Part shown: positions 1 to 64,000 of the stretch, one piece after another | Numbering within the stretch: position 1 is the first letter of the stretch | Layout of the letters: every line of letters starts with the position of its first letter | Assembly (NCBI RefSeq): GCF_003003795.1 | Contig: NZ_PVWK01000099.1 | Coordinates: 62,001-126,000, forward strand | DNA length: 64,000 nucleotides | From: Stenomitos frigidus ULC18 | Lineage (GTDB): Bacteria > Cyanobacteriota > Cyanobacteriia > Leptolyngbyales > Leptolyngbyaceae | Reading direction: 5' to 3' | The notes under the pieces: generated by a model | Databases searched by the model: none | Seen by the model: only the letters and a program-made list of their open reading frames with translations | Told to the model about the DNA's origin: nothing | Made by a program: the position numbers and the translations under genes

Positions 1-1
1 C

Positions 2-697
2 GAAACGTCCCCATTAGCAGAGCCACCTGAAACAGTCGTAGAACTGAGCTACGAGCTAGAAACCTACGCAGACGATCTTGCCGGGCTTTTGGATGTATTA
101 GGGTTGCAGCGCGTTTGTCTAAACGCTCATTCAATGGGTGCTTCCGTTGCTGTCTTTTTTCTAAATCTGTATGCCGATCGTGTCGATCGCGCCATCCTCA
201 CCTGTAGCGGCATCTTTGAGTACGACGAAAAAGCGTTCAATGCGTTTTACAAATTTGGTGGCTATGTCGTCAAGTTTCGCCCCCGTTGGCTATATGGGCT
301 GCCGTTTGTCGATCGACTGTTTATGCAGCGCTTTCTCCATCGTTCCTTGCCCGGAGCCATTAGCCGCTCGTTTCTCAATGATTTCTTAATGGCGGACTAC
401 GAGGCAGCGTTGGGAACCATTTTTACGTGTGTGAGCAAGAAAGCGACGGAAGTGATGCCTCAAGAGTTTGCGCAGATCACCGTGCCCACGCTGCTCATTT
501 CGGGCGATCGCGACATCATTATTCCCGCCGAAATGGGGCGTCAAGCCGCCGCTTTGAATAACAACATTCAGTATGTCGTCATTCCCAATACAGCGCACTT
601 CCCAATGCTAGAAGATGCGCCAACCTATCTTGAGCGTGTCCGAGAGTTTTTAGATGTCGGCGTTGTTCAACCATCGGTAGCTGGGAGTAGGGAGTAG
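2..697 (+). CDS. alpha/beta hydrolase, 5'-truncated by window edge
   Basis: The frame is open from base 2, so the gene starts outside the window; a TTG at 89 is internal. The visible C-terminal ~231 residues have alpha/beta-hydrolase landmarks: a nucleophile elbow (NAHSMGAS, serine between H and M), a late acid (SGDRDIIIP) and the catalytic histidine (NTAHFPMLE). The middle forms a cap-like helical region (LPGAISRSFLNDFLMADYEAAL). The elbow has Ala instead of the usual Gly two residues before Ser. The substrate cannot be inferred; family members include esterases, lipases and haloperoxidase-like enzymes. The family call is firm and the specific role is unknown. Confidence 0.85.
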   Translation, partial: ETSPLAEPPETVVELSYELETYADDLAGLLDVLGLQRVCLNAHSMGASVAVFFLNLYADRVDRAILTCSGIFEYDEKAFNAFYKFGGYVVKFRPRWLYGLPFVDRLFMQRFLHRSLPGAISRSFLNDFLMADYEAALGTIFTCVSKKATEVMPQEFAQITVPTLLISGDRDIIIPAEMGRQAAALNNNIQYVVIPNTAHFPMLEDAPTYLERVREFLDVGVVQPSVAGSRE

Positions 698-924
698 AAC
701 GGCAGAGGAAGCAGGAAAAGAGTTTTACAGCGTCTGCAAAGGGGTCAATCACAGTACGCAAAGCCTTGCGGCATACAAGAAACGCGAAGCGAGTGCTTTG
801 CACTTACATCTTGCTCACAGGCGTAAGCGAGAGACTCACACTTAGTTGATGTGGCTGACTCAACCGAAAATTGCTGTAAGTTCCACAGTCTTCCCCCTTG
901 TCTCCTCATCCGCTTCTCCTTCAC
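698..924. other. intergenic region between two convergent genes
   Basis: No coding signal is visible. The stretch starts with a short GGGAGTAGGGAGTAG direct repeat at the hydrolase stop and has a self-complementary patch around 765-805 (GCAAAGCCTTGCGG; CGCGAAGCGAGTGC). The flanking genes converge, so a terminator is expected, but I see no clean hairpin followed by a T run. Confidence 0.4.
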
Positions 925-1773
925 TTATGGCCCTCCCTCGACTGGCAAGACATCGTAACTGCCGAACACCTTCAGCGTCTCAGTATGGCGGGCAAGTTCT
1001 TCAAGGGTTGTTTGAACGGCAGGTTCGCGGGCATCGGCTTCTAGATCCACGAAAAACAAATAGTCGCCCAGCGATCGCTTCGTCGGACGCGACTCAATGT
1101 GACTAAGGTTAATGCCTTGATTGGCAAAAACTTGCAGGGGCTTGACTAAAGAACCCGGCAAATCGTGCACGGTGAAAGCTAGTGATGTATGACGCCCCCC
1201 AGAAGAGGGTTGTTTACTGAGAACCCAAAAGCGAGTGCAGTTATCAGGCTGATCGTTGATTGCTGTAGCCAGAACGGGCAGATTGTAAAGTTGCGCCGCA
1301 CGTTGAGAAGCGATCGCGGCAATCGTTGGATCGGTCTGTAGAGATTGCAGTGCTTCAGTGTTCGAGTTCGTGGGGATTAACTTAGCCGCAGGCAGGAATT
1401 TTTCTAACCATCGCTGGCATTGTGCTAACGCTTGCGGATGAGAGTAAACCGCCTGGATCGTTTCGATTGTCGCGGCATGAGACAACAGTGCGTGAGCAAT
1501 CGGCAAGATTAAGGCCCACTGAATTTGTAAGGTGCCCAACTGCCACAAGCTATCCAATGTCATCGCGACGCTACCTTCAGTCGAGTTTTCGACTGGGACA
1601 ACCGCGATCGCTACGGTCCCCTCAGCGACAGCTTGTAAAGACAGCGCGATGCTCGGGTAAGGACACAGCCACGTTTCTTGTTTGGTTGCTTGCGCTAACC
1701 AGTTTGCATAGGCTAGAGCTGCGGCTTCAGTATAAGTACCAGTGGGTCCCAAATGGGCGATCGATACTGCCAT
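925..1773 (-). CDS. pheA: prephenate dehydratase
   Basis: Converts prephenate to phenylpyruvate in phenylalanine synthesis in the cytoplasm. The 282-residue protein has the normal monofunctional length. The N-terminus HLGPTGTYTEAAAL is the typical start of the catalytic domain. Motifs NSTEGSVAMTLD and DNCTRFWVLSKQ (with the catalytic Thr-Arg-Phe) follow. The C-terminal ~80 residues are an ACT domain (GSLVKPLQVFANQGINLSHIESRPTK starts it), containing the ESRP motif linked to phenylalanine feedback inhibition. There is no chorismate mutase domain, as in other cyanobacteria. No strong Shine-Dalgarno precedes the ATG. It is divergent from the DUF1997 gene and likely monocistronic. Confidence 0.95.
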   Translation of the reverse strand: MAVSIAHLGPTGTYTEAAALAYANWLAQATKQETWLCPYPSIALSLQAVAEGTVAIAVVPVENSTEGSVAMTLDSLWQLGTLQIQWALILPIAHALLSHAATIETIQAVYSHPQALAQCQRWLEKFLPAAKLIPTNSNTEALQSLQTDPTIAAIASQRAAQLYNLPVLATAINDQPDNCTRFWVLSKQPSSGGRHTSLAFTVHDLPGSLVKPLQVFANQGINLSHIESRPTKRSLGDYLFFVDLEADAREPAVQTTLEELARHTETLKVFGSYDVLPVEGGP

Positions 1774-2011
1774 AGTGTCTATTCCGTAGATCAGCCTGCA
1801 CTAAACCTCACAATAGCAACAATTCTTCTCACACTTCTCAGACAAAAGGGGTTGGTGGTTCAGGAATTCTGCAAGAATAGTCTCTCATAGGGTAAAGCGT
1901 GTATCTACTGAAAATGGTGCAGCACCTTCCCTTTACATTTGTTTAGAATTAGATACATCTACTTAGAATTCCATCTACCTAGACTGCTTTACTGTCTACC
2001 CCTTCTCAGCT
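1774..2011. promoter_or_regulatory. divergent promoter region of pheA and DUF1997 gene
   Basis: A 238-base gap between two divergent starts must hold both promoters. It contains an A+T-rich stretch with a repeated motif, TTAGAATTAGATACATCTAC followed by TTAGAATTCCATCTACC (about 1944-1980), close to the plus-strand start. I cannot assign individual -35/-10 boxes. Confidence 0.4.
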
Positions 2012-2596
2012 ATGTATACTCGCTTCACTGCCTTTCAAGCGGTCGAAATGGTGGCTTCAGAGCAACCTGTGCCGATTCAGCATTATTTACGTCAACCTCA
2101 GCGTGTGGTTAGCGCGTTAGCAGCCTCCAGTCAGATTGAGCAGTTAGAGAGTGAACGCTTTCGCTTAAAGATGCGCCCGTTAACCTTTATGGCGCTGACT
2201 GTGCAGCCGATCGTGGATTTAAGAGTCTGGGCAGAATCAGATGGCACGGTACATGTGCAGTCTATAGGCTGTGAGATTCGGGGCGTTGAGTATATTAATC
2301 AGCGGTTTAAGTTGAACCTCACAGGTACGTTGCAGCCGATTCAATCTGGAGGAGTAACCGTTCTAACGGGTAAGGCCGATTTGGAGGTGCAGGTTGATGT
2401 GCCGATGCCACTGGCACTGACGCCCAGACCATTCCTTGAAGCGACCGGAAATGGCTTACTTAAAAGCGTCCTGCTGACTGTAAAGCAGCGTTTGATGCAT
2501 CATCTTTTAGCAGATTATCGCGCCTGGGCCGTTTCAAAGCCAATCGTTGCTGCAGTAGCGACGGATCAAATTCTGCCTCAGAGCCCAACCGCCTGA
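2012..2596 (+). CDS. DUF1997 family protein
   Basis: A 194-residue protein resembling the DUF1997 family of cyanobacteria and chloroplasts. Supporting stretches are HYLRQPQRVVSAL near residue 25, the central FRLKMRPLTFMALTVQPIVDLRVWAE, and the beta-rich EIRGVEYINQRFKLNLTGTLQP. The C-terminus has a helical RPFLEATGNGLLKSVLLTVKQRL. No catalytic motif or membrane segment is visible. The family is thought to be a soluble lipid- or ligand-binding fold, but its biochemical function is not established as far as I know. It is divergent from pheA and converges on rnhB with a 45-base gap. Confidence 0.8.
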   Translation: MYTRFTAFQAVEMVASEQPVPIQHYLRQPQRVVSALAASSQIEQLESERFRLKMRPLTFMALTVQPIVDLRVWAESDGTVHVQSIGCEIRGVEYINQRFKLNLTGTLQPIQSGGVTVLTGKADLEVQVDVPMPLALTPRPFLEATGNGLLKSVLLTVKQRLMHHLLADYRAWAVSKPIVAAVATDQILPQSPTA

Positions 2597-2641
2597 CACT
2601 CACGCCCAGCTTTGATTCTCTGACAGCACAAACAGACTCAG

Positions 2642-3301
2642 TTAACGCTCTAACGTGCGACGACAGGGGCTGAACGATCGCCGATGCCAACGCGATGGTC
2701 CATGAACTTGTAAGGCAGTTCGGTGGAATGGCGTACCATAACCCTTGTTCGCTGCCAAATTGTACTGAGGATATTTGACCGCTAAGCGTGTGATCAAGGC
2801 ATCACGCCACACTTTTGCCAGGATGCTGGCAGACGCGATCGCCAGCGATCGCTGGTCTCCTTTCACCAATGTTTGCTGAGGCAGTACCAGACCTGGAATA
2901 CGCTGGTTGCCATCAACCAAACACAAGTCTGGTGTCAGCGACAGCTTCACTACAGCACGCTTCATTGCCAGTAGAGAGGCTTGCAAAATGTTCAGGCGAT
3001 CGATTTCCCAAACCGATGCATAACAGACCTGATAGGCTAGAGCACCAGCACGAATCTGCTCTGCCAACATGAGTCGTCGTTCTGCCGACAGAAGCTTACT
3101 GTCAGTGACACCTGCAGCAGCAAGCGTCGGCACTGCATCGGCAGCTAAAATCACAGCTGCTGCCACAACAGGGCCAAATAGAGCACCGCGACCAACTTCG
3201 TCTACACCAGCAACAAGAGTGGTTGGCGGATACGCTTGAAGACCACCAGGCAAGTCTAGTTGATGCGCTTGAGGCTTTTCTTCAGGTGTGGTAGTCAGCA
3301 T
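2642..3301 (-). CDS. rnhB: ribonuclease HII
   Basis: Removes RNA from RNA-DNA hybrids, including single misincorporated ribonucleotides. Domain landmarks are VAGVDEVGRGALFGPVVAAA (DEVGRG holds the first catalytic Asp-Glu), TDSKLL, CLVDGNQ, KGDQRSLAIASASILAKVWRD and YPQYNLAANKGYGTPFH. I chose the ATG at 3301 (MLTTTPEEK), 16 bases after the rne stop. A longer frame from 3385 would overlap the arginine-coding tail of rne and adds a poorly conserved stretch. The gene directly follows rne, matching the rne-rnhB dicistronic order known from Synechocystis; the two are probably co-transcribed. Confidence 0.93.
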   Translation of the reverse strand: MLTTTPEEKPQAHQLDLPGGLQAYPPTTLVAGVDEVGRGALFGPVVAAAVILAADAVPTLAAAGVTDSKLLSAERRLMLAEQIRAGALAYQVCYASVWEIDRLNILQASLLAMKRAVVKLSLTPDLCLVDGNQRIPGLVLPQQTLVKGDQRSLAIASASILAKVWRDALITRLAVKYPQYNLAANKGYGTPFHRTALQVHGPSRWHRRSFSPCRRTLER

Positions 3302-3317
3302 CCGACGTTGAATGCCA

Positions 3318-5567
3318 TTAATCTGATACAACTGCTGAAGAACGACGACGGCGACGGCGAGTAATCGGTGCACCATCCGCATCAACTTGATCTAAATCCG
3401 ATGCGTCTGCGCTCAACTCTGCACTCGGACTCACTTCGATCTCAGGCTGGATGAAGCTTTCGGGTTCTGGATCTGGTTCTATAGGATTGGTTTCAACAAC
3501 TCGTTGCTTTGGCTTTAACGAGATCCCTACCGGCTCTAACTGTGATGCCAGCGTCATTTGTTCTGGTTCCGCGAGTTCAGGAGTAATCGCAGGCGCTTCT
3601 CCTGGTAAGACAACAGAAATTACTGCTGCTTTAGGATTCTTCACTTCCTGGTTAGACAGTACCAGCGGCGAAATCCCCATCCAGGCGTAAATATCCTGCT
3701 CTTCTGGTGTCATTTCAACAGCAATAATTTCTGGTGGTTCTTGCGGCGATCGCGATGACTCACGCCTCGATCGCCCACGCCGTTCTTCAGGGTAGCCAAC
3801 CTCCGGTATACCTTCCTGCACATCAGTAGCGTCTAGTGCAGTGACCAATTCTTTGGCAGGCGCACCCTCCCGCACAGGCAGCAATTCTGACGGGACACTC
3901 TCACGCCCACCACGACCACGACCACGACCACGCGCCGGACGTTCCGGGCGATCCGAACGGCCAACAAACGGTAAATCTGAGGTTGCGGATGGATCGCCGT
4001 CGCTGCTTGGGTCAAGCTTTAATGTTGGAGCGCTGGGATAGGTCGGGCTGGGTCGTCCGTCATCACCTGGGCGGCGACGGCGACGGCGACGATTGTTACC
4101 ACCCAGTTCTTGATAGCTGGGATGATTCAGACCCAGGTCTTGGACGTCATCCGTATCATCCAAGTCATCGCCGCTGCGGTCTTCCCATGTGGGCTCCGAC
4201 GCACTGGATACGTTAGGCAGCACCAAATCGCGCCCACGTCCACGGCCACTGATACTGCGATCGGCCGTGCGCGATTCTCGTAGCGATACGGCTGCCGGAC
4301 GCTCCACAATTTCGCCCTCTGCCGTGTCGCCATCGCCTGGCAAATGCACCAAATGACCCAACCCGCCACAGGTCGGGCAAGCACGACCAAAAATCTCGTA
4401 AATATTTTTACCCTGCCGTTTGCGCGTTAGCTCGACCAACCCGAGTTCAGTCAGTTGAGCAATCTGAGGCCGTGATTTGTCAGCTCTCAGTGCTTTGTTA
4501 AAATGTTCCAACACTTGTAGCTGGTCGCGGCGCTGATCCATATCGATGAAATCAACTACGATAATGCCAGCAATGTTGCGAAGTCGGAGCTGACGAGCAA
4601 TCTCAGTCGCTGCTTCACAGTTCGTCCAAAGCACGGTTTCGCGCGCAGTCGCAGAGCGGGTGAAGGAACCAGAGTTGACGTCAATCACGGTCAAAGCTTC
4701 CGTACGCTCGATGATGACGTAGCCGCCAGAGGGCAAATCGGTTCGTGGCTTCAGTGCTTCTCGGATAGCGGCGTTGATGCGGAAGTACTCCATGATGGGA
4801 GCGCGATCGCGGTGGTGGTCAATCAGCACCCCTCGCGGCAAATCCCCGCCGCCCCAGTTCGTCAACTGCTGCCTGACTCGCTTCAGTCCCGTGTGAGAAT
4901 CCACCACAATACGATTCACATCGGCGCTGTAGACATCCCGCAGTACACGTTGAATAAAGTCATCATCCCGATTCAGCAAAGCAGGAGCACGAGTAGTGGT
5001 CGCTTCTTGTAAAACCTGCTCCCATTGCTTTTGCAGTGCTTCCAAATCTTCAATAATGGCATCTTCAGGCATATTTTCCGCTTCAGTGCGAACAACAATG
5101 CCCATGCCTGCAGGCTTCACTAAGATGGCCAACGCTCGTAAGCGATTTCGCTCATTCTCATTGCGAATGCGACGAGAAAGATTCACCCCTTTCCCGTAGG
5201 GCATCAACACTAAATAACGCCCTGGCAACGAAATGTTACCCGTCAAACGCGGGCCCTTATTACCCGTTGGCTCTTTCATGATTTGCACCAGCACTTTTTG
5301 CTGCGGTGCCAACAGTTCAGTAATAGAACCAGCCATCCGACGCAGCTTCAACGGACCCAAATCAGTCACATGAATAAAGCCATTGCGTTCGCTATCACCA
5401 ATATTGACAAACGCGGCATCGATACCGGGCAAAACGTTTTCAACAATGCCGAGATAAACATCACTAACTTGATGGCTACCCGTGGCGACAATCAGCTCTT
5501 GAATCTGATCTTCCGAAAAAACTGCAGCAATACGGTGCTGCTCCGCGATAACAATTTGCTTGGACAT
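3318..5567 (-). CDS. rne: ribonuclease E/G family endoribonuclease
   Basis: Main endoribonuclease for mRNA decay and RNA processing. The 749-residue protein has an N-terminal RNase H-like/S1 part (S1 about residues 35-118) and a DNase I-like catalytic core. Metal-binding Asp lie at about 296 (VIDVNSGSF) and 339 (VVDFIDM). A Zn-link motif CPTC is at about 397-400. After residue ~430 comes a long disordered tail rich in Arg, Asp, Pro and Ser, with RRRRRR blocks and a GRGRGRGG stretch. The last residues (RRRRRRSSAVVSD) match the arginine-rich C-terminal element reported to bind PNPase in cyanobacteria. The GAGGAAA Shine-Dalgarno sequence upstream supports this ATG. Confidence 0.96.
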   Translation of the reverse strand: MSKQIVIAEQHRIAAVFSEDQIQELIVATGSHQVSDVYLGIVENVLPGIDAAFVNIGDSERNGFIHVTDLGPLKLRRMAGSITELLAPQQKVLVQIMKEPTGNKGPRLTGNISLPGRYLVLMPYGKGVNLSRRIRNENERNRLRALAILVKPAGMGIVVRTEAENMPEDAIIEDLEALQKQWEQVLQEATTTRAPALLNRDDDFIQRVLRDVYSADVNRIVVDSHTGLKRVRQQLTNWGGGDLPRGVLIDHHRDRAPIMEYFRINAAIREALKPRTDLPSGGYVIIERTEALTVIDVNSGSFTRSATARETVLWTNCEAATEIARQLRLRNIAGIIVVDFIDMDQRRDQLQVLEHFNKALRADKSRPQIAQLTELGLVELTRKRQGKNIYEIFGRACPTCGGLGHLVHLPGDGDTAEGEIVERPAAVSLRESRTADRSISGRGRGRDLVLPNVSSASEPTWEDRSGDDLDDTDDVQDLGLNHPSYQELGGNNRRRRRRRPGDDGRPSPTYPSAPTLKLDPSSDGDPSATSDLPFVGRSDRPERPARGRGRGRGGRESVPSELLPVREGAPAKELVTALDATDVQEGIPEVGYPEERRGRSRRESSRSPQEPPEIIAVEMTPEEQDIYAWMGISPLVLSNQEVKNPKAAVISVVLPGEAPAITPELAEPEQMTLASQLEPVGISLKPKQRVVETNPIEPDPEPESFIQPEIEVSPSAELSADASDLDQVDADGAPITRRRRRRSSAVVSD

Positions 5568-6169
5568 TCAATTTCCTCAAGAATTGACGGCAGCGGGAGA
5601 GTGTCAGCGGGTAATCCTCTCGCGTTTGCTCGTGCATGTATGCCACTACGTAGCGTGTAAACTCTGGGGCTACGCAGTAGAGGTGAAGCTGTTCAAATCC
5701 TGAGGCGAAGCAGTCTCTAGCAGCCTCAGAACGGTTAAAGATGGCAAAGACCACTGAAAATAGCAATCAATTAGACTAGCTCGCTACCGATCTACAAGAG
5801 ACGGTAGAGAATTCTGTAAAAATGGACTGGAAGTCTGGCAAAGAAAGCTGCATCCAGCACCAAGTACTGGTTCACTTAGCGGTACCCCTAAGAGTCTTCA
5901 ACCCGCAGCAGCCTCTGTTGAGTTGCATTATAGCGTGTACAGATTTCTCTGCCACTAAAATTCAAGAATCGATAACTGGAGCGGCAAGGAGAACCAGTGC
6001 GGCATTGTAAAGGCAGGAAGGGAAAAGGCTGGAGTTCTAAAAATTAAGTCAGCCTGTTCTTTAATGTTGCTCAAACCTTGTTTCTCAAAGCCGATCACTA
6101 AGACGACCACGACCATGCCCACAGCTATTAACTTCAATTGACTGCGGCACTATGTGAAAACTCAAAATT
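5568..6169 (-). promoter_or_regulatory. rne 5' region, probable promoter and leader
   Basis: About 600 bases lie between the radical SAM gene stop and the rne start, both on the minus strand. No convincing gene is visible. In other cyanobacteria and in E. coli, rne has a long 5' UTR through which RNase E controls its own mRNA. The size and position here fit such a leader, but that is inference. A strong SD (GAGGAAA) sits at its downstream end. Confidence 0.5.
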
Positions 6170-8863
6170 TCAAGTCTCAGGCGTTGCCAAAATAAGACGA
6201 TCGCGATGCACCTGTAACAGCTGTAATTCACGATTGGCAAGCTGTTCCAGCATATAAACGACATGATCAGGGCGCAGCAAGGTCCCATCGTTACGGCAAC
6301 TACCAACGTAGCGAAGGGCGCTCGTGCCGTCATTCGCTAGTGAGTCTATCGTCAAAGCAGCCAGACGATCGCGCAAGTTCACAGTCTGCAGTTTGCCTGC
6401 CTTAGTGGTGTGCTCAAACCAGATCGACTCGCTAGCTTGAACAGCCGTTACCCACTGCTGCCACTCGTATAGAGTGGGCAACGGCAGTGCTGGTTCTGCC
6501 TCAGCATCGGCAACGCCAACCGTAATCACATACTCTGCTTGCTCTAGCAACTGAGTAGCCGCAGGTGCATTAACAGCAACCGCTTCTACTCGATAGATTG
6601 GGATGTCAGCGGGAAGCTGCGCTTCTAGCTTTGACCAAAAGGTTGCGGTCTCCATGGTTTCAGTCAGTTCAAAATCAACAATTTCGCCAGCACTGGTGAC
6701 ACCGAGCGGAAGCGCACTAGCAGGAATGATGCGCGGTCCAGGATGAAAACCACCCGTGAAGGCGATCGGCAAGGCTGCCCGACGCACAACGCGATCAAAC
6801 AGGCGAATTAAGTCAAGATGACTAATCAAGGCCATGTCGCCCTGCTTCCCCAACCACACCCGTAGTCGTTGAACGCGCTGCTGATTGGGTACAAAGTGTC
6901 CGGCAAACGCGGGTATGGTCGGTGGCGTTACTACCACGTTGTGCCCAAAGTCAGTACCGCACACTCCACAATAAGAGCAACCTTCAAAGGAACAGTCTGG
7001 CACGGTAGCCGCTTGTAGCGCTCGCTGCAGGTCTTCTTGCAGCCATTGCTTATCAATCCCTGTATCGAGATGATCCCAGGGAAGCGGCGCTTCTAGAGAC
7101 GGCTGAGGGCGATCGCTTGCTTCTATGTTGGAGTGGGCTGAGGGCAACCGATTAGCTTCACCGCTCCTCTCCCCAATGTGCTCATGTCCGAAGACGTTCC
7201 ATTCACCGTTCTCTACCTGGCGATATTTCCAATCTAGTCCTGATTCTGCGATCGCCTGGGTCCAGGCAGCATAGGCACGATCCAAACTTTCCCACCAGGC
7301 ATCCATCCCAGCACCCAGTTCCCAGGCACGCTGAATGACAGGCGCAAGACGGCGATCGCCCCTGCCAACAAAATCTTCCATCGCTGAGATTCGAACATCC
7401 GTAAAGTTAACCTTGAGACCCCGGATGCGACGAAATTCCTCTTTCAATAGCCGCTGCTTCCGTGCAAATTCTGCAGTCGAGACAGAATGCCATTGAAACG
7501 GCGTGTGAGGCTTCGGCGTAAAATTAGAAATGGTGATGTTAAATTGGAGCCGCTTCCGATCTTTGGCGCTACATGACCGCTGGAGCCAGCTCACCGTTTC
7601 GGCAATACCCACTACATCGACATCTGTCTCACCTGGAAGACCAATCATGAAATAAAGTTTAACCTTTTCCCAACCTTGCTCCCAAGCAGTTTTGACCCCT
7701 CGCAAGAGTTCTTCGTTCGTTAAACCTTTATTGATGATGTCCCGTAGGCGCTGAGTACCGGCTTCGGGTGCGAAGGTTAGTCCAGACTGGCGAGTACCAC
7801 CCAAAATGTTGGCAATGTTTTCGTCAAAGCGATCAACTCGTTGGCTGGGCAACAAAAGCGAAATATTTTCATCCTTCAGTCGATTCTTAATCTCCATACC
7901 CACAGCAGGCAGCGCCAAGTAATCTGAGCAACTAAGCGACAGTAACGAGAATTCGTTATAACCCGTCGCTCGCATGCCTTGCTCGATCGCCTCTACTACC
8001 GCTGCTGGCTCGACATCTCGCGCTGGGCGGGTCAACATGCCTGGTTGGCAGAAGCGACAGCCTCGCGTACAGCCTCGACGAATTTCCACCGTCAGGCGAT
8101 CGTGCACAGTTTCTACGTACGGCACTAGTCCGACAGAGTAGGCTGGCATTGGATCGGCGACTCGTCGCAAAAGACGAGCCGGTACATCAGAACGATTGGG
8201 CAGCACCGACCCATCAGGAGCAGCGGTATAAAACTGAGGGACATAGACGCCCGGCACTTGAGCCAAATCCAGCAAGAAGGCTTCCCGACTTAAGTTAGCG
8301 GTCTTGCCCTCTTCCAGAATGAGTCCAATTTCTGGCAGCAGTTCCTCACCATCTCCCAAAGCAATGAAATCAAAAAAATCAGCGTAAGGCTCTGGGTTAG
8401 ACGTCGCTGTTTGCCCACCTGCAAAAATTAATGGATAAGCCCCATTAACTGCTTGCTGCCGTGCGCTCCAAGTCAGAGGAATGCCAGCCAACGTCAGCAT
8501 TTCAAGAATGTTGGTTGCACCCAACTCATAGCTGAGGCTGAAGCCCAGAACGTCAAAGTCGATAAGAGCCCGACGCGATTCCACTGCAAACAGGGGCGTT
8601 TGGGTTGAGCGCAGTTTCGTTGCTAAATCAGGCGCTGGTAGGTAAGCCCGATCGCACAGCTGCCGAGGCTGAGCATTCAAAATGTTGTAAAGGATGATGT
8701 GCCCCAGGTTAGAAGCACCCACCTCATAAACCTCTGGGTACGTAAGAACCCAACGGACTGCTGCGGCATCCCATGGCTTGTGAATCGAACCCAACTCATT
8801 GCCCAAATAGCGAGCAGGTTTCAGAATTTCTGGGGTTAGCAATGCTTCAACAGCAAGCGTCAC
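6170..8863 (-). CDS. TIGR03960-like B12-binding-domain radical SAM protein with C-terminal DUF2344
   Basis: An 897-residue protein. Residues ~1-240 form a B12-binding-like Rossmann domain. The radical SAM core follows, with the [4Fe-4S] motif CTRGCRFC at 265-272 (C-X3-C-X2-C) and the downstream LTFAPEAGTQRLRDIINKG and MIGLPGETD. The C-terminal ~220 residues match the TIGR03936/DUF2344 domain (QGDMALISHLDLIRLFDRVVRRA; FTGGFHPGPRI). Between them is a second cysteine cluster, CSFEGCSYCGVC. The family is widespread in cyanobacteria and many anaerobes. A role in RNA or tRNA modification has been suggested from fusions, but I know of no proven reaction. It lies upstream of rne on the same strand. 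Confidence 0.88.
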   Translation of the reverse strand: MTLAVEALLTPEILKPARYLGNELGSIHKPWDAAAVRWVLTYPEVYEVGASNLGHIILYNILNAQPRQLCDRAYLPAPDLATKLRSTQTPLFAVESRRALIDFDVLGFSLSYELGATNILEMLTLAGIPLTWSARQQAVNGAYPLIFAGGQTATSNPEPYADFFDFIALGDGEELLPEIGLILEEGKTANLSREAFLLDLAQVPGVYVPQFYTAAPDGSVLPNRSDVPARLLRRVADPMPAYSVGLVPYVETVHDRLTVEIRRGCTRGCRFCQPGMLTRPARDVEPAAVVEAIEQGMRATGYNEFSLLSLSCSDYLALPAVGMEIKNRLKDENISLLLPSQRVDRFDENIANILGGTRQSGLTFAPEAGTQRLRDIINKGLTNEELLRGVKTAWEQGWEKVKLYFMIGLPGETDVDVVGIAETVSWLQRSCSAKDRKRLQFNITISNFTPKPHTPFQWHSVSTAEFARKQRLLKEEFRRIRGLKVNFTDVRISAMEDFVGRGDRRLAPVIQRAWELGAGMDAWWESLDRAYAAWTQAIAESGLDWKYRQVENGEWNVFGHEHIGERSGEANRLPSAHSNIEASDRPQPSLEAPLPWDHLDTGIDKQWLQEDLQRALQAATVPDCSFEGCSYCGVCGTDFGHNVVVTPPTIPAFAGHFVPNQQRVQRLRVWLGKQGDMALISHLDLIRLFDRVVRRAALPIAFTGGFHPGPRIIPASALPLGVTSAGEIVDFELTETMETATFWSKLEAQLPADIPIYRVEAVAVNAPAATQLLEQAEYVITVGVADAEAEPALPLPTLYEWQQWVTAVQASESIWFEHTTKAGKLQTVNLRDRLAALTIDSLANDGTSALRYVGSCRNDGTLLRPDHVVYMLEQLANRELQLLQVHRDRLILATPET

Positions 8864-9060
8864 AGCGAATTACCCTTTTACGTCAACTGCTTTAGTCAGT
8901 CTCTAGCATGGCTCAGTATACCAATGTTGCTCAGACTAACGCTTGTAAAGAGTAAAGCACTTAACCCAAGAAGCCAGCAGACTCAACCAAATGTGCTCAT
9001 TTCTGCTAGCTTTGCTACCATGTAAAAAGGTAAAAGTGAGTGCTTAAAATTAGGCGCTGC

Positions 9061-9396
9061 TCAAGCAGCCACTTCACCCAAAACATAGCGTCCTTCCAAA
9101 ATCTCAAAGACGCGATCAAGCTGTGTCAATTCAAGGATGATTCGCACAGAATGTGAAATAGAGCAGAGGCTAAAGCGTTTGTTTAAGCGCTGCGACAGGC
9201 TTAACGCAGCAACCAGAGCCATCAAGCCATCACTATCGATCGACTCAACCTGAGCCATATCAACCAATAAGCTCGAATGCTTTTCAGACAAGACCGCTGC
9301 ATTTAATTGATACTGAAAGGTCGTTATGTTCCCAGAATGAAGAGAACCGAGGGGTTGAATCACCGCAGCTTGAGGACGAACAAGTACATTCTGCAT
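9061..9396 (-). CDS. STAS-domain protein (anti-sigma factor antagonist type)
   Basis: A 111-residue single STAS domain, the usual size of SpoIIAA-like antagonists. The stretch LLVDMAQVESIDSDGLMALVAAL contains the conserved D-S-x-G site whose serine is phosphorylated in family members by an anti-sigma kinase. The rest (SLSQRLNKRFSLCSISHSVRIILELTQLDRVFEI) follows the normal fold pattern. In cyanobacteria, such proteins act in partner-switching control of sigma factors, motility or signalling. No kinase or phosphatase partner lies nearby, so the target is unknown. Confidence 0.88.
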   Translation of the reverse strand: MQNVLVRPQAAVIQPLGSLHSGNITTFQYQLNAAVLSEKHSSLLVDMAQVESIDSDGLMALVAALSLSQRLNKRFSLCSISHSVRIILELTQLDRVFEILEGRYVLGEVAA

Positions 9397-9674
9397 AAGA
9401 AAACCTTAACTGGGAATAGGAGCCAAGCAAATTTCAGCTCATGCACCCAACCATAACTGTGGATTCCCAGTTCTAGCTAACGCTGCCCCCCTAGTTAGTG
9501 GAAACTTTATGCACTGGCCTTAAGTAATTAAAGTTCTCATTAAGTAATTTCACTTAAGAGTATACAAGAACACTAAACTTAGAGCGCATTCTTGCAGAAG
9601 CTTTAAGTATCATCAAGCACTTCTACAGCCAACAGCTTACGGAAGTGTAAGATAATTCTTTTGCAACAGTGCTC
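9397..9674. other. intergenic region with TTAAGTAATT direct repeats
   Basis: Between the STAS and Lon-N genes, both on the minus strand. It is A+T-rich around 9515-9580 with repeated TTAAGTAATT / TTAAGTAATTTCACTTAAG motifs, which could be a promoter or protein-binding region for the STAS gene. No gene is seen. Confidence 0.35.
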
Positions 9675-10316
9675 CTATTTCAACGTATCTTTCAGGACGG
9701 TTCGGGCGGCAAGGTGATTCCGAGTTGAGGTTAAAATTTCCGCCTCACGCTCCAGTCGGGCAGCCGTCTCCTGCATTTCCAGGAGTGCTTGCTGCTCATC
9801 TGCGACACCGTACAAATTGCTGGCGATCCAGTAAGACAGTTCAACTGGAAGGTCTGGCATCGTATCGGGTAACTCAATCTCTTGACCAGTTAGCTTTGCC
9901 GAAAGACGAACAACATCCTGTAGCAGTTGAGATACGTTGCTCGCTAAAGCATCTAAATCGCTTTCAGTCGGGTTGTCTTCAATCCATTCAACCAAACCAA
10001 CGCGGTAAGGCTTCTCGCGGACGTATTCCAAAACTCTGAAGCGCTGTTGACCCAGCGTTAGAACTTTCATGCGGTCATCAGGCAGCCGCTGAAACTCAAT
10101 AATCTCAGCACAGCAGCCGATCGCAGCTGGCTTCCCCTGTAGCTGATCCCACATCACAACGCCAAAGCGTCGATCGCCTTCCAGGATCGTATTCATCATG
10201 ATCCGATAGCGAAACTCAAAAATATGGAGTGGCAGTGGTCGTCCTGGAAATAGAACGACTTCAGGCAAAGGAAAAAGAGGGAGTTCTCGAACCGCAATCG
10301 ATGAAGAAGGTGCCAT
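9675..10316 (-). CDS. LON peptidase substrate-binding (N-terminal) domain protein
   Basis: A 213-residue protein made only of the Lon N-terminal (LAN/PUA-like) domain. Landmarks are ELPLFPLPEVVLFPGRPLPLHIFEFRYR at the N-terminus, FGVVMWD, and FRVLEYVREKPYRVGLVEW. The C-terminal half is helical (LLQDVVRLSAKLTGQ; LLEMQETAARLEREAEIL). There is no AAA+ or protease domain, so it is a stand-alone protein, common in cyanobacteria, rather than Lon. A substrate-recognition or adaptor role is a family-based guess. It lies downstream of the str operon and past its terminator, so it is probably transcribed separately. Confidence 0.88.
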   Translation of the reverse strand: MAPSSSIAVRELPLFPLPEVVLFPGRPLPLHIFEFRYRIMMNTILEGDRRFGVVMWDQLQGKPAAIGCCAEIIEFQRLPDDRMKVLTLGQQRFRVLEYVREKPYRVGLVEWIEDNPTESDLDALASNVSQLLQDVVRLSAKLTGQEIELPDTMPDLPVELSYWIASNLYGVADEQQALLEMQETAARLEREAEILTSTRNHLAARTVLKDTLK

Positions 10317-10559
10317 TAGGTATCAAGTCAGAGACAGTACTTCTTCACCTACTGTACCGCATCTACACTGAAGGATGGCAGCAGGGCAATTCTAACAGGC
10401 ATGGATAAAGTATAAAAAATATCAGTACAAAAAGCCGCTTGTATCAGTACCTGTAACGGTCACCTTTTATACAGCAAAGAGAAAAGTAGCCTGAAGCGGT
10501 CAGTTCTCGATTTTGCATGGAGAACGATACCATACATAGCAGCAACAGGATGCATAACC

Positions 10560-10586
10560 AAAAAAGGTGGGTAAGACCCACCTTTT
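10560..10586 (-). terminator. rho-independent terminator of the str operon
   Basis: A perfect 11-bp stem, AAAAGGTGGGT / ACCCACCTTTT, with a 3-base loop (AAG). Read on the minus strand it is followed by a run of T, directly downstream of the rpsJ stop. This is a textbook intrinsic terminator for the ribosomal operon. Confidence 0.9.
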
Positions 10587-10593
10587 CATACTC

Positions 10594-10911
10594 TTAGAGC
10601 TTGACCTCGATATCTACACCAGCTGGCAAATCCAACTTCATCAAGGCATCGATCGTCTTTGAAGAGGGTTGATAAATGTCAATAATGCGTTGGTGTGTAC
10701 GTGTTTCAAAATGCTCACGAGAGTCTTTGTCTACGTGAGGTGAACGAAGTACACAATAAATCCGACGTCTTGTGGGAAGCGGAATCGGACCAATTGCTGT
10801 GGCATTCGTGCGATTTGCCGTATCCACAATCTTTTCACAGGATGTATCAAGTAGACGACGATCAAACGCTTTAAGCCGAATACGAATCTTTTGCTGCTGG
10901 ATAGTTGCCAT
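10594..10911 (-). CDS. rpsJ: 30S ribosomal protein S10
   Basis: A 105-residue S10, normal length. It is recognised from [22 protein letters not shown] at the start, the loop region [30 protein letters not shown], and the end [17 protein letters not shown]10 is a 3' head protein of the small subunit and also acts as NusE in antitermination. In cyanobacteria rpsJ is the last gene of the str operon, after tuf, as here. The 180-base gap to tuf contains an inverted-repeat element, so a separate promoter is possible. A terminator follows directly. Confidence 0.97.
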
Positions 10912-10937
10912 TGGAGTAATTCTAAGTTGTCAAGGTT

Positions 10938-11090
10938 CTAGTTAACCGATAGCAGCCAGCAGTTAGCCGTCAGCTATCAGTTGTACATATTCAAAACAGG
11001 TACGTCACAATCCCTTTATCTAGAAACTCATTAGTCAAAGCTACCAGCAGAAAAGTTTAAGGCTAACTGCTGATAGCTGACTGTTGAGAG
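10938..11090. repeat. dispersed inverted-repeat element (TCAGCTATCAG family), copy 1
   Basis: Left arm CAGCAGTTAGCCGTCAGCTA and right arm GGCTAACTGCTGATAGCTGA share the same words in opposite orientation around a ~90-base centre. Related words occur at about 19008-19123 and 38636-38762. It sits between tuf and rpsJ, inside the str operon. Confidence 0.7.
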
Positions 11091-11091
11091 T

Positions 11092-12321
11092 CTACTTAAG
11101 GATCTTTGCAACGACACCGGCACCAACCGTGCGACCGCCTTCACGGATAGCGAAGCGCATGCCCTGCTCAATAGCAATTGGGTTAATGAGTTCAACCGTC
11201 ATTTTGATGCGATCGCCAGGCATCACCATCTCCGCCTCGCCACCTTCATCAGTCGTGAAGTCGCTAATCGTACCAGTCACATCTGTTGTTCGCACATAGA
11301 ACTGAGGGCGATAGCCAGGAAAGAATGGTGTATGACGACCACCTTCTTCCTTCTTAAGAATGTATACTTCAGACTCAAATTTTGTGTGAGGTGTAATCGA
11401 TTTGGGTTTGGCAATGACCATACCGCGCTCAATGTCATCTTTTTGAAGTCCTCTCAGCAGTACACCCGCGTTGTCGCCAGCCATACCCTTCTCAAGGCTC
11501 TTCTTGAACATTTCGATACCCGTTACTGTAGTAGAACGAGTGTCACGGATGCCTACCAGTTCAACCGTGTCGCCAACCTTAACTTCACCCCGCTCAATCC
11601 GACCAGTAGCTACCGTTCCCCGACCAGTAATCGAGAAAACATCTTCCACGGCCATCAAGAAAGGTTTGTCGATATCGCGCTCAGGAGTGGGGATGTAAGA
11701 GTCTACGTTGTCCATCAACTCATAGATCTTGTCAACCCACTCGTTTTCGCCGCGCTTTGTCTTGGGGTTAGCGGTCATCGCCTCCAGTGCTTGAAGCGCT
11801 GAGCCAGCGACGATCGGGATATCGTCACCAGGGAAATCATAGGAGCTTAAAAGTTCACGCACTTCCAGTTCAACCAACTCTAAGAGTTCGTCATCGTCCA
11901 CCATATCTTTCTTGTTCAGGAAGACGACCAGTCTGGGTACACCCACCTGTCTCGCTAGAAGAATATGTTCACGTGTCTGGGGCATGGGACCATCTGCCGC
12001 AGAGACCACCAGGATACCGCCATCCATCTGCGCAGCCCCCGTGATCATATTCTTCACGTAGTCAGCGTGCCCAGGACAATCAACGTGCGCATAGTGGCGA
12101 TCAGCCGTTTCATACTCAACGTGAGCAGTGTTGATCGTGATGCCCCGTGCTTTTTCCTCCGGTGCAGCATCGATTTCATCATACTTTTTCGCTGTCGCTT
12201 GCCCCAGGGCCGACAGAGTCATCGTGATTGCAGCGGTTAGCGTCGTCTTACCATGGTCAACGTGACCAATAGTACCAATGTTGACGTGGGGTTTATTCCG
12301 TTCAAACTTTGCACGTGCCAT
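11092..12321 (-). CDS. tuf: elongation factor Tu
   Basis: A 409-residue GTPase that delivers aminoacyl-tRNA to the ribosome. G motifs: GHVDHGKTT (G1), RGITI (G2), DCPGHADYV (G3), NKKDM (G4), SAL (G5). Domains 2 and 3 are complete, ending [15 protein letters not shown]. The length matches cyanobacterial EF-Tu, including the short insert around residues 180-200 ([16 protein letters not shown]) typical of cyanobacteria and plastids. It lies 23 bases after fusA, so it is surely co-transcribed. Confidence 0.98.
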
Positions 12322-12344
12322 GAGTTACTTATTCCTCTTCCTGA

Positions 12345-14420
12345 TTATGCGTTCCCTTTACTTTTAGCAATGATCGTTTCAGCCACACTTCGAGGCACCT
12401 CCTCATAGCGACTGAACTCCATTGTGAATATGCCCCGACCTTGAGTCATTGACCGTATATCTGTAGCATATCCAAACATTTCTGCCAACGGAACCTTGGT
12501 GGTTACTTTGGCAAGCCCCTGTTCAACTCCTTGTGCTTCAATTTGACCTCTACGCGAAATCAAATTACCCATAACAGGACCAAGGAAGTCTTCAGGAACT
12601 TCGACTTCAACCTTCATCATAGGCTCTAGCAAGACAGGTGAAGCCTTCATCACAGCGCTCTTAATTGCCATTGAACCAGCAATTTTGAACGCCATTTCAG
12701 AAGAATCGACATCATGGTAAGAACCATCAACTAGAGTTGCTTTAAGGTCAATGACAGGGTATCCAGCCAAAATACCTGATTCGCAAGCTTCCTTCATCCC
12801 TTGTTCTGCTGGCCCAATGTACTCTCTAGGCACAGAGCCGCCAACAATTTTCGAGACAAATTCAAAGCCACTACCTGGTTCAGTAGGCTCCAGTTCAATC
12901 ACAACGTGACCGTACTGACCCTTACCACCACTCTGACGAACGAACTTGCCTTCAGCCTGAACAGCCTTGCGCACGGTTTCGCGGTACGCAACCTGAGGTG
13001 CACCAACGTTTGCTTCAACTTTGAATTCCCTTAACATTCGGTCAACCAGAATTTCCAGGTGAAGCTCACCCATGCCAGCAATAACCGTTTGGTTAGTCTC
13101 TGGATCAACATTGACTCGAAACGTAGGGTCTTCTTCAGACAAGGATTGGAGCGCTTTCGACAGCTTTTCCATGTCCTGCTTTGTCCTTGGCTCTACCGCA
13201 ACTGAAATGACCGGCTCTGGAATAAAGAGAGACTCCAGGATCACAGGTGCGACATCGTCGCAAATGGTATCTCCCGTAAATGTATCTTTGAGACCCAGAA
13301 CCGCACCCAGATCACCTGCACGCATTTCGTCTACTTCAATCCGATCGTCTGCCTTCAGAATAATCAGGCGAGAAACCCTCTCCTTCTTATCCTTAGTGGA
13401 GTTCAGAACGTAACTACCTTTTTTCAAGACCCCGGAATAGACGCGAATAAACGTTAGGCGACCGTAAGGATCAGCCATTATTTTAAAGGCGAGAGCAGAC
13501 ATCGGCTCGTTATCGTCAGCGTGACGTTCAGCCACTGTGCCATCAACCAAGTGACCTTGAATGGGTGGAACATCAATCGGAGCTGGCAAATAATCAATGA
13601 CCGCATCTAACATTAGCTGCACGCCTTTGTTTTTGAAGGCGGAGCCGCAAAGCATTGGCACGATCGTACCTTCAATTGTGCCCTTTCGCAGTGCTGCTCT
13701 AATTTCGGCTTCAGTCAGCTCTTCGCCTTCCAGATACTTCTCGGTTAAAACATCGTTGGTTTCGGCAACCGACTCAATCAGCTTAAGCCGATACTCTGCT
13801 GCCAGAGCTTGAACCTCTTCAGGAATGTCGACTTCCGCAATATCGGTTCCCAAATCATTGTTGTAAATGAAGGCGCGCATCCTTACCAGATCAACAATGC
13901 CTCGCAGGGTATCCTCACTACCGAGCGGCAACTGAATCGGCACCGCGTTGGCACGCAGGCGATCGCGAATCTGCCCGTAAACTTTGTAAAAGTTCGCTCC
14001 GGTGCGATCCATCTTATTGACAAAGACAATCCGAGGCACTTTGTAGCGATCGGCCTGCCTCCAAACAGTTTCTGACTGTGGTTGGACGCCACCAACGGAA
14101 CAAAAAACGGCAATCACACCATCCAAAACACGCATAGAACGTTCAACTTCGATCGTGAAGTCTACATGTCCAGGCGTATCGATAATATTGATTTGATGGT
14201 CTTTCCAGTTCGTGCTAATTGCCGCTGCCGTAATCGTAATACCACGTTCCCGCTCTTGTGCCATCCAATCGGTAGTAGCAGTTCCTTCGTGAACCTCACC
14301 AATCTTATGAACCACACCAGAATAGAACAAGATGCGTTCGGTCGTTGTGGTTTTGCCAGCATCAATATGAGCGGCGATCCCAATATTTCGGACTCGTTCA
14401 ATCGGGACGGTACGTGGCAC
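12345..14420 (-). CDS. fusA: elongation factor G
   Basis: A 691-residue translocase GTPase, full length. G motifs: [50 protein letters not shown]. Domain IV is present ([19 protein letters not shown] with the catalytic loop [15 protein letters not shown]). Domain V ends [19 protein letters not shown]. It drives tRNA-mRNA translocation and ribosome recycling. It sits in the standard str order between rpsG and tuf, with a 104-base gap upstream. Confidence 0.98.
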
Positions 14421-14524
14421 AACTACCTCCTTAGTCTTTGCCGCAGTCGTTACTGCATACTGCGTCTATTAAGATTTTATACTTTCTAGATGTGATTGAG
14501 GGGGGTGATTCCCACACCACAACA

Positions 14525-14995
14525 TTAATAGCGGTAATGAGCGAATGCCTTGTTTGCTTCAGCCATCCGATGCGTTTCTTCACGCTTACGGATCGCACTC
14601 CCCGTCTCGTTCGCAGCATCCATTAATTCGTTGGCAAGCTTACTTGCCATCGTGCGACCAGGACGCTGACGCGAATACTGAATCAACCAGCGCAGTGCCA
14701 GCGCCGTACCACGATCGGAGCGAACCTCCATCGGCACTTGATACGTTGCACCGCCAACACGACGAGCCTTTACTTCGACTAAAGGGGTCGCGTTTTTCAC
14801 TGCTCTTTCAAACACCTCGATCGGGTCAGAGCCAGTACGTTGTGCAATCGCCTCAAAAGCGTCATAAATGATATGAGAAGCAACTGACTTCTTCCCGTGA
14901 TGCATGATGCGTCGAACCATCATGCTGACTAACCGGGAATTATGGACGGGATCGGGCGGAACAGAGCGTTTTTGAATAGCGGTGCGACGAGACAT
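14525..14995 (-). CDS. rpsG: 30S ribosomal protein S7
   Basis: A 156-residue S7, normal length: [47 protein letters not shown] and the classic [15 protein letters not shown] (Val-Pro-x-Glu-Val-Arg site). It ends [21 protein letters not shown]7 nucleates assembly of the 30S head and in many bacteria is the translational repressor of the str mRNA. It is the second gene of the operon, 220 bases after rpsL. Confidence 0.98.
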
Positions 14996-15215
14996 AGTAG
15001 ACCTTGAAAAATAGAATGTGGGGATTTGGCGCTGATTGGGTCAGTAACAACGAGTTGCGTAGACCAGCAAGCTAGTCTATCAGATTTAGAGCAGACAAGT
15101 GACCAATGGCGACGCCGTCAAACAGAAGACGAAACCAGGCTGTGAGACAGACGCGCCGCCGAAAGACTAGAAGCTCAAGAGTCAACAGCTAAGACCCAGT
15201 AGTTGAAGCATTGAC

Positions 15216-15593
15216 TCAGGCTTTCTTAGGACGCTTGGCACCGTACTTGGATCGACCTTGCTTGCGGTCTTTGACTCCAGCGGTATCCAAAGTGCCACGA
15301 ATAATGTGATAACGCACACCCGGCAGATCTTTCACACGACCGCCCCGAATCATCACAACAGAATGTTCCTGCAGGTTATGCCCGATACCTGGAATATAGG
15401 CGGTCACCTCATAACCGGAGGTTAGCCGAACCCTAGCCACCTTACGGAGTGCTGAGTTAGGCTTCTTAGGTGTTGTTGTGTAGACACGCGTGCAGACACC
15501 ACGACGCTGAGGGCAACTCTTCAAAGCGGGTGATTTGGTCTTCTTCTGCGTCTTCTGGCGCTCAGTGCGAATGAGTTGCTGGATAGTGGGCAT
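15216..15593 (-). CDS. rpsL: 30S ribosomal protein S12
   Basis: A 125-residue S12, the decoding-centre protein. It contains [13 protein letters not shown], the streptomycin-region [54 protein letters not shown] and the basic C-terminus [12 protein letters not shown]. The Lys in KKPNS is the residue usually mutated in streptomycin resistance and is wild type here. It is first in the str operon; its promoter lies in 15594-15770. Confidence 0.98.
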
Positions 15594-15773
15594 GGTATAA
15601 GACGTGTGCGGTTCCGTTGAACTAACTTTTTACAAACTCTAATGGTACCGACAATACCTAAGCTATGTCAATAAAATCTTTAGATTAAAATTGCCAGCGG
15701 CTGTAGCGTGACGTGTAGTCTACCTTACGCCCTGCTAGTCTAACGCTTTGTTCTGTCAATCGAACGCTCTCTG

Positions 15774-16127
15774 CTAGTAAGCTTGACCAGAAGGCGTTGC
15801 GTCATGGAGAGAAAATGAATTGCCGCAACCACAGCTTTGGGTCGCATTGGGATTATGGAACCGAAAGCCTCCACCCATCAAGTCTTCAGAATAGTCTAAG
15901 GTGAGTCCATCAATCGCTGGGAGGCTTTGGGCATCGATGATAACTTGAATACCGTTGCAGTCGAACAGGCGATCGTCTAAACGCACAGTTGCGTCAAAAG
16001 TCATGACATAGTACAGCTCTAAACAACCGCTTGGCTGGGCACTGAGCCGAAAGAGGAGTCCGGGATCGTTCCGCTTTGCTTTTAAGCGTGAGACTTCGCT
16101 GCTAGCAGCATGGCTAAGGTGTATCAT
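15774..16127 (-). CDS. IscA/SufA/HesB-like iron-sulfur assembly protein
   Basis: A 117-residue A-type Fe-S carrier. The three conserved cysteines are present: one in SAQPSGCLELYYV and two in the C-terminal SCGCGNSF. The middle (IDAQSLPAIDGLTLDYSEDLMGGGFRFHNPNA) is the standard family core. The segment after the first Cys is CLELYY rather than the more usual CSGFSY, so it belongs to a divergent cyanobacterial subgroup. It lies between the str promoter and a cupin gene, with no suf genes next to it. Confidence 0.88.
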   Translation of the reverse strand: MIHLSHAASSEVSRLKAKRNDPGLLFRLSAQPSGCLELYYVMTFDATVRLDDRLFDCNGIQVIIDAQSLPAIDGLTLDYSEDLMGGGFRFHNPNATQSCGCGNSFSLHDATPSGQAY

Positions 16128-16265
16128 CTCAAAGTGTCAGAATAGCTAGTCTGAGCTTACCTTACAGGAAAATGAAGCGATGACGTAACTGGAACGAATC
16201 GCTCAGACTAGCTTTCTAAAAACGCAAACCCTTGTTTAGTGACAGGGAAATACAGCAAGCTGAAA

Positions 16266-16682
16266 CTACTTGGCGCGTGCGTAGTCATCCTGGAAGCGAA
16301 CAATATCGTCTTCTCCCAGGTATTCTCCATTTTGCACTTCGATCAAGACAAGTGGAATCACGCCAGGATTTTCTAACCGGTGAGCCGTGCACTGTGGCAC
16401 ATAGGTAGATTGATTACTGCTAAGAACATGTTCTTGATCGCCGCAAACGACTTTTGCTGTTCCAGATACGACAATCCAATGTTCGCTGCGATGGTGGTGC
16501 ATCTGCAGGCTCAGACGATGACCAGACTTAACCTCAATGCGCTTGATCTTATAGCCTCGCCCTTCTTCCAGAATGGTAAAAGAACCCCAGGGGCGTAATT
16601 CTGTAGCTGCCAGTGTTTTTTGTGTGTTGGCAAGAGGCAAGGCCAGAGAAGTAGTTTGGTGGTTTTCTTGTGGTTGAAGCAT
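16266..16682 (-). CDS. cupin, mannose-6-phosphate isomerase type II-like
   Basis: A single-cupin protein of ~138 residues from the ATG at 16682 (MLQPQENHQ). An in-frame GTG at 16775 would add 31 weakly supported residues. The cupin core ELRPWGSFTILEEGRGYKIKRIEVKSGHRLSLQMHHHRSEHWIVVSGTAKV contains the metal-binding HHH...EHW motif and is the same as the C-terminal domain of bifunctional GDP-mannose pyrophosphorylase/PMI proteins. The nucleotidyltransferase domain is absent, so this is the stand-alone cyanobacterial form. It likely interconverts mannose-6-P and fructose-6-P or a related sugar phosphate. Confidence 0.85.
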   Translation of the reverse strand: MLQPQENHQTTSLALPLANTQKTLAATELRPWGSFTILEEGRGYKIKRIEVKSGHRLSLQMHHHRSEHWIVVSGTAKVVCGDQEHVLSSNQSTYVPQCTAHRLENPGVIPLVLIEVQNGEYLGEDDIVRFQDDYARAK

Positions 16683-17002
16683 AACTATTGTTTTGGGAGG
16701 TTTCTCAGATGTTTGCTTGGAGAGTGTTCTGCTAGGACTAGGGAGATGTTCAGTGACGCACATGCAATGATGCACAATGGCTGGCGAGCCAACTCAGGTT
16801 CATCGCTGATGTTTAATTTAGACAAGTGACGTGTCCGAAATGTGTCCGAAAACAGTCATCGTAGACAAAACACATACTGCCGACAGCCACCCTAGCAAAT
16901 TCTTAGAAACAGTTCTGCCGATGCGAGCTCGCATACCCCAATTCACATAAAAGCTTCATACAGGAATTATTTAATCCAGCTTAGCTTTAACGATGTGGAG
17001 GC

Positions 17003-18946
17003 TTAGCGGTTTGGCTGCACCAGTATGCCGATACCGTCATGTACGCGGGCAGCGGTGCTAGGTAGACGATCGAGCAGTTGCCCGCCCAGGTACAGTGTCG
17101 TTGAACTACCACCATCCAAATTGAGCGCATTGACAGCTCCAAGCTGCTGCATGATTTGAGCCATATCGGTCAGTGTCGCACCAGCACCATCAAGATTAGT
17201 ATGGACAGCAGCAATCAGTAAATTACCATCAGCGGTCTGCCCGATCGCACTCCGACTGGCTTGCTCGATCGCAAACGCGTTACTAAATTGTTCAGCTTTG
17301 GCATTCAGTACAATCTGGCGATTCTGAACAAGGAGTGGGCCACCACCAATAATGTGCTGAAAGCGACCAAAATCAGTCGGCGTGACGATCGTTTCCAGGC
17401 GTAGCGTGAGGCCAACAGGAAGCGATGTAGCGGCATTACGGTTCGATCGCAACACCAAGAGATACCCGTTGTTAGGAATGGGCACCGCGCTGCTTGCTGC
17501 CGCGCCAATCGTCTGCTGACTAAGCACCCGATCGTTCTGCACGACAACCAGGATTTCATTGTCACTGAGAGGGCTATAGCTTGTGCCCCAATCGTTTGTA
17601 TAACGAGCAATACCAGCCTGGACATACGCGCTGTTGAGGTGAGTGAGCGATAGCCGTTGTCCATTCGGCATAATTAGCGCCTCCTGTAGCGTGAGGCGAT
17701 CGAACCGGGTTTCTCCGTTCGCATTCCAGGCGATCGCGCCCCGTCCTAAAATGGGACCCGACAGCCAGCGACCTGCCAGGCGGATAGCACCCAACGGCAG
17801 TTGGTTATTGCGATTAAAAAAACCACCGTTAATGGCAGCTGCTACTTGAGCTTGTTGCGCTGTGCGAACGAGAGGAGCTGTACCAATCAAACTATTAGGA
17901 TTCGGCAGAATGGGTTTCAGGATCACTCCCGGCTGACGGGGATCAACTGCTAACCAGACAACTGGAAACCGGGCTGCTCCTATATTGATCGTTTGAGACC
18001 GCCAGCGAAGTCCTGGTGCCCAGAGAATATCTCGATCGATCGCAGAATCAGGGCGAATATCCACAATCAAACGATTGGGGTTCGGTAGGCTCCACACACG
18101 AGGGCGTAACTGGCTGTTGAAACTCAGTCTCAGCCTAGTCTGGTTGGTGCCGGGCTCGACGCTTAGCGCAGTGAGCCGATTACCAGGTTTAGCTTGATAG
18201 CTTTGCAAAAGGGCAGCTGGAACTTGGGCGTTTACAGTCAAGACTGCTGCTTGGTTTTGTGGGTCGATTTGCCAGGGTGCTGAGCGATCGAGATCTAGCA
18301 CGAGTCGATCGCCCCAGGGTTGCTTGCTCTGGCGTATGGCGAGAACCGTCGCTGGTGGTGAAGCAATTTGCAGGGTGGCACCATTGACTTGTAGCTGCCA
18401 ACCCGATCGCTGCGCCAGGTCAGTAATATCCAAATAACGTAGTGTTCCGGTCAGCCATGTCGCTAGATTTAACGGTGCCGCTGTTGGATCAGAAAACCAC
18501 TGCACAGGCTGTTTTGTAGAGTCAGCTGTATTGAGTAGCTCTACTCCAATCGTTTGGGCAAGCCCAGCGTCACTAATGCCAATCCGTTGTCCACCAGATG
18601 ACCATTGTGTCCAGGCTGCAGGCAACAGACGACCGTTCAGTAGGATTTGATTGCCCTGTGACACCGGTGCTGTCGATGGCAGTACCTGACTGACACGATC
18701 GCTTGCTGAGAGTGGACTATGCTCAGGTGCCGCGAGCGCCCTATCACCCTGCTGAGCGAAACTCAAGCAGAGTACACCCGCGACTAAAGGCAACCATTGA
18801 GCCCTGCGCGATCGGTGCGATCGACAGCACCCAAGACAACTAAAGCGATGCGGCAGGATGTGAGATGTAGGGTGTGGGGTGTAATTCATTAAGATATGGA
18901 TAGGAGAAGAAGTTCTAGACAGCAGCCCTAAATTACTTCTGAGCAA
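17003..18946 (-). CDS. exported phosphodiester glycosidase family protein
   Basis: A 647-residue protein. An N-terminal hydrophobic stretch WLPLVAGVLCLSFAQQGDRALA after an Arg-rich segment looks like a signal peptide; initiation may be at the inner ATG at 18889. Residues ~80-290 hold beta-rich repeats resembling AMIN-type or copper-amine-oxidase-N-like cell-wall modules. The C-terminal ~300 residues match the phosphodiester glycosidase (NAGPA/DUF2233) domain: INGGFFNRNNQLPLGAI, IIGGGPLLV and NALNLDGGSSTTLYLGG, with the metal- and substrate-binding Asn, Asp and Gly. It probably trims sugar-phosphodiester groups in the periplasm or envelope; the substrate is unknown. Confidence 0.87.
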   Translation of the reverse strand: MLRSNLGLLSRTSSPIHILMNYTPHPTSHILPHRFSCLGCCRSHRSRRAQWLPLVAGVLCLSFAQQGDRALAAPEHSPLSASDRVSQVLPSTAPVSQGNQILLNGRLLPAAWTQWSSGGQRIGISDAGLAQTIGVELLNTADSTKQPVQWFSDPTAAPLNLATWLTGTLRYLDITDLAQRSGWQLQVNGATLQIASPPATVLAIRQSKQPWGDRLVLDLDRSAPWQIDPQNQAAVLTVNAQVPAALLQSYQAKPGNRLTALSVEPGTNQTRLRLSFNSQLRPRVWSLPNPNRLIVDIRPDSAIDRDILWAPGLRWRSQTINIGAARFPVVWLAVDPRQPGVILKPILPNPNSLIGTAPLVRTAQQAQVAAAINGGFFNRNNQLPLGAIRLAGRWLSGPILGRGAIAWNANGETRFDRLTLQEALIMPNGQRLSLTHLNSAYVQAGIARYTNDWGTSYSPLSDNEILVVVQNDRVLSQQTIGAAASSAVPIPNNGYLLVLRSNRNAATSLPVGLTLRLETIVTPTDFGRFQHIIGGGPLLVQNRQIVLNAKAEQFSNAFAIEQASRSAIGQTADGNLLIAAVHTNLDGAGATLTDMAQIMQQLGAVNALNLDGGSSTTLYLGGQLLDRLPSTAARVHDGIGILVQPNR

Positions 18947-19007
18947 GACTCAATTAACTATTAGTCATTGGTTAGAGACTGTAAAGAAATAATGTCATGG
19001 ACTGTAG

Positions 19008-19123
19008 CGGTCAGCGGTCAGAGAAAAGCTGATAGCTGATAGCTAATCCAAACGTATGCAGTTATTTTTTAACAAGTCCTTAGTAATCGACCTTTAGCTG
19101 ACGGCTAACCGCTGATTGCTGGA
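19008..19123. repeat. dispersed inverted-repeat element, copy 2
   Basis: Left part AGCGGTCAGCGGTCAGAG plus AGCTGATAGCTGATAGCTAA and right part TTAGCTGACGGCTAACCGCT belong to the same word family as the copies at 10938-11090 and 38636-38762. It lies in the intergenic region upstream of the exported glycosidase gene. Confidence 0.65.
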
Positions 19124-19851
19124 AACCTGTTAAAGAGGATGCTTCTCGCAATGCAAAGAGGCTTACCAGGGCTGTGTGAGGAAATTGTGACTTGCTTAAC
19201 AGTATTAATTTTGCCTGATTGATACTAGAAAGATGTAGAAGCCAACACCAAGAAGCCACTTTCTTGCAGTCCCTCATTTTCTGACAGCCCGTGAGGAGGG
19301 TCAACGATCGCCTTCAGCTAGCAACTCAAAGACTGCCTTGACGGTCTGGGAACGCGCGTCGAAGCTTCAGTGAGCGCTTGACAACCTGTGTGTCAATTCT
19401 TTGGCATCGCTAGAGCCTGCTCTTAATGCTTCAGGGAGACGCACTTGGTCGGGGATTGCCAGATCAAGGCATTTTTTATAAGATGCTTATTCCCTCTTTG
19501 GATTGGCTGATCAACGACGTAGACGGCGGCGATCGCTATCGGCAACAGGCTAAGTGCGATAAGCCTTTAGAGACGGCTGCTTCATGTTGAAAAGTCTGGT
19601 TGGTTTCCTTTAACGATCAGGCTCATGACTCGACAGAGGCACCCGTAGAGTGACGCCCTTTAAAGTCCTGCGACTACTTTGTTTTGTGGCAAGTGTTCTG
19701 TGGGAAGAATGCTGAACAGACGCTTAGGCGCCGGTAGGGTTGGTAGCTCAGTTAGGTAGGGCTTATGCGGTAAGTAGCGAGTAAGCGTATTGAGGGTCTT
19801 CATAGACGGTTGGTTGGTCTTTCTGAAGCGCAGATTCTATGTAGAATCGGA

Positions 19852-19865
19852 GTAATAATACCTAC
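19852..19865 (+). promoter_or_regulatory. NtcA-type binding site GTA-N8-TAC
   Basis: The sequence GTAATAATACCTAC is an exact match to the NtcA consensus GTA-N8-TAC. It lies 180 bases upstream of the glutamate synthase start, on the leading side of that gene. NtcA is the global nitrogen regulator of cyanobacteria. I do not see an obvious TAN3T -10 box at the usual ~22-base spacing, so the match is good but the promoter is unproven. Confidence 0.6.
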
Positions 19866-20045
19866 GTTTTTACGTCCTTGGAGCGATCGCCCTCTCTCGC
19901 TGGTATTGGGGCTTTCTATCCTTCTATTGAGTTTTTTCTGAGCCTTTTTGAGCCATCTTTGCCATCAACGTCTACAGCAGGTGAAACCAGCGCAGTTAGA
20001 CAGGATCACACCTTTTAATGACAAACAAACGAACTGAACCATCTC

Positions 20046-23000
20046 ATGGATAGAGCAACTGTGAATCAATATCAGAATCAGGGAACAGCAGATGGGTACG
20101 CTGGTCAGCGTTGGTTAGTAGAAGAGCGTGATGCCTGTGGGGTTGGGTTCATTGCCGATCAGCAAGGTCGCAGTAGTCATGATCTAATCGCAAAGGCGCT
20201 CTCTGCATTGACTTGCCTGGAGCATCGGGGTGGCTGCAGCGCTGATCAAGACTCAGGAGACGGGGCTGGCTTAATGACAGCCATTCCCTGGGAGCTCATG
20301 TCGCAATGGATGGCTAATGAAAGCATTCAGGTACCTACCACAAGTCACCTTGGGGTCGGCATGGTCTTTCTACCAGCCAATGTAGAAGCAGCAATCATCG
20401 CACGTCAAGTCGTTGAACAGATTGCCGCTGAGGAAGGGCTAACGGTTCTAGGTTGGCGGGTTGTACCGACACTACCAAGCCTTTTGGGCAGACAAGCCCG
20501 CGAAAATCTGCCCCAGATTGAGCAGGTGTTAGTGCAGTCGCCGCAGCAGGGCGAAGCGCTGGAACGACAGCTCTACATCACCCGTAAGCGCACACATGCT
20601 GCAGCTCCAGTCGAAGTTCAAGGCTCTGCTCTACAAAGTGAGTTCACTGATTTCTACATCTGCTCCTTTTCGAACCGCACGATCATCTACAAAGGCATGG
20701 TGCGATCGGCCGTCCTAGGCGAGTTCTACCTCGATCTCAGACAGCCAGCATACAAAAGTACGTTTGCGGTTTACCACCGTCGCTTTAGCACGAACACACT
20801 GCCCAAATGGCCGTTAGCACAGCCCATGCGATTGCTCGGTCATAATGGCGAAATCAATACGCTTTTAGGCAACGTCAACTGGATGATGGCGCGGGAAGCC
20901 GATCTGGAGCACTCCTGCTGGGGCGATCGCCTCACGGATCTGAAACCCACCGTCAACCTCGACAACAGTGACTCTGCTAACCTCGATAACGTCTTTGAAC
21001 TGCTGGTGCGATCGGGTCGCAGTCCTCAAGAGGCGCTGATGATCATGGTGCCAGAGGCGTATCAGAATCAGCCTGATTTGGCAGAACATCCTGAAATTAC
21101 AGACTTTTACGAATACTACAGCGGCATTCAGGAACCCTGGGATGGTCCCGCGCTGCTGGTGTTTAGTGACGGTAAGGTGGTGGGTGCCACGCTCGATCGC
21201 AACGGTCTGCGTCCCGCCCGCTATAGCATTACGCGCGATGGCTACATTGTGGTTGCCTCTGAAGCTGGGGTAGTGGATCTACCTGAAGCAGACATTATTG
21301 AGAAAGGTCGACTGGGTCCCGGTCAGATGATTGCTGTGGATCTGGAAAACCACGAGATTCAAAAAAACTGGGAAATCAAGCAGCGGGTTGCCAGCGCCAA
21401 GCCCTACGGCGAGTGGCTCAAGCAAAACCGCTACGACCTCAAGCACAAACCGTTTGCTGAAAACGTCCCCTACATTCCCACCGGGAATCTGCTCCGTTAT
21501 CAAACTGCCTTTGGCTACACAGCCGAAGATGTGGAGATGGTCATCCAGGAGATGGGCGCACAGGGCAAGGAACCCACCTTCTGCATGGGCGACGATGTAC
21601 CGCTGGCAGTATTGTCTACCAAACCACATCTACTATACGACTACTTCAAACAGCGGTTTGCGCAGGTGACGAATCCGCCGATCGACCCGTTGCGTGAAAA
21701 GCTCGTTATGTCACTGACGATTCAGCTTGGCGAACGCGGCAATCTGCTTGAAGCGGGCGCCAAAAATGCGCATTTGCTGAAGTTGGAGTCACCAGTGCTG
21801 AGTGATCCAGAACTTGATCAGATTCGCCAATCTGGCTTTGAGACTGCCGATCTTTCAACGTTGTTTGAGCTCTCGCAAGGGCCGGATGGCTTGCAGCGTG
21901 CGGTGACCGCACTGTGCCAGAAAGCCGCCGAAGCCGTTCGTGCCGGTAAGAAAATCCTGATCTTGAGCGATCGCGCGGGGCAGGCTGGAACCATCAGTCT
22001 CAGTGAGGACTATACCTATATCCCTCCGCTGTTGGCGATCGGTGCCGTGCATCATCATCTAATCCGTCAGGGCTTGCGGATGAAAGCCTCGCTCATCGCC
22101 GATACCGCCCAGTGCTGGAGCACCCACCACTTTGCCTGTCTGATTGGGTATGGAGCCAGTGGCGTTTGTCCCTATCTGGCACTAGAAACGGTGCGTCAGT
22201 GGTGGACTGAGCCAAAAACTCAGAGCTTCATGGAGCGGGGCAAGCTTAAGGCGATCACGTTATCAGCAGCACAGGGTAACTATCGCAAGGCGATCGAAGA
22301 TGGACTGCTCAAAATTCTGTCTAAAATGGGCATTTCGCTGCTGACGAGCTACCACGGCGCCCAGATTTTTGAGGCGATCGGCATTGGCGGCGACTTGTTA
22401 CACCTTGGCTTTGCGGGCACTGCCTCACGGTTGGGTGGCTTAAGTGTCGCTGACTTGGCGCAGGAAGTGGTCTCCTTCCACCAGCGAGCGTTTCCCGAAC
22501 TGCACATTAAAAAACTCGAAAACTACGGCTTCGTCAACTACCGTCCGGGTGGTGAATACCACATGAACAGCCCGGAAATGTCGAAGTACCTGCACAAGGC
22601 AGTCGCAGACAAAAGCTACGACCACTACGCACTGTATCAGAAGTACCTGGAAGAGCGCCCCCTGACTGCGCTGCGAGATTTGCTAGATGTGAAGAGCGAT
22701 CGTCCCTCTATTCCCTTAGACGAAGTAGAACCCGCTAGCGCAATTGTTCAGCGCTTCTGCACCGGTGGCATGTCGCTGGGAGCGTTATCGCGGGAGGCAC
22801 ACGAAACGCTGGCGATCGCCATGAACCGCATCGGCGGCAAGTCTAACTCTGGCGAGGGTGGAGAAGATCCCTCGCGCTTCTTGGCGTTCAACGACGTGGA
22901 TGAGAAGGGGCTTTCGCCACTATTTCCGCATCTAAAAGGGTTGCGGAATGGTGATACCGCCAATTCTGCCATCAAGCAGGTTGCTTCGGGTCGCTTTGGG

Positions 23001-24707
23001 GTCACTCCAGAGTACCTGATGAGTGCCAAGCAGCTTGAAATCAAGATGGCTCAGGGTGCAAAGCCTGGTGAAGGGGGACAACTTCCTGGCCCTAAAGTAA
23101 GTCCCTATATTGCGCTGTTGCGTCGATCGAAACCCGGTGTAACGCTGATTTCGCCGCCGCCGCACCATGATATTTACTCGATCGAGGACTTAGCCCAACT
23201 CATCTTTGATCTGCATCAAATCAATCCCGAAGCGCAGGTGTCGGTCAAGCTGGTAGCAGAAGTGGGGATCGGCACGATCGCGGCGGGTGTTGCCAAAGCA
23301 AACGCCGATATCATCCAGATCTCGGGTCACGATGGCGGGACGGGTGCATCACCGTTGAGTTCGATCAAGCACGCAGGTAGCCCGTGGGAACTGGGGCTAA
23401 CGGAAGTGCATCGGGCGCTGATGCAAAACGAATTGCGCGATCGCGTCTTGCTGCGCGTGGATGGTGGCATCAAAACGGGTTGGGATATAGTGATGGCGGC
23501 TCTCATGGGTGGCGAAGAATTTGGCTTCGGCTCCATTGCGATGATTGCAGAAGGTTGCATCATGGCGCGGATCTGTCATACGAACAATTGCCCAGTGGGG
23601 GTGACGAGTCAACGTGAAGAACTCCGCAAGCGGTTCCCTGGCATGCCCGAACAGGTGGTCAATTTCTTCTTCTTCATTGCCGAAGAAGCCCGATCGCTGC
23701 TGGCAAAACTCGGCTACCGTTCGATGAACGACATCCTTGGTCGAGCTGATCTGCTGAAAGTGCGGGAGGACGTGACGCTGCCCAAAACCCAAAGCTTGAA
23801 CCTCAACTGCCTGACGCAGTTGCCCGACACACGGGACGATCGCGCCTGGTTGGTGCATGAAACCGTACACAGCAACGGCTACGTCCTGGACGACGAGCTT
23901 TTGAGCGATCCAGATATTCAGGCATCGATCGCGAACCAGTCCAACGTTACTAAAGCGATTGATGTGGTGAATACGGATCGGACGATCGGCGCACGAATCG
24001 CAGGGGCGATCGCTCGTCAGTACGGCAACAGCGGCTTTGGTGGGCACATCACACTCAACGTCAAAGGTAGCGTGGGTCAAAGCTTCGGAGCGTTCAACCT
24101 CCCCGGTATGACGCTCAACTTAGAAGGTGAAGCCAACGACTATGTCGGCAAAGGCTTACACGGCGGCACGATCGTCATCGTGCCACCGGCGGCTGCGACT
24201 TACAGTCCATCGGACAACGTCATCATCGGCAACACCTGTCTCTATGGGGCAACGGGCGGTACACTGTTTGCCTATGGTCAAGCCGGTGAACGCTTCGCCG
24301 TCCGCAATTCCAACGCACAGGCAGTCGTTGAAGGTGCTGGGGATCACTGCTGCGAATACATGACAGGTGGCGTGGTTGTCGTACTGGGTCACACAGGACG
24401 TAACGTGGGCGCAGGGATGACAGGCGGTTTAGCCTACTTCCTGGATGAAGACGGCAGTTTCCCTACTAAAGTGAACCCAGAAATTGTGAAAGTCCAACGG
24501 GTGATTGCACCTGCCGGAGAGCAGCAGTTAAAGGAGTTGATTGAAGCACATGCCGATCGCACGGGTAGCCAAAAAGCCAAAACCATCCTGGCGAACTGGG
24601 CTGAGTACCTACCTAAGTTCTGGCAGCTTGTACCACCCTCTGAAAAGGACTCACCCGAAGCAAACCCCGAAGCGGTAACTGAAAAAGTGCTGACTCCAGC
24701 GCAGTAA
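20046..24707 (+). CDS. gltB: glutamate synthase large subunit, probably ferredoxin-dependent (GlsF)
   Basis: Makes two glutamates from glutamine and 2-oxoglutarate in the GS-GOGAT cycle. The 1553 residues hold four domains. The first is an N-terminal glutaminase with the nucleophile Cys in RDACGVGFI after a ~30-residue propeptide. A central domain follows. The FMN-binding synthase domain has [24 protein letters not shown] and [18 protein letters not shown]-terminal beta-helix ends the protein ([21 protein letters not shown]). The 3Fe-4S cysteines are in [15 protein letters not shown]. No gltD lies alongside and the length fits, so ferredoxin is the likely electron donor; the NADPH form cannot be excluded. 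An NtcA-type site lies upstream. Confidence 0.95.
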
Positions 24708-24730
24708 GTCAGTCAAGGCTTGAGTGAAAT

Positions 24731-24790
24731 GAAAAAGCGCCAGTAAGGTGAGTCATGTCCCAGCAAGCTCGCCTTCGGTGCTTTTTCTTT
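24731..24790 (+). terminator. probable terminator after glutamate synthase
   Basis: Nested complementary arms GAAAAAGC...GCTTTTTC and AAGGTGAG...CTCGCCTT (one wobble) form a long hairpin starting 23 bases after the stop. It is followed by TTTAT. Confidence 0.7.
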
Positions 24791-24880
24791 ATGACATTAT
24801 TTGTACTGGCAATAGGATGATGCTCTGAGTCTAATGAAGCAGTTCTTGGGGCAAAGGATAAAATTCGCTAAGATCAAGGC

Positions 24881-25174
24881 ATGAAATTTGAGTGGGATCA
24901 GCAAAAGAACCAGGCAAACATCGTAAAACATGGGCTTGACTTTGCAGATGCACCCAAAATTTTCAGACTACCGCTCCGTGTTTCCCTTGATGAACGGCAA
25001 GACTATGGGGAGGAGCGATGGATTGGCATCGGCATACTTGACGGACGGGTTATGGTGATCGTTTTCACAGAACCAGACGAGCAAATTATCCGTATTCTTT
25101 CACTTCGCAAAGCTCTGCCTTATGAACGAAAACGCTATGAACAGTTCCTCAAAAACGAATTGGGAGAAGGTTGA
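24881..25174 (+). CDS. brnT: BrnT family toxin
   Basis: A 97-residue DUF497/BrnT ribonuclease-type toxin. Its N-terminus FEWDQQKNQANIVKHGLDFADA is the family signature (FEWDxxKNxxNxxKHG). It continues with DERQDYGEERWIGIGIL and the core RIISLR-like RILSLRKALPYERKRYEQFL, with conserved Arg and His/Glu residues. BrnT cleaves RNA and is neutralised by BrnA. The downstream antitoxin frame overlaps its 3' end by about 50 bases, the normal brnTA order. No damage is visible, so the pair should be functional. Confidence 0.92.
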   Translation: MKFEWDQQKNQANIVKHGLDFADAPKIFRLPLRVSLDERQDYGEERWIGIGILDGRVMVIVFTEPDEQIIRILSLRKALPYERKRYEQFLKNELGEG

Positions 25175-25388
25175 CTTCCTCACGGACGAGGAAATTGATA
25201 CCTCTGATATTCCGCCATTAACTGAGGAATTTTTCAGCAAGTCGCGGTGGTGGAAACCTGCAGCGCCATTGAATGTCCTTGTGCAAGTCGATCCCAGCAC
25301 ACTCGCTTGGTTTCAAGCTCAAGGTAAGGATTACGAAAAGAAAATGGCTGCGGCATTACGGATCTATGCAGAAGCTCACAAACTATAG
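25122..25388 (+). CDS. brnA: BrnA family antitoxin
   Basis: An 88-residue antitoxin; the second Met (25137, MNSSSKTNWEKVDFLTDEEIDTSD) is an equally good start. The stretch TDEEIDTSDIPPLTEEFF and the C-terminal ribbon-helix-helix-like part VLVQVDPSTLAWFQAQGKDYEKKMAAALRIYAEAH are typical of BrnA. It binds BrnT and, as a DNA-binding complex, usually represses its own operon. It overlaps brnT, implying translational coupling. Confidence 0.88.
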   Translation: MNENAMNSSSKTNWEKVDFLTDEEIDTSDIPPLTEEFFSKSRWWKPAAPLNVLVQVDPSTLAWFQAQGKDYEKKMAAALRIYAEAHKL

Positions 25389-25564
25389 TCAAACCCAGTA
25401 CGATCGCCGATTACGTCGGAAGGATAAAGATCCTGGCTTTGACAGTAAACCTTAAGCATTTCCACATGGCGCTGGAGGTTCTAGAGTAAAGAAGCTATAC
25501 ATTTTGAGGAAACAAGCAGAATGGTAAATTGCTTGCATACGCACAAAATGAGGTCTTGCAGTCT

Positions 25565-25771
25565 ATGAGCTTTAATGATGTAGTCGAGGTAATCAAGAAT
25601 CTTTCTACAGATGAGAAGCGTGAAATTCAACTATTGTTGAGCCAATACCTGCGTGAGGAACGCCGTGATGAGATCTATAGCAACTTTAAGCTGGCGCAAA
25701 GCGAGCAGCAAAACGGTGAACTGACGTTTTCCTCCAATCTCAAGGAACTGAGGCAACTGCTAGAGGAGTAA
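25565..25771 (+). CDS. orphan antitoxin-like protein of a decayed RelE-type module
   Basis: A 68-residue protein from the ATG at 25565 (MSFNDVVEVIKNLSTDEKREIQLLL), with GAGG 11 bases upstream; an in-frame TTG at 25529 is a weaker start. It is a charged, helical protein of the type found as antitoxins in cyanobacterial type II modules. The frame of a RelE-like toxin begins 1 base after its stop but is interrupted by an amber codon. It may still act as an anti-toxin for related toxins, or be neutral residue. Confidence 0.7.
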   Translation: MSFNDVVEVIKNLSTDEKREIQLLLSQYLREERRDEIYSNFKLAQSEQQNGELTFSSNLKELRQLLEE

Positions 25772-25772
25772 C

Positions 25773-25889
25773 GTGGAAGTCAGTTTCAGTTCGACCTTCA
25801 AACGTGTTTTCAAAAAGCGCATTCTAGGCAATACCGATCGAGAGGCAAGATTTTAGCAAAAACTGGAACAGTTCACCGTAGATCCACCT
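25773..25889 (+). pseudogene. RelE/YafQ-like toxin remnant with amber stop and 3' truncation
   Basis: From a GTG one base after the antitoxin stop, the frame reads VEVSFSSTFKRVFKKRILGN then TDREARF, a TAG at 25854-25856, then QKLEQFTVDPP. This looks like the start of a cyanobacterial RelE-type toxin (usual pattern SFSSSFKRAFKK ... EARFWQKLE). TAG sits exactly where a Trp codon (TGG) is expected. After about 38 codons the similarity stops, so the catalytic C-terminal half is missing. The AIPR gene begins ~60 bases later. Confidence 0.72.
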
Positions 25890-25947
25890 GCTGAAGCTAG
25901 AGCAAACATTTTCTATTTTGAGATGGCAAAATATTTTCTTAGACAAT

Positions 25948-27720
25948 ATGAATCCACCAACACTTCAAGAATTCTCCTTAATTAGAACTAAAACAGACAG
26001 AAAACGGCAAGATTATGCTTTTCCTGATCTTACATCCGCTTTCTACTTCGTTGTTATAGATCTAATTCTTGGATTGCAAGAAGATGAAATACGAGACTCT
26101 ATAACAGATAGTAACTTTTTGAAAATTTCTAATCAACCATCTGGTCACGATAGAGGGATAGATGCTCTTTACATTGATGAGATTTCTGCACCCTCAACAG
26201 TTCATATGTTCAACTTTAAATATGCAGAAAACTTTGACAAAGCAAAGAGCAATAACCTTCCTTCGGGAGAAATCGATAAAATATTAGGCTTTATAAATGC
26301 ACTGAACCAGAAAGATGCAGCCTTACCTCAAGAAGTTAATGCAGTATTATCCTCGAAGGTTCAAGATATTTGGAGGCTATTTGAAAACGGCGATCCTAAG
26401 TTTATCCTTCATTTCTGTGCAAACTACTATAAAGGTTTTGAAAAAGCCGAAAGAGGTAGGCTTGAAAGAAGTGTTGGCAGAAATGTAGAAATCAAATATC
26501 ATTTGATGCCAGATTTATTTGAATCTATAGTTTCTAAAGATAAGCAAATAGTAGATGGAAGAATCAAGGCTATTAATACAGGTTTTTTTGAGAAATCTGA
26601 CGGGAATATTCGCGCCCTTATTGTAAATGTAGATGCAAGGGATTTAATAAGGATCGTTATTGACAACGAAGAGGTAAGAAGCAAAGCGGATATGACAAAT
26701 GATGAATATGAGGTGATAAAAAAATCAACTCTTCTGGAAGATGCGTTTAATGACAATGTGAGAATTTATCAGAAGAAATCATCAATCAATAAAAACATAA
26801 AATCTACAGCATTATCAGACGAAAACAGCAAATTCTTTTATTACAATAATGGCGTCACTTTGACATGTGATTCCTTTTCCTATTCTGACAGGCGCGCCCC
26901 AGTTATAGAGTTAAAAAATGTGCAAGTCGTAAATGGAAGTCAAACAATACATTCTTTGTACGAAGCCTTTTTGGAAGATTCAAGTAAATTTCGTGATATT
27001 GAGATTCTTTGTCGTATATGTGAAGTCAGAGATCCCGCTTTAAGTACGAGAATCGCAGAGTATACAAACAGTCAAAATCCTGTAAAGAGCCGAGATATAA
27101 GATCTGTAGACTTTATACAGCTAAGTTTGGAGAAAGAATTTCTCGTAAACGAAAAATTTTACGAGCGAAAGAAAAATCAGTATGCTGAAAAGCCTTTGAA
27201 TCAAAGGATAGATGCGGAAAAAGCTGGACAGGTTCTTATGGCTTTCTTTAACCGCTCTCCCTACGAAGCCAAGAACAGAAAAGGATTAATTTTTGGCGAC
27301 AAGTACGAGGAGGTTTTCAATGAAGAGGTCAATGCTGATAAAGTTTGGCTTGCATATAATCTTTTTGAGAAAATAGAATCGGAAAAAAATAAGATTAAAT
27401 TAGAAATCGTAGGTGATCAGTTATTATTTAGAAATAAGTCGTACATTCTTCATGCTTCTTACTACATACTTTATGTGATAGGAGAGCTTGCTAGACGAAA
27501 TAAAATCGAATTAAAATATTCTAACTTTCAGGAAATTTGGAGCCTTTACTCTGACTCAGTGAGTGTGATCGAAGCAACTATTGCCAAAGAACGAAGTGAA
27601 GTAGGTCAAAAGTATAATCACTCAACGTTTTTCAGATCAAACAAAAGTAAAAAATATTTTGAAGACTTGGAAGAAGTAGAGCTACTCAAGCTTCTAAGTT
27701 TAAGTGACATGAGTGTCTAA
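25948..27720 (+). CDS. AIPR (abortive infection phage resistance) family protein
   Basis: A 590-residue protein from the ATG at 25948 (MNPPTLQEFSLIRTKTDRKRQDYAFPDL); an upstream in-frame TTG at 25918 is less likely. The AIPR-family core is at about residues 300-350: FFYYNNGVTLTCDSF and VQVVNGSQTIHSLYEAF. It continues with IAEYTNSQNPVKSRDIRSVDFIQ. An N-terminal restriction-like region (GHDRGIDALYIDE; VHMFNFKYAE) resembles a PD-(D/E)xK-type fold. The gene is visibly A+T-rich and poor in HIP1 sites compared with its neighbours, suggesting recent transfer. AIPR proteins are linked to abortive infection and restriction systems. It is flanked by toxin-antitoxin remnants. Confidence 0.85.
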   Translation: MNPPTLQEFSLIRTKTDRKRQDYAFPDLTSAFYFVVIDLILGLQEDEIRDSITDSNFLKISNQPSGHDRGIDALYIDEISAPSTVHMFNFKYAENFDKAKSNNLPSGEIDKILGFINALNQKDAALPQEVNAVLSSKVQDIWRLFENGDPKFILHFCANYYKGFEKAERGRLERSVGRNVEIKYHLMPDLFESIVSKDKQIVDGRIKAINTGFFEKSDGNIRALIVNVDARDLIRIVIDNEEVRSKADMTNDEYEVIKKSTLLEDAFNDNVRIYQKKSSINKNIKSTALSDENSKFFYYNNGVTLTCDSFSYSDRRAPVIELKNVQVVNGSQTIHSLYEAFLEDSSKFRDIEILCRICEVRDPALSTRIAEYTNSQNPVKSRDIRSVDFIQLSLEKEFLVNEKFYERKKNQYAEKPLNQRIDAEKAGQVLMAFFNRSPYEAKNRKGLIFGDKYEEVFNEEVNADKVWLAYNLFEKIESEKNKIKLEIVGDQLLFRNKSYILHASYYILYVIGELARRNKIELKYSNFQEIWSLYSDSVSVIEATIAKERSEVGQKYNHSTFFRSNKSKKYFEDLEEVELLKLLSLSDMSV

Positions 27721-27794
27721 ATATGTTGTTGACTTTGTTTTTTAGAAGGCTGAATTTCTGATTCCTAATCCACTACTCAGATAGATGGAGGCTT

Positions 27795-28031
27795 ATGATT
27801 TCAGTCAATGAAGCTCAACAGCAGCTACAGGCTTTGATCGATGCAGTGAGCGAGTCGCATCAACCCGTTGTGATTGAAGGACACAATAGCAACGCTGTTC
27901 TATTATCTGAAGCTGATTGGGCTTCGGTACAGGAAACGTTGTATCTTCTCTCAGTGCCAGGGATGCGGGAATCGATTCGAGAGGGGTTGGCAACACCGAT
28001 CGAGGAGTGTGATCGGGCACTAGAGTGGTGA
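27795..28031 (+). CDS. Phd/YefM family antitoxin
   Basis: A 78-residue antitoxin. MISVNEAQQQLQALIDAVSESHQPVVIEGHNSNAVLLSEADWASVQETLYLLS is the standard Phd/YefM fold, and the C-terminal tail GMRESIREGLATPIEECDRALEW is the toxin-binding region. GGAGG lies 5-10 bases before the ATG. The partner YoeB-like toxin overlaps its stop but is cut short after 25 codons. It is now an orphan antitoxin unless a matching toxin exists elsewhere. Confidence 0.9.
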   Translation: MISVNEAQQQLQALIDAVSESHQPVVIEGHNSNAVLLSEADWASVQETLYLLSVPGMRESIREGLATPIEECDRALEW

Positions 28032-28105
28032 GTTGGAATCTGGTCTATACCAAACAGGCACAGAAAGATGCCAAAAAGCTGGCCTCTAGTAATTTACGAA
28101 CGTAG
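28028..28105 (+). pseudogene. YoeB/Txe-like toxin remnant, truncated after 25 codons
   Basis: A GTG overlapping the antitoxin stop starts VSWNLVYTKQAQKDAKKLAS and then SNLRT before TAG at 28103-28105. The beginning is the highly conserved N-terminus of YoeB-type toxins (WxxVYTKQAQKDAKKL). Intact members are about 85-90 residues, and the catalytic Arg, Glu and His all lie in the missing part. The following ~130 bases up to tex do not resume the toxin in any frame I can see. Confidence 0.8.
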
Positions 28106-28234
28106 CGCCCTTCGCCATAGATTGATGGTTTCAAACGTGCGATCGCTTGAGCAAAGTGCGATCGACTCAAAGCGTATCCCACATCCGCGACTCAAAGTCA
28201 GACTATCCTAGAAAAGCTGATGTAACGAACTGCA

Positions 28235-30568
28235 ATGCTGAACATTTCTCAACTGCTGGCAGACGAGCTTGACCTCAAACCGTTTCAGGTGAGTCACGCG
28301 CTCGAACTCTTTGCCGAAGGGTCAACCGTGCCGTTTATTGCTCGCTACCGCAAAGAGCGCACGGGTGAAATGGATGAAACCCAGCTGCGGGATTTGTTCG
28401 ATCGCTACACGTATCTGACCGAACTGGAAGAGCGGAAGGAGGCCATTCTGGAGGCGATCGCCCAACAGGGCAAACTGACTCCCGAACTGGAGGCAAACCT
28501 TACCGCGTGTCTGCAAAAGAACGAACTCGAAGATCTGTATTTGCCCTACCGTCCGAAGCGTCGCACTCGCGCCACGATCGCCCGCGAAAAAGGACTAGAG
28601 CCACTGGCAGCGTTCATCAAAGCGCTCAATACGCCAACAGCCGCACCCGCTGATCTGACAGCCGAAGCGGTGAAATATGTGTCTGAGGAGAAAGGAGTCG
28701 CAACGGCTGAGGATGCATTGAAAGGTGCGTCTGATATTTTGGCTGAGGAAGTAGCGGAAAAGGCGAATCTCCGGGCATATCTGCGCGAATACTTCATGAC
28801 AGCGGGTGTTTTGACCTCCAAAGTAAAAGGCGACCATCCCGAAGGCTCAACAAAGTTTGAGATGTATCGCAGCTATCAGGCGACGGTGAAGGCGATCGCA
28901 TCCCACAACCTGCTGGCACTGTACCGGGGCGAAACCGAAGGCGTGCTGGATGTGGCTTTGACCTTTGATGAAGACTCTGTGCTCGCCTATTTAGAGTCGC
29001 AGGAGCTACGGGCAAAACAGCGTGAAGTTCGCGCGTTTTATCGCGACATGCTGAAAGATGCCTTCCATCGGTTGATGAAAAACTCGCTGATCACGGAAGT
29101 GCGAGCGGCAAAAAAAGTGGAAGCCGATGTCGAATCCATCAGCACCTTTGAAGCCAATTTGCGGGAACTGCTGCTGTCTGCCCCGGCTGGGATGAAACCC
29201 ACAATGGCGATCGACCCTGGTTTCCGCACCGGTTGCAAAGTGGCGGTGCTCGACCAAACGGGCAAGTTCCTGGAATACCAGACCATCTTTCCCCACCAGG
29301 CAGCTGGACAGCGGGTGCAGGCAGGACGCACACTTGCCACGTTGATTGAGCGCTACCAGGTGGAATTGATTGCGATCGGCAACGGCACTGCCGGACGCGA
29401 AACCGATGAATTTGCCACCGAAGTCTTGCAAGCGCTGGAACGCAAGCCCGTCAAAGTGATGGTCAACGAATCAGGCGCATCGATTTATTCTGCCAGCCCC
29501 GTCGCGATCGCCGAATTTCCCGATCAGGACATCACGGTGCGCGGTGCCATCAGCATTGGTCGTCGCCTGCAAGATCCACTAGCAGAACTGGTGAAAATCG
29601 ACCCAAAATCCATCGGCGTAGGTCAGTATCAGCACGATGTGGATCAGAAATTGCTCAAGAAAAAGCTAGATGAAACCGTTGAAAGCTGCGTGAACTACGT
29701 GGGTGTAGACCTCAACATGGCGTCGAAAGAGCTTCTGACATTCGTTTCGGGCATTACGCCGACGATCGCCAATAACGTCGTGGCGTATCGTAATGAAAAC
29801 GGCGCGTTTGGCGATCGTCGTCAGTTGCTCAAAGTCCCCAAGCTTGGCCCCAAAGCCTTCGAGCAAGCAGCGGGCTTTCTGCGGATTCGCAATGGCAAAA
29901 ATCCCTTAGACAACACGGCTGTCCACCCCGAAAGCTATAAGGTTGTGGAAACGATCGCCACTGATCTGAGCGTGCCCCTAACCCAAATTACGCAGGTGGC
30001 GGAACGGCTGCAAAAGACAGACCTGAAAAAATATGCGACCGACGCGATCGGTGAACCCACCTTACGCGATATCATCGCCGAACTGGAAAAACCAGGACGT
30101 GACCCGCGTGCTGAGTTCAAATACGCCACCTTCAAAGAGGGCGTGAAAGAAATGTCTGATCTCACCGTAGGGATGCAACTGGAAGGCATTGTCACCAACG
30201 TCGCTAACTTTGGAGCGTTTGTAGATATCGGTGTCCATCAAGATGGGTTGGTGCATGTATCGCAACTGGACGATCGTTTTGTCAGTGACCCCAAGCAGAT
30301 TGTAAAAGTGGGTCAGGTAGTCAACGTACGAGTGTTGGAAGTGAACGAAAAACTCAAGCGCATCAGTCTTTCTATGCGTGCCGAAACCGCTGAAGGACAA
30401 GAGCGCAGCCAACCGAAAGCACCCCCATCAGCCCTTAAAACGAATCCATCACAGCCTAAATTGAATCCATCACAGCCTAAAAACAATCTCTCTCAGCCCA
30501 AAGCAACTGCAGAATCAAAACCAGCAACCCTGGATGATCTAAAAGCGAAGTTTGGTAAGAAGCGTTAG
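28235..30568 (+). CDS. tex: Tex family S1 RNA-binding protein
   Basis: A 777-residue Tex/YhgF protein. It has an N-terminal helical domain (FIARYRKERTGEMDETQLRDL), a YqgF RNase H-like domain with MAIDPGFRTGCKVAVLD, and the helix-hairpin-helix region. An S1 RNA-binding domain is at about 645-715 (GMQLEGIVTNVANFGAFVDIGVHQDGLVHVSQL). The C-terminal tail holds three imperfect copies of a Ser-Gln-Pro-Lys motif (NPSQPK, NPSQPK, NLSQPK). Tex is a nucleic-acid-binding factor affecting transcription and stress tolerance; the exact role in cyanobacteria is not settled. Confidence 0.95.
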   Translation: MLNISQLLADELDLKPFQVSHALELFAEGSTVPFIARYRKERTGEMDETQLRDLFDRYTYLTELEERKEAILEAIAQQGKLTPELEANLTACLQKNELEDLYLPYRPKRRTRATIAREKGLEPLAAFIKALNTPTAAPADLTAEAVKYVSEEKGVATAEDALKGASDILAEEVAEKANLRAYLREYFMTAGVLTSKVKGDHPEGSTKFEMYRSYQATVKAIASHNLLALYRGETEGVLDVALTFDEDSVLAYLESQELRAKQREVRAFYRDMLKDAFHRLMKNSLITEVRAAKKVEADVESISTFEANLRELLLSAPAGMKPTMAIDPGFRTGCKVAVLDQTGKFLEYQTIFPHQAAGQRVQAGRTLATLIERYQVELIAIGNGTAGRETDEFATEVLQALERKPVKVMVNESGASIYSASPVAIAEFPDQDITVRGAISIGRRLQDPLAELVKIDPKSIGVGQYQHDVDQKLLKKKLDETVESCVNYVGVDLNMASKELLTFVSGITPTIANNVVAYRNENGAFGDRRQLLKVPKLGPKAFEQAAGFLRIRNGKNPLDNTAVHPESYKVVETIATDLSVPLTQITQVAERLQKTDLKKYATDAIGEPTLRDIIAELEKPGRDPRAEFKYATFKEGVKEMSDLTVGMQLEGIVTNVANFGAFVDIGVHQDGLVHVSQLDDRFVSDPKQIVKVGQVVNVRVLEVNEKLKRISLSMRAETAEGQERSQPKAPPSALKTNPSQPKLNPSQPKNNLSQPKATAESKPATLDDLKAKFGKKR

Positions 30569-30682
30569 GAGAGGCGATTTCGCGATCGATTGCTCTGGTT
30601 GCATGCCCATGCTCGCGACAAGTGCTTTGATTTCGCCCTAGTTCGAGCACGATCACCCGCAGTGATAAAGCTGTTGTTGTTC

Positions 30683-30934
30683 TCATACCAGTTCTTCACG
30701 CATCACCTGCTCCAGAGACTTCTTCCCTTTCATACTTCGATTCGCTGTGAGCAAGACCATTTGATTTTCCTGTGCAAACTGCCAAACTACTCTGTCATCG
30801 CTAGTAATCGCTAATTCAATCGCTTCAAACGTGACAAAGCGAATTGGTAACAGATCCAACCAACCCAAACTAGCAATATTGCCTGACAAAAGCAGAGCAT
30901 GTCCCTCAAGATTGTGATCAACCAGAAAGATCAT
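30683..30934 (-). CDS. small PIN-like (DUF5615-type) protein, possible toxin
   Basis: An 83-residue protein, MIFLVDHNLEGHALLLSG at the N-terminus with an early Asp, then DRVVWQFAQENQMVLLTANRSMKG. The layout of early Asp, mid Asp and late LLTAN is that of small PIN-like nucleases of the DUF5615/Mut7-C kind. Its start overlaps the stop of a 60-residue gene by 4 bases (ATGA), the layout of a toxin-antitoxin pair. Close relatives are common in cyanobacteria without a proven function. The toxin role is inference. Confidence 0.62.
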   Translation of the reverse strand: MIFLVDHNLEGHALLLSGNIASLGWLDLLPIRFVTFEAIELAITSDDRVVWQFAQENQMVLLTANRSMKGKKSLEQVMREELV

Positions 30935-31113
30935 GTGTGGGACTTAAGTTGTGCTTGATGTTTTGCTTTTTGTGCTTGCAACTTCTCCCAAGCAGCCTCC
31001 ATACCAGGTCTGGGTGGCTTTTTCGCCAGTTGATCAAGGAGAGCACGATTTTGCTCTTCATAATACTGTCGCAGTTCTTCAGTTTCCTTCAGCACAAGGT
31101 GATACTCGTCCAT
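30931..31113 (-). CDS. small coiled-coil protein, possible antitoxin partner
   Basis: A 60-residue, highly charged protein: MDEYHLVLKETEELRQYYEE, then QNRALLDQLAKKPPRPGMEAAWEKLQAQKAKHQAQ. It is almost entirely helical, with a Lys-Pro-Pro-Arg-Pro break in the middle. The ATGA overlap with the PIN-like gene downstream indicates translational coupling. I recognise no named family. Confidence 0.6.
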   Translation of the reverse strand: MDEYHLVLKETEELRQYYEEQNRALLDQLAKKPPRPGMEAAWEKLQAQKAKHQAQLKSHT

Positions 31114-31196
31114 CGCCTACGCCAAGAACTAAGCCAACAGCTTGGACTACCTGATTTATAGGGTTTGGAAGGATTGTTTCCGCTATCTTTTGGCTG

Positions 31197-32690
31197 TTAA
31201 TCAAGCGCTTTGTTCGGTAGAGCTATGTGTCTATCCACTTGGAGGCTTGCCGAGCTATTCTTCGGATTCAACTGACAGATGAGCATCCATTGATCCAAAA
31301 GGAAGACTAAGAGAAAAAGATGGATCGAAGCTAAAAACTCGTGTCGTCGCAGAGGAAAAAGTAATGGTGGAAGGCCTTTGATAAAGCTAAAGACAAAGCA
31401 TCCATAGGCCGCTGCGGCGAGAAAACAACATATAGCTGGCTGCCTGGAAAATACGAGTTGGTTGGTATAAAACCAGGCAACTGAAATGAGTAGAAATGGA
31501 TAGCCTAAATAAAGATAGCGTTCGTGTGTTCCACAAAGCAAAACATTAAAACCAAGATGACAAAAGCCATGAAAAAAACATAACAGCGCCATTAGGTGAC
31601 TTTCTAACTTATCTTTTTGCTCAATCCAAACATTCTTCTTGAGAATTGTTGAAGCACCTTTAAAAGCGGTAAGTAAAAGAAAGGCAATGAATATCGAATA
31701 TGAAATAATTCCCGCTTTGTAGGGACTAATCGGATCCATCCAACTTCCAAGTTCTAGAGTGAAAAAAGGAACGTGAGAAGAAGAAGACATGTCAAGTCCA
31801 AGAAACATCCAAAGGTTAAATCCATTCACAGAAATTTTGTTTCCATATTCGCTACCTGCCCCTTTCAAAACAAACCAATAGCTCGAATGATGGAATTGCT
31901 CAGGTACTTCAAAAAAGCTATCTATATAACGGAAGCATAAAATAAAAACAATCAACGCTAAAGAAAGCCAAAAAAGACTTCTATATCTAAAGCTTTTCCA
32001 AAACTTCCACACGGTTATTAGAAAAAGGATAAAAAAGAACGGTAGCGAGAAGAGAGCAAGCTGCTTGGTTAAAAGGTAAAGACAAAAGCTCAGGATTCCT
32101 AAGAGCAAATAAATCCCACTTTTCCAGGCTTTTTGACTTCCAGCTTCAACACCACTTGCCAGCCAAGCTTTGAAGAAGCCAATGACAGACAGTAAGCAAA
32201 AGAATAACAAAATCCCGTCAATTTGCCCCCAGACTGCACTTCCCACCCAGGTGGATGGCATCATTAGTAGGATAAGTCCTATGTGAATGGGATGCCGAAA
32301 CCGCATCAGGCTGGCTAACAAAACAAAGAGAAGAAAATTTAAAGCATCAATGAATGCTAGACAATAGCGAAAAATTAAAATTGAAGTATTCCGTTCAGTA
32401 ATACCAAAAATAGAACTTATAGTATTGATTAAGCCTGCACTTACTGTTAGACCGACAACTGGATAGTTAGGAGGCAATTTGCTACAATATGCTGCATAGA
32501 TTTGCTGCCCCCAGCAATCTGACCAGCTACGAAATGTCTCCACATCTCCCCAGCTATAGTAATCGATATACGTCACAAGTAAAAAAGGCAAAGCGATTCC
32601 GAGCAGAATAAGAGATAGAACACAGATGCGCTTATTCCACCGATTCCGATCAATCAAAAAGTTGCTTAACAAATCAGTAAGGTTTTTCAT
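31197..32690 (-). CDS. multi-pass membrane protein, GT-C-type glycosyltransferase-like
   Basis: A 497-residue protein with 10 or more hydrophobic segments (for example VLSLILLGIALPFLLVTYI, ILSFCLYLLTKQLALFSLPFF, LALIVFILCFRYI). After the first segment an external loop contains YSWGDVETFRSW, with the acidic GD pair expected near a GT-C active site, and PPNYPVVG. Later come VGSAVWGQIDGIL and FNVLLCGTHERYLYLGYPFLL, similar to ALG6/ALG8- or mannosyltransferase-like GT-C proteins (GQxD and HERY-type motifs). It probably transfers a sugar from a lipid-linked donor. It is A+T-rich and poor in HIP1 sites, suggesting transfer. Confidence 0.75.
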   Translation of the reverse strand: MKNLTDLLSNFLIDRNRWNKRICVLSLILLGIALPFLLVTYIDYYSWGDVETFRSWSDCWGQQIYAAYCSKLPPNYPVVGLTVSAGLINTISSIFGITERNTSILIFRYCLAFIDALNFLLFVLLASLMRFRHPIHIGLILLMMPSTWVGSAVWGQIDGILLFFCLLSVIGFFKAWLASGVEAGSQKAWKSGIYLLLGILSFCLYLLTKQLALFSLPFFFILFLITVWKFWKSFRYRSLFWLSLALIVFILCFRYIDSFFEVPEQFHHSSYWFVLKGAGSEYGNKISVNGFNLWMFLGLDMSSSSHVPFFTLELGSWMDPISPYKAGIISYSIFIAFLLLTAFKGASTILKKNVWIEQKDKLESHLMALLCFFHGFCHLGFNVLLCGTHERYLYLGYPFLLISVAWFYTNQLVFSRQPAICCFLAAAAYGCFVFSFIKGLPPLLFPLRRHEFLASIHLFLLVFLLDQWMLICQLNPKNSSASLQVDRHIALPNKALD

Positions 32691-33171
32691 ATCTAAGAGG
32701 ATGTTTTAAAATTCCAAACTCCTGTAGCTTTGGCGACTGAAGTCACTGCTACACAGACAAAGCCTGTCTCCACCGGTTGCAAAGCCTCGCTTTTCGGTAG
32801 TCCGCTGCCGCGGACTTTGTTTATGTAGTCGCGGTTTTAACCGCTAGCTATTTTTCAAACTTCTAAAAAACCATTGCCACCAGCGCAAAGGTGGTAGTTG
32901 TTAAATGAAGCTTGGTGAAAAAAAAGCAAGCAATTGGGTCGTTGTCAGATATCGTTAAGCAGTTTCATGAAGTGCCCCCAAAAGTAGCTAACTAGTGATT
33001 CGCTTTCATCTATCTAGTTTCCAGATCATTTGGGCGTTCCACTTTTCACGGTAGCAAGCCCATGCAACGGCGATCGATGTACTTCACTAAATCATAGGTT
33101 CGCTATTGTTCCCTCTTTCCAGGCTCGCTCAAGCCGTGCCATAATGATGCGACTGTTGTCCGAGCACGCTA
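32691..33171. other. 480-base intergenic region with palindromic repeat element
   Basis: It lies between divergent genes. The first part (about 32720-32850) is a repeat element described separately. Beyond it lie a small hairpin CCACC...GGTGG near 32878-32895 and no coding signal. The promoter of the 352-residue gene must lie in 32900-33171. Confidence 0.5.
32720..32850. repeat. cyanobacterial palindromic repeat element
   Basis: It contains GGCGACTGAAGTCACTGCTAC and, 80 bases later, GTAGTCGCGGTTTTAACCGC. There are two perfect short palindromes: AGTCCGC-TGCC-GCGGACT at 32799-32816 and GCGGTT-TT-AACCGC at 32831-32844. Similar 'gactgaagtc... cgcggttttaaccgc' patches recur in many cyanobacterial genomes. 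Confidence 0.7.
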
Positions 33172-34230
33172 ATGGTACAAGCACCCCCACGTTTAGACGC
33201 TATCCATAGCGTTGAAAGAGCTTTTGAGCCGAGTGTCGATCTGCACTTTCGGTTACCTAATCCAGAGGATGAGCAGATCCCAGAGCTGGAGTTTCAGGAG
33301 CAGGTGGAGCAGGCGTGGCAGGTGTGCGATCGCTTCGACCTGCAAACCGATATCTGGCGGGGACGGATCTTACGGGCAGTGCGCGATCGCGAAAAGCGAC
33401 ACGGCGATGGACGTGGTACAGGCTTCCTCAACTGGCTAAAAGATCGGGAGATTAGCAAAAGCCAAGCCTACGCCATGATTGAGCTGGCGAACAGCGCCGA
33501 TACGCTGCTGGATGGCGGCTATCTGGAACCCGAAGATGTCAACCAGTTTAGCAAACGGGCGTTTGTCGAAACGGCACACGCCGCTCCAGAAGTGCAGCAA
33601 ATGGTGAGTGAGGCGGCTCATCGGGGCGATCGCATTACCCGTCGCGAAGTTCGTCAGCTCTCTGACGACTGGACTGCGATGACATCAGATTTATTGCCAA
33701 CCGAAGTGAAGCAAAAAGCCGCTGATCATACGATTCCGGCAAAATACCTTGCTCCACTGGTCAAAGAAATGCAGAAGCTGCCAGAGAGTCACCAAGTCTC
33801 GATTCGGGATGCCGTTGCGGAAACACCCGATGTCGATACGTTGAAGCAAGCCACCTCTGAAGCCCGTTACCTGTGGCGCTATCTGGAAGCCGCTACGAAT
33901 GTACAGGCACTGAATAATGAGTCGCTTGATCTAGAACTGGCGCTGGAAGAAGCGCTCCGTCTCGGATGCCTCAGTTCCGCTGCCGATCTGGTCAACCATG
34001 CTGCCCAGCTTGAACAAACGGTGACGAAGCTTTATCTCACCTGGAAGCGTCTCAATGCTCTGTCCGAGCGGCTCTATCTTGATAGCGGTGCGAGTTCTCC
34101 CCATTTACGCACGCTGCTTAGCTGTCTTGCGCCCCTCTCTGGCGACATCATTGAAACCTCTCTAACAGGTGGGGGCGATCGCACCATTCGGTTACAGGTG
34201 CTATCGAATGCAGACGTGGATATATCCTAA
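33172..34230 (+). CDS. conserved hypothetical protein, possible DNA-binding
   Basis: A 352-residue soluble protein that I do not recognise as a named family. Residues ~75-150 (GTGFLNWLKDREISKSQAYAMIELANSADTLLDGG and then ITRREVRQLSDDW) look like a ParB/KorB-type helix-turn-helix with a following helical domain. A coiled region and a helical C-terminal part (LEQTVTKLYLTWKRLNALSERLYL) follow. The N-terminus is acidic and Pro-rich. It has normal cyanobacterial codon use and HIP1 sites. Its stop overlaps the convergent membrane-protein gene by 4 bases. A DNA-binding or segregation-related role is a guess. Confidence 0.7.
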   Translation: MVQAPPRLDAIHSVERAFEPSVDLHFRLPNPEDEQIPELEFQEQVEQAWQVCDRFDLQTDIWRGRILRAVRDREKRHGDGRGTGFLNWLKDREISKSQAYAMIELANSADTLLDGGYLEPEDVNQFSKRAFVETAHAAPEVQQMVSEAAHRGDRITRREVRQLSDDWTAMTSDLLPTEVKQKAADHTIPAKYLAPLVKEMQKLPESHQVSIRDAVAETPDVDTLKQATSEARYLWRYLEAATNVQALNNESLDLELALEEALRLGCLSSAADLVNHAAQLEQTVTKLYLTWKRLNALSERLYLDSGASSPHLRTLLSCLAPLSGDIIETSLTGGGDRTIRLQVLSNADVDIS

Positions 34231-34499
34231 GCAGCCAGCCACACGTCTAGCACACTACTACCTAGCGCTTGCTTGCATCTTGCCCACAGATAGCGCGGAT
34301 TAAGCCAATGCCGATACTGTTGTGCAATTTTTTTGCCTACCAGCAACGCCCCAGTCCAGAAAAGCATCTCGCCGAGAATGAGTAATCCCGGTACAAGCGC
34401 AGCTTTCTGACCGAGGGTGAAGGGCGTTACCGGCACGGCAACAATCGCCAGCCAAACCAGGCAAGAAAGGACAAGAAGAAAGAAACCAAACTGCTTCAT
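34227..34499 (-). CDS. small membrane protein, 'transporter suffix' domain type
   Basis: From the ATG at 34499 (MKQFGFFLLVLSCLVWLAIVAVPVTPFTLGQKAALVPGLLILGEMLFWTGALLVGKKI) it is a 90-residue protein with two membrane helices. The layout MKxFGFFLLVLS...PFTxGQK...GEMxFWxGxLxxGKK matches small proteins called transporter-suffix-domain proteins. The longer in-frame extension upstream reaches into the divergent LOG gene and is unlikely. The function is unknown. Confidence 0.7.
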   Translation of the reverse strand: MKQFGFFLLVLSCLVWLAIVAVPVTPFTLGQKAALVPGLLILGEMLFWTGALLVGKKIAQQYRHWLNPRYLWARCKQALGSSVLDVWLAA

Positions 34500-34535
34500 G
34501 CTAAACAGTGCGTCACTCTGAATCGTTCCCTTCCT

Positions 34536-35120
34536 ATGATGAAACACATCTGCGTTTTCTGCGGCTCTAATCAAGGAGCCAAACTGAGTTATAAGGCAGC
34601 TGCCCAAGCACTGGGGCAAGCGCTGGTCAAACGTGGGTTGGGCTTAGTCTATGGCGGGGGCAATGTGGGTCTGATGGGCACGATCGCAGACTCCGTTCTA
34701 GCCGTTGGAGGCACTGCGATCGGTGTCATTCCCCAAGCGTTGGTGGATAAAGAGCTTGCTCATAAAAGTCTTACTCAACTACACATCGTCAGCTCCATGC
34801 ATGAACGCAAAGCTTTAATGGCAGACCTATCCGATGGTTTTATTGCCCTTCCGGGTGGCTTTGGCACTTTTGAAGAATTTTGTGAAGTGCTCACTTGGGC
34901 ACAGCTAGGGTTTCACCAAAAGCCCTGTGGCTTGCTCAATATTGATGAGTATTACAGTCCTTTGATCGCCATGTTCGATCACGCGACCGCAGAACAGTTT
35001 GTGCTCCCTCCCCATCGATCGCTCGTTTTGGAAGCACAAGACCCCGATCAACTCCTGGACAAACTGGCGTCTTATGAACCGATTACCGTTCAAAAGTGGA
35101 TTGATCGCAAGGAACTCTAG
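34536..35120 (+). CDS. LOG family protein (cytokinin riboside monophosphate phosphoribohydrolase-like)
   Basis: A 194-residue Rossmann-fold protein of the TIGR00730 family. Diagnostic stretches are ICVFCGSNQGAKLSY, LVYGGGNVGLMGTIAD, MHERKALMADLSDGFIALPGGFGTFEEFCEVLTWAQLG (PGGxGTxxE and RK motifs) and NIDEYYSPLI. Members cleave nucleoside 5'-monophosphates such as N6-isopentenyl-AMP to free base plus ribose-5-phosphate. The start codon is only 36 bases from the divergent small membrane-protein gene. Confidence 0.93.
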   Translation: MMKHICVFCGSNQGAKLSYKAAAQALGQALVKRGLGLVYGGGNVGLMGTIADSVLAVGGTAIGVIPQALVDKELAHKSLTQLHIVSSMHERKALMADLSDGFIALPGGFGTFEEFCEVLTWAQLGFHQKPCGLLNIDEYYSPLIAMFDHATAEQFVLPPHRSLVLEAQDPDQLLDKLASYEPITVQKWIDRKEL

Positions 35121-35415
35121 TGGTTGAAGGATAAAGGATAAGAGTTTTAAGTTTCGAGTTTTGAGTTGATCGAGCAGTCAGCACATCACAATGGAAGCAA
35201 GCTATGGCGGTCAGTTTGCCTCGGTAGATAACAATCAACTCACAACGCCTTACTCCCCTTTCCCCCTTTTCCTCTTCCCCATCTTCCGGCTGAGTCTAAG
35301 TCATCTCTTCAGACTGAGGAGAATCTCGATCACATCACGCAAAATTAGTAGCGTAGATTACAAATTTAATTCCACGCTTGTCAAGTCTAATGCCTGCAAG
35401 CTGGAAGGAGGAAAA
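35121..35415 (+). promoter_or_regulatory. upstream region of the glycine-zipper stress protein
   Basis: It opens with a degenerate GAGTTTT heptamer patch (35141-35170). No gene is seen. The strong GGAAGGAGG Shine-Dalgarno lies at the end. An in-frame extension back to 35191 is open, but its residues (Pro/Leu/Phe-rich) do not look coding. Confidence 0.5.
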
Positions 35416-36084
35416 ATGGCTTTAGGACATCATAAACGTGCGGTTGGTACCTTTTCTAGCTATCAAGATGCAGAGACTGCAGTACGTGAGTTAAAAGACA
35501 GTGGCTTCGGCATGTCTCGTGTGTCGGTTGTGGGTCGCGATAGTGAGCGTGCGGCTGATATTGCAGACGCAGGCAATTTGGGTGCCGATAATTTGGGTGA
35601 AAAGGGTAAGCAAGTAGCCCACGATACGCAAGTAGACGAAGGTGCGAAGAAAGGTGCAGCCGCAGGTGGCGCGTTAGGTGGACTGACAGGTCTCTTGGTT
35701 GGTCTAGGTGCGCTCGCTATTCCTGGCATTGGCCCAGTCATGCTCGGTGGCGCGCTTGCAACCGCCCTTGCAACCACGATCTCTGGTGGTGCGATCGGTG
35801 CGGCAGCAGGCGGTTTAGTGGGCGGTCTGGTTGGTTTGGGTATCCCTGAAGACCGTGCGAGAGTTTATAACGATCGCGTCTCTAGAGGCGATTATCTGGT
35901 AATTGTGGATGGTTCCCAAGAGGAAATTCAACGCGCAGAATCAATCCTCAGCCATCGCGGTATTCAGGAATGGGGTGTTTACGACGCAACCACAACGGAT
36001 GCCGATCGAGCCGCGTATCCTACAGGATCTGGCACAGCTTATACGACGGGCGAAACGACAACGCGACGTGACCCCTTGCTGTAG
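35416..36084 (+). CDS. YflT-type general stress protein with glycine-zipper segment
   Basis: A 222-residue protein from the ATG at 35416; GGAAGGAGG just upstream decides this start. The N-terminus MALGHHKRAVGTFSSYQDAETAVRELKDSGFGMSRVSVVGRD is the general-stress-protein YflT/17M domain. Residues ~75-145 form two Gly/Ala-rich hydrophobic stretches (GAAAGGALGGLTGLLVGLGALA; GGAIGAAAGGLVGGLVGLGIP) typical of glycine-zipper membrane inserts. The stretch VYNDRVSRGDYLVIVDGSQEEIQRAESIL follows. Such proteins are common in filamentous cyanobacteria and often stress-induced; the function is unknown. Confidence 0.85.
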   Translation: MALGHHKRAVGTFSSYQDAETAVRELKDSGFGMSRVSVVGRDSERAADIADAGNLGADNLGEKGKQVAHDTQVDEGAKKGAAAGGALGGLTGLLVGLGALAIPGIGPVMLGGALATALATTISGGAIGAAAGGLVGGLVGLGIPEDRARVYNDRVSRGDYLVIVDGSQEEIQRAESILSHRGIQEWGVYDATTTDADRAAYPTGSGTAYTTGETTTRRDPLL

Positions 36085-36107
36085 TCACTAACGGCGCTTT
36101 GAATGCT

Positions 36108-36139
36108 TTGTAGAGATGGGTTTCAGTCCATCTCTACAA
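36108..36139. terminator. perfect 12-bp hairpin, terminator or repeat element
   Basis: TTGTAGAGATGG / CCATCTCTACAA with the 8-base loop GTTTCAGT lies 24 bases after the stress-protein stop. It is not followed by a clear T run. The TTGTAGAG ends match the other palindromes at 56984-57054 and 62845-62882, so it may be a mobile palindrome that serves as a terminator. Confidence 0.65.
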
Positions 36140-36181
36140 GGCTGCTTTGATCAATAAATTCTCAGTTGAAGGATAAAAACG

Positions 36182-36643
36182 ATGAAAAAGATTATCCCCC
36201 TACTCTTAGGCGGCTTTTTGTTGGTGAGTACAGCCGCTTGTAATAACGCTAAAACGACGTCAGACGCTCCGAATTCCACCGACACTAACGGTCAGGTTCC
36301 CAAAGCTCAAGACGCTAAAACGGCTCAAAATGATGCGACAAGTGACGTTCGCAAGAAGCAAATGGAATCCGACATCCGTGCGCGTGAACAGCGCAATGAT
36401 GCGGGTGGCGACCAAATGAAACGAGCCGACGGTGATTTGGAAAGCGAAGTGCGTACCAAGCTAGAAGCGAATATCCCTAACGGCAAGCTTACAGTCAATG
36501 CTAAAAATGGCGACGTGACTGTGGCAGGAACGGTGCCCGTTCAAGCACAGCTTGCTAAAATTGAACCGCTTTCGAAGCAAATTAAGGGTGTCAAAAATGT
36601 TGCTGTCAAAGCAACGGTTGCTGCCCCAGCAGAGAAAAAGTAA
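36182..36643 (+). CDS. BON domain lipoprotein
   Basis: A 153-residue exported lipoprotein. MKKIIPLLLGGFLLVSTAAC is a signal peptide with lipobox Cys at residue 20. A charged, Gln/Asn/Asp-rich linker (residues ~25-80) follows, then one BON domain (DLESEVRTKLEANIPNGKLTV, GDVTVAGTVPVQAQLAKIEPL, IKGVKNVAVKATV). BON domains bind phospholipids or other envelope partners and occur in osmotic-stress proteins such as OsmY. The gene sits next to the glycine-zipper stress protein, fitting a shared envelope-stress role. Confidence 0.88.
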   Translation: MKKIIPLLLGGFLLVSTAACNNAKTTSDAPNSTDTNGQVPKAQDAKTAQNDATSDVRKKQMESDIRAREQRNDAGGDQMKRADGDLESEVRTKLEANIPNGKLTVNAKNGDVTVAGTVPVQAQLAKIEPLSKQIKGVKNVAVKATVAAPAEKK

Positions 36644-36678
36644 CTGGAGCGATTTAGTTCGCTTCCACTGATCTTTCA

Positions 36679-36752
36679 CCGCTGCTCCAAACTTGTGAGC
36701 AGCGGTAAGAACTTTAAAAGCCTTCTTTCAATCTTGAGAGAAGGCTTTTGAC
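36679..36752. terminator. two hairpins between convergent genes
   Basis: ACCGCTGCTC / GAGCAGCGGT (10-bp stem, 9-base loop, 36679-36707) is followed by AAAAGCCTTCTTTC / GAGAAGGCTTTT, which ends in TGACTG. The second is a typical bidirectional terminator for the BON lipoprotein (plus) and the asparagine-synthetase-like gene (minus). Confidence 0.8.
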
Positions 36753-36793
36753 TGACAGCCGTGTTTCATACAGGCGCTTTCTCGCGACCTTTC

Positions 36794-38584
36794 CTACTGC
36801 CGCGCTTGTAGCCAGTACTCCAGACTGACCAGCAACCAAAGCTTGACACCGTAACGTCCCCAGGTATCGCCGTTGTAATTTAGCCAGTTGCGAATGAGCG
36901 TTTGATTCAAGTAAGGGGCGATCGCGGCATCACGACTCAGTAACAATGATCGCGCTTGCCGATTCCAATGCTCCCGAAACCCAAGCTGCACTGGCACCAT
37001 CATGCCGCTTTTGGGACGGTGAATGATGGTTTCTGGCAAGAGGTCGGCAACCGCTTGCTTCAGTACTGCTTTTTCCTGCACGCCTGAAAGTTTGTAGTCC
37101 GGTGGGATTGTCATGCTCAGCTCAACGACCCGTGGATCGAACAGCGGCGATCGTCCGTCAATACCCGCTGCACGAGTCAGATTATGCACCTTCGTTAAAA
37201 TCTGATCTGCACCCTTAAAAGTGATGTTGAGTGCCATCAGCCGATTCAAGTAGCGATCGTTCGACTGTAGAACAGGCGCAAAGACCGATGGTTTAGACTG
37301 TAACGCTGCCCAGATTTCGGGTTTTAGTAGTTGGGGTAAATCCGCCGCACATTTTTGAAATGACGTTAGGTAGGCCTGTAGCGAATGCTGTTGAGCGACA
37401 CTGCTGTTCCGATCTCGATCAAGGGCATTGCCATAAAGGGCATTAATCAGCATCGGCTGATTTTTGGGGCCACCAAAGCAGGGGTCTCCGCCTTCTCCAT
37501 TGAGCACTGTCTGTACAGAATCTGCTGCCAAGCGCCCCAGCAGCAGATTCGGCACCGTCAAAGGATCGCCGATCGGATCATCTAGTGCTGCCATCGTTTC
37601 CGGCAGATGCTCCCACATTTCCTTGAAAGTGATTTCTAGAATGTGATGTTCCGTTTGGCAGTGCTGAGCTACCAGACTGGAAAACTCCAGTTCGTTGGGA
37701 CAGTCGGCACCAAAGTGGATGGAATAGGTATGTAGCGGCGCATCGTGGTGTTTTGCTGCCAATGCCGTAATGCAGCTTGAATCCAAACCACCCGATAGAA
37801 AAGCCCCGACGGGTGCTCCTGACGGTAAGTACTCCTGCACAACCTGTTCAAGCAACGAGCGGAGACGATCGCCATGCCACTCCAACGGCTGATCAGGGTG
37901 AGTAATGTGTTCTTGCAAGTGCCAATACGGTTGCGGTATCCCGTCTGGCAGTTCTACAGAGTTGCCAGGACGCACTTCTCGCACTTGTTGCCAAAGCGTG
38001 CGCTCTCCAGGCACAAACGCACAGCAGAGATAGTCACGCAGGGCGACCAGATCCAACTCTGTTGCACTGTAGGGTTCAATCGCCCTTAGTTGTGGAGCTA
38101 CCCAACGCGTGATACCGTCTGTCGTGTAGTAAAGAGTACGGATGCCAGAGCGATCGCGTCCTAACCAGAGTCGCCGCTGCTCCCGATCCCATACTGCAAG
38201 CGCAAAGGCGCCTGACAGTTTTGCGCAGGTAGCGATACCGTCTCGCTCCCACAGTTGCGCGACCAGATAGCGATCAAATAGCGCTGTCTCCTGAGTCTCC
38301 GAAGCAGACCAGTCGATATCCATCTGCTGCATCAGTGATGAGCGATCGGGCAACCACACATCGCCAATCAGCACAAAGCGCTGACTGGGGCTGATCGTGA
38401 AGGGAGACTGGTTGCAATCTGCTTTGCGATCGTTGTAGATGATTGCAAGCTGATCATCCCGCCAAATGACCGACTCTGTTATCCCATCAACCGCGCCAAA
38501 CGCCAAACGCCATGTGGCAATAGCTGATTCCGATGTCGATCGGACTTTAGGAAAACCGCGCCACCAATGCTCTAAACGCTTCAC
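36794..38584 (-). CDS. asparagine synthetase-like protein without glutaminase cysteine
   Basis: A 596-residue protein with the two-domain plan of asparagine synthetase B. The N-terminal Ntn-like domain keeps LSGAFALAVWDREQRRLWLGRDRSGIRTLYY (~residues 123-153). The synthetase domain has the PP-loop SGGLDSS at 264-270 and VLNGEGGDPCFGG. It ends RSPLFDPRVVELSMTIPPDYKL and HRPKSGMM. The protein begins MKRLEHWWRG, so the catalytic Cys at position 2 is absent and the glutaminase half should be inactive. It could use free ammonia, or be an amide-forming enzyme of a specialised pathway, like lasso-peptide or beta-lactam cyclases. No precursor peptide or transporter is visible nearby. Confidence 0.85.
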   Translation of the reverse strand: MKRLEHWWRGFPKVRSTSESAIATWRLAFGAVDGITESVIWRDDQLAIIYNDRKADCNQSPFTISPSQRFVLIGDVWLPDRSSLMQQMDIDWSASETQETALFDRYLVAQLWERDGIATCAKLSGAFALAVWDREQRRLWLGRDRSGIRTLYYTTDGITRWVAPQLRAIEPYSATELDLVALRDYLCCAFVPGERTLWQQVREVRPGNSVELPDGIPQPYWHLQEHITHPDQPLEWHGDRLRSLLEQVVQEYLPSGAPVGAFLSGGLDSSCITALAAKHHDAPLHTYSIHFGADCPNELEFSSLVAQHCQTEHHILEITFKEMWEHLPETMAALDDPIGDPLTVPNLLLGRLAADSVQTVLNGEGGDPCFGGPKNQPMLINALYGNALDRDRNSSVAQQHSLQAYLTSFQKCAADLPQLLKPEIWAALQSKPSVFAPVLQSNDRYLNRLMALNITFKGADQILTKVHNLTRAAGIDGRSPLFDPRVVELSMTIPPDYKLSGVQEKAVLKQAVADLLPETIIHRPKSGMMVPVQLGFREHWNRQARSLLLSRDAAIAPYLNQTLIRNWLNYNGDTWGRYGVKLWLLVSLEYWLQARQ

Positions 38585-38635
38585 CGCTTTTCATCATGTG
38601 CCATAGAGCGATCTTAAGGGAGTTTGGAGCAAAAA

Positions 38636-38762
38636 CAGCTATTAGCGGTCAGCCATCAGCTTTCAGCGGTCAGCTTTCAGTTGGTCGTTATTGGTTAATC
38701 AGCAATTGAGCAAAACAGGTTGCTTTAGATTGCATATGACTAAAAGCTGACCGCTGAGAGTG
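38636..38762. repeat. dispersed inverted-repeat element, copy 3
   Basis: Left arm AGCGGTCAGCCATCAGCTTT / CAGCGGTCAGCTTTCAG and right arm AAAAGCTGACCGCTGAGAG are inverted copies around a ~70-base centre containing CAAAACAGGT, which also occurs in copy 1. The location is the upstream region of the asparagine-synthetase-like gene. Confidence 0.7.
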
Positions 38763-38829
38763 GATCGCTTTTAGCCATGTTTAAGACAGCACGGTCACCA
38801 GTAGGCTTTACTGCTAGCACTTTCAAGCG

Positions 38830-39321
38830 TTAATACTTGCGAATGTTGGCTTTCTGAATGTCACGCGCCATTGCTCGGAATGGATCCAGGCTAGAATCCT
38901 GGCTGCGACGCTCTTTGGGATCTTTGATCTTAGGTGCGTTATCAGCCTTGGGGGTTGTCCAACCGCTGACCGGCTGCGCTGCAAAGGTGGCGGTTGGTTT
39001 GACAGTTGCCTGCGATCGCTGTAGCGCGATCGCTTGCTGCTCTTTTTGTGCCTGTGATCGCTGCACTGAGGAAACGATCGAGGTTGTCCGCAGTACCTCC
39101 CCGCCTAATGTTTTAGGAAACGATCGTTTAATTTCTCGCGCAGCCTGCATGTAGTCGATGTCGCCTAAAGTCTTAGCATCACTAGAATCGAGATAAAAGG
39201 CTTGAGGTTTTGGGGTCTGAGGTTTTGGGGCTTGAGGCTTGGGCGCGGCTTCCGGCGGTTGAGTCGATTCTGTTTTCGCCGTTTGCTTGGCTCCAAAGAT
39301 GCCTTTAATGAATCCAACCAT
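38830..39321 (-). CDS. conserved cyanobacterial hypothetical protein
   Basis: A 163-residue protein from the ATG at 39321 (MVGFIKGIFGAKQTAKTES), with AGGAAG 7 bases upstream. Residues 20-42 hold a Pro-Lys repeat (APKPQAPKPQTPKPQA). A conserved-looking middle follows (FYLDSSDAKTLGDIDYMQAAREIKRSFPKTLGGE), then a Gln/Ser-rich stretch and a basic tail (MARDIQKANIRKY). The first ~10 residues resemble an amphipathic membrane-surface helix. I recognise no functional family; the D-A-K-T-x-G-D-I-D-Y-M motif looks like a cyanobacterium-specific signature. Confidence 0.7.
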   Translation of the reverse strand: MVGFIKGIFGAKQTAKTESTQPPEAAPKPQAPKPQTPKPQAFYLDSSDAKTLGDIDYMQAAREIKRSFPKTLGGEVLRTTSIVSSVQRSQAQKEQQAIALQRSQATVKPTATFAAQPVSGWTTPKADNAPKIKDPKERRSQDSSLDPFRAMARDIQKANIRKY

Positions 39322-39475
39322 GATGGCGCTTCCTAGTACTGTAACGTTATGTAAAGTATTATAAGTATTTATAATCGATCCCCGCAATGCTTTTGGGAAA
39401 AGGATTTGGAGGGATCAGTAGCGATCAGCGGTCGGCGAGGATATTGGGAAAAGGGGAAAGGCTTTTACTACTGTC

Positions 39476-39503
39476 TGGCTACTGGCTACTGGCTACTGGC
39501 TAC
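39476..39503 (+). repeat. heptanucleotide tandem repeat (TGGCTAC)4
   Basis: Four exact copies of TGGCTAC between the DinB-like gene and the hypothetical gene. Seven-base short tandem repeats (STRR) are a known feature of filamentous cyanobacterial genomes. Confidence 0.85.
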
Positions 39504-39515
39504 TGACGGCTAATC

Positions 39516-40007
39516 TTAGGGTCGAATCACACGATGCATATCTAGCGATGGCGGTGCAACATCGGTCTGCGTCAGCATGTCGTGGATTTGACCGCGATGG
39601 TGCGTTTGATGATTGAAAAAATGAGCCACGAGTAGATCGGCAGGATCGTCCAGATGTCGCCCCTGATTGTTGACGTACTGGATGGATTGTGCAAGAAACT
39701 CATGGGTTAAGCCAGCCGCAAAGGCTTCAATGTGATCATCTTCTGCAACGCGAGCAGCTTTTAAAGCCTCAAAGTCTTCGTAGAGAATGGCGTTGAGCTC
39801 CGTTGAGGGGATAGTGCCACCTTCAAAGCGGGTCAGCCAAATGCGATCGCCAACCATAATGTGATTGAGCGTGCCATGAATGCTTTTGAAGAATGCCGGA
39901 CGAATGCGAGTGCGTTCTGCATCTGAGAGCTGAGCGCAGGCATCATAGAGTTTGCGATTTGCCAACGTGTTGTAACGCGCCAGCGTTTGGAAATGTTGGA
40001 CGAGCAT
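39516..40007 (-). CDS. DinB family protein
   Basis: A 163-residue four-helix metal-binding protein of the DinB/YfiT superfamily. It shows the expected early LARYNTLANRKLYDACAQLSDAER, then SIHGTLNHIMVGDRIWLTRF (first His ligand) and HFFNHQTHHRGQIHDMLTQ (two further His ligands). Family members include DNA-damage-induced and thiol transferases such as bacillithiol S-transferases. The substrate is unknown. Confidence 0.92.
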   Translation of the reverse strand: MLVQHFQTLARYNTLANRKLYDACAQLSDAERTRIRPAFFKSIHGTLNHIMVGDRIWLTRFEGGTIPSTELNAILYEDFEALKAARVAEDDHIEAFAAGLTHEFLAQSIQYVNNQGRHLDDPADLLVAHFFNHQTHHRGQIHDMLTQTDVAPPSLDMHRVIRP

Positions 40008-40050
40008 GTTGGTAGAGAATGTTTGAGTTTTAGGAGAGGAGTGAGGGGTA

Positions 40051-40073
40051 AGAGTTTTGAGTTTTGAGTTTTA
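40051..40073 (-). repeat. heptanucleotide tandem repeat (GAGTTTT)3
   Basis: Three exact GAGTTTT copies at 40052-40072 upstream of the DinB gene (read on the plus strand). The same word occurs at 62117-62137 in the opposite orientation and in degenerate form at 35141-35170 and 58035-58079. Confidence 0.8.
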
Positions 40074-40127
40074 AATTACTGCCTCTGCTCCTCCCGTCCT
40101 ACCTCTCCCTACCCCCACTCTCCACTC

Positions 40128-42797
40128 CTAAAGCTGCTTCAGCACTTCGGGTAGGAGGTTGGCTGGAATTTTAGACAGTGCCAGGGTTTGGCCTTTTGAC
40201 CCGAATTCGGTATGGAAGGCACGCATAGTCTGAATGACATAGCTAAACACCGTTTGGTAAAGCTCTGTTTGAGGCTGCCAAGCGTGGAGTGCCTGAAGGT
40301 GATGATGTAGGGCTGCTTCCAGGTTTGCAGAGCGCTGGGAGCTGCTTTCTCGACTGTGTTTGTCTGTGGCGAGCTGATAGTAAGCAAGCCCCAGATTATT
40401 GTGAGTTGCAGCGGGATCGAAGGAGAGGGCAGGCGTGTGAGCGGTGCTGTCTGACAGATACTCTACAGCAGCGATCGCCGCTTTGTAGGCCACAATTGCC
40501 TGTTGGAAGCGCTCGCAACGCTGCTCATGATTGTTGTCTAGCAAGTTAGCCAATTGCCAGTAAGCGGTGCCGAGGTTGTTCTGCGTGGCAGCATAGGCAG
40601 CAGGTGCGACATCGAGTGTGCGATAGCGTAGCGCCGCTCGGTAGGCACCGATCGCTCGCTGCAAGAGATCTGCCGCCGATAGATCCTTACCCTTGGCGGT
40701 TCCCACACCAAGGTTTGCCTGGGGTTGCTGTGCTAGATTCCAATACGCCGTACCCAGATTGTTTTGAATCATGGCGTAGTGCATGGGCTCACAGTCGGGA
40801 CTGTAGTAGCGCAACGCCTCAAAATAAGCCGCGATCGACTGCTTCAGTCGCCGCACGGTCTGTTGGTGCTGCGCCAGGTTCCAGTAGGCCGTACCCAGAT
40901 TATTCTGCGTTGCCGCATAACGCGCTGGATCATCGTGCAGTTGACGATAGCGCAGAGCCGCCTCATACGCTGCAACCGACTGTTCCAAGCTTTCTGTCGG
41001 CGTGCGAAACCGTGCCATGTCACCATACGCAGAACCGAGGTTGTTCTGAATCATGGCGTAGTTGTGCGGGCGCGTTTCGGGATTGGTTTTGACCAATGCT
41101 TGCTGATACGCTGCGATCGCCTGATCCAGATAGGTCAAGCTGGCTTCCATATCAGGCTCTTGCCGTGACAGCATCCAGTACAAATTGCCAATATCATTCA
41201 AGACATCAGACCACTGTAGCGAGTCGTCCTCCAGCCATTGCAGCGTTTGCTCATACACGCAGATGGCTAACAGCAAGTGCTGCGAGGATGCATTGCCCTG
41301 CTCAACGCGATCGCGACAGAGGTTACCCAGATTTTGATAGGCTGCCAGAAGCGTTGCTTTGGGAGCCTGTTGCAGATGCAATGGCTCAATCTGCTGCAAC
41401 GCCTGAATGATCCTGGAATTTTGGCTGGAAGCGTCTTCTCCTTCTTCTGCGACTACTGCGAGGATTAAATCTGCCAATTCCAGTGCCGCCTGACTTTGAT
41501 TGGAAGCGGCGGCATCTGCGGTTGGGGTCTGTGTCGGCACGTCAATCGGCTCGACGATCGCGGAGACCTCTGGGCTGTCCAGCACTGGACTCTCTGACAC
41601 AAGGTTCGTCGCTTTGCCGTTTGGACTATCCTGCTGAGCCTGTGAGTGGTCACTTGAGAAAAGAGTGACTGCGGCGACATTGGGAGCAGGCGAGATCGGC
41701 GGTGGCGTCACTTCGGTGGCGCTGCCTGACTGATCAGGCTCTGGCTGTGGAGGGAGCGATGGGGCTTGCTGAGAGTCATCTAGCAGCGCCAAATCATGGC
41801 TCAGAATATCCCAGAGATTCTCCTTCTGAGGCGCAGTGCCTTGTGACGCTGGTGCAATGCTAAGGCTAGACGCATTGATTGCCTGGGCGATCGCGTGATG
41901 CACTGGGAGCGCCACGACACTAGCCTCTGTCGCACCCGCATCCTGACTTGCAGGCGTTAGCGACTGAAAGGACTGGAATGAATCTGGTGCGTCGATCAGG
42001 CCCTGAAGCTGCTTTGCCCCACTGACAGCGCTCTGCTTCGGCAGCGGGGCAGAGACGATAGACTTGGCATCGAGACGAACGATAGCAGAGCGTACTGGTG
42101 TGGGGTCGCCCTCAAATTCAAACAGAGCCGTATGCCAATTCCAAAAATTGGGAGCCGATTGTTGGACTGCATTCAGCCACGGACGAGGCAACCAGAGCAA
42201 CAGCGGGGCTTCTAAACAGGATAGATAATGCTCAACCTGCTGTAGCGAACTTAAAAAGCGCTTTTGCATCTGAGCCGGTTGGCGAGTCAAACGCTCGGTA
42301 CCCAAAATCTGGAAGCCGGGCGATCGCACGCGTTGATTGGTGTCTTTCGGTGGTGGATACTGCGCCAGCCACTCAGCAATTTGCACCATCGGATTGGGAT
42401 CACTCAGGTTCAAATTGAGACTCACCAACCGGGGATAGAGAAGACGCGAGGGCAGTAAGCTACTTGAGAGCGGCGATTGTGAATCGCGATCGTCAGCTAG
42501 CACAGAAAACCGCTCGTTGTGTGTAGAAGGCGCATTAGAGACGTTGAGCAGAACGGCGGGCGCTGTTGCCTCACCAGCCAACGGCTTGGGTGACGAATAG
42601 GCCAGTTCTGCATATAAGCGAGCAGCAAGACGGTTACGCAAGGCCAGATCGTCGCAGACTGCCAAAAAGATTTGTCGGCGCAGGTTCAGGCTGAACGCTA
42701 GCTTCAGGCGCAAATACGCTTTTTGATTCTGCCCTGAAAAGACCTGAGCGCGATCGTGAGTCGGAGTAGTCGTGGAAGTACGGTCAGCGAGTTGCAT
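40128..42797 (-). CDS. large TPR protein
   Basis: A ~889-residue protein from the ATG at 42797 (MQLADRTSTTTPTH); an in-frame TTG at 42851 is a weaker start. The N-terminal ~230 residues (LNLRRQIFLAVCDDLALRNRLAARLYAEL; LVSLNLNLSDPNPMVQIAEWLAQ; GFQILGTERLTRQPAQMQKRFLSSL) resemble an AAA-like fold but lack an obvious Walker A. Residues ~300-440 are Pro/Ser/Gln-rich and probably disordered. The C-terminal half has TPR units with a repeated AMIQNNLGTAYWNLAQ / AATQNNLGTAYW pattern. TPRs imply protein binding; the partners are unknown. Confidence 0.85.
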   Translation of the reverse strand: MQLADRTSTTTPTHDRAQVFSGQNQKAYLRLKLAFSLNLRRQIFLAVCDDLALRNRLAARLYAELAYSSPKPLAGEATAPAVLLNVSNAPSTHNERFSVLADDRDSQSPLSSSLLPSRLLYPRLVSLNLNLSDPNPMVQIAEWLAQYPPPKDTNQRVRSPGFQILGTERLTRQPAQMQKRFLSSLQQVEHYLSCLEAPLLLWLPRPWLNAVQQSAPNFWNWHTALFEFEGDPTPVRSAIVRLDAKSIVSAPLPKQSAVSGAKQLQGLIDAPDSFQSFQSLTPASQDAGATEASVVALPVHHAIAQAINASSLSIAPASQGTAPQKENLWDILSHDLALLDDSQQAPSLPPQPEPDQSGSATEVTPPPISPAPNVAAVTLFSSDHSQAQQDSPNGKATNLVSESPVLDSPEVSAIVEPIDVPTQTPTADAAASNQSQAALELADLILAVVAEEGEDASSQNSRIIQALQQIEPLHLQQAPKATLLAAYQNLGNLCRDRVEQGNASSQHLLLAICVYEQTLQWLEDDSLQWSDVLNDIGNLYWMLSRQEPDMEASLTYLDQAIAAYQQALVKTNPETRPHNYAMIQNNLGSAYGDMARFRTPTESLEQSVAAYEAALRYRQLHDDPARYAATQNNLGTAYWNLAQHQQTVRRLKQSIAAYFEALRYYSPDCEPMHYAMIQNNLGTAYWNLAQQPQANLGVGTAKGKDLSAADLLQRAIGAYRAALRYRTLDVAPAAYAATQNNLGTAYWQLANLLDNNHEQRCERFQQAIVAYKAAIAAVEYLSDSTAHTPALSFDPAATHNNLGLAYYQLATDKHSRESSSQRSANLEAALHHHLQALHAWQPQTELYQTVFSYVIQTMRAFHTEFGSKGQTLALSKIPANLLPEVLKQL

Positions 42798-43036
42798 TGC
42801 AAGTAGTGCGCCATGTCGCGCGAAGCAGCTTTGTGATTGAAGCTGATACAACTCTTTTCAGAGGAGTGGCACTCACTTCAGGACGAAAGGCTGACATTGC
42901 TTGGACAAACCGATTAACCCTGGCAACGATTAAGCGATTGGTAGACGCACCTGAATGAACGGTCGTTTGACTAGAGGATTTTATTGAACGTTGGCCTACT
43001 TGGCCTGTAACGACTGATGAGGCTTTAACTACAAAA

Positions 43037-43066
43037 CCGGGCTCTTACTTAGCATAAGTAACCCGG
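43037..43066 (-). terminator. terminator downstream of the Psb34-like gene
   Basis: CCGGG...CCCGG with an inner perfect TTACTTA-GCA-TAAGTAA stem lies 75 bases after the small gene. Read on the minus strand it is followed by TTTTG. Confidence 0.65.
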
Positions 43067-43140
43067 TCAGTTGAAAGCGTTTGAAAGCAAACGGTGTCTA
43101 GGGAGGTGGGATCGATGATTGATCTAAATCAAAGCAGGCA

Positions 43141-43311
43141 CTATGACACAGAAACTGCTACAACCAGAAGTCCGCCGATTAAAGCTGCCGCACCAACGCC
43201 CAAGATAATGTAGTTGCGCTTCTGATTCTGGCTGGGAGGCTCAGCCTCATACATTTTGGGTTCGATCGCGTAATTGTTCAAACGACCGCCTTCTTCTACG
43301 GTGTAGCGCAT
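43141..43311 (-). CDS. psb34: Psb34-like (ssl1498 family) photosystem II assembly protein
   Basis: A 56-residue protein: MRYTVEEGGRLNNYAIEPKM, then a short Pro-rich linker (EAEPPSQNQKRN) and one membrane helix (YIILGVGAAALIGGLLVVAVSV). The MRYTxEEGGRLNNxAxEPK start is the signature of the cyanobacterial light-harvesting-like ssl1498 family. Psb34 of this family binds CP47 assembly intermediates of photosystem II in thylakoid membranes. The length, N-terminal arginine and single helix all fit. It lies in a ~580-base gap between a TPR gene and thiG; a terminator follows. Confidence in the family is high; the specific Psb34 role is by homology. Confidence 0.86.
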   Translation of the reverse strand: MRYTVEEGGRLNNYAIEPKMYEAEPPSQNQKRNYIILGVGAAALIGGLLVVAVSVS

Positions 43312-43429
43312 ATATTATCCTCTAAATTTTGAGTATTATAACAAAACCTCGGAGTAAAACACGCTCCAACCTAAAGAAGGCTTTACGTTACCCCAGACAG
43401 TGTCGTAAGGCAGAGTTTGGTAACGATAC

Positions 43430-44257
43430 TTAACATGTGATCATTCCGCTGGTAGGGGAGCTTGGGCTAGCATAGGTTTTGATGGGAATGCGCCCCGCTT
43501 GATACGCGAGCCGTCCTGCTACTGCTGCTAGATGCATAGCGCGTGCCATCGCCGCTGGATTTTGTGCCTGCGCGATCGCGGTGTTAATCAGTAACGCATC
43601 GGCTCCCAATTCCATTGCCTGTGCTGCTTCACTGGGTACGCCAATGCCAGCATCCACCACGACTGGAACGGTGGCGTTTTCAATGATGATGCGGATATTG
43701 GAAGCATTGTTGAGCCCTTGCCCAGAGCCGATCGGCGAACCAAGTGGCATGACTGTCACGCAGCCCACCTCTTCTAGCCGCTTTGCCAGCATGGGATCGG
43801 CGTTGATGTAAGGCAACACAGCAAAGCCTTCTTTAACCAGTTTTTCGGCTGCCTCAAGCGTGCCGATCGGGTCAGGCAACAGATACTTGGAGTCGGGAAT
43901 AACTTCGAGCTTGACGAAGTTATTGTCTTCTTGCCCTAGCAGCTTTGCCATTTCGCGACCCAGTCGAGCCACGCGGACGGCTTCATCTGCGGTCTGGCAG
44001 CCAGCGGTGTTGGGCAGCATCCAGATTTTTGTCCAATCCAGCGCGTCTGCCAGTCCTTCATGTCCCGGTGCATTGGTTTGGACGCGCCGCACGGCAACGG
44101 TGACGATCTCACATTCGCTGGCGGCAATGCTTTGGCGCATCTCATCAAAGTTGCGATACTTGCCGGTGCCCGTCATCAGGCGTGATTTGAAGGTGCGTCC
44201 GGCGATCGTCAACTGGTCGTCAGCAGCGCGGTCTAACGGTCGATCTAACATTTGCAT
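43430..44257 (-). CDS. thiG: thiazole synthase
   Basis: Forms the thiazole phosphate moiety of thiamine from deoxyxylulose phosphate, a glycine-derived imine and ThiS-thiocarboxylate. The 275 residues give a TIM barrel with [12 protein letters not shown], the Schiff-base Lys at ~116 ([11 protein letters not shown]), [16 protein letters not shown] and [31 protein letters not shown]. The length is normal; a separate ThiS/ThiO fusion is not present. The Uma2 gene ends 12 bases upstream of the start, so the two may be co-transcribed. Confidence 0.96.
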
Positions 44258-44269
44258 GGTGATAAGTCC

Positions 44270-45001
44270 TCAACTTTTCGCATCATCAGGGGTGTGTCCA
44301 AGCGCGTGTAGCTGCGCTTTGAGCTGCTTGATTTCCTCTTCTGCCTGTTGAGCGCGACGTTCGGCAGCATCCGCTCGTTGGCGCTCGTGGTCTGCCCGTT
44401 GGCGCTCGTGGTCTGCCCGCGATCGCTCTTGTTCGGCTCGTTCAGCAATTTGTTCGTAGGTTTCAAAGGGTTGCCCGTTGGGGCGAATCAACACAAGATC
44501 GCCTTCTGGCGTTAAGCCAAAGCAGACGTTCAACCGGGGGCTCACCCAGGCTTCCATCGATTCAATGGCTTCTAAGCTCCCGTCTTGACGCAAAAAACCA
44601 CCGAGGCTGGCGCGATCGGGGTCATAGATATAGTATTCCTCGACGCCATAGCGCTCGTAAAACTGAAATTTGCGGGTCATTTCGGGAATGGTGTGACCGG
44701 GCGCAATGACCTCGAAAACCACATGGGGTGGGGTATCTGCTTCGAGCCATTGCTGGTAGCTGGCGCGATCGCCCTTGGGACGGTCAAACACAACCATCGC
44801 ATCGGGTGCCTGTCGCAGCTTGTTGTCGCCTTCGACGGGATACCAGAGCAAATCGCCCGCTACGAAAACGTCTGGATCGTCAACAAACAGCCAATCCAGC
44901 CCTTTTTTAATGTAAACAATCCACTCAAACTGGACTGTATTCTCTGCCATTGGCAGGCCGTCTGATTCCGGGTAGATGATGGGCGATGAGGTCGTTACCA
45001 T
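44270..45001 (-). CDS. Uma2 family (DUF820) endonuclease-like protein with coiled-coil tail
   Basis: A 243-residue protein. Residues ~30-170 are the Uma2 PD-(D/E)xK fold (FVAGDLLWYPVEGDNKLRQAPDAMVVFD; PHVVFEVIAPGHT; YERYGVEEYYIYDPD). The putative active-site pattern is Asp 79-84, then Glu in EVI and the YxxGVxEYxxxD. The C-terminal ~60 residues are a coiled coil, with a 21-base tandem repeat coding RADHERQ twice. Uma2 genes are strongly expanded in cyanobacteria; their function is unresolved. Confidence 0.9.
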   Translation of the reverse strand: MVTTSSPIIYPESDGLPMAENTVQFEWIVYIKKGLDWLFVDDPDVFVAGDLLWYPVEGDNKLRQAPDAMVVFDRPKGDRASYQQWLEADTPPHVVFEVIAPGHTIPEMTRKFQFYERYGVEEYYIYDPDRASLGGFLRQDGSLEAIESMEAWVSPRLNVCFGLTPEGDLVLIRPNGQPFETYEQIAERAEQERSRADHERQRADHERQRADAAERRAQQAEEEIKQLKAQLHALGHTPDDAKS

Positions 45002-45034
45002 TGGCGTTCCTTTCTGCTGCTTCCTCCAGCGTAG

Positions 45035-45525
45035 ATCACAGTGTTACGACTGTTACGGCTTTTGTAGCAATCGTCCCTCTTCCCCGCACCTGCCAACGAC
45101 TTAACATCAAGGGTTTCTGTTTTTACAAAGCCACCAACGGGATTAAACGGCATCTCGCCGTGTACCCACTGGGGTTTCCCTGCTTCACTCACTGGACATC
45201 AGCAAATGTTGCCGATGATGTCGGTTTAATTGAGCCGTTGACACTCAACATCGCTTATTGCCAAGCCAAACCCGTTGCTCTGCCCAAAACGACCATCCTG
45301 CTACAACTTTCGACCAAACCCTCGAAACAAGAGAAGGCAGCGCCAGGCCAAGCGGTTTTGGTCCCGGCGGCGGTGCGCTGTGTGATTGAACGCTCGCATG
45401 CGCGGAGGGAGCGCTGTAAAAGTCGCGTGAAGAACTTCGAGCGCACGCACGCTCCTGCCATGACCAAGCTCAAGGTCTGCTTTGTCAGGCCCATGCTGAA
45501 GCGGCCTGCTGCCCCTTCCTGAGAT
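45035..45525 (+). pseudogene. IS5-type transposase remnant with internal deletion
   Basis: The plus-strand reading gives GFCFYKATNGIKRHLAVYPLG, then FPCFTHWTSANVADDVGLIEPLTLNI, then KPVALPKTTILL, and then SKQEKAAPGQAVLVPAAVRCVIERS, RCKSRVKNFERT, KLKVCFVRPMLKRPAAPS. These match IS5-type transposases common in cyanobacteria in blocks. The region expected between KTTILL and SKQEKAA (about 30 residues, containing the catalytic second Asp) is missing. The N-terminal half with the first Asp is also gone. It cannot be active. The stop is TGA at 45520-45522. It lies within a ~580-base gap between the divergent Uma2 and FecR genes. Confidence 0.72.
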
Positions 45526-45580
45526 CTCAAACGGATTTTATTCTATCCTAAATTCTTCTCGTTAAAGTGACCAAAGAGGG

Positions 45581-46462
45581 TTAAAAAGGCAACCGAATTG
45601 GAAGCCCAGGAATCGACACACTCGGTAACCGAATTGGGAAGGTAACGCCTGGAAACAGCTGCTGGAAGCTTGCCTGAATTTTTGCCATCCCTGGCAGCGA
45701 GAGCGTAAACCCATTAAAGAGATTGCCCTGAAGAAGGTTGGTGAAGTCACTCTGGGTCAGCTTCTCAACTAGCCCGACGCCCTCTGTCGGGCTAATGCTG
45801 ACTTTCTCACCGGCTTTGAGCACAACCTCGTCAACGTTTGCAGGGGGCCTCTCAGTCGCCGCCGGTGGTTCTGGCGTGGGACTCTGTGCTGGCTCTGGTT
45901 CTGGTGTCGGCAGGCTCGGAATAATGGAGGGTAGAGAGAATTGCTTGCTGCCAGAGGCTGGTTCAGTCTCGCATTCCTCCTCCTGTTGGCGAGTCACGGT
46001 GACCTCTCCTTCCAAAACTTTGATGCCTGTTTCACCCGTTTCAGTGGCTTCAATGACGTAGGTCGTCCCACGGACACCTGCTACAACCGAAGCCGTGCAG
46101 CCATTCATCGCGCCATTCACCAGTAGCGTGCCCTGTTGCAAGCGGGCACATTGACCCACTGTGAGTACTGAGTTGTGCGCTAGACGTCCGATCGCGCCCG
46201 TATTAAACGTTAGCTGTGCCCTTGCTTTGCCAGTGCGGACGCGCTGACCTTTGCTAGCAGAGTCGTTCAACTTTGCTTGCCTGTTTTGAATGAATATTTG
46301 AGAGCTATCGAGAACCTGCGTGATTTTGGCTTGATTGATCGTCGGGACTTGGGCTGAGATCGGCGATCGTGACAGCAGCACAACACAGAGTGCGCACACG
46401 AAGATCAACAGCAGACGACTCAACGTGCTGTTGGCGGATAGCCATTTAGACCGGATTAACAT
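45581..46462 (-). CDS. FecR-domain exported protein
   Basis: A 293-residue protein. An N-terminal hydrophobic helix (LLLIFVCALCVVLLSRSPISA) acts as signal or anchor. Residues ~45-160 are the FecR domain (SASKGQRVRTGKARAQLTFNTGAIGRLAHNSVLTVG and VVAGVRGTTYVIEATETGETGIKVLEGEVTVT). A Pro/Ser/Glu linker follows (PTPEPEPAQSPTPEPPAATER), then a hydrophobic-rich C-terminus. FecR-like domains bind periplasmic signals or structural partners; here no sigma factor is nearby, so a structural or sensor role is more likely. It is followed upstream by a barrel-like gene and a second FecR protein. Confidence 0.85.
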   Translation of the reverse strand: MLIRSKWLSANSTLSRLLLIFVCALCVVLLSRSPISAQVPTINQAKITQVLDSSQIFIQNRQAKLNDSASKGQRVRTGKARAQLTFNTGAIGRLAHNSVLTVGQCARLQQGTLLVNGAMNGCTASVVAGVRGTTYVIEATETGETGIKVLEGEVTVTRQQEEECETEPASGSKQFSLPSIIPSLPTPEPEPAQSPTPEPPAATERPPANVDEVVLKAGEKVSISPTEGVGLVEKLTQSDFTNLLQGNLFNGFTLSLPGMAKIQASFQQLFPGVTFPIRLPSVSIPGLPIRLPF

Positions 46463-46893
46463 AGAAGCGACTCCAGAGCACTACCTGTAATGAATGCATA
46501 GACAACGGTAGATGACCCTGTTGGCTGAACCTGTGACACAGGCAACGTGCAGCCTGAACCGCCAGCATGCATGCATGAAAGGCAAGTGTCGATCGCCGCT
46601 GCACATGTAGATGTTTCAGTAGATGTTTAAACTAACCTTGCTTCTGCCTCTCTCTACTCAGTCATGTGCAGCAATTCCAGAGAGTTTTAAGAGAACTTAT
46701 AACGATCTCAACGATTGACCATGATTCATTGTCTTGCTCGGTTCGGGATGGGTTTCAATCAGAAGCTCAGCACAAGACCGCATGACAGACCGTTTGTCTG
46801 CCAGACCACAACGACCGCTCATGGCACCGATCGAAACTGAACTAGCGCCCGATCGATGGCGTAGCGCGATCGACTGTCTTCAAAACCGATCTC
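46463..46893. other. 430-base intergenic region upstream of the first FecR gene
   Basis: It has a CATGCATGCATG palindrome at about 46566-46577 and no open frame of note. It separates two minus-strand genes, so it should hold the promoter of the FecR gene. Nothing else is recognisable. Confidence 0.4.
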
Positions 46894-48213
46894 TCAAAAG
46901 AGACCTAAATTGACTGTTAGGCTCACTCCCAAAATCAGACCGTTGAACCCGACTGTAGGATCAGAGGAGCCACCAAAGCTGTAGCCGACAAACACGTTCA
47001 TCTGAGTATTGCGAAACGCTGTGTAAGTGAGGCGTGCCGCCACCTGGTGGTATCGGTCATCGCGTTGGATCGCCGTAAAATTGGCTAGCGCAAACTGATA
47101 GTCAAGCCCAAGCTGGAGATTTGTCTGATAGTCATAGTTGAACGAGGCGATAAATGAATTGAGCACCCGCGATCGAATGTCAGGGTCAGCAAAGCTCAGC
47201 CGTAGTTGATAGAACGTATTCAAAGACAGGCGTTTACTTAGCTGGTCACGACGACTCAATTCGAAGCGGATACCATGATCATTTAAGAATCGAGTCCCCA
47301 CTGGCAGCCCTGGAATTTTACTTCCGGCAATAAAAAGTTGCTGATTGCTCCAGCCAATCTCGCCAAACATCGTTGGTGACAGGCGTTGAAAAATACCAGC
47401 TCTAAACCGCAGCTCGTTATAGTCAATTTGAGACTGAGTGTTGTACCGAATCAGGTTGCTATCAACGGAGGCAACGAAGTAGGTGTTAGGGCCTAAGGCG
47501 GGTGCTGTAAACAGAGTTAGACCAGGTCTGACAAGACCATCATTAACGGGATCGGTTGCCGAGAAGACGTTGCTACTGCGGAAGTAATCTACACGAGCGA
47601 TGAGATAGACAACCGGCTGACGTGGCGGTGGCGGTGGCGGTAACGCTTGCAATGGGAGGCAACCCAGCTCTGGATCTGGCTGAGCGCCAGACGCACAAGG
47701 TTTTAGCCCAGGCCGGATTTGCCCAGGCGGGTCACCTGTGGGTGTTGTAGAGGGCGATCGCGGAGCCTGTAGCCGCAGCACGCCCAACTCTGGATCTCTT
47801 TCGGCAGGAGGCGGTGCACTATTGTCACTGTCTGCCAGGACAGGGATATTCTCCTGAGCAATGGTTGGAGTGGTTGAATCAGAGAATGGGGGTGATGAAA
47901 GCGCGCCACTGTCTACCCCACTCGTTGCCTGCAGCGATCGCAGGGGAAGGAGTGAGGCGGCACGGTAGCGTCGCGATCGTCCGGTTGTCGATGGTAGTCC
48001 TTGTTGGCGAGAGGTAGAAGGCGTATCGGCGATCGAAGCATGTGCAGCGATCGGTCGGGGCAGCAGAGCAGCACGAGTCAATGTGGTTGTCTTGGGCGTA
48101 GACCAGGCGGGACTACTAAACAATAAACTGCTCCAAATCACAATCTGCTGCCAGATCTCTAATCGGAGGGGTAGATAAAGCCTGAGATTGGGAGGTGAGT
48201 GACGTATCTGCAA
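46894..48213 (-). CDS. predicted outer-membrane beta-barrel protein
   Basis: A 439-residue protein. An N-terminal helix (EIWQQIVIWSSLLFSSPAWS) looks like a signal peptide. Residues ~40-200 are low-complexity, Pro/Ser/Arg-rich with two imperfect copies of a DPELGVLRLQAPR / DPELGCLPLQALP motif. The C-terminal ~240 residues alternate polar and hydrophobic residues (YFVASVDSNLIRYNTQSQIDYNELRFRAGIFQRL, FGEIGWSNQQLF, GLDYQFALANFTAIQRDDRYHQVAARLTYTAF) and end in an aromatic residue (VSLTVNLGLF). This pattern and the terminal Phe indicate an outer-membrane beta-barrel of about 12-14 strands. No enzymatic motif is seen. Confidence 0.8.
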   Translation of the reverse strand: MQIRHSPPNLRLYLPLRLEIWQQIVIWSSLLFSSPAWSTPKTTTLTRAALLPRPIAAHASIADTPSTSRQQGLPSTTGRSRRYRAASLLPLRSLQATSGVDSGALSSPPFSDSTTPTIAQENIPVLADSDNSAPPPAERDPELGVLRLQAPRSPSTTPTGDPPGQIRPGLKPCASGAQPDPELGCLPLQALPPPPPPRQPVVYLIARVDYFRSSNVFSATDPVNDGLVRPGLTLFTAPALGPNTYFVASVDSNLIRYNTQSQIDYNELRFRAGIFQRLSPTMFGEIGWSNQQLFIAGSKIPGLPVGTRFLNDHGIRFELSRRDQLSKRLSLNTFYQLRLSFADPDIRSRVLNSFIASFNYDYQTNLQLGLDYQFALANFTAIQRDDRYHQVAARLTYTAFRNTQMNVFVGYSFGGSSDPTVGFNGLILGVSLTVNLGLF

Positions 48214-48714
48214 ATCAGGAACCGTGGAACTACTGAATCATTTGATACTGTTAACAACAGGGAATCCTTCGGTTAATACGAGAACCTTACTGAGGCTATG
48301 ATATTCCGCTTACTAGCCTATGCCATTAGGCAGTCGAAACAAACTCATTGCCATCGCCCGAAGTAGGGATTGTTAAGGATCATCAGTGACATTTAGATTT
48401 GATGAAAGTAAGCTTATGACTGTAAGGCTTTATATCTGCTTTAATTAAAGCTGTGCTCATATACTTAAGAGGAAACACGTAACTTTATTTAAATGCCGAT
48501 TAAATGCTGAAAATAGTTGCTTTGAGTCTACCCCCAAAAACTGAAACGCTTAGCGCAAGCGTTTCAGCTTAACCCGGCACCCAAAAGGCACTATGACGTG
48601 GGTTGTGGCACTGCTTGCACAGCAAATCTGAAAACGGCAAAGCGGGTGCTTAAAGCAGCGTCATAGCGTAGCAAGGGTGCGATCGCTGAGTGGTCCTAAA
48701 CGCTTGGAGCCATT
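48214..48714. promoter_or_regulatory. divergent region between the barrel gene and FecR gene 2
   Basis: A 500-base divergent intergenic gap with no gene. It contains a perfect 11-bp hairpin CTGAAACGCTT / AAGCGTTTCAG with the loop AGCGC (48541-48567), about 150 bases before the FecR start. Both promoters must lie in this gap. Confidence 0.5.
48541..48567. terminator. perfect 11-bp hairpin in the divergent region
   Basis: CTGAAACGCTT-AGCGC-AAGCGTTTCAG, followed on the plus strand by CTTAACCC, without a T run. It could be an operator or an attenuator-like structure; no transcript end can be assigned. Confidence 0.45.
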
Positions 48715-50106
48715 ATGTCTCGCAAATTATTCCTGATCGTCACATTAAGTCTGTTTAGCGTTGGCACTCTAGGCTTGCCACAAGCAGTCAAGGCGGACAC
48801 TCCGCTCACTAGAGCCACGGTGCAGGCACTTCGCAATCAAGTCCAGCTCATCTTCAAGAATCGGGTCACCCGTGCTGCCAAAAATGCAGACACTATAACG
48901 CCCGGAGACTCTCTAGCAACAGCCCGTAAATCGTTTGCGGAGCTCCGCTTCAACGACCGATCGCTAGCCCGGATTGGTGAGCGGACACTGTTTCAATTTG
49001 TTCCCAATACTCGCAACTTCTACCTCGGTAACGGTACAGCTCTGCTGCTGATTCCGCCCGGGCAGGGACGAACAAACGTACGCACGCCCAATGCTGCTGC
49101 TGGGATACGTGGTTCAGCTCTTTTCGTCCGCTACAACGAAGACACTAACACCACGATCGTGGGAGCACTGACCAACAGCCGTATTGAAGTGTCGAATGGC
49201 GAAACTTCACAGGCTCAAACGCTGGAAGCGGGCCAGATGGCGGTCATCATCCAGAATCAAATTGTCCAAGTCTACAACTTTGATCTAAATACGTTTTACC
49301 AGACCAGTGAATTGGTCAAAGATTTAGACTTGCCGCTCAGCAACGCTACCCCAAGCGCTGATCCGGGCATTGCTGCGGTGCAGGCAGAAACCTCTCAGGC
49401 AGCAAGGGAGCAAACACCCCTCAGCGGGCGGGTTTCTGAAAACCCTGCTTTTGTTAGCCTCACTCCACTACCCAACGTCCAAACCACAGTGACGCCGAGT
49501 CTCTTCGGCACAACACCGATTCCGTCTGGCTTGGAGTTGAGTACTGCTCCGCAGACCACTCTGCCTTCAGCTTCACAGACCGCGTCACCGCCCTCGGCGT
49601 CACCGCCTGCCTCAAGTCCAGTTGCACCGGGCGGTCTAACGCTTCCCGACCCTGCGGCGGCTCCAACCGGGAATTCAACCTCTAGACCTGGTATCCCAGG
49701 TCAGCCAGGGACTGCGACACCAGCACCTCCTCGTCCTGCGCCCAGTGTCACAACGCCTACCCCAACGGTACCTGTGACGGTACCAGCACCCACGTCCACT
49801 GTCACAACGCCTACCCCAACGGTACCTGTGACGGTACCAGCACCCACGCCCACTATCACAACGCCTACCCCAACGCTACCTGTGACGGTACCAGCACCCA
49901 CGCCGACTGTCGTGACGCCCACACCCACTGTCGTGACGCCCACACCCACTGTCGTGACGCCCACACCCACTGTTGTAACGCCCACACCCACTGTTGTAAC
50001 GCCCACGCCGACCTCAGCGGTTCCTGCGGTTACGTCGGCCGCGCCTCGACCCGCCCCAACGATTGTTACGCCAGCCCCTAACTCATCAGCGCAAGCAACA
50101 CCATAA
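48715..50106 (+). CDS. FecR-domain protein with long Pro/Thr-repeat tail
   Basis: A 463-residue protein. A signal peptide (LFLIVTLSLFSVGTLGLPQAVKA) is followed by a FecR domain (residues ~50-165: ADTITPGDSLATARKSFAELRFNDRSLARIGERTLF; GIRGSALFVRYNEDTNTTIVGALTNSRIEVSNGETSQ). The C-terminal ~180 residues are a Pro/Thr/Val repeat tail: three copies of an 18-residue unit (TTPTPTVPVTVPAPTSTV type) and five copies of a 7-residue unit (TVVTPTP). Such a tail would span the periplasm or cell wall, in the way of TonB or other spacer regions. It is divergent from the barrel gene, suggesting the two proteins cooperate. Confidence 0.85.
   Translation: MSRKLFLIVTLSLFSVGTLGLPQAVKADTPLTRATVQALRNQVQLIFKNRVTRAAKNADTITPGDSLATARKSFAELRFNDRSLARIGERTLFQFVPNTRNFYLGNGTALLLIPPGQGRTNVRTPNAAAGIRGSALFVRYNEDTNTTIVGALTNSRIEVSNGETSQAQTLEAGQMAVIIQNQIVQVYNFDLNTFYQTSELVKDLDLPLSNATPSADPGIAAVQAETSQAAREQTPLSGRVSENPAFVSLTPLPNVQTTVTPSLFGTTPIPSGLELSTAPQTTLPSASQTASPPSASPPASSPVAPGGLTLPDPAAAPTGNSTSRPGIPGQPGTATPAPPRPAPSVTTPTPTVPVTVPAPTSTVTTPTPTVPVTVPAPTPTITTPTPTLPVTVPAPTPTVVTPTPTVVTPTPTVVTPTPTVVTPTPTVVTPTPTSAVPAVTSAAPRPAPTIVTPAPNSSAQATP
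49747..50013 (+). repeat. in-gene tandem repeats, 54-bp x3 and 21-bp x5
   Basis: A 54-base unit starting GTCACAACGCCTACCCCAAC begins at 49747, 49801 and (ATCACAACGCC) 49855. A 21-base unit starting GTCGTGACGCCCACACCC follows five times from 49909. Both are in frame with the FecR gene and code the Pro/Thr tail. Copy number likely varies between strains. Confidence 0.9.
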
Positions 50107-50300
50107 ACTCAACTAGCAGCAAGCAACACATCTGTTCTCTAAGGGCTGTCTAGAATAATCCTATGAGTATCCAGTCACAACTGGATTAATCGTGGGCATG
50201 AATGGTAACACGACCACGGAACGGCATTCAAGGCGTTGCCAAGCTGCTGAGTAGTGCTAAAGCTAACTCCTAGCGATGCGTTATTAACGCTTCACTTGAT

Positions 50301-51431
50301 TCAAGCTTCAACGGTTGAGGCTTGAATGATCTGTTGCATTGTCCACCACCAGAGGTTGCGATCGTTCTTCTTTTGCCAGTACCAATATTCACACCCCCAT
50401 AGCATCACGGTGCTGTAACCCAAATCAGTCAGTGAGTTGACCAGGTTACTAGTACGCTTAGGTGTGCAACTGGGATATTCTGCTTTCGCCATCGCTACTA
50501 ATTGATTCGGCTCCCACGGTTCTGCTTGCGCTTCGGCAATCCAGTCTTCTTTGTTGCTGTCTGCCAGGCTGGCCTGCCAGGCTTTCAGTTTTTCCCAGTA
50601 AGGCGGCAGTGGCTGTAGGTAAAAGAGTGAGTTACCAGCAGGGACTTTGGTATAAACATTGATACCGATTGCATCAGCCATGTTGAGGCTTTCCTGAAAA
50701 GCGCGATCGTCTTCGGCTAAATCGGCAGCCGGTAAACTAATGGCTGTTGTCATCAAGAGCTTCTGGTTGGACGTGGCTAAAGAACGGACTAATTCCGTTT
50801 CCCGCCGCACGAAGTCATAGCTGAGATAGCGACCAGCCGTGATATCCAGACGCGTAAAGGGCTCGTTTTCAACCTGCCAATATTTGAGACTGGGTGCCTC
50901 CCGCACATGCCGAACGACAGTTTGGGTAAAGTTCAAGGCGCGATCGGCAATCTCAGGATTGAGATCCACCGCTGCTCGGTTTGTGGCGGTATCTTGGCGC
51001 GCGTGGAGCCAATCAGGAAAGTGAAATTCGGGCCAGCGGGGTGCTTTCATACCCACTGTGAGCGCCACATCAATGCCGTGCCGATGGCTTTCCTCTAGCA
51101 GCCAGTCTAAAGCAGTGAAATCGAACTTGTTTTCAGCTGGCTCAATTTCATGCCAGTAGCTACATAACCGAATACGGTTAAAGCCTAGTGAGCAGATCTG
51201 GCGGAACGTCTCCTGGTAATCCAGGCCCATGTAATGGCATTGGAGTTGACTAAACGTCGTTCCTAGGTTCGATGGCCGCCGTAACCCAGTTGTCTGCATT
51301 GTCTTCTCAGAGCGAGGGAGGGTGGCTTGTGCGCGATCGGCGCTCAAGGCCATCAAGAAAGCAGTCGCTGACATCATAAGGTGAGTAAACCGTCTGCGTG
51401 TCAATGGAACAATCCTTTGTGGTTTCTTCAT
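50301..51431 (-). CDS. Tat-exported clan-A glycoside hydrolase
   Basis: A 376-residue protein. The N-terminus has a twin-arginine signal (LTRRRFTHLMMSATAFLMALSADRAQA). The body is a TIM barrel of the GH-A type: GFNRIRLCSYWHEIEPAENKFDF, LKYWQVENEPFTR (acid/base Glu in NEP) and KEDWIAEAQAEPW (candidate nucleophile Glu). The overall plan is of GH5- or GH42-like cellulase/beta-galactosidase families. It lies 166 bases after a cellulose-synthase-like gene, so it may trim or process the polymer made by that enzyme during export. Confidence 0.85.
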   Translation of the reverse strand: MKKPQRIVPLTRRRFTHLMMSATAFLMALSADRAQATLPRSEKTMQTTGLRRPSNLGTTFSQLQCHYMGLDYQETFRQICSLGFNRIRLCSYWHEIEPAENKFDFTALDWLLEESHRHGIDVALTVGMKAPRWPEFHFPDWLHARQDTATNRAAVDLNPEIADRALNFTQTVVRHVREAPSLKYWQVENEPFTRLDITAGRYLSYDFVRRETELVRSLATSNQKLLMTTAISLPAADLAEDDRAFQESLNMADAIGINVYTKVPAGNSLFYLQPLPPYWEKLKAWQASLADSNKEDWIAEAQAEPWEPNQLVAMAKAEYPSCTPKRTSNLVNSLTDLGYSTVMLWGCEYWYWQKKNDRNLWWWTMQQIIQASTVEA

Positions 51432-51597
51432 TTCAGCCGCATCGCTCTTCGTTCTAGCCTAGAGTGCCCGACTCGTGTAAACGTGCGACACCATCGCTGG
51501 TTGACCAGCATCAAATGAGCCCACCTATGGCTCTAAGCGATCGATGTAACTCATCAGTCGTAGCAGCTAACCATACAGCTTGGGTGAGATCCCAAAC

Positions 51598-53106
51598 CTA
51601 TTTCGCAGACCCAAGCCCCGCAGCGGTCGGCGCTAAGATCGGAGGCTTGCGTGGTTGCATCGGGCGCTTTTGCTTGATCCCACGAGGTGTAACCACCCAT
51701 TTGTTATGACCATTCAAGTGGTCATACAGCCCTACAACCGCGATCATGTTCTTCAAAATGGTGTACAAGAAAATAATGACTGCATGTTGTAAGAAGTAGA
51801 TCACTGGATAGCGAACTGCTGCCACTTTCATCGTGACTAGCGTTTGATAAACACCGCTAGAAAACGTGATCACAGTGCTGAACCAAAGGAAGGGATTATC
51901 TGATGGAGGCAAATCGCCCTGGTACAGTAACAGGCTTAAAATGAGCGGCAAGATCTGGAGTGCAATCAAAGAATAGAGGACACAGAAGTAAAGTAAGTAC
52001 GTCCAGTAAACTTTTTGCCAGAGGGTAAAGTTGTTGGACTTCCAAACTCGACGCTGGTACTTAAAACTGACCTCAAGCCAACCTTGCGCCCAACGCTTGC
52101 GCTGAAACCAAAAAGAATTGAAGTCAGCGGGAGCAAGCTCGGTTGTAATAATACTGCGATCGTGCAGGATACGATAGCCGCTTAACAGAGTCCTCATAGA
52201 AGCATCAATATCTTCTGTCAGCATGGCTGGATTGAAGCGGATCTGCTGCAAGACGGCTGTACGCCAGTAACCATTGGAACCGCCAAAGATACTGGAATCG
52301 GTCAAGAACGACTTCGCCGCATGGCTGACGCCATACAGTGTTTCAAACTCGATCGCGATATTTAGCGTGAGCAAACTATGACGGTGGTTGCGGATAATGT
52401 TGCGCCCCTGCACCACATCGTAGTCATGCTCTAGCCATCGCCACGCCCGTACAAAGCAATCTGCTGCGGGGAGATGATCGGCATCCAAAATACAGGTGAT
52501 TTCACCCGTCACAATATGCAAGGCAGCATTCAAGTTCTCGGCCTTAGAGCGGCTGCCATCGACCCGCAGCAAGCGCAACTCTGGATGCAGTTGTGCCAGC
52601 CGTCGCAGATCGTCTTCAACGGGCAAATCGATGGGCGTATTGTACGCAAGAATGACCTCCAGGCCTGCTGCCGATCGCTGCACGGTATAAAGAATGTGGT
52701 TGAGCGTGTCGAGAATAATGTCTTGCTCGTTGGGCAGGTAAGCCGCGACTAAAAAGGAACAACGGGGTAATGGATTCGTCGCCGGAGGCAGGTTGCTGCC
52801 GCTAACGCCCAGCGCCGACTTCGCTGATTGCTTGAATTGTGCGATTTGGCTACCAGCAGTGCGTTTGTTCTTCACGGCAAAACGCCGAAACAGCGCGTTT
52901 GTGGCTTCTAAAAAGATAATCAGGGAGCTTAAGAGAAAAAAAGCGGCGATCGCCACATGTATTCTGATCAACGGCATCCCACCGACCCGCAAACAGTAGT
53001 AGAAAATCGTTGGCACACCGATCAGCAAGACATGCGTATAAATCAGCTTTGGTATATCGCCCGTCCAGTTCCTCACTTTAGCCATCCTCCAATCATTAGG
53101 GTTCAA
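51598..53106 (-). CDS. family 2 glycosyltransferase, cellulose-synthase-like
   Basis: A 502-residue processive GT2. Two N-terminal membrane helices (LLIGVPTIFYYCLRV; IRIHVAIAAFFLLSSLIIFLEA) precede the cytosolic catalytic domain. It contains ILAYNTPIDL, CILDADHLPAAD, the TEDIDASMR motif and the QRKRWAQGW (QxxRW) signature. Four C-terminal helices (YWTYLLYFCVLYSLIALQILPLILSLLL; AVIIFLYTILKNMIAVVGLY) form the channel. It lacks the PilZ domain of BcsA and is shorter, so it is a cellulose-synthase-like enzyme of unknown polymer. Co-oriented genes encode an acyltransferase and a glycoside hydrolase. Confidence 0.9.
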   Translation of the reverse strand: MNPNDWRMAKVRNWTGDIPKLIYTHVLLIGVPTIFYYCLRVGGMPLIRIHVAIAAFFLLSSLIIFLEATNALFRRFAVKNKRTAGSQIAQFKQSAKSALGVSGSNLPPATNPLPRCSFLVAAYLPNEQDIILDTLNHILYTVQRSAAGLEVILAYNTPIDLPVEDDLRRLAQLHPELRLLRVDGSRSKAENLNAALHIVTGEITCILDADHLPAADCFVRAWRWLEHDYDVVQGRNIIRNHRHSLLTLNIAIEFETLYGVSHAAKSFLTDSSIFGGSNGYWRTAVLQQIRFNPAMLTEDIDASMRTLLSGYRILHDRSIITTELAPADFNSFWFQRKRWAQGWLEVSFKYQRRVWKSNNFTLWQKVYWTYLLYFCVLYSLIALQILPLILSLLLYQGDLPPSDNPFLWFSTVITFSSGVYQTLVTMKVAAVRYPVIYFLQHAVIIFLYTILKNMIAVVGLYDHLNGHNKWVVTPRGIKQKRPMQPRKPPILAPTAAGLGSAK

Positions 53107-53138
53107 CGTGTCAAATGTTTCAGCAGTGGTAGTCGCAC

Positions 53139-54572
53139 TCAGAAAAAGGCAGAGTTTTTACTGACTTCCCCTGCATGGGACAGCGTTACGGCAGGCTCCA
53201 AATCATCTTCATTAACCCACAACGATCGCTGCCCATCGCTGATTTGACACAGAAAAAACGCTCGCTCGTCGAGTAATTTTTCAACTTTTAGAACGGTCCA
53301 GCCCACGTTACCTTTGTAAAGCACTGGATCTCCCATGCGTGGGTTCCAGAGTCGGCGATGGCGCACCGTGGTCGGTGTCAAGACATAGTCTAAGTCGCGC
53401 AGCAGAGCACCAACGAGTCGCTGCAAGAGGGGGCTTGCATAATCTGCCAAAACGGCCAGGATGAGGGTTCCCAAAACCATCACAGGGAGTAGCCAATAGT
53501 AGAGCGAGAGATCATCCTGAACGACGAGCCGAATCGTGCGATCGACCACAAAGTTGTGAATCAAGAAATAGGTATAGCTATGGGCACCCAGCCAGGTAAG
53601 GAGGGTGGCGATCGGGCGTGGTTGAGCGATCGCGCGAAAAAGCACCATACAGCAAAGCGTTAGACCAATGGGCAAGAGCAAATCAACAAACACCCAACCG
53701 GCACGATAAAACTGACAAACAAAGCCAAGTGTATAGACGGGCACACCTAGGAGTAACGCTCGTTCAGACTTCCAGAAAATTGGCCCTTTGCCCTGTACGT
53801 AGAGCTGTGCCACAACCATCCCCAGCACAAACGTACTGAGCTTAGCAAGGAAAATCAAGAAGGGATGCCAGTCTGTTGGCGTATCGAGAATGACGTAAGT
53901 GGGATGACCGTCGAACTTATAGACAGCTAACGCGCGGTAGGCCACCGTGAGCAGTGTGCTGATCAGCACCAAGTTGGTCGCTCCCCATCGCTGTAGCAGA
54001 TGCCACAAAAAGGGAAAGATGAGTGCGAAGCTGAGAATTAGGGGCACGAACCACCACGGACCGCTCGTGGCTAACAGAAGTTCACCGCTGTAATCAAACA
54101 ACAACGGAAAGGTCGCTCCAGCAAAGGTGTGCCACAAGCTCGGTATGTAGCTGTGTGTGGCAACGCCGATCGCCCACAGTACTGGATAAGACAGCCACGC
54201 CACCGTCCAGAAAGGCCACAGAATCCGCAAAGCGCGGCGCTTGAGAAAGCTACCCACTACTAGCGGCTTGCCTTTTAAAGACAGCACTAAACTGAAGCCG
54301 CTAATGAGCACAAACACATCCACAAACTGGAAGCCAAACCAGGCTGGAATGCCCAAAAGACGCAGCAGTAAGCCTGGATCGGCAGCCCCTTCAACAGGCG
54401 TCACTAATTGCCGCAAGTTGTCGGCTAAACCAGTCGGCTGCGGCGTATAAGCATAGCCCGTGAAGAGTAATTGCGCGTGGTAAAGCAAAAGCAAAACTGC
54501 CGCTGCAATGCGTATTCCCTCTAACCAGGCTAAGCGGGGCGATCGAAGCATCTTTGAGTTAACCATGCACAT
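53139..54572 (-). CDS. acyltransferase 3 family membrane protein with C-terminal extra domain
   Basis: A 477-residue protein. Residues ~15-390 are the acyltransferase-3 membrane domain with ~10 helices: RLAWLEGIRIAAAVLLLLYHAQLLF (Arg and His of the active site), FVDVFVLISGFSLVLSLKG, RALRILWPFWTVAWLSY, and SYTYFLIHNFVVDR. The C-terminal ~85 residues (PTTVRHRRLWNPRMGDPVLYKGNVGWTVLKVEKLLDERAF) are cytosolic and beta-rich, SH3-like, and not usual for the family. It likely O-acylates an extracellular polysaccharide. It lies 32 bases before the GT2 gene on the same strand, making an operon. Confidence 0.9.
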   Translation of the reverse strand: MCMVNSKMLRSPRLAWLEGIRIAAAVLLLLYHAQLLFTGYAYTPQPTGLADNLRQLVTPVEGAADPGLLLRLLGIPAWFGFQFVDVFVLISGFSLVLSLKGKPLVVGSFLKRRALRILWPFWTVAWLSYPVLWAIGVATHSYIPSLWHTFAGATFPLLFDYSGELLLATSGPWWFVPLILSFALIFPFLWHLLQRWGATNLVLISTLLTVAYRALAVYKFDGHPTYVILDTPTDWHPFLIFLAKLSTFVLGMVVAQLYVQGKGPIFWKSERALLLGVPVYTLGFVCQFYRAGWVFVDLLLPIGLTLCCMVLFRAIAQPRPIATLLTWLGAHSYTYFLIHNFVVDRTIRLVVQDDLSLYYWLLPVMVLGTLILAVLADYASPLLQRLVGALLRDLDYVLTPTTVRHRRLWNPRMGDPVLYKGNVGWTVLKVEKLLDERAFFLCQISDGQRSLWVNEDDLEPAVTLSHAGEVSKNSAFF

Positions 54573-55535
54573 CTAAAATCTCTTCTATCAACAAAAATGA
54601 AAAACAGGAATCTTCACACGTTGCTTACCGGACGTTTAAGAGAGTGCTTTGCCGTTGGTGGTTCGTTGATGGATAGGCCCCTAATACAGTAGGCCTTAAA
54701 CCCGGTATCAATGACATGAAACGGCTGCACCACGGCCATTCGATTGGCAGGCGAAGTCGCTCCTGAAGCTGTCTTCCATGCACAAAACGTATGGAATCTG
54801 ACAACAGGGTTACTTTTAAACGAATGCTTTAGCGTTTTACTGTACAAATTTTTCTACTAAATAATCGCTATCTGAAAGGTTTATCTTGTTGATACGGGAA
54901 TATCAGTTTTAATCACATCCTCCTGGGGAGATACATATTTCTTTATAGTTCATATGAGGCACAACAACTGCTGATGCGGTCAGTTTTTTAGCTGGCTCGA
55001 CTCGTTTTTAGCAGTATAGATGAGACTTTTTTATAGGTTTGTTCTTGAGCAATTAGGTTTTTGCCGTCTTTGTGTTTCACTGTTTCAGCCCATAACCTGA
55101 TCAATGCCCCACAACCTGATGAATACCAGCGAGTACGATCGGTCGTCTGAGGCTGACTTTTACAGTTACTGAGTGGTCAACAGCACTTGTAACATGTAGC
55201 CAAACCTTGTCTCAAACTCAAGTTACAATAGAGTGGAATCGCTTAACTCCATAAGTGATCTTTGTATCTTGCGGCTTAAGCTCATTTTGATCTCTAGGAT
55301 CAAAAGATCTTCATCATCAGAAGATTGAATCGTTGCACAGAACTCCCGTCGTGCGCTGCTTTCACCCGTCGTGCGCTGCTTTCAAACGTCGATCACTGTC
55401 CCCCTAATCAATGATCTATAGCCACTCTATCTCCCGTTGATTTTGTGCCTCCCCCAGTTCCCCTCACTGCTTAGGTCACCGTGATATCTTCCCTGTTTCT
55501 CGTCGTCAATCGTCACTCCCTGTTAAGCCACTGAT
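54573..55535. other. 960-base intergenic region with a 20-bp direct repeat
   Basis: It lies between divergent genes. It is A+T-rich from 54830 to 55060 and has an exact tandem copy of CCCGTCGTGCGCTGCTTTCA at 55347-55386. A 77-residue minus-strand frame at 54614-54847 has no family features. I see no protein or RNA gene with confidence. Promoters for both neighbours must lie here. Confidence 0.45.
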
Positions 55536-56951
55536 ATGTCTCAGCATCTGGACTCAGAAGCAGAGTATTTTTTGCAGCAAGGTCTGCAACTCAGTCGCGC
55601 TGGGGCTTTCGAAGATGCGCTGCTGAACTTTGATCGCGTTTTGCAACTCCATCCTGATTGGCATCACGTTTGGCATACTCGCGGTGTAGCACTATCGGAA
55701 CTGGGACACTACGAAGAGGCTGTTGCTAGTTTTAATCAGGCGATCGATTTGGAGCCAAACTACCCCGAAGCCCTGAATAGTCGTGGGATGGCGCTTTACA
55801 ATTTGCACAGCTATGAAGAAGCGATCGCGAGTTACGACAAAGCACTCAAGCTAAGACCTGGCTTCCACCAGGCTTGGCACAATCGAGGTAATGCTCTAGA
55901 CAAGTCAGGCTGTTATGAAGAAGCGCTGAAGAGCTATGACAAGACGTTAGAGTTTGAGCCCGATTACTCGAAATCCTGGTATAACCGGGGCATTATTCTA
56001 TACAAGCTAGGGCGCTATGAAGCTGCCATCGACAGCTACGACCAAGCGATCAAGTATCGGCCACATTACTCTCATGCGTGGTACAACCGTGCCAACACCC
56101 TCAACCAAATGGGTCGCTATCCGGAAGCGCTGACTAGTTACGATCGCGTACTGACCATTAAGCCTGAATGGTATGGAGCCTGGTACAACCGAGGCAATGT
56201 ACTGCACAAGCTAGGACGGCACGAAGAGGCGATCTATAGCTATAATAAAGCCTTGGCGGTCAATGCGACCCTTTACGAAGCCTGGTATAACCGGGGCAAT
56301 GCGTTTGATGCCCTCGGTCGCTATGATGAAGCGATTAAGAGCTATGGCAAAGCGTTAGAACTCAAGCCAAACCTGCGCGAAGCCTGGTACAACTGGGGCA
56401 GCGCCCTCTACAAATCTGGCTGCTATCGTGAGGCGATCGCGAGCTACGATCGCGCCCTCAAGCTGAACCCTGGGTTTGCTAAAGCCTGGTTTAGTCGCGG
56501 TTCTGCTTTTCGCAAATTAGGGTTGTATGCTGAAGCGATCGCCAGCTATGACAAAGCAGTGCAATTTCAGCCAGACATGCCTGAAGCCTGGTACTGTCGA
56601 GGGATTGCGTTGGGTCATCTAGGGCAAAACGAAGACGCGATCACCAGCTACGATCGCGCCATTACTATCAACCCTGACTTCCACCCTGCCTGGTACAGTC
56701 GTGGCTCGGCGTTAGGGCACCTGGGAGACTATGAATCTGCCGTTGCCAGTTATGATAAAGCGCTTGCTATTAAGCCCAACTTCCCCGATGCACGGAGTCG
56801 TCGAGCCCTGGCGATCGACCACAACCAGGCAATGCGTGCTGATGCTAACGAAGGCCGCATCGCTGAAGAACGATCGGAGGACACAACAGCATTTACAGAA
56901 CGGGTGCAGGTAAAGGAAGAGTCCTTACAGTCATTCCCGCATCTGACTTAG
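55536..56951 (+). CDS. TPR protein, about 12 repeats
   Basis: A 471-residue soluble protein that is almost entirely TPR: about twelve 34-residue units of the pattern AWYNRGNALxxLGRYEEAIASYDKALxxxPxF. The N-terminal cap (SEAEYFLQQGLQLSRAGAFEDALLNFDRVL) starts directly, with no signal or catalytic domain. The C-terminal ~50 residues are charged and not TPR. It should form a right-handed superhelix that holds a partner protein. It is first of three similar genes. Confidence 0.93.
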   Translation: MSQHLDSEAEYFLQQGLQLSRAGAFEDALLNFDRVLQLHPDWHHVWHTRGVALSELGHYEEAVASFNQAIDLEPNYPEALNSRGMALYNLHSYEEAIASYDKALKLRPGFHQAWHNRGNALDKSGCYEEALKSYDKTLEFEPDYSKSWYNRGIILYKLGRYEAAIDSYDQAIKYRPHYSHAWYNRANTLNQMGRYPEALTSYDRVLTIKPEWYGAWYNRGNVLHKLGRHEEAIYSYNKALAVNATLYEAWYNRGNAFDALGRYDEAIKSYGKALELKPNLREAWYNWGSALYKSGCYREAIASYDRALKLNPGFAKAWFSRGSAFRKLGLYAEAIASYDKAVQFQPDMPEAWYCRGIALGHLGQNEDAITSYDRAITINPDFHPAWYSRGSALGHLGDYESAVASYDKALAIKPNFPDARSRRALAIDHNQAMRADANEGRIAEERSEDTTAFTERVQVKEESLQSFPHLT

Positions 56952-56983
56952 GACCGTGGATTTATTAAGGTGTAATTCTTTGC

Positions 56984-57054
56984 GTAGGGGCGTGGCATTC
57001 GGTAGAAAGACCTTGCCCTTGCCCAGAGACATCTGCCGAATGCCGCGCCCGTAC
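56984..57054. repeat. palindromic repeat with 23-bp imperfect arms
   Basis: The left arm (56984-57006) starts GTAGGGGCGTGGCATTCGGT; the right arm (57032-57054) is its inverted copy with 3 mismatches in 23, around a 25-base centre. This family is known as a common cyanobacterial palindromic repeat. It lies between the first and second TPR genes. Confidence 0.75.
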
Positions 57055-57215
57055 AGGTAAAAGGCTGAAGTTGCCGATGTTATTTAATTCATACCCCTTA
57101 GTTGGGTTTTCTCCCAAGGCAACGGGCGTAAAATTACGGAACCTGGACAACTGTGAGAGCCTTTTGTTCGTTTTTGGTCACTCTAGGAACAGGGTTCTTG
57201 GGGTTGGGGTAGTTT

Positions 57216-58034
57216 ATGGAGCATGATCTAAACTCTGCTGCCTGGTACAGTCACGGCAATATCTTGTATGGGTTGGGGCACTACGAAGGTGCGATCGCTG
57301 GCTACGAGAAAGTTCTAGCGACTCAGTCTGACCTTTACGAGGTTTGGAATAATCGGGGTTACGCGCTCGAAAATTTAGGCCGTTATCAAGAAGCTCTCGC
57401 CAGTTTTGATCAAGCGTTGCGGATTCACTCTGAATTTGCTTTAGCATGGCATGGTAAAGGTATTGTGCTTGCAAAAATGGGGCGCTACGAAGAGGCGCTT
57501 GCCAACTTTAAGCAAACGGTGAAACTGACACCCACCGATCTTAAAGCCCACTACAACCAGGGTAAAGCTCTAGCGCATCTACATCGCTACGACGAAGCAC
57601 TGGCTAGCTTCGATCGCGTGATTAAGGCTAATCCTACTGATTACAAAGCCTGGTACAGTCGCAGTAAAGTACTCACCAGTCTCGATCGACTCCCTTTAGC
57701 GCTCATTAGTCTCGATCGAACCCTTATGATCAATTCCTTTTGCTACTATGCCTGGAACTATCGAGGCACTGTACTCACCAAAATGGGGCAGTACGACGCT
57801 GCGATCGCCAGCTTTGACCAATCTCTGGAAAGCAAACCGAACAATCCCGATGCCTGGTATAGCAAAGCTCGCTGCTACGCCCTCAAAGGAGAGGATCAAT
57901 TGGCACTCAACCATCTTCAACGAGCCATCAAACTCAATCCCCCGCTCTATCGTGCGCTAGCCAAGGGTGACATGCACTTTCAAGCGTTACTGCAAACACA
58001 ACAGCTTCAGGTTATCTTACAGCGGCAGGGGTGA
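57216..58034 (+). CDS. TPR protein, about 7-8 repeats
   Basis: A 272-residue TPR protein, MEHDLNSAAWYSHGNILYGLGHYEGAIAGYEKVLA and then units of YNQGKALAHLHRYDEALASFDRV. The start lacks the N-terminal cap seen in its neighbours, so it may be a shortened duplicate; the initiation at 57216 is the first Met in the open frame. A C-terminal tail (ALAKGDMHFQALLQTQQLQVILQRQG) resembles that of the third gene, so the two share an ancestry. It is likely soluble, with partners unknown. Confidence 0.85.
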   Translation: MEHDLNSAAWYSHGNILYGLGHYEGAIAGYEKVLATQSDLYEVWNNRGYALENLGRYQEALASFDQALRIHSEFALAWHGKGIVLAKMGRYEEALANFKQTVKLTPTDLKAHYNQGKALAHLHRYDEALASFDRVIKANPTDYKAWYSRSKVLTSLDRLPLALISLDRTLMINSFCYYAWNYRGTVLTKMGQYDAAIASFDQSLESKPNNPDAWYSKARCYALKGEDQLALNHLQRAIKLNPPLYRALAKGDMHFQALLQTQQLQVILQRQG

Positions 58035-58211
58035 GGAGAGTTTTAAGTGTTGAATTTTCAGTGTTGAATTTTGAGTTAAAAGAAACAAGTGAGGCGTAAC
58101 CCTTTGCTGCAAGTCGCTACGGATCATTTTTTGAGGATGATTTACAAACGTGTTTCTCTACTACCGATCGTGGGCATATTGAGCACAGGAAACCATTGAG
58201 ATACTGAACCT

Positions 58212-59036
58212 ATGAGCCACGTTCAGGATGTGGAAGCTGCCTTCTTTTTCCAGAAAGGGCTGTATCTGAATAAACAGAAAGACTTTAGTGCTGCTGTTGC
58301 CAGCTACGATTGCACATTGCAGCTTCAGCCCGACTACCCCGATGCCTGGTATAACCGTGGCAACGCCTTGTACCATCTGGAACGCTATCAAGCCGCGATC
58401 AACAGCTATGATCAGGCACTTGCTTATGAGCCGGGTTTCCCAGAAGCCTGGAATAATCGAGGTAGCGCTCTAGACGACTTGCAGCGCTATGAAGAGGCCG
58501 TTGCTAGCTATGACCGAGCCATCAAATTCAGACCCAGCTATTACTGGGCCTGGTATAACCGTGGCATCTCTTTGCGTAACTTAGAGCGGTATGACGATGC
58601 TGTGCTGAGCTACGACCGCGCGATCGAATTCAAGCCCGATTACTACTGGGCCTGGTATAACCGCGCACTCGCGTTACGTAAGCTCGATCGCATCGACAAA
58701 GTTGTTGCCAGCTACGACAAAGCGCTGGAATTTAGACCCGACTTTGAAGAAGCGTGGACCAATCGAGGCAATGCCCTCTACCATTTGGGTTTTTTAGAAG
58801 CCGCGATTAGCAGCTACGACAAAGCCCTGCAGCTCCGGCCCAACAGCCCACATACCCTCTACAACAAAGCCTGCTGTTATGCCCTCCAGGGAAATTTCGA
58901 TTTAGCCTTTGAAAACTTGCAGCTAGCGGTAAAGCTAAGCCCAGACGAGTATCGTGAGATTGCTAGAACAAACTCAGACTTTGACGCTCTGCGCCAGGAC
59001 AAGCGCTTTTCAGCCTTGCTCAATGGGCGAGTCTAA
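58212..59036 (+). CDS. TPR protein, about 7 repeats
   Basis: A 274-residue TPR protein. It has an N-terminal cap (DVEAAFFFQKGLYLNKQKDFSAAVASYDCTLQ) like the first gene and units AWYNRGNALYHLERYQAAINSYDQAL. The C-terminus DLAFENLQLAVKLSPDEYREIARTNSDFDALRQDKRFSALL is the same tail as in gene 2. It is third in a same-strand series separated by 265 and 177 bases. Confidence 0.9.
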   Translation: MSHVQDVEAAFFFQKGLYLNKQKDFSAAVASYDCTLQLQPDYPDAWYNRGNALYHLERYQAAINSYDQALAYEPGFPEAWNNRGSALDDLQRYEEAVASYDRAIKFRPSYYWAWYNRGISLRNLERYDDAVLSYDRAIEFKPDYYWAWYNRALALRKLDRIDKVVASYDKALEFRPDFEEAWTNRGNALYHLGFLEAAISSYDKALQLRPNSPHTLYNKACCYALQGNFDLAFENLQLAVKLSPDEYREIARTNSDFDALRQDKRFSALLNGRV

Positions 59037-59384
59037 CCCACCGTTGAAGCGCTTTTAGACGACCATCAATGAGAAGCATCGCTTTTGCTTCGTTTGAGTG
59101 TGGTCGTGATCGTCTTTGATCACGATCACATTCTGTTGGGTTCCCACTTCACTTTTCTTGTGAAGACTGCCCTGGGCATACTTTTGTAGGATGTCGATTC
59201 TGCGCGACAGTACTAATGTGTGATTCATCACCCGGAGTAGAGTGCCTGGTTGAACCTCCGTTTCAGTAATAGAGTCTAAGAGAGAAGACTTGATTCCTGA
59301 ACAACCAGCATTTTACGTGTCAAGATGCGGTTTGGCGTCATCGATTGGAGTGGCAAGCACAATAGGTAGACGGAGCGCAAATCT
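59037..59384 (+). promoter_or_regulatory. upstream region of the exporter operon with a switchable hairpin
   Basis: It contains overlapping palindromes: TCGTGATC-GTCTTT-GATCACGA (59104-59125) and GTGATCGT...ACGATCAC. These are mutually exclusive stems. The exporter start is a GTG at 59385 with CGGAG upstream. The rest shows no gene. Confidence 0.5.
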
Positions 59385-60785
59385 GTGAAAGACCTGGTCA
59401 AACGTGGGATACCAAAGTGGGCGGTGGGGCTACTGGTTGCGGCTCTGATTTTGGGCGGCGGGTATGTTGCTTATAGCCAGATTACAACCGCACAGCGGCG
59501 GGAATTGAGGCGGCAGATTCAAACGGCTACGGTAGAGCGCCAAAGTTTGCCAGTTACCATTTCGGCCAATGGCTCTGTGCTACCGGAGCGATCGGCGAAT
59601 GTGAGCCCCAAATCATCTGGCATTTTGAAGCAACTGCTGGTGAAAGAGGGCGATCGGGTTCAAGAAGGGCAAATCCTGGCGTATATGGATGATTCCAACT
59701 TGAAAGGGCAGTATACACAGGCGCAGGGGCAACTCGCACAAGCACAGGCAAACCTTGACAAGATCATTGCTGGAAATCGCCCTCAAGATATTGCTCAGGC
59801 AGCCGCACAGGTAGCCAATGACAAAGCGGCTTTAGCCTCTGCCGAATCAACGTTTCAGCAAAACCAACAGTTGTTTAAGGCTGGGGCACTGGCGCAGCGA
59901 GACCTGATTACCTCTCGTGCAGCTCGCGATCAATCAGCAGCACAAGTACGGAAATCGCAGCAGGCTCTAGATCTGCAAAAGGTCGGCAGCCGACCAGAAG
60001 ACATTGCGACCGCACGCGCTCAGGTTGTCACGGCACAGGGTGCATTGCAGACCATTCAAGCAGATATTAACGATACGGTGATTCGGGCGCCCTTTAGTGG
60101 TCTTGTGACAAAAAAATTTGCTGATCCAGGAGCCTTTGTTACACCATCAACGGCAGGCAGTTCGGCGTCTTCGGCATCAGCATCGATTCTCGCCTTGGCA
60201 TCGACGAATCAAATTGATGCCTATGTGGCTGAGGCAAACATTGCCCAGATTAAGCTTGGTCAGCCAGTCAAAATCAAGGCAGATGCATTTCCTGGTAAAA
60301 CGTTTGACGGGAAGGTGGTGCAGGTTGCGGCACAGTCAACCGTAACGCAGAACGTCACGAGCTTTGAAGTTAAAACGTCTGTTTCCGATCCCCAGAATTT
60401 GCTGCGTTCCGGTATGAGCACCCATGTGGATTTCAACGTTGGTACGTTGAACAACGTGCTGGTGATCCCCACTGTGGCGATCGTCCGTCAGGATGGGGTC
60501 AGCGGCGTCCAGGTCATGGGTAAGCAGAATGGTGAACAGGGTGGCCGGCGACCGGAATTTCGACCCATTACGACGAGTGTCTCCACAGACGACGGCAAAA
60601 CTGTAGTGCTCTCTGGAGTGACCGAAGGAGAGCGCGTGTTGACTAGCTTCCCGCAGGGCGATCGTCCCCAATCACGCACACCCTCCTTCCTGCCGGGTAT
60701 GGGCGGCGGCGGCCGTGGCGGCAGCGGTGGCGGTGCTGCTGGCGGTAGCGGTGGTGCAAGTGGTGGTGGCGCACGTCAACGTTAG
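59385..60785 (+). CDS. periplasmic adaptor (HlyD/MacA-like, DevB-type)
   Basis: A 466-residue membrane-fusion protein, GTG start. One N-terminal helix (WAVGLLVAALILGGGYVAYSQI) anchors it. A barrel-sandwich (biotinyl-lipoyl) hybrid follows (ANGSVLPERSANVSPKSSGILKQLLVKEGDRVQEGQILAYMD), then a coiled-coil hairpin (AQANLDKIIAGNRPQDIAQAAAQVANDKAALASAESTFQQN). After that come beta-barrel and membrane-proximal parts. The C-terminus is Gly-rich (GGGGRGGSGGGAAGGSGG). It connects the inner-membrane transporter with an outer-membrane TolC-like channel. It lies 9 bases before the permease gene. Confidence 0.92.
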   Translation: MKDLVKRGIPKWAVGLLVAALILGGGYVAYSQITTAQRRELRRQIQTATVERQSLPVTISANGSVLPERSANVSPKSSGILKQLLVKEGDRVQEGQILAYMDDSNLKGQYTQAQGQLAQAQANLDKIIAGNRPQDIAQAAAQVANDKAALASAESTFQQNQQLFKAGALAQRDLITSRAARDQSAAQVRKSQQALDLQKVGSRPEDIATARAQVVTAQGALQTIQADINDTVIRAPFSGLVTKKFADPGAFVTPSTAGSSASSASASILALASTNQIDAYVAEANIAQIKLGQPVKIKADAFPGKTFDGKVVQVAAQSTVTQNVTSFEVKTSVSDPQNLLRSGMSTHVDFNVGTLNNVLVIPTVAIVRQDGVSGVQVMGKQNGEQGGRRPEFRPITTSVSTDDGKTVVLSGVTEGERVLTSFPQGDRPQSRTPSFLPGMGGGGRGGSGGGAAGGSGGASGGGARQR

Positions 60786-60794
60786 GAGGATTTT

Positions 60795-62063
60795 ATGGCA
60801 CAGCTTACTCGCATTCATCCCACTAGCGTTTCGCTGCTAGAAGTGCTCAGCATGTCTGTAGAGGCGCTTTGGAGTAATCGGCTCCGCACGGGGCTGACTA
60901 TGCTAGGCGTGATTATTGGTATTGCGTCAGTTATCACCGTCACGTCAGTGGGGCAGGGCGTGCAAAAAGCAACCGAACAGCAAATTCAAGCGTTGGGAAC
61001 CAACGTTATTTTGGTTCTAACAGGGGTGGCGCGCACGGGCGGCGGTATTAGCCAGGGGGCTGGGACGGCTTCAACCGTGACCTGGGAAGATGCTCAGGCG
61101 ATCGCCAAGCAGGCTCCCGCCGCTCAAGGTGTGACTGCGTACTTGCAGCGTGGCGTGCAGGTTGTCTACCAGGGCGAAAATAACTCGACCTCCCTGTTGG
61201 GCACCGATTTGAACTATCCCAATGTGAAGAATATCCATCCCAAAGAAGGGCAATTTTTTAGCCAGGACGATCTGAATGCTGCTAGACCTGTGGCGGTGCT
61301 GGGTAGCACGGTACGGAACGAACTCTTTGGCGAAAACGGTACGGCCATTGGTGCCCAGATCCGCGTGCAGAGTGAACTTTACAACGTGATTGGGGTGATG
61401 GAGTCGAAAGGGTCGGTGGGGGGGCAAGACCAGGACGATCGCATCTACGTCCCTCTAACGAATATGTCTGCTCGCATCGTTGGGAACAACTCGCTCAATG
61501 GTGTCGCTATCAGCGGTTTTTGGGTACAGGCAAAAGACGCGGCAGGGCTCGATGCCGCACAGTTTCAGGTAACGAATCTACTGCGCATTCGGCACAATAT
61601 TTACCCACCACAGCAAGATGACTTTCGCATTACCAACCAGGCGGATATTATCAGTGCCTTCAGTAATATCGTGGGGCTGTTTACCGTGATGGTGAGCGCG
61701 ATCGCAGGCATTTCGCTCGTCGTTGGCGGCATTGGTATTGCGAATATCATGCTCGTTTCTGTGGTAGAACGCACACGAGAAATTGGTGTTCGCAAAGCGG
61801 TAGGCGCGACCAACAGTGCAGTCCTAAGTCAATTTTTGACCGAAGCCGTGATGGTCTCGATCGCCGGTGGTGCGCTTGGAATCGGTTTAGGCGTTGGGAT
61901 TGCCTTTGGTGCAGCAACGCTCTTTTCCTTCCCGTTTGTCATCTCCGTCTGGTCGATCGTCGCAGGCTTTGGACTGTCATTTGTTATTGGACTTGTCGCG
62001 GGCGTAATCCCCGCCCGTAATGCCGCACAACTTGATCCGATCACGGCGCTAAGAAGTGAGTAG
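60795..62063 (+). CDS. ABC transporter permease, MacB/FtsX type
   Basis: A 422-residue permease: MSVEALWSNRLRTGLTMLGVIIGIASVITVTSVGQG is the typical first helix and signature. A large periplasmic domain (residues ~45-285) follows. Three C-terminal helices are present (FTVMVSAIAGISLVVGGIGIANIMLVSVVERTREIGVRKAVGAT; SFVIGLVAGVIPARNAAQLDPITALR). The ERTREIGVRKAVGA motif couples to the ATPase. It follows the adaptor by 9 bases and precedes the ATPase, in the order of devBCA. Confidence 0.95.
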   Translation: MAQLTRIHPTSVSLLEVLSMSVEALWSNRLRTGLTMLGVIIGIASVITVTSVGQGVQKATEQQIQALGTNVILVLTGVARTGGGISQGAGTASTVTWEDAQAIAKQAPAAQGVTAYLQRGVQVVYQGENNSTSLLGTDLNYPNVKNIHPKEGQFFSQDDLNAARPVAVLGSTVRNELFGENGTAIGAQIRVQSELYNVIGVMESKGSVGGQDQDDRIYVPLTNMSARIVGNNSLNGVAISGFWVQAKDAAGLDAAQFQVTNLLRIRHNIYPPQQDDFRITNQADIISAFSNIVGLFTVMVSAIAGISLVVGGIGIANIMLVSVVERTREIGVRKAVGATNSAVLSQFLTEAVMVSIAGGALGIGLGVGIAFGAATLFSFPFVISVWSIVAGFGLSFVIGLVAGVIPARNAAQLDPITALRSE

Positions 62064-62111
62064 AAGCTGCTAGGAGCCAGTAGCAGTAGTCAGTGGTCAA
62101 AGTTAGCTTGG

Positions 62112-62140
62112 AACTCAAAACTCAAAACTCAAAACTTAGA
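62112..62140. repeat. heptanucleotide tandem repeat (AAAACTC)n
   Basis: Two exact AAAACTC copies (62117-62130), one AAAACTT and one GGAACTC flank. This is the reverse complement of the GAGTTTT repeat at 40052-40072. It lies between the permease and the ATPase, inside the presumed operon. Confidence 0.75.
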
Positions 62141-62150
62141 ACTCCTCCCT

Positions 62151-62822
62151 ATGGCAACCATGATCTGGATGGAAAATATCACCAAAACCTACCGATTGGG
62201 TGATATCGACGTGCCTGTACTCAAGGGCATTGATTTAGCGATCGAAGAAGGGGAATATGTCGCCATCATGGGTGTATCTGGGTCGGGAAAATCAACGCTG
62301 ATGAACATCATCGGGTGCCTCGATCGTCCCAGCGGCGGGCACTACATTCTGGAAGGCAGAAACCTGACAACGCTGAACAATGATGAACTGGCGTTTATTC
62401 GCAACCAGCGGATTGGGTTTGTGTTTCAACAGTTCAATTTGCTACCGCGATCGACCGCTCTTGATAATGTGATGCTACCGATGGTCTATGCCAGCGTCTC
62501 GAAGCCCCAACGTCAAAAGCGGGCGATGGAAGCGTTGACCAGAGTGGGTCTGGCAGAGCGTTTGTCTAACCGTCCGAATCAACTGTCGGGTGGACAACAG
62601 CAGAGAGTCGCGATCGCCCGTGCGTTAGTCAACCGCCCCGCGCTGGTATTAGCAGACGAGCCGACCGGAGCGCTTGACAGTAAAACCTCACAGGAAGTGA
62701 TGGATTTAATGACTGATTTGAATCGTCAGGGGATCACGATCGTCATTGTTACCCACGAGCCAGACGTTGCCGAGCAAACAAACCGCATCATTCACGTGAA
62801 AGATGGACTGATTGTGGACTGA
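62151..62822 (+). CDS. ABC transporter ATP-binding protein, MacB/LolD type
   Basis: A 223-residue ATPase. Walker A GVSGSGKST, Q-loop FVFQQFNLLPRSTALDNV, signature LSGGQQQRVAIARAL, Walker B ALVLADEPTGALD and H-loop VIVTHEP are all intact. The order adaptor-permease-ATPase matches DevBCA, an exporter that moves glycolipids or other envelope material in filamentous cyanobacteria. A 87-base gap with a heptanucleotide repeat separates it from the permease. Confidence 0.95.
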   Translation: MATMIWMENITKTYRLGDIDVPVLKGIDLAIEEGEYVAIMGVSGSGKSTLMNIIGCLDRPSGGHYILEGRNLTTLNNDELAFIRNQRIGFVFQQFNLLPRSTALDNVMLPMVYASVSKPQRQKRAMEALTRVGLAERLSNRPNQLSGGQQQRVAIARALVNRPALVLADEPTGALDSKTSQEVMDLMTDLNRQGITIVIVTHEPDVAEQTNRIIHVKDGLIVD

Positions 62823-62844
62823 AGAAGGGGAGTAGGGAATTCAT

Positions 62845-62882
62845 ATTTTGTAGGGACGTTACAGGTAACGTCCCTACAAAAT
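62845..62882. terminator. perfect 16-bp palindrome between convergent genes
   Basis: ATTTTGTAGGGACGTT-ACAGGT-AACGTCCCTACAAAAT is an exact inverted repeat with a 6-base loop, 23 bases after the ATPase stop and 16 before the tlyA stop. It can work as a bidirectional terminator and belongs to the TTGTAGRG palindrome family. Confidence 0.85.
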
Positions 62883-62898
62883 GCCGCAACCGTAGCGT

Positions 62899-63786
62899 TC
62901 AACGGGTTAACGTCTGCTGTGCGCTCAGGGTTAGTTGTTTCAGCGTGTGCAAATCTGGCGCAACAATTGGTTCTTGCGGTTCTTGGGAGGCGATCGCCGT
63001 TGCTTGATCAAGTCTCACCACGCCTTCAGATTGTTCTAATGAAGGCTCGAAATCTTTCAACCACAGCAGATATTCAATGTTGCCAGCGGGACCCAGCAAT
63101 GGCGACCAGGTGACACCATGGTAGTGCCAGCCCAACGCTTCCGCAGCCTGCAAAACCTGCAAGATTGCCATTGCCTGATCTTGGGGATCGCGCACAACAC
63201 CCTTTTTGCCCACCAGCGATCGTCCTACTTCAAATTGGGGCTTGACCAACAGCACAACTTCGCGCGGCGATTGGAGGAGTTGCCATAACGCAGAGACTAC
63301 TTTTGTGAGTGAGATAAACGAGACATCGACCACGCCTAAATCTGCTAGGCGATCGCTTCCATACAAATCTGTGGGGGCTAGATGCCGGAGATTGGTGCGT
63401 TCTCGCAAGGTGACTCGTGGGTCTTGTCGCACACTCCAGGCAACCTGTCCGTAGCCAACATCAACGCCGTAAACGTGCTGTGCGCCTGCCTGCAACAAAC
63501 AATCTGTAAAGCCACCTGTTGAAATGCCCCCATCCAAACAAAGGCGATCGGCTACTGGAATGGCGAAGTGAGCGATCGCCTTTGCCAGTTTTTCACCACC
63601 TCTAGAGACATAGGGCGATCGTTGCTTGACCTGAATTTTCGCTAACAGATCAATCTCTGTCCCTGGCTTGTCAACTACCTGCTGATTCACCATCACCTCT
63701 CCAGCCCGAATCAACCGTTGCGCCTTCTGTCGTGTATCGCAAAGGGCACGTTCAACAAGCAAAAGATCGAGGCGCTGTTTGGGCAT
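62899..63786 (-). CDS. tlyA: TlyA family rRNA (cytidine-2'-O)-methyltransferase / hemolysin A
   Basis: A 295-residue protein. The N-terminal S4 domain (MPKQRLDLLLVERALCDTRQKAQRLIRAGEVMVNQQ) precedes an FtsJ-type methyltransferase domain (SRGGEKLAKAIAHF; CLDGGISTGGFTDCLLQAGAQHVYGVDVGYGQVAW; ADLGVVDVSFISLTKVV; VLLVKPQFEVGR). The K-D-K-E-type catalytic set is represented. Family members 2'-O-methylate rRNA cytidines. The gene converges on the ATPase gene, with a shared palindromic terminator. Confidence 0.93.
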   Translation of the reverse strand: MPKQRLDLLLVERALCDTRQKAQRLIRAGEVMVNQQVVDKPGTEIDLLAKIQVKQRSPYVSRGGEKLAKAIAHFAIPVADRLCLDGGISTGGFTDCLLQAGAQHVYGVDVGYGQVAWSVRQDPRVTLRERTNLRHLAPTDLYGSDRLADLGVVDVSFISLTKVVSALWQLLQSPREVVLLVKPQFEVGRSLVGKKGVVRDPQDQAMAILQVLQAAEALGWHYHGVTWSPLLGPAGNIEYLLWLKDFEPSLEQSEGVVRLDQATAIASQEPQEPIVAPDLHTLKQLTLSAQQTLTR

Positions 63787-63833
63787 GGGGGAAGAGGTGA
63801 GGGATGAAGGCTAAAGAATGAATCTTGCATTGC

Positions 63834-64000
63834 TCAATCTGCTTCCCCTGCCTCCCCTCTCAACCGCGCCTTTGCTTGCTGCCAGAGTTTTTCTAGCTGC
63901 TCCAGGCTGTAATCGGAAAGGGGACGATCGGCAACGGCTTCCATTTGTTCCAGGCGTTGAATGAAGCGTTGGTTGGTGCCTTGTAACGCGGCGCTGGGGT
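63834..64000 (-). CDS. mazG: nucleoside triphosphate pyrophosphohydrolase MazG, C-terminal end, cut by window
   Basis: The minus-strand frame ends at 63834 and reads LQGTNQRFIQRLEQMEAVAD, then LSDYSLEQLEKLWQQAKARL. This matches the C-terminus of MazG (pattern A-L-x-x-x-N-x-x-F-x-x-R, then LEALWxxAK). The enzyme hydrolyses NTPs and ppGpp-related nucleotides. Only ~55 residues are inside the window, so the call rests on this tail. Confidence 0.75.
   Translation of the reverse strand, partial: PSAALQGTNQRFIQRLEQMEAVADRPLSDYSLEQLEKLWQQAKARLRGEAGEAD

Follow-up and report, generated by a model that had tools for sequence, protein, structure and literature searches.

The interval between gltB and tex of Stenomitos frigidus ULC18, located in the 64,000-nucleotide stretch of DNA analysed here (the window; contig NZ_PVWK01000099.1, positions 62,001 to 126,000), is probably a mosaic of independent mobile modules at a junction, with two recently lost toxins and an intact AIPR gene of nuclease-type defence. 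From gltB to tex, the intact pair BrnT-BrnA comes first, then an antitoxin with a cut YafQ/RelE-like toxin behind it, the AIPR gene, and finally a Phd/YefM antitoxin with a cut YoeB toxin. The island genes are closely spaced on the common forward strand, and the identities of gltB and tex are borne out by Pfam matches. A preliminary description of this DNA had named the BrnT-BrnA pair, the two antitoxins with broken toxins and the AIPR gene, and all of them are present where it placed them. The parts are all familiar, the decay is of a recognized type, and the island is ordinary overall.

The inserted stretch was delimited by blastn against the congeneric loci. Similarity stops at 24706-24716, next to gltB, and restarts at 28182-28198, some 50 bases short of tex. 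The complete inserted patchwork at the synteny breakpoint (24717-28182) is present in a single copy in its own genome, and in six congeneric genomes neither the DNA that follows gltB nor that preceding tex shows significant similarity to it. The comparison of the gltB-tex interval among relatives, which the preliminary description had suggested, gave no conserved neighbourhood: the two genes are found on different contigs in six genomes of the genus and are adjacent in none of them. Since the six congeners lack the stretch at this place and have gltB and tex apart, the adjacency of the two genes in S. frigidus is a rearrangement junction filled by modules. The window contains no tRNA, and neither notable repeats nor a second genomic copy mark the arrival of the modules.

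Comparison with relatives divides the stretch into four blocks, BrnT-BrnA at about 24820-25391, antitoxin-toxin at 25502-25886, the AIPR cassette at approximately 25887-27743 and Phd-YoeB at 27744-28101, with the cassette taken from the end of the toxin similarity to the start of the Phd/YoeB similarity at 27744. The GC contents of the modules are 45.6, 43.1, 34.6 (coding part of AIPR) and 47.2%, respectively. The AIPR gene has a GC of 34.6% and a GC3 of 30%; in gltB and tex these values are near 54% and 59%. The sharp borders, the differing compositions, and the stretch and adjacency unique in the genus support an assembly of the modules by horizontal transfer. Before tex, at 28134-28169, lies a short segment with many GCGATCGC-like sites. 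It resembles the DNA upstream of phd in congener G004 (L191:424-459, 89% over 36 bases) and is possibly a dispersed HIP1-rich repeat. An open reading frame of 352 aa near tex, at 33172-34230 of the window, has no Pfam match.

BrnT is a ribonuclease toxin and BrnA is its antitoxin and repressor. The BrnT of the island (24881-25174, + strand, 97 aa) matches PF04365 over the full profile (2.7e-24) and is 82% and 75% identical to BrnT of two other genomes, G050 and G011. BrnA (25122-25388, + strand, likely start 25122 or 25137) scores 25.9 bits with PF14384, where the cut-off is 26.1; its assignment also uses the collinearity of its full 88 residues with BrnA proteins from intact pairs, including that of L282, to which it is 78% identical. 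Both proteins are full length and adjacent, which places them in the BrnT-BrnA type II family, and the pair is intact, as had been proposed. The toxin-first order and the full length of both genes are the same as in known pairs, with no notable difference.

The first orphan antitoxin (25565-25771, + strand, 68 aa), the start of which is better placed at 25565, is open. Its relatives, found at 29 loci with 65-79% identity, precede a YafQ/RelE-like toxin, and this toxin is intact in 21 of the 28 classifiable loci. An intact toxin relative is above the cut-off of PF15738 (YafQ_toxin) and, at 3e-11, below that of TIGR00053. In the island the toxin is not intact and is represented by a remnant of 37 codons (25773-25886, + strand), the 3' half of which is gone. 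The remnant starts with GTG at 25773 and carries an in-frame TAG at 25854-25856, codon 28, which is Trp in nearly all relatives. The DNA similarity to about 20 other loci ends jointly at 25885/25886, that is, at codon 37-38 of 88. Besides the stop, two unusual replacements are found, and the remnant has rank 15 of 20 in replacement fraction, while the antitoxin has rank 10 of 20 in the same comparison of relatives.

The Phd/YefM antitoxin (27795-28031, + strand, 78 aa; PF02604, 3.8e-17) is also open. In congener G004 (locus L191), an antitoxin paired with an intact YoeB shares 92% identity with it. The YoeB remnant (28025-28105, + strand), recognized by its match to this intact YoeB, retains about 25 of 88 codons and ends with TAG at 28103-28105; the DNA similarity to the congeneric pair stops at 28101, where unrelated pre-tex DNA begins. 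The 25 residues of the two YoeB sequences are identical, with 7 silent and no replacement differences, so selection acted on the YoeB of the island during most of the period since the split. In Phd, 10 silent and 3 replacement changes fall on the S. frigidus branch and 10 and 2 on the partnered branch; the former looks like the branch of an antitoxin with a partner. The omega of Phd against L191 is 0.055.

Both pairs have the same antitoxin-first order as YefM-YoeB and YafQ/RelE-like type II pairs, intact relatives of which are found in many cyanobacteria. They differ in that the toxins are cut at the module boundaries and the pairs are, by their sequences, no longer functional. Since the ends of similarity coincide with these boundaries, both toxins are read as severed at module edges, the first one carrying a nonsense codon in addition. 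The earlier reading of an orphan antitoxin with a broken RelE-like toxin and a Phd-like antitoxin with a broken YoeB-like toxin thus stands: at both pairs the toxin is cut and the antitoxin is still open. The intact toxins that were to be sought for the two antitoxins exist in relatives, including the YoeB of G004.

The asymmetry between toxin and antitoxin loss was counted in about 390 genomes of the class, ranked by antitoxin or by toxin similarity, with the best 30 or so loci considered in each search. Anchored on the antitoxin, 7 of 28 loci of the YafQ/RelE-like family and 12 of 29 loci of the YoeB family have a broken or absent toxin. Anchored on the toxin, the antitoxin is broken in 1 of 29 and 3 of 30 loci, respectively; of the three counted as 'broken' in the YoeB family, two are perhaps only divergent. 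The Fisher p-values of 0.025 (YafQ/RelE-like) and 0.0074 (YoeB) ignore kinship, and the counts are a sample of related loci with some modules counted from both anchors. Among the relatives the toxin breaks are of many kinds and at various sites. The possibility that the truncated toxins are conserved short peptides was rejected, the relatives being intact or broken differently at other sites.

Independent small modules, moving horizontally, probably settled at the rearrangement junction between gltB and tex, and the YafQ/RelE-like and YoeB toxins recently lost their 3' parts where each module meets the next sequence, AIPR or the pre-tex DNA. Toxins would break first because the antitoxin cannot be lost while the toxin works. 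The geometry of the operons is likely to contribute: antitoxin-first operons expose the toxin at the downstream edge, where damage would strike it, and the toxin-first BrnT-BrnA pair is intact. Both toxin losses look recent from the sequence differences, that of YoeB because its remnant differs from the intact congeneric copy by silent changes only. The antitoxins would still be open because little time has passed. Toxin-antitoxin pairs usually die in this order, toxin first, and recent decay together with the lethal asymmetry suffices as an explanation. The island shows an early stage of decay along a common route, for which an intact relative is available within the genus, and the present work supplies counts of toxin-first asymmetry for two families.

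An alternative is that the toxins were lost and the antitoxins were kept by selection against related toxins on incoming plasmids or phages (anti-addiction). We consider this unlikely. In its favour, experiments on ccd of Erwinia chrysanthemi (PMC2654758) provide a precedent for the principle, the two antitoxins are still open and conserved, as the omega of Phd illustrates, and the state of open antitoxin and broken toxin recurs in many genomes. However, this state is common in both families generally, and the toxins were lost too recently for the conservation of the antitoxins to carry meaning; dN/dS is therefore uninformative on their retention, and open antitoxins reveal nothing about later selection. 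In 72,556 plasmid records, among which cyanobacterial plasmids are likely few, the first antitoxin has no relative, and the plasmid relatives of Phd are distant, the best one being 62% identical on a 1.8-Mb Halomonas record. The broader proposal, that the antitoxins are kept as immunity and that cyanobacteria generally shed toxins to leave 'vaccinating' antitoxins, is slightly more doubtful still.

There is little to recommend a second alternative, in which a role as transcriptional repressors, or in the regulation of BrnTA or AIPR, maintains the orphan antitoxins and the island forms one regulated unit. The common strand and the close spacing of the genes would agree with it, but every module is found alone elsewhere, the module base compositions differ, and no neighbourhood common to AIPR and these antitoxins was found. 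That the truncations are assembly or sequencing artefacts, with intact toxins in the living strain, is the least credible reading: the genome is a draft of 167 contigs and several AIPR relatives from metagenome bins are frameshifted, but both cuts swap the 3' part for other sequence rather than showing single-base errors, they coincide with module boundaries, and the contig runs through.

In the mosaic of independent modules the AIPR gene is probably, on the evidence of its motifs and relatives, the working defence unit. It encodes an AIPR/AbiU-family protein of 590 aa (25948-27720, + strand). The ATG at 25948 is taken as the start, rather than the TTG at 25918, because the relatives begin there and share a short upstream stretch. 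The AIPR domain is well above the family cut-off (PF10592, 4e-41, 142.1 bits compared with 25), and the protein matches the PADLOC AbiU model (7e-47, 158.8 bits). Since every invariant AIPR motif is kept, the gene is intact; it is also A+T-rich, as the earlier description had it. Compared with its relatives, dN is 0.15-0.17 and dS is saturated.

Residues 1-200 of the protein form a nuclease domain of PD-(D/E)XK type, and the C-terminal AIPR domain covers about residues 267-552. In an alignment of 14 sequences, the residues Asp54, Asp68, Asp72 and Lys91 of the N-terminal 200 residues are invariant, and the residue preceding x-Lys in the nuclease motif is N or Q, not D/E. The model of the N-terminal domain has a pLDDT of 92, and its best match in the PDB is FokI (E 4.2e-4, prob 1.00), followed by Avs4 (E 0.012, prob 0.91) and the nickase BspD6I (E 0.061, prob 0.44). 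The search with the whole protein gives a weak FokI match, and the values above come from the domain modelled alone. For the C-terminal fold the model confidence is low in places, and the AIPR profile has no match among the PDB sequences. The alignment and the model fit a PD-(D/E)XK nuclease in which x-Lys follows N or Q. A HEPN domain was ascribed to the N-termini of AIPR proteins in a 2012 paper (PMC3506569); a HEPN RNase domain is rejected here, the model being alpha/beta with restriction-endonuclease matches and not all-helical.

The AIPR protein probably senses infection through its AIPR part. The N-terminal domain would then cut nucleic acid, most likely DNA, and this would arrest the growth of the phage, possibly at the cell's expense. 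The invariant catalytic residues are the most useful lead of this work, since the nuclease motif makes the poorly understood AbiU/AIPR mechanism directly testable by single point mutations.

With the AIPR/AbiU family (PF10592; lactococcal AbiU1; RE2010/ELPhiS cargo) the protein shares the invariant KFFYYNNG and NG.QT motifs, and the gene is likewise a mobile single-gene unit. In the founding lactococcal locus AbiU2 adjoins AbiU1, which is not a requirement of the AIPR family. In contrast to that locus, the neighbours here are toxin-antitoxin modules with no AbiU2-type partner, and the relatives have no constant partner either. The central AIPR motif region is also shared with MzaE of the MZA system (NF041935, 2.4e-10), but the score of 39.6 bits, compared with an equivalog cut-off of 1050, and the lack of further MZA-like genes adjoining the AIPR gene rule out membership. 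The PADLOC scan, which covered the island proteins alone, identified no other defence gene between gltB and tex. The term 'defence island' is at most a fair one for the AIPR gene, and perhaps for the three toxin-antitoxin modules beside it.

The closest relatives, 72-75% identical, are found in two cyanobacterial metagenome genomes (L082 and L083), and those at 44-48% in Pedobacter, Clostridia and other bins and one viral contig. Their neighbourhoods are each different, with a VapBC-like toxin-antitoxin pair, an argJ-like gene, or type I restriction genes and an ATPase; beyond the PIN domain these names are read from the sequences. A relative in Salmonella prophage RE2010 (33% identical over 90%) is a cargo gene standing by itself, with the annotation 'prevents superinfection'. 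The AIPR gene is thus a stand-alone gene that occurs in differing contexts, including a prophage. At the 72% identical relative in a Pseudanabaena bin (L082:4290-7268), the VapBC-like pair is upstream and a toxin-less small antitoxin-like gene is downstream. In three of the closer relatives (L083:5013-6774, L088:4190-5931 and L090:5007-6780) the AIPR gene is split by a frameshift or stop, possibly through error in these metagenome contigs. An AIPR-domain protein of about 584 aa is also found in some 70 Thaumarchaeota genomes (L091-L161, except L096, which is Pelagibacteraceae), about 30% identical to residues 266-470 of the window protein. By this distribution the gene looks widespread there, and may be a core rather than a mobile defence gene.

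Follow-up and report, generated by a model that had tools for sequence, protein, structure and literature searches.

An A+T-rich AIPR-family gene with a predicted FokI-type nuclease domain, apparently acquired by horizontal transfer

Introduction

What does an A+T-rich gene of the AIPR family do between gltB and tex, where did it come from, and can it act alone? AIPR proteins are widespread and are annotated as abortive-infection factors; in the literature that we searched, no mechanism for them was found. The gene lies in a window of 64,000 nucleotides (bases 62001-126000 of contig 139, from a genome of 6.98 Mb), which is the whole stretch of DNA analysed here. A first-pass annotation, made from the letters alone, had described it as a probably transferred gene that joins an AIPR core to a nuclease-like N-terminus. 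On balance we favour a more specific reading, namely a stand-alone anti-phage gene acquired by horizontal transfer, whose product would combine a FokI-type nuclease with a core of probable ParB/DndB-like fold that would bind DNA and/or a nucleotide.

Results

An intact AIPR gene of deviating composition

The gene sits where it had been placed, running on the forward strand from an ATG at 25948 to a stop codon ending at 27720, with zero internal stops in the open-reading-frame reading and a product of 590 residues. Its start is backed by alignment with the starts of two homologues (loci L006 and L007). PF10592 recognizes the AIPR core (residues 267-552) at 142 bits, its cut-off being 25, PHROG 1841 ('Abi alpha-like abortive infection mechanism') covers nearly the whole length (residues 17-572, E 6.6e-77), and the PADLOC AbiU model aligns its positions 232-528 of 537 to residues 256-569 with 158.9 bits. 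The nearest named relatives are cyanobacterial. The gene is a further member of the AIPR family.

Its composition is as unlike that of gltB and tex as had been supposed: GC (0.345) and GC3 (0.301) are the lowest among the 40 genes of the window, against 0.547 and 0.599 in gltB and 0.530 and 0.578 in tex, and its codon usage fits worst of the 40. The absence of GCGATCGC (HIP1) sites, which had also been put forward, is real, with none in the gene and 58 in the whole window; as evidence of transfer it is uninformative and was dropped, because 27% of all 1773-base stretches in the window lack such a site as well. A second A+T-rich gene lies at 31197-32690 on the reverse strand (GC 0.393, poor codon-usage fit) and encodes a probable membrane protein of 497 residues that matches no Pfam family.

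The protein is under constraint, changing slowly relative to silent sites (dN ~0.15-0.17 against a saturated dS, in comparison with L006 and L007). An Rfam search of 24000-31500 returned no match, and a promoter and terminator scan yielded barely more than shuffled sequence did.

A mosaic of toxin-antitoxin fragments

When its DNA is compared with that of 390 genomes, the region 24720-28200 falls into four stretches, each of which matches a different set of genomes. The stretches and the genes in them are as follows.

24820-25408: BrnT/BrnA stretch
24881-25174, forward strand: BrnT toxin gene, apparently intact, the upstream neighbour (PF04365, 85.7 bits)
25122-25388, forward strand: BrnA-like antitoxin gene (PF14384, 25.9 bits, slightly below the cut-off of 26.1)
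25505-25886: stretch of a RelBE/YafQ-type module
25547-25771, forward strand: antitoxin-like gene of that module (DNA match to intact modules, L152-L154)
25773-25886, forward strand: YafQ/RelE-like toxin remnant (compared with the intact L152 toxin; Pfam YafQ on the intact copy)
25929-27667, forward strand: AIPR stretch, the extent of the AIPR cassette, matched only by genomes G210 and G232 (73% identity) and more weakly by G046
25948-27720, forward strand: AIPR-family gene
27744-28109: YefM module stretch
27795-28031, forward strand: Phd/YefM antitoxin gene (PF02604, 62.3 bits)
28028-28105, forward strand: YoeB-like toxin remnant, ending after ~25 residues (intact copies in L155-L157; Pfam YoeB on the intact copy)

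Relative to the intact toxin, the YafQ-like remnant carries a Trp-to-stop change and has lost its distal half where it meets the AIPR stretch. Towards gltB, homology to congeneric genomes stops at 24706-24716; towards tex, it resumes at 28182-28198. In none of the six congeners does the ~6.5 kb read upstream of tex contain gltB. The four differently matching stretches, the truncated toxins, the breaks in homology and the lack of gltB near the congeners' tex together place the AIPR gene in a patchwork of toxin-antitoxin fragments whose position the congeners do not share. On the far side of tex there is a further toxin-antitoxin-like pair, made up of a DUF5615 toxin-like gene and a small partner upstream of it (30683-31113, reverse strand).

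Could the AIPR gene itself be decaying cargo in a gene graveyard, without present function? The truncated toxin genes that adjoin it would fit such a fate, as would the copy in Acaryochloris (L007), in which an in-frame stop follows codon 494 (L007:7483-7485) and homology continues past it. However, the open reading frame in the window is intact and its product slow to change, which makes this explanation very unlikely.

Horizontal acquisition

Four lines of evidence bear on the gene's origin. Besides its composition, there is its distribution: it is absent from all six congeners searched, one of which has a distant AIPR gene only, and the closest homologues, 71-75% identical, come from genomes that belong to other families within the class (G210, G232). 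Third, the order of identities is the inverse of that of tex, AIPR being 75% identical to the G232 copy and 52% to that of G046, and tex 69% and 79%, respectively. Finally, a tree of the core groups the gene with two other cyanobacteria (support 99), within a wider and moderately supported clade (85) of Cyanobacteriota, one member each of Bacteroidota and Clostridia, and a phage contig. Acquisition by horizontal transfer, as first proposed, is therefore well supported by these sequence comparisons.

A predicted FokI-type fold at the N-terminus

An AlphaFold2 model of the full-length protein (pLDDT 86, pTM 0.78) gave only weak Foldseek matches in the PDB (Shedu nuclease domain, E 0.26; RNA polymerase subunit 5), and the N-terminal domain was therefore modelled alone, with 44 aligned sequences. 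The regions distinguished below are referred to throughout.

25948-26553, forward strand: predicted FokI-type PD-(D/E)xK nuclease domain, residues 1-202 (AlphaFold2 pLDDT 94.4, pTM 0.90; Foldseek match to FokI)
26143-26223, forward strand: putative active-site hairpin, residues 66-92, from D68 and D72 (GHDRGIDA) to N89-F-K91-Y92 (FNFKY)
26554-27267, forward strand: AIPR core, ~residues 203-440, predicted to be ParB/DndB-like (conservation; viral Foldseek matches)
27268-27717, forward strand: C-terminal all-helical region, ~residues 441-590 (secondary structure of the model)

With the isolated domain, FokI takes the first two ranks in the PDB (E 4.4e-4 and 4.7e-4, probability 1.00), followed by MspJI (E 8.4e-3) and then the nicking enzyme BspD6I. 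At the sequence level, Smith-Waterman alignment to the cleavage domain of FokI, a comparison picked after the structure match and made with a sequence identical to that of 1fok, gives scores of 57 for the window protein, 71 for L006 and 84 for L007, with shuffles averaging ~30 (sd ~5); these three cyanobacterial copies are the top three among 189 real protein chunks. BLASTP of L006 against FokI, as one single comparison, gives E 5e-5. The scores of distant relatives are not clear (L010, 28; RE2010, 41), and hhalign of the family profiles against the single FokI sequence is not significant, though it finds the same register. Since this is so, the case for homology to FokI leans mainly on the fold and on the cyanobacterial copies.

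The Pfam FokI model PF09254 does not match the N-terminal domain at E 0.1, nor anything in 291 cyanobacterial genomes, where the control was likewise silent and the scan therefore uninformative. PF22879 (AIPR_N) misses the window protein and matches 15 of the 44 aligned N-terminal domains; some AIPR relatives, though not the window protein, match Mrr_cat weakly (best 1.2e-4); and no meaningful match came up when the protein or either alignment was run against PDB sequences. Nevertheless, the confidently modelled fold with FokI as its best PDB match, the similarity of the three cyanobacterial copies to FokI and the D72/N89/K91 motif bear out the nuclease-like region of the first-pass annotation, and we conclude that the N-terminus very probably has a PD-(D/E)xK nuclease fold.

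An earlier review describes AIPR proteins as carrying an N-terminal HEPN domain (PMC3506569), in which case the protein would be an RNA-cleaving suicide toxin. Against this stand the alpha/beta fold that matches FokI and the two Rx4-6H matches of the protein, which are not conserved in the family; the HEPN census, in those of its passages available to us, names AbiU2 and not AIPR (PMC3710099). We therefore rejected a HEPN N-terminus, which appears highly improbable. A FokI-type reading of the AIPR N-terminus was not found in the literature searched; as that literature is a part of what is published, and as an AIPR_N entry exists in Pfam, we make no claim of priority.

A putative active site with asparagine in the middle

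Both N-terminal motifs that had been singled out are present (GHDRGIDALYIDE at residues 66-78, FNFKYAE at 88-94) and conserved in the family: among 184 full-length relatives, D72 is kept in 175, K91 in 161, and position 89 is glutamine or asparagine in 162 (146 and 16, respectively). D72 and K91 would thus supply the aspartate and lysine expected of a PD-(D/E)xK enzyme, and the residue two before the lysine is asparagine in the clade of the window protein, not aspartate, glutamate or glutamine. N89 lies 17 residues after D72, and K91 two after N89, the same spacing as in D450, D467 and K469, the catalytic residues of FokI. As an unconstrained MAFFT alignment sets the hairpin one residue off the FokI register, we infer the pairing of the two triads rather than read it off an alignment.

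Has the asparagine inactivated the nuclease, leaving a DNA-binding regulator or a decoy? Glutamine is the usual residue at position 89, and the AIPR domain is also reported for DndB, which acts as a regulator (PMC3506569), so that a protein of its kind could be imagined here. However, the core tree shows two origins of the NxK form, which has since persisted across phyla alongside D72 and K91, unlike the decayed sites of MzaE. Furthermore, MspI has an asparagine (N117) at the same place (PMC7559349), and by this precedent the residue alone does not imply a dead enzyme. An inactivated nuclease is therefore quite unlikely in our estimation, and a catalytically active one with asparagine in the middle position is likely.

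Decay of the motif is instead associated with MZA systems. Where it is decayed, MzaC or MzaD is adjacent in 12 of 21 loci and any of MzaB, MzaC and MzaD in 15 of 21, whereas none of the 124 loci with an intact motif has any of these three adjacent. Since the decayed forms make up one clade, that of MzaE, and one odd sequence on the core tree, the association is close to a single evolutionary event. The loss would make sense in that MZA has a PD-(D/E)xK protein of its own, MzaD. The window gene was considered as a member of MZA and rejected, as the MzaE model gives 39.6 bits against a cut-off of 1050 and the neighbours are gltB, toxin-antitoxin fragments and tex. Elsewhere in the same genome, on contig 80, there is a four-gene MZA-like operon (L239:1655-9055; G000:C80:202000-218000) to which the MzaB, MzaC, MzaD and MzaE models match, all under the NCBI equivalog cut-offs, and whose AIPR protein has lost the nuclease motif. 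A Cas12k gene ~4 kb from it (L239:12848-15325, 409 bits against a cut-off of 150) suggests a CRISPR-associated transposon nearby.

The core and the company it keeps

In the core, N329-G-x-Q332 and N374-x-Q376 are invariant. Its viral Foldseek matches are weak and comprise the N-terminal part of GmrSD (E 0.047), DNA-sulfur-modification proteins (E 0.17 and 0.27) and ParB-like proteins. With the relationship to DndB that PMC3506569 gives for the core, they suggest a ParB/DndB-like fold.

Around related genes, restriction and modification recur. AIPR genes follow HsdR, HsdM and HsdS in L008 and L009, with an OLD-family gene next in L008, and a type ISP restriction-modification enzyme in L010; N6 methylases lie near those of L011 and L116, and PIN-domain toxins adjoin those of L006 and L151. 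The literature likewise reports a frequent association of AIPR with restriction-modification (PMC3506569; PMC5379612). One could thus take the gene for an accessory that has been orphaned from a restriction-modification locus, type I or of a similar kind, with little activity alone or in need of a partner elsewhere in the genome. However, the nearest relatives and the homologue in Salmonella phage RE2010 (F361_gp14) have no restriction-modification system beside them, and the neighbours of other relatives are of such differing types that no fixed partner was found among them. We consider an orphaned accessory unlikely. As the copies in L007, RE2010 and the window have no obvious partner gene beside them, the AIPR gene can travel alone. 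On an IMG/VR phage contig (L114, 7783-8960), a BglII-type endonuclease and an MT-A70 methylase are encoded directly beside the AIPR gene.

In phage RE2010 itself, F361_gp14 is flanked by the replication gene on one side and the portal gene on the other, in an interval that is a defence hotspot of P2-like phages (PMC9122126), and its record carries the note 'prevents superinfection'.

Discussion

What can be discerned about the role of this gene? A role in defence is likely, and it is rather probable that the gene performs its full function on its own. According to the model, the sensing and the cutting of invading DNA may be united in one protein. In such a mechanism, the core would recognize a feature of invading DNA or of the infected state, sensing DNA or a nucleotide and gating the nuclease; it would then release or dimerize the nuclease, which would cut DNA. 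The outcome would be destruction of the phage DNA or, with non-specific cutting, death of the cell. Abortive infection and direct restriction are indistinguishable from sequence, and the 'single-gene abortive infection' of the first-pass annotation is a hypothesis, some copies standing alone and others lying in restriction-modification loci.

More tentatively, and somewhat short of what we would call probable, most AIPR proteins could be one-protein, restriction-like defences built from a FokI-type nuclease and a ParB/DndB-like switch core. The MZA branch would then be derived, its original nuclease having been abandoned once a separate one had been acquired, and the NxK clade, to which the window gene belongs, would be active and have been carried across phyla by phages and islands. 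Naming a putative active site in a FokI-type nuclease domain opens the whole AIPR family to a direct mutational test, for which the RE2010 homologue in the P2 hotspot is an easy case, and it suggests how MzaE tolerates decay of the site.

How does the protein compare with known systems? With the FokI cleavage domain it shares the predicted fold, local sequence similarity and the D-(17)-D/N-x-K spacing, but it has asparagine for D467 and an insertion after the lysine, and its N-terminal domain is joined to an AIPR core where FokI has a sequence-specific reader of DNA. Mrr-type catalytic domains resemble the family in the GxDxGxD ... QxK pattern, a few AIPR relatives matching weakly, as noted above. 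Within the AIPR/AbiU family, the window protein is placed by a core far over its cut-off and by a nearly full-length PHROG 1841 match, whereas the PADLOC AbiU model covers its C-terminal half only. MzaE has a homologous AIPR core, but accompanies MzaB, MzaC and MzaD with a decayed nuclease motif, whereas in the window gene the motif is intact and none of these partners is present. Among the counterparts considered, F361_gp14 of RE2010 has the same architecture over residues 31-568 at 33% identity and a place in the P2 defence hotspot; it differs in being phage-borne and in having QxK where the window gene has NxK.
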